NCBI GenBank assembly: GCA_030588285.1
Contig: JAUUYK010000073.1
Coordinates: forward strand, 1-5,731
DNA length: 5,731 nucleotides
Reading direction: 5' to 3'
Origin: Kiritimatiellales bacterium
GTDB taxonomy: Bacteria; Verrucomicrobiota; Kiritimatiellia; Kiritimatiellales; Pontiellaceae
Below the pieces are notes generated by a model. That model made no database searches. It was not told the DNA's origin and saw only the letters and a list, made by a program, of their open reading frames with translations. Shown piece by piece: positions 1 to 5,731 of the stretch (its first letter is position 1; each line of letters opens with the position of its first letter). Position numbers and translations under genes: made by a program.

Positions 1-239
1 AAATCATCGTCTTTCGTACCGTAGACCTTCGAATCCTTCGCGATTTTTTCGAGCTGATCTTCGTAGATCATGTGGCTGTCATATAACAGCCGACCAATCA
101 AGGTCGATTTTCCATCATCAACCGATCCACACGTTAGAAATCGCAATAGATCCTTGGTCTCATGCCGGTGGAGGTATTCCGTGATATTACTAGAGATCAG
201 TTCTTTTTCTTGAATTTTATACGTTGGTGTTTCACTCAT
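1..239 (-). CDS. cysN: Sulfate adenylyltransferase subunit 1 (ATP sulfurylase GTPase subunit), N-terminal 79 residues, cut by the window edge
   Basis: CysN is the GTPase subunit of the heterodimeric ATP sulfurylase. GTP hydrolysis drives formation of adenosine 5'-phosphosulfate (APS) from sulfate and ATP by CysD, in the cytoplasm. I translated the minus strand by hand: the protein opens [14 protein letters not shown] and reaches [20 protein letters not shown]. The P-loop GSVDDGKST lies at residues 38-46 and is followed by [13 protein letters not shown], typical of CysN/NodQ. The start ATG at 239-237 is preceded by GAGAG at 250-246 with 6 bases between. The gene lies 55 bases after cysD, consistent with one operon. 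The rest (switch regions, elongation-factor-like domains, and any fused APS kinase as in NodQ-type proteins) is outside the window, so a CysN/CysC fusion can be neither claimed nor excluded. Confidence 0.95.
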
Positions 240-250
240 TTCATTCTCTC
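235..250 (-). promoter_or_regulatory. Translation start region of cysN, sharing 14 bases with that of cysD
   Basis: Read on the minus strand, GAGAATGAAATGAG spans 248-235 and includes the cysN start ATG at 239-237. GAGAG at 250-246 is the likely ribosome-binding site. The same 14 bases recur at the cysD start (1206-1193). In both places the bases before the start contain ATG AAA TGA, a two-codon frame whose stop overlaps the real start by two bases. Confidence 0.55.
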
Positions 251-294
251 AATAATTAGATTGTAGCCAATAGTCGGATGTGGGGAGTTGATCG

Positions 295-1197
295 CTAAAA
301 ATACCCATCTCTCTTCTTGTCTTCCATCGAGGAATTATCGCCATCAATCACGCGGCCTTGCCGTTCGGAGGTGGTGGTGAGCAACATTTCCTGTACGATT
401 TCCTCAACCGTCTCGGCCTCGGATTCCACAGCACCCGTCAGCGGATAGCAACCCAACGTACGGAACCGTATTTTTTTCATTTCAGCCGTTTCGCCGTCTT
501 TCAGAGGCATCCGATCGTCATCGATCATGATCAATGTGCCATCGCGTTCAACCACGGGGCGTTCATCGGCGTAATACAGCGGAACAATTGGAATGTCTTC
601 CCGCAGTAGGTAGAGCCAGATATCGAGCTCCGTCCAATTCGAAATCGGGAAAACTCGAATCGATTCGCCCTTATTCACCTTGGCGTTATAGAGGTTCCAC
701 AGCTCAGGCCGTTGATTTTTGGGATCCCACTGATGGAATTCATTCCGAAAACTGTAGACGCGCTCTTTAGCCCGGCTCTTTTCTTCATCACGCCGTGCTC
801 CGCCGAATGCGGCATCAAATCCATAATGGTCGAGCGCCTGTTTTAGGCCTTCCGTTTTCATGATCTGGGTATGTTTTTCAGAACCATGCGTGAAGGGCCC
901 CACCTGATCTTTCCCATCGGGATTAATCCAAACCTTGATATCCACGTCATACTTTTCCGCCATCAGTGTGCGAAACTTGTACATTTCCTTAAATTTCCAT
1001 TGCGTATCAACGTGCAACAGCGGAAACGGGATTTTTCCAGGAGCAAAGGCTTTATGCGCCAAATGCAACATGACCGATGAATCTTTGCCGATGGAATACA
1101 TCATTACAGGATTCTCAAACTCGGCGGCAACTTCCCGAATAATATGGATGCTTTCCGCCTCCAACTGCTTCAAATGTGATAAATTGTAACCGCTCAT
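295..1197 (-). CDS. cysD: Sulfate adenylyltransferase subunit 2 (ATP sulfurylase catalytic subunit)
   Basis: CysD is the catalytic subunit that adenylylates sulfate to APS, in complex with CysN. It belongs to the PP-loop ATP pyrophosphatase (PAPS-reductase-like) family. From the ATG at 1197 the protein has 300 residues, against about 302 in E. coli. The PP-loop SIGKDSS is at residues 35-41, [15 protein letters not shown] at 132-146, [12 protein letters not shown] at 183-194, [13 protein letters not shown] at 244-256, and the terminal KKRDGYF matches the family. The reading frame extends 4 codons upstream to a TTG at 1209. The ATG is preferred because GGAG (1207-1204) sits 6 bases before it and would lie inside the longer version, and because [11 protein letters not shown] then aligns with the usual N-terminus. 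The gap to cysQ is 83 bases, and I see no strong promoter in it. All key motifs are present, with no sign of damage. Confidence 0.97.
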
Positions 1198-1207
1198 TTC
1201 ATTCTCC
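1193..1207 (-). promoter_or_regulatory. cysD: Ribosome-binding site and start region of cysD (decides the start)
   Basis: GGAG at 1207-1204 on the minus strand lies 6 bases before the ATG at 1197-1195. This placement favours the ATG over the TTG at 1209, which would put the GGAG inside the coding region. The 14 bases GAGAATGAAATGAG (1206-1193) are identical to those around the cysN start. Confidence 0.7.
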
Positions 1208-1280
1208 AACTCTGGCTTAATTTCTTAAAGATGAGTATTCCTATCGGCTTATCTAAACTTTGTCCACACCAATTAGATTT

Positions 1281-2111
1281 TTATTTGCTTATTCCGCTTA
1301 CCACAAAGTAAGGGTTTAGTAGATTTTCCTTGTTATACTGCACTTCTATTGCAGAACTGCCCGAACACCTATATTCCGCGGCAGGAATTTTTTCATCATA
1401 TTGAAAGACCTTTCCACCGGCTGCGCGTACCACGGCATCGGCCGCCGCCGTATCCCACTCCATCGTGGGAGCAATACGCGGATAAATATCGGCCCGACCC
1501 TCAGCAACCATACAAAGTTTCAGCGAACTTCCGCGCGAAACCAGCGATGCTTCGCCGTATTTTTCTTCAAGATCAGCAATAAAATTCCGCGTTTCATCAT
1601 TACAATGCGATTTAGAAGCCACCACACGCAACGGCACCGCAGGCGTCCCCGAAATTTTACATTCGCTAGCCCCCGCCATAATCTGATCGAACGTTTTTCC
1701 CGCGCACTCATTCGCCTTCCATGCGCCCGACTCCGATCCGAGATACAGACGGTCTTCCACCGGAACATAGACCACGCCAATCGTCGGAACGCCCTTTTCA
1801 ATCAGCGCAATATTAACCGTAAACTCGCCATTTTTCTTAATAAACTCTTTGGTTCCATCGATCGGATCAACCAGCCAATAGGTGCTCCATGAGGCGCGTT
1901 CCTCGTAGCCAATTTCAGCACTTTCCTCTGAAAGAACCGGATACGGTGTGGTCGCCAAAATCCGGACAATAATGTTATGCGCGGCTTTGTCGGCCGACGT
2001 TAGCGGCGATGCATCGGCTTTATATTCCACCTCAAAATCCTGGTCGTAGATTTCTAAAATGGCTTCCCCCGCTTCTAAAGCGGCCTCAACTGCACGTTCA
2101 ATCATATTCAT
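1281..2111 (-). CDS. cysQ: 3'(2'),5'-bisphosphate nucleotidase (PAP phosphatase), CysQ family
   Basis: CysQ hydrolyses 3'-phosphoadenosine 5'-phosphate (PAP) to AMP, removing the inhibitory by-product of PAPS reductase and sulfotransferases; it can also act on PAPS. It is a Mg-dependent member of the inositol monophosphatase superfamily. Of 276 residues, SPLTSADKAAH (35-45) is the substrate/metal loop, LSEES (60-64) carries the metal-binding Glu, DPIDGTKEF (82-90) is the signature metal site, GSSLK (194-198) is a conserved loop, and EWDTAAADAVVRAAGG (218-233) is the second signature. The protein is about 30 residues longer than E. coli CysQ (246), spread over loops and the C-terminus, but it keeps the terminal LLNPYFVVS. 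The ATG overlaps the glmS stop by one base (TAATG), with GGTGGA just upstream inside glmS as the likely ribosome-binding site, so translation is probably coupled. An alternative ATG lies two codons later. Confidence 0.95.
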   Translation of the reverse strand: MNMIERAVEAALEAGEAILEIYDQDFEVEYKADASPLTSADKAAHNIIVRILATTPYPVLSEESAEIGYEERASWSTYWLVDPIDGTKEFIKKNGEFTVNIALIEKGVPTIGVVYVPVEDRLYLGSESGAWKANECAGKTFDQIMAGASECKISGTPAVPLRVVASKSHCNDETRNFIADLEEKYGEASLVSRGSSLKLCMVAEGRADIYPRIAPTMEWDTAAADAVVRAAGGKVFQYDEKIPAAEYRCSGSSAIEVQYNKENLLNPYFVVSGISK

Positions 2112-3949
2112 TATTCCACCGTTACGGATTTTGCGAGATTACGCGGTTGGTCGATTTCGCAACCGCGGGCAGCAGCAATGTGATAGGACAAGAGTTGCAA
2201 AGCCACGACCGTCGGGATCGGCGCAATGCAGGGCGGGCAATCCGGCACCACAATGATATCGTCAAATCCATCGGCCGCGCCCTCATCGCCCTCGCTCACC
2301 ACCGCAATCACCGGAGCGTTACGAGCTTTGCACTCCTCCGCATTTCCAATGGTTTTTTCTTTGCCGGGTATATTATTTAGGAGCGCCACGATCGGCGTAT
2401 TTTTCTGCAACAAAGCAATGGGGCCGTGTTTCAATTCGGCGGCGTGATATCCCTCGGCATGGATATAGCTGATTTCTTTTAATTTAAGCGCGCCTTCCAA
2501 AGCCACCGGATAGAGATAGCCACGTCCAATAAAAAAGGCGTTTTCATACGAGGCATATTTTTCTGCAACCGCCTTAATGGCCTCATTTTGAGCCAAAACT
2601 TTTCCGACAAGATCCGGCAAGCGCTCAATCCACTTGCAGATTTCTTCCCCTTCATAGCGCGTCATTCGACGGCCACGACCCAGTTTAAGGGCCATCATCA
2701 ACATAACCGCAACCTGACACGTGAACGCCTTAGTCGAAGCCACGCCAATTTCAGGCCCCGCGTGCAAATAAACACCCCGACCCGTTTCGCGTGCAATCGT
2801 CGAACCCACGACATTACAAAGTCCGGCCACAACAGCCCCTTTATGCTTCGCCTCACGAACCGCTGCCAGCGTATCGGCGGTTTCGCCCGATTGGCTAATC
2901 GCCACGACCAAATCCGTTGGCGTGACAATTGGATTACGATAGCGAAACTCGGCCGCCTGCTCCACTTCAGCCGGAATTCCCGCCATCTCTTCAATTGCGT
3001 ATTCCCCGACCATTCCGGCATTCATGGACGTGCCACACCCCACCACCAGCACGCGGCTAATTTGGGCGGCATCGCGGGGCGAAAATTCGAGCCCAGAAAG
3101 AACCGAGGTGCCCATACTAAAGTCAAGCCGACCCCGAATGGCATTCCGAATGGCAACCGGTTGCTCAAATATTTCCTTGAGCATAAAATGAGGATATTCC
3201 CCTTTTTCCGCGGAGCCAATATCCCAGTCCATTTCAGTTACTTCTCGATTCACCGGGGCGTTTTGCAGGTCAAACATTTGCACGCCATCGGCCGTAATGA
3301 CGGCCATATCGTAATCTTCCAAATACATCGCATCGCGCGTATGCGGAATAATGGCCGAGGCATCACTAGCGATTAGTGTTTCGTCCTTTCCAAGTCCAAT
3401 CACAATGGGACTGCCGCAACGCGCGGTTACTAATTTTTCCGGCTCGTGATCGGTCATCACGATTATACCGTATGTGCCTTTAATTTTCTTCAGGGCTTCG
3501 CTCACCGCTTTTTCAAGATTTCCTTGATAGCAATAAGCAATCAGCTGAACTAACACTTCCGAATCGGTATCCGACACACATTCAATTCCCTGTTGTGCCA
3601 AGCCCGCTCTAATATCCTTATAGTTTTCAATAATGCCGTTGTGAACCATCACAAAATGACCGGATGCATCGAGATGCGGATGCGCATTCAACTCCGTCGG
3701 CGGACCGTGCGTTGCCCAACGGGTATGACCAATTCCTCGTGAGGACTGGCGCAGAACCTCCAGATCTAAAACTTCCACCTTTTCGCGCAGCCCTTTAATT
3801 TTTCCGGGATTTTTAACCACCCCGATCGTACCGTCATAAAGACAAGCAACGCCCGCAGAATCATAGCCACGGTATTCCATTCGGCGGAGACCATCCAACA
3901 GAATACTCGAGGCGTTTCGCTTTCCAAAATATCCTACAATTCCACACAT
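2111..3949 (-). CDS. glmS: Glutamine--fructose-6-phosphate aminotransferase (isomerizing)
   Basis: GlmS converts fructose-6-phosphate and glutamine to glucosamine-6-phosphate and glutamate, the committed step to UDP-N-acetylglucosamine and other amino sugars. At 612 residues it is close to the E. coli enzyme (about 609). The class II glutaminase domain starts MCGIVGY with the catalytic Cys2; HTRWATHG (75-82), HNGIIEN (103-109) and SDTDSE (126-131) are its binding motifs. The first sugar-isomerase (SIS) domain shows VGCGTS (303-308) and SQSGET (352-357). The second shows EGALKLKEISYIHAEGYHAA (485-504) and LKHGP (506-510), and the protein ends DQPRNLAKSVTVE as expected. The start ATG is preceded by AGGA (3961-3958) with 8 bases between. 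A 149-base leader separates it from the NusG paralogue and holds an ops-like element. The gene overlaps cysQ by one base. Because it lies in a regulated cluster it may be a second, pathway-specific copy rather than the housekeeping one; the window cannot tell. Confidence 0.97.
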   Translation of the reverse strand: MCGIVGYFGKRNASSILLDGLRRMEYRGYDSAGVACLYDGTIGVVKNPGKIKGLREKVEVLDLEVLRQSSRGIGHTRWATHGPPTELNAHPHLDASGHFVMVHNGIIENYKDIRAGLAQQGIECVSDTDSEVLVQLIAYCYQGNLEKAVSEALKKIKGTYGIIVMTDHEPEKLVTARCGSPIVIGLGKDETLIASDASAIIPHTRDAMYLEDYDMAVITADGVQMFDLQNAPVNREVTEMDWDIGSAEKGEYPHFMLKEIFEQPVAIRNAIRGRLDFSMGTSVLSGLEFSPRDAAQISRVLVVGCGTSMNAGMVGEYAIEEMAGIPAEVEQAAEFRYRNPIVTPTDLVVAISQSGETADTLAAVREAKHKGAVVAGLCNVVGSTIARETGRGVYLHAGPEIGVASTKAFTCQVAVMLMMALKLGRGRRMTRYEGEEICKWIERLPDLVGKVLAQNEAIKAVAEKYASYENAFFIGRGYLYPVALEGALKLKEISYIHAEGYHAAELKHGPIALLQKNTPIVALLNNIPGKEKTIGNAEECKARNAPVIAVVSEGDEGAADGFDDIIVVPDCPPCIAPIPTVVALQLLSYHIAAARGCEIDQPRNLAKSVTVE

Positions 3950-3968
3950 AATTTAAATCCTAATGGGT

Positions 3969-3998
3969 ATAATAAACGATGTACGCTGCAGCTAAAAA
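3969..3998 (-). promoter_or_regulatory. Weak candidate promoter for glmS
   Basis: Minus-strand TATTAT (3974-3969) matches five of six bases of a -10 box. Eighteen bases upstream is TTTTTA (3998-3993), a poor -35 box that overlaps the end of the ops-like element. Initiation would fall some 12-15 bases before the glmS start and just upstream of or at its ribosome-binding site, leaving a short leader without the ops site. The match is weak, and read-through from the upstream genes may be the main source of transcript. Confidence 0.25.
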
Positions 3999-4008
3999 CG
4001 CTACCGCC
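3997..4008 (-). promoter_or_regulatory. ops-like element (RfaH-type recruitment site) in the glmS leader
   Basis: The minus strand, which is the coding (non-template) strand of the operon, reads GGCGGTAGCGTT. This equals the E. coli ops element GGCGGTAGCGTG, as I know it, at the first 11 of 12 positions, including the GGCGGTAG core. The CG-GTAG-CG miniature hairpin that RfaH reads in the non-template strand is intact. Two further bases upstream (AG) extend the resemblance to JUMPstart sequences. The element lies 47 bases before the glmS start and about 90 bases after the stop of a NusG/RfaH-like gene, in the correct orientation. A given 11-mer is expected by chance about once per four million positions, so the match in this short leader is unlikely to be accidental. 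Function is inferred, not shown. Confidence 0.7.
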
Positions 4009-4017
4009 CTCGGTCGA

Positions 4018-4034
4018 TCAGCCGCTTGGGCTGA
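4018..4034 (-). other. Hairpin in the glmS leader just upstream of the ops-like site
   Basis: On the minus strand TCAGCC and GGCTGA form a perfect 6-bp GC-rich stem around the loop CAAGC. It ends 9 bases before the ops-like element. No T-run follows directly, so it does not look like a terminator by itself. It may set the pausing or RNA context of the ops-like site. Confidence 0.45.
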
Positions 4035-4064
4035 AACCTTCCGTTCCTTCTTAAAATGGTTTAA

Positions 4065-4083
4065 ATATCCAATCATTGGATAT
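4065..4083 (-). terminator. 19-bp palindrome after the NusG-paralogue gene; weak terminator or operator
   Basis: ATATCCAAT and ATTGGATAT are perfect inverted arms around one central base; as RNA they give an 8-bp stem with a 3-base loop. It begins 15 bases after the stop of the NusG paralogue. On the minus strand it is followed by TTTAAACCATTTT, a broken T-rich tract, so a weak or conditional terminator is plausible. An upstream ATTGG (4097-4093) could pair with the left arm as an alternative fold. A protein-binding operator is the other reading. Confidence 0.4.
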
Positions 4084-4098
4084 CCGGTGAGACCCAAT

Positions 4099-4650
4099 CT
4101 ACGCGTTGGCCATCACACGGCACTTCGTTCGCTGCTCCAACTGATGGGCAGGAAACTCCACTTCAACCAGCGTTCCGAGCATTTCGAGCAAGACAGTCAC
4201 CCGATCCTCCGCCGGCATAACCTTAATCACTTTCACTTTCAGCCCACGCATCGAGCCTTCTAAAAGGGTTGTTTCTTCGCCCACTTCCAGCGGAATACCC
4301 CCATCCACCACACTCTTTTCATCGAACCCTTCGCGCAGCTCCTCAATCACCACATCAGGAATCGAAACAACCCGGCCATTGAACGTTGGAATCGTCAACA
4401 CGCCCGGCGAATACGAAACCCTACTCTTCATCTCAACCATATCGAACCGAACAAAAATATAGCCCGGAAACATCGCCTCCTGAAACCAAACCGATCCGCG
4501 CACCGTTTTACGCCGAAACCGAACCTGTGGGCAAAAAATATCCAGTCCGAGGCGCGATGCCAGATTAGCCGAAGCCATCCGTTCCTTCTTGGGTTTGGTT
4601 CGTACGCAATACCACCGAATTCCTGATTCAAATTGTTGGATCGCCGTCAT
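4099..4650 (-). CDS. NusG-family transcription antiterminator paralogue, RfaH/UpxY-like
   Basis: Specialised NusG paralogues bind the RNA polymerase clamp and suppress pausing and polar termination in long, usually polysaccharide, operons. The 183-residue protein has a short N-terminal tail, then an NGN domain at about 12-107. It opens IRWYCVRTKPKKER, continues with FCPQVRFRRKTVRG, and holds the hallmark FPGYIFVRFD at 61-70. A KOW-type region (about 119-165) follows: LEVGEETTLLEGSMRGLKVKV, then VTVLLEMLGTLVEVEF. It aligns along its length with RfaH (WYLLYCKRGQ, FPNYLFVEFD, PGDKVIITEGAFEGF) as I recall it; the RfaH HTTT motif is not obviously kept. Housekeeping nusG normally sits with secE and rplK; here the neighbours are a GbsR-type regulator and glmS, which argues for a specialised paralogue. 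It starts 3 bases after the upstream stop, with GGGGG about 7 bases before the ATG, so it is probably coupled. The next leader carries an ops-like site. Confidence 0.9.
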   Translation of the reverse strand: MTAIQQFESGIRWYCVRTKPKKERMASANLASRLGLDIFCPQVRFRRKTVRGSVWFQEAMFPGYIFVRFDMVEMKSRVSYSPGVLTIPTFNGRVVSIPDVVIEELREGFDEKSVVDGGIPLEVGEETTLLEGSMRGLKVKVIKVMPAEDRVTVLLEMLGTLVEVEFPAHQLEQRTKCRVMANA

Positions 4651-4653
4651 TTT

Positions 4654-5151
4654 TTAGCCCCCAATCAACTTTAAAATAAGCGGTAGCATTTTACCGGCGC
4701 GATGCTGCCAATTTTCAAGCAAATCAACTTTAGCCGACAATTCATCTTTTTCATCCGATTCATACTCCTTGAGCAATTCACGAATACGAACCACACGATC
4801 TTTCCCACTGGCCACATGCGGTTGAATTTGTTCGCTAGCAAATCCCGATGCAATTTTCCGCAGCGAAGTTTCCGCCACATAATAATCTTTGCGATCGCCC
4901 GGAATATAAACCGTTCGAATGGCCCCGAACGACCGAAGAATTTTTAAGCCCTGACTCGTAGAGCCCTTGCTAATATTTAGCCTAATCCGGCAATCATCGA
5001 GGCAAAGCGGCTGGGAGGAAATAAAGAGAACTCCATAAATTTCACCAACCGAACGCGGTAAATTCAAGACATCCGCCATGCGCAGAAAAACGGCAATAAC
5101 CTCGCCTTCAATCTCGTTAAGCGAATCGGCCTCTTTAGATACATTATTCAT
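4654..5151 (-). CDS. GbsR/MarR-family winged-helix transcriptional regulator
   Basis: The protein has 165 residues from the ATG at 5151. A short N-terminal helix (EADSLNEIEGEVIAVFLRMA, 7-26) leads to a winged helix-turn-helix at about 31-95. It shows LPRSVGEIYGVLFISSQPL (31-49), the recognition helix ISKGSTSQGLKILRSFGAI (60-78), and a wing VYIPGDRKDYYVAE (81-94). The C-terminal 115-165 looks helical and charged, probably for dimerisation. This is the GbsR branch of MarR-like repressors. I recall such proteins beside exopolysaccharide genes in Verrucomicrobiota-related genomes. The frame extends three codons to a TTG at 5160, but that lies directly against the promoter -10 box, so the ATG is preferred. 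There is no ribosome-binding site before the ATG, which suggests leaderless translation. A palindrome over the promoter suggests autoregulation. The ligand is unknown. Confidence 0.88.
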   Translation of the reverse strand: MNNVSKEADSLNEIEGEVIAVFLRMADVLNLPRSVGEIYGVLFISSQPLCLDDCRIRLNISKGSTSQGLKILRSFGAIRTVYIPGDRKDYYVAETSLRKIASGFASEQIQPHVASGKDRVVRIRELLKEYESDEKDELSAKVDLLENWQHRAGKMLPLILKLIGG

Positions 5152-5152
5152 A

Positions 5153-5174
5153 GTGTTCAAAATATACTGAACAC
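5153..5174. promoter_or_regulatory. Perfect inverted repeat over the gbsR-type promoter, probable operator
   Basis: The arms GTGTTCA (5153-5159) and TGAACAC (5168-5174) are exact reverse complements separated by 8 AT-rich bases. The 22-bp span and the 15-bp centre-to-centre spacing of the arms suit a dimeric winged-helix repressor. It covers the -10 box and reaches to within one base of the ATG at 5151, so binding would block initiation. Autorepression by the adjacent GbsR-type protein is inferred. Confidence 0.65.
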
Positions 5175-5189
5175 ATCGGACTTCCGCAA
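5161..5189 (-). promoter_or_regulatory. Sigma70-like promoter of the regulator/antiterminator operon
   Basis: Minus-strand TTGCGG (5189-5184) and TATATT (5166-5161) are separated by exactly 17 bases. The -10 box matches TATAAT at five of six positions and the -35 at three. Transcription would start near 5155-5151, at or just before the ATG, giving a leaderless or near-leaderless transcript. The -10 box falls inside the inverted repeat. Confidence 0.5.
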
Positions 5190-5332
5190 CTTTTATATGA
5201 CCTTATTCATAACCGATCTAATTTAGAACGACACCCAACTAGATTGCTGATTCGTTTAGCGCGCAAGATCAGATTGACCGGAAAAACCAAAGCAAGGCAC
5301 AACCCCTTCGGTCCGAGAACACGTGTGAAAAA

Positions 5333-5398
5333 CTTTTCTCGATTGGGCTAGATCGGGAAAGGGAGCTTCGTTAGCTCCTCTTGATAGATCAAGAAAAG
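5333..5398. repeat. Long bulged hairpin with nested inverted repeats
   Basis: On the plus strand CTTTTCTCGAT (5333-5343) pairs with ATCAAGAAAAG (5388-5398), CTA with TAG, TCGGGA with TCTTGA (two G-T pairs), and GGAGCT with AGCTCC around the loop TCGTT. The right arm pairs without interruption over 26 bases, while the left arm has bulges of 4, 2 and 3 bases. A separate perfect 7-2-7 inverted repeat (5379-5394) would compete with the outer stem. No T-run follows in a way that suggests a simple terminator. It may be a REP-like or miniature mobile sequence, or a structured RNA; which one is not decided by this sequence. Confidence 0.5.
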
Positions 5399-5453
5399 AA
5401 AATTGAAACGGCGAATGAGTTTCTGGCCCACCTACAGGCCAATCGACCTTAAC

Positions 5454-5531
5454 TTAGTGCCATTCCGGACCGATACCTTTCTTGTGAGCCCCTTTTTCTT
5501 TTTCATATTCAATTCGTAATGCTCTAGCCAT
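5454..5531 (-). pseudogene. Relic resembling the N-terminus of a REP-associated (Y1, IS200-like) transposase
   Basis: A 25-codon minus-strand frame starts MARALRIEYE and ends EKEKGAHKKGIGPEWH before a TAA. MARxLRIEYxG is the standard opening of REP-associated tyrosine transposases; after ten residues the similarity stops, and the catalytic HUH motif and tyrosine are absent. The frame has no ribosome-binding site. The reading is a decayed or internally deleted element of which the start and flanks remain. Chance resemblance of ten residues, or a real small protein, cannot be excluded. Confidence 0.45.
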
Positions 5532-5537
5532 GGCTAG
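5524..5537. repeat. Perfect 14-bp palindrome centred on the relic start codon
   Basis: CTAGCCATGGCTAG is its own reverse complement and is centred on the ATG of the transposase-like relic. It could be part of the regulatory end of the former mobile element. Nothing else in the window repeats it. Confidence 0.45.
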
Positions 5538-5731
5538 GAAAATAGGAGGCGGTCAATCCGTTTTCTAACATTCATCGACTGCCCCCTTTTTTTTGTGCAG
5601 AACGTCTGCCATGAGGCGCGGCCTTTTGGACGTCGCCACAATGGTTTAGTTCCGTATTATTTGTATTTGATCGCCCACTTAACATCTGCATCCTCAGCAG
5701 AGGAAAGCGTTAGGCAGCTAAGACCTGCTTC

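What the first reader, a model, noticed from the sequence alone, without database searches (positions are those of the whole stretch)
3997..4650. RfaH-like NusG paralogue with a near-perfect ops element in the next leader
The leader of glmS carries, on the coding strand, GGCGGTAGCGTT, which matches the enterobacterial ops element at 11 of 12 positions. It lies about 90 bases downstream of a gene for an RfaH/UpxY-like NusG paralogue. The ops hairpin core CG-GTAG-CG is intact; only the last base (G to T, the base after the ops pause) differs. ops/RfaH control is best known from gammaproteobacteria, whereas this gene set looks like a Verrucomicrobiota-type locus. If real, the paralogue and its target site are encoded side by side, and transcription of the sugar/sulfate genes would depend on ops pausing and antitermination. 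The sequence match is observed; recruitment of this protein is inferred.
Basis: partly seen in the sequence, partly recalled or inferred. Interest (0 to 1): 0.85.

Follow-up and report, generated by a model that had tools for sequence, protein, structure and literature searches.

The report
Phylum-wide ops-like site for RfaH-like protein
Verrucomicrobiota carry a conserved leader element, an RNA hairpin joined to an ops-like pause sequence, often in front of surface-sugar genes, and in the genomes tested it goes together with an RfaH-like NusG relative, which points to an RfaH/ops type of control in this phylum.

Summary
In detail: GGCGGTAGCGTT lies at 3997-4008 (minus strand), 91 nt after the stop of a NusG paralogue, in the glmS leader. 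It is not chance. Of 19 leaders gathered by the protein alone (window plus 18 relatives), 16 keep it at about the same place; sequence 3' of it is not conserved. The site is the 3' part of a larger element: a covarying hairpin (GGUUUC...GANCGACC) joined by two bases to GGGCGG(C/T)AGCNTG. Copies also lie in trans: 22 of 52 class-wide model matches are away from the gene, 13 of them beside exopolysaccharide genes by family search. Outside the class, 15 of 16 element-positive genomes encode the paralogue against 9 of 64 element-negative ones (p about 3e-9).

Best explanation: a cis- and trans-acting RfaH/ops-like regulon for surface (perhaps sulfated) polysaccharide. It is a variant, not RfaH itself: the base flipped into RfaH (T6) is C in most copies, RfaH's base-reading residues are mostly absent, the KOW domain is predicted as a beta-barrel, and the hairpin suggests that nascent RNA is read too. 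Binding, pausing and antitermination are inferred, not shown. No earlier description was found in the papers searched.

The parts
4654..5160 (-). GbsR/MarR-like HTH gene, first gene of the unit; the same gene pair recurs in relatives
   Evidence: ORF; NCBIfam CudC 53 bits, below cutoff 218; no Pfam match
4099..4650 (-). Specialised NusG paralogue (NusG-SP), 183 aa, RfaH/UpxY-like
   Evidence: Pfam NusG 57 bits; NCBIfam RfaH 74.4 (cutoff 144.5), UpxY 64.4 (cutoff 100), all below cutoff; AF2 NGN plus beta-barrel KOW; Foldseek matches to NusG and recruited RfaH 8phk
3950..4098 (-). Leader between the NusG-SP gene and glmS
4063..4085 (-). Upstream hairpin 1 of the leader (varies in sequence, keeps pairing in leaders of relatives)
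   Evidence: all 10 pairs show both-side changes in A4, an alignment fitted to the model
4012..4038 (-). Hairpin 2 (GGUUUCAGCC...GGCUGAUCGACC, two-base bulge), two bases 5' of the ops-like part
   Evidence: covariation
3997..4009 (-). ops-like sequence GGGCGGTAGCGTT (ops 12-mer at 3997-4008)
2111..3949 (-). glmS, glucosamine-6-phosphate synthase, first gene after the element
   Evidence: TIGR01135 773.7 bits, above cutoff
1281..2111 (-). cysQ, 3'(2'),5'-bisphosphate nucleotidase
   Evidence: TIGR01331 274.9 bits, above cutoff
295..1209 (-). cysD, sulfate adenylyltransferase small subunit
   Evidence: TIGR02039 507.6 bits, above cutoff
3..239 (-). Start of a cysN-like gene, cut by the window end

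Best explanation
The site is the ops-like half of a conserved leader element (hairpin + two bases + GGGCGGYAGCNTG) that recruits the NusG paralogue to RNA polymerase transcribing surface-polysaccharide operons. Proposed mechanism: RNA polymerase pauses at the ops-like sequence (pyrimidine 11, purine 12) just after the hairpin leaves the exit channel (its last paired base is 14 nt upstream of base 11). The non-template DNA forms the short C3:G8 hairpin loop. The NusG-SP binds this paused complex through its NGN domain, probably helped by the RNA hairpin, displaces NusG, and carries the complex through the long operon. In the window the gene sits directly upstream of its own site (cis: glmS, cysQ, cysD, cysN-like); the same protein would act in trans on exopolysaccharide clusters elsewhere. 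Shown here: element, conservation, covariation, cis and trans placement, co-occurrence with the paralogue. Inferred: pausing, binding, displacement of NusG, antitermination.
For: Position and core conserved in 16 of 19 protein-selected leaders. Hairpin 2 in 39 elements: 94.4% of cells pair, 41 cells changed on both sides against 11.1 in shuffles (0/500), 7.9-48.9% paired when slid; 8 selected elements outside the class: 77 of 80 cells pair. Class scan with R2, 345 genomes: 36 genomes at E<=1e-7, all among handles G001-G018 and G091-G115; 35 of these 36 carry the NusG-SP. G091-G115, 25 genomes not reached through the protein: both 17, NusG only 2 (in one, G113, the contig ends inside the element), element only 1, neither 5; p=0.002. 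Outside the class: 15 of 16 element-positive against 9 of 64 element-negative genomes carry the NusG-SP, p=2.7e-9. Of 22 R2 matches (of 52 at E<=1e-3 in the class) away from the NusG gene, 13 have a neighbour named by family search as Wzc-like, Wzy, Wzz, UDP-sugar dehydrogenase, glycosyltransferase or nucleotidyltransferase. Pause-like bases not fixed by the search pattern: base 11 pyrimidine 39/39, base 12 purine 37/39. Polymerase-binding residues F51, P52, Y54 kept in 83/83, F56 in 81/83.
Against: No binding, pausing or expression data exist. T6 is not conserved (C 24, T 12, A 3 of 39). RfaH R16, H20, R23 and R73 correspond to M25, N29, S32 and P82 in the window protein; K10 is K in 30 of 83 and Q in 40. 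The window copy has T at base 12, one of 2 non-purines in 39. L010, L014 and L017 have the protein without a cis element, though each has a match elsewhere. G040, G116 and G119-G124 have the protein with no element directly after it. Of the 22 matches away from the gene, G010, G014, three of G110 and one inside a reading frame (G122) lack a clear polysaccharide neighbour, G041 and G002 are only partly supported and G179 was not looked at. Nine element-negative genomes outside the class have the protein. Co-occurrence could reflect shared ancestry as well as function.
Confidence: 0.75

Rival explanations
1. LoaP-like recruitment: the protein reads only the nascent RNA hairpin, and GGGCGGYAGCNTG is merely a pause that gives it time, with no base-specific DNA contact.
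For: The hairpin base GGU/ACC is invariant in the 16 protein-selected leaders and bulged, while the apex covaries. RfaH base-reading residues and T6 are mostly not kept. LoaP binds an RNA hairpin and is helped by a downstream pause (PMC12691694 passages).
Against: Ops bases 3, 5, 7, 8 and 9 are 16/16 in protein-selected leaders, and published work found the central bases unnecessary for pausing but needed for RfaH binding (PMC5995543 section 5). Weak match to the LoaP model (42 of 125 bits).
Confidence: 0.17
2. A regulatory RNA or attenuator controls polysaccharide genes without the NusG paralogue (ligand-binding RNA, terminator or ribosomal signal).
For: A covarying structured leader in front of biosynthesis genes fits a riboswitch-like element.
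Against: Co-occurrence with the paralogue. No conserved U-run follows the hairpin; the T-run in the window is not shared. Downstream genes differ widely (glmS, epimerase, gmd, glycosyltransferase). No Rfam family reaches threshold in the window.
Confidence: 0.05
3. The GbsR/MarR-like protein is the reader and the dyads are DNA operators; the NusG-SP is a bystander in the same operon.
For: A GbsR-like gene (by eye; Pfam MarR_2 only in L223, no Pfam match in L217) precedes the element directly, with no NusG between, in L217, L219, L223, L225 and L233.
Against: The hairpin has an asymmetric two-base bulge and the ops part is not palindromic. Of those five genomes three were searched for the NusG-SP (G436, G512, G598) and all three have it elsewhere; G430 and G568 were not searched.
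Confidence: 0.03

Closest known systems
RfaH and the ops element of E. coli
   Same: NusG paralogue; ops core CGG-AGC with C3:G8; site in leaders of surface-polysaccharide operons; trans placement of sites; polymerase-binding residues kept
   Different: T6 mostly C; R16, H20, R23, R73 not kept here; KOW predicted as beta-barrel; gene often beside its own site; a covarying hairpin is part of the site
JUMPstart RNA (Rfam RF01707)
   Same: Stem-loop followed by GGGCGGUAGCGUG; the CC of the stem is two bases from GGGCGG in both (alignment)
   Different: Scores 14.5 (window), 27.7 (L005) and 26.9 (L058), all below the gathering score 35; longer bulged stem; Weinberg et al. list it for gammaproteobacteria (PMC2864571 passages)
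UpxY of Bacteroides
   Same: NusG-SP encoded within polysaccharide operons
   Different: Below the UpxY cutoff (64 of 100); UpxY is described as acting in leaders upstream of its own gene (PMC7819879 passages), here the element lies downstream of the gene
LoaP of Bacillus and its dfn hairpin
   Same: RNA hairpin in the leader plus a pause
   Different: Below the LoaP cutoff (42 of 125); the dfn hairpin is described as UNCG-type, here the hairpin abuts an ops-like core and its loop varies

Membership tests
RfaH (NCBIfam TIGR01955) | Score above the curated cutoff | tested here: not met
   74.4 of 144.5 bits
RfaH (NCBIfam TIGR01955) | Base-reading residues K10, H20, R23, R73 (PMC5995543) | tested here: not met
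   Window: K19, N29, S32, P82; only K10 kept
RfaH (NCBIfam TIGR01955) | Polymerase-binding residue F56 (PMC7593976) | tested here: met
   F66 in window; 81 of 83 in A6
RfaH (NCBIfam TIGR01955) | Autoinhibition by an alpha-helical KOW domain that switches fold | tested here: inconclusive
   AF2 with 83 sequences predicts beta strands 126-167 (pLDDT about 77); the first, poor model had helices there; E48 kept, F130 aligns to V; a prediction cannot exclude switching
ops element | C3 G4 G5 A7 G8 needed for RfaH recruitment | tested here: met
   Present in window; 15-16 of 16 in protein-selected leaders
ops element | Flipped-out T6 | tested here: inconclusive
   T in the window, but T in only 12 of 39 elements
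ops element | Induces a pause and recruits the NusG-SP | not testable with these tools
   Pause-like bases 11/12 seen only
JUMPstart RNA (RF01707) | Rfam gathering score | tested here: not met
   Window 14.5, best relative 27.7, of 35
JUMPstart RNA (RF01707) | Stem-loop abutting GGGCGGUAGCGUG | tested here: met
UpxY (NF033644) | Score above the curated cutoff | tested here: not met
   64.4 of 100 bits
LoaP (NF033641) | Score above the curated cutoff | tested here: not met
   42.2 of 125 bits

The most novel reading that the evidence does not exclude
Verrucomicrobiota hold a two-part recruitment signal in which one NusG paralogue reads both the nascent RNA hairpin and the non-template ops DNA, without autoinhibition or fold switching. 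This would be an intermediate between RfaH (DNA reader) and LoaP (RNA reader), and the same geometry as JUMPstart would suggest that the gammaproteobacterial hairpin is also part of the signal, or that both descend from one old element.
Probability: 0.4. Interest if true: 0.85.

Novelty: new variant of a known kind. Interest (0 to 1): 0.75.

Why it matters
How NusG paralogues other than RfaH (and, through RNA, LoaP) find their operons is given as unknown or unclear in the literature read (PMC7593976 passages and section 11; PMC12691694 passages). Here a defined DNA/RNA element, a protein family and a set of cis and trans sites come together in one phylum, so the question becomes directly testable, including whether the JUMPstart hairpin itself matters.

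Tried and rejected
Chance match: rejected by relatives and by the phylum scan, 55 pattern matches in 44 of 387 genomes against 4 for the reversed pattern. That control is imperfect: GGGCGGCAGC also occurs by chance inside genes, and I judged L195, L197, L199-L201, L207-L216, L226, L228 and L230 to be chance or unclear by eye. The class-wide pattern CGACCNNGGGCGGNAGC likewise hits 85 of 345 genomes, many of them as in-gene chance matches, so counts in this report rest on the models R1 and R2.

Intrinsic terminator: the scan gives none at the site, and the window T-run after the site is not shared.

Rfam: nothing at E<=1 in the whole window; on the leader alone JUMPstart scores 14.5 of 35.

First AF2 job on A1 gave a poor model (pLDDT 57.7); replaced by A6 (82.4).

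Alignment A7 mis-registered some hairpins, so no model was built from it; pairs were counted by anchoring instead.

Conditioned counts: the pattern used to gather elements fixes or nearly fixes the ACC, bases 0-5 and bases 7-9, and the 5' arm was looked for as GGT, AGT or GGG, so 39/39 at those bases and the outermost pairs are not independent evidence; bases 6 and 10-18 and the rest of the stem are. The independent figures for the core are the 16 protein-selected leaders. Rows dropped: of 42 elements, A5 omits L008 (degraded core), L058 and L080 (other stem shapes); L005, L048, L057 and L069 were re-trimmed; 15 loci were excluded before that list as in-gene, unclear or other-lineage matches. 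The 8 outside-class elements were picked by eye, for having this stem, from 34 outside-class loci (L211-L244); R2 scores them 31.6-46.1 bits, most of the others below 25. The 64 element-negative genomes are consecutively numbered handles G346-G410 outside the class, without G402; they were not chosen by protein.

Full report
What is in the window. On the minus strand: a GbsR/MarR-like gene (4654-5160), a 183-aa NusG paralogue (4099-4650), a 149-nt leader, glmS, cysQ, cysD and the start of a cysN-like gene. The ops-like match GGCGGTAGCGTT is at 3997-4008; its first base is the 91st after the NusG stop. The protein belongs to a family found in Pontiella and other Kiritimatiellales.

Conservation. 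Genome loci gathered by the protein alone gave 18 close relatives (record titles Kiritimatiellales or Pontiella/Pontiellaceae, except L014 'Lentisphaerae' and L015 'Verrucomicrobia') and two distant ones. With the window, 16 of 19 leaders carry the element about 90 nt after the NusG stop (89-103 in the 12 whose distance was printed; the rest read from the printed sequence). Their alignment shows ops bases 2, 3, 5, 7, 8, 9 invariant, bases 1 and 4 in 15 of 16, and base 6 T in 5 and C in 11. L010, L014 and L017 lack it in cis but each genome has a match elsewhere (R1 E 0.004, 0.002 and 7e-7; R2 E 3.1e-10, 1.3e-10 and 1.2e-11).

The element is larger than ops. Two bases 5' lies a hairpin GGUU-UCnnnn...nnnnGA-NC-GACC with a two-base bulge. 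In 39 elements 94.4% of pair cells are standard pairs and 41 cells changed on both sides, against 11.1 on average in shuffles; sliding the partner by 1-3 columns leaves 7.9-48.9% paired. Eight elements from other classes, picked for this stem, give 77 of 80 pair cells with other stem sequences. Leaders of relatives also keep a first hairpin of variable sequence (on an alignment fitted to the model).

Trans copies. A model of the leader (R1) and one of hairpin plus ops (R2) were run over 345 genomes of the class. R2 finds 36 genomes at E<=1e-7. Of its 52 matches at E<=1e-3, 30 lie directly after the NusG-SP gene and 22 do not. Of these 22, 13 have a neighbour named by family search: Wzc-like chain-length/kinase proteins (AAA_31, GNVR or the NCBIfam eps family) directly upstream in G001, G005, G006, G008 (C139), G009, G011, G015, G017, G092 and G097; Wzy_C upstream and Wzz downstream in G003 (C258); UDP-sugar dehydrogenase beside two sites of G008 (C99). 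A glycosyltransferase follows in G009 and a nucleotidyltransferase in G001. A further site found only with R1, G003 C207, also follows a Wzc-like gene. The other nine: G002 (pectate-lyase-like protein downstream), G041 (glycosyltransferase and ABC-transporter-like genes by eye), G010, G014 and three of G110 (no clear polysaccharide neighbour), G122 (inside a reading frame) and G179 (not looked at).

Other lineages. In some Kiritimatiellales the element follows GbsR and NusG-SP and precedes a sugar epimerase instead of glmS (family search for L066). In G041-G044 it precedes a gmd-like gene, with a different stem (family search only for L080); G038 and G039 also have it after the NusG gene and G040 does not. 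In G116 and G119-G124 the NusG-SP is followed directly by another gene, with no cis element; G120 and G121 have sites ahead of epimerase or NeuB genes elsewhere. Outside the class, GbsR-like > NusG-SP > element > ABC-2 transporter occurs in L220 (family search) and by sequence in L221, and sites precede RmlC, nucleotidyltransferase and SIS-domain genes in L217-L219.

Co-occurrence. G091-G115 (25 consecutively numbered genomes, not reached through the protein; element R2 E<=1e-7, protein E<=1e-8): both 17, protein only 2 (G113, whose contig ends inside the element, and G096, a partial protein match), element only 1 (G097), neither 5; Fisher p=0.002. Outside the class, NusG-SP scores are bimodal (E<=1.3e-40 against 2e-18 or weaker, the latter taken as housekeeping NusG): 15 of 16 element-positive and 9 of 64 element-negative genomes have it, p=2.7e-9. 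The one positive without it, G527, was a weak partial match.

Protein. AF2 with 83 sequences gives a confident NGN domain and a beta-barrel KOW (mean pLDDT 82, KOW about 77); a first, shallow run was poor there. Foldseek matches include NusG and RfaH in its recruited state (8phk, rank 4; whole-chain TM 0.48-0.54). Polymerase-binding residues and E48 are kept; of RfaH's direct base-reading residues (K10, H20, R23, R73; PMC5995543 sections 6 and 11) the window keeps only K10. Among close relatives base 6 changes between C, T and A while the K10 position is invariant and the R73 position (P) nearly so, so base 6 is probably not strictly read.

Mechanism. Published work found substitutions of ops bases 3-8 to weaken or abolish RfaH recruitment without being needed for pausing, and bases 11/12 to set the pause (PMC5995543 section 5). 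Here the same core is kept and, without being fixed by the search pattern, base 11 is a pyrimidine in 39/39 and base 12 a purine in 37/39 (the window itself has T). The last paired base of the hairpin is 14 nt from base 11, so the hairpin would just have cleared the exit channel when polymerase pauses. I infer recruitment of the NusG-SP at this pause, by DNA and probably RNA contacts, for long surface-polysaccharide operons; glmS, cysQ, cysD and cysN would supply amino-sugar and sulfate donors. None of this is shown by experiment.

Against what is known. PMC7593976 (abstract, passages, sections 10-11) says RfaH is mostly in Proteobacteria (hits in 23 of 117 phyla) and that recruitment of other NusG-SPs is unknown. 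Word searches for Verrucomicrobi-, Kiritimatiell- and JUMPstart in the main texts of PMC7593976, PMC7819879, PMC12691694 and PMC5995543 gave none; in PMC13015549 Verrucomicrobi- and Kiritimatiell- gave none. PMC2864571 (passages) describes a conserved stem-loop among JUMPstart elements. Literature searches listed no paper on such an element; several listings were capped (for example 5 of 58 and 8 of 89), one paper holding Kiritimatiell- and NusG (PMC11515920, on polymerase insertions) was seen in the listing only, and the library holds only open-licence PMC papers, so this is not proof of absence.

Verdict. Real, conserved and linked to the paralogue; a new variant of RfaH/ops-JUMPstart control, with function inferred.

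Noticed in passing
window 4681-4696, minus strand: Terminator-like hairpin CGGTAAAATGCTACCG with a T-rich tail at the end of the GbsR-like gene, just before the NusG-SP gene; it overlaps an ops-like 9 of 12 match on the plus strand.
   Followed up: no
L217, L219, L223, L225, L233: A GbsR/MarR-like gene (by eye) directly precedes the element with no NusG gene between, so this HTH protein may be a partner of the system.
   Followed up: partly
L137, L143, L146, L147, L149: A long ORF of about 950-1090 aa follows the trans element in exopolysaccharide clusters; of two searched, L147 has no Pfam match and L146 a pectate-lyase-like one.
   Followed up: partly
L139, L140 (G110): Three copies of a variant element (GAGAGCGGTAGCGTT) near small ORFs, no polysaccharide genes seen.
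   Followed up: no
leaders of L064-L074: A short stretch like ACATAG..GAAAA links hairpin 1 and hairpin 2 in several of these leaders.
   Followed up: no
G014:C305:11057-11602 (L014): The NusG-SP match contains one in-frame TGA.
   Followed up: no
window 5161-5731: About 570 bases upstream of the unit without a listed ORF of 60 aa or more or an Rfam match; promoter region not identified.
   Followed up: no
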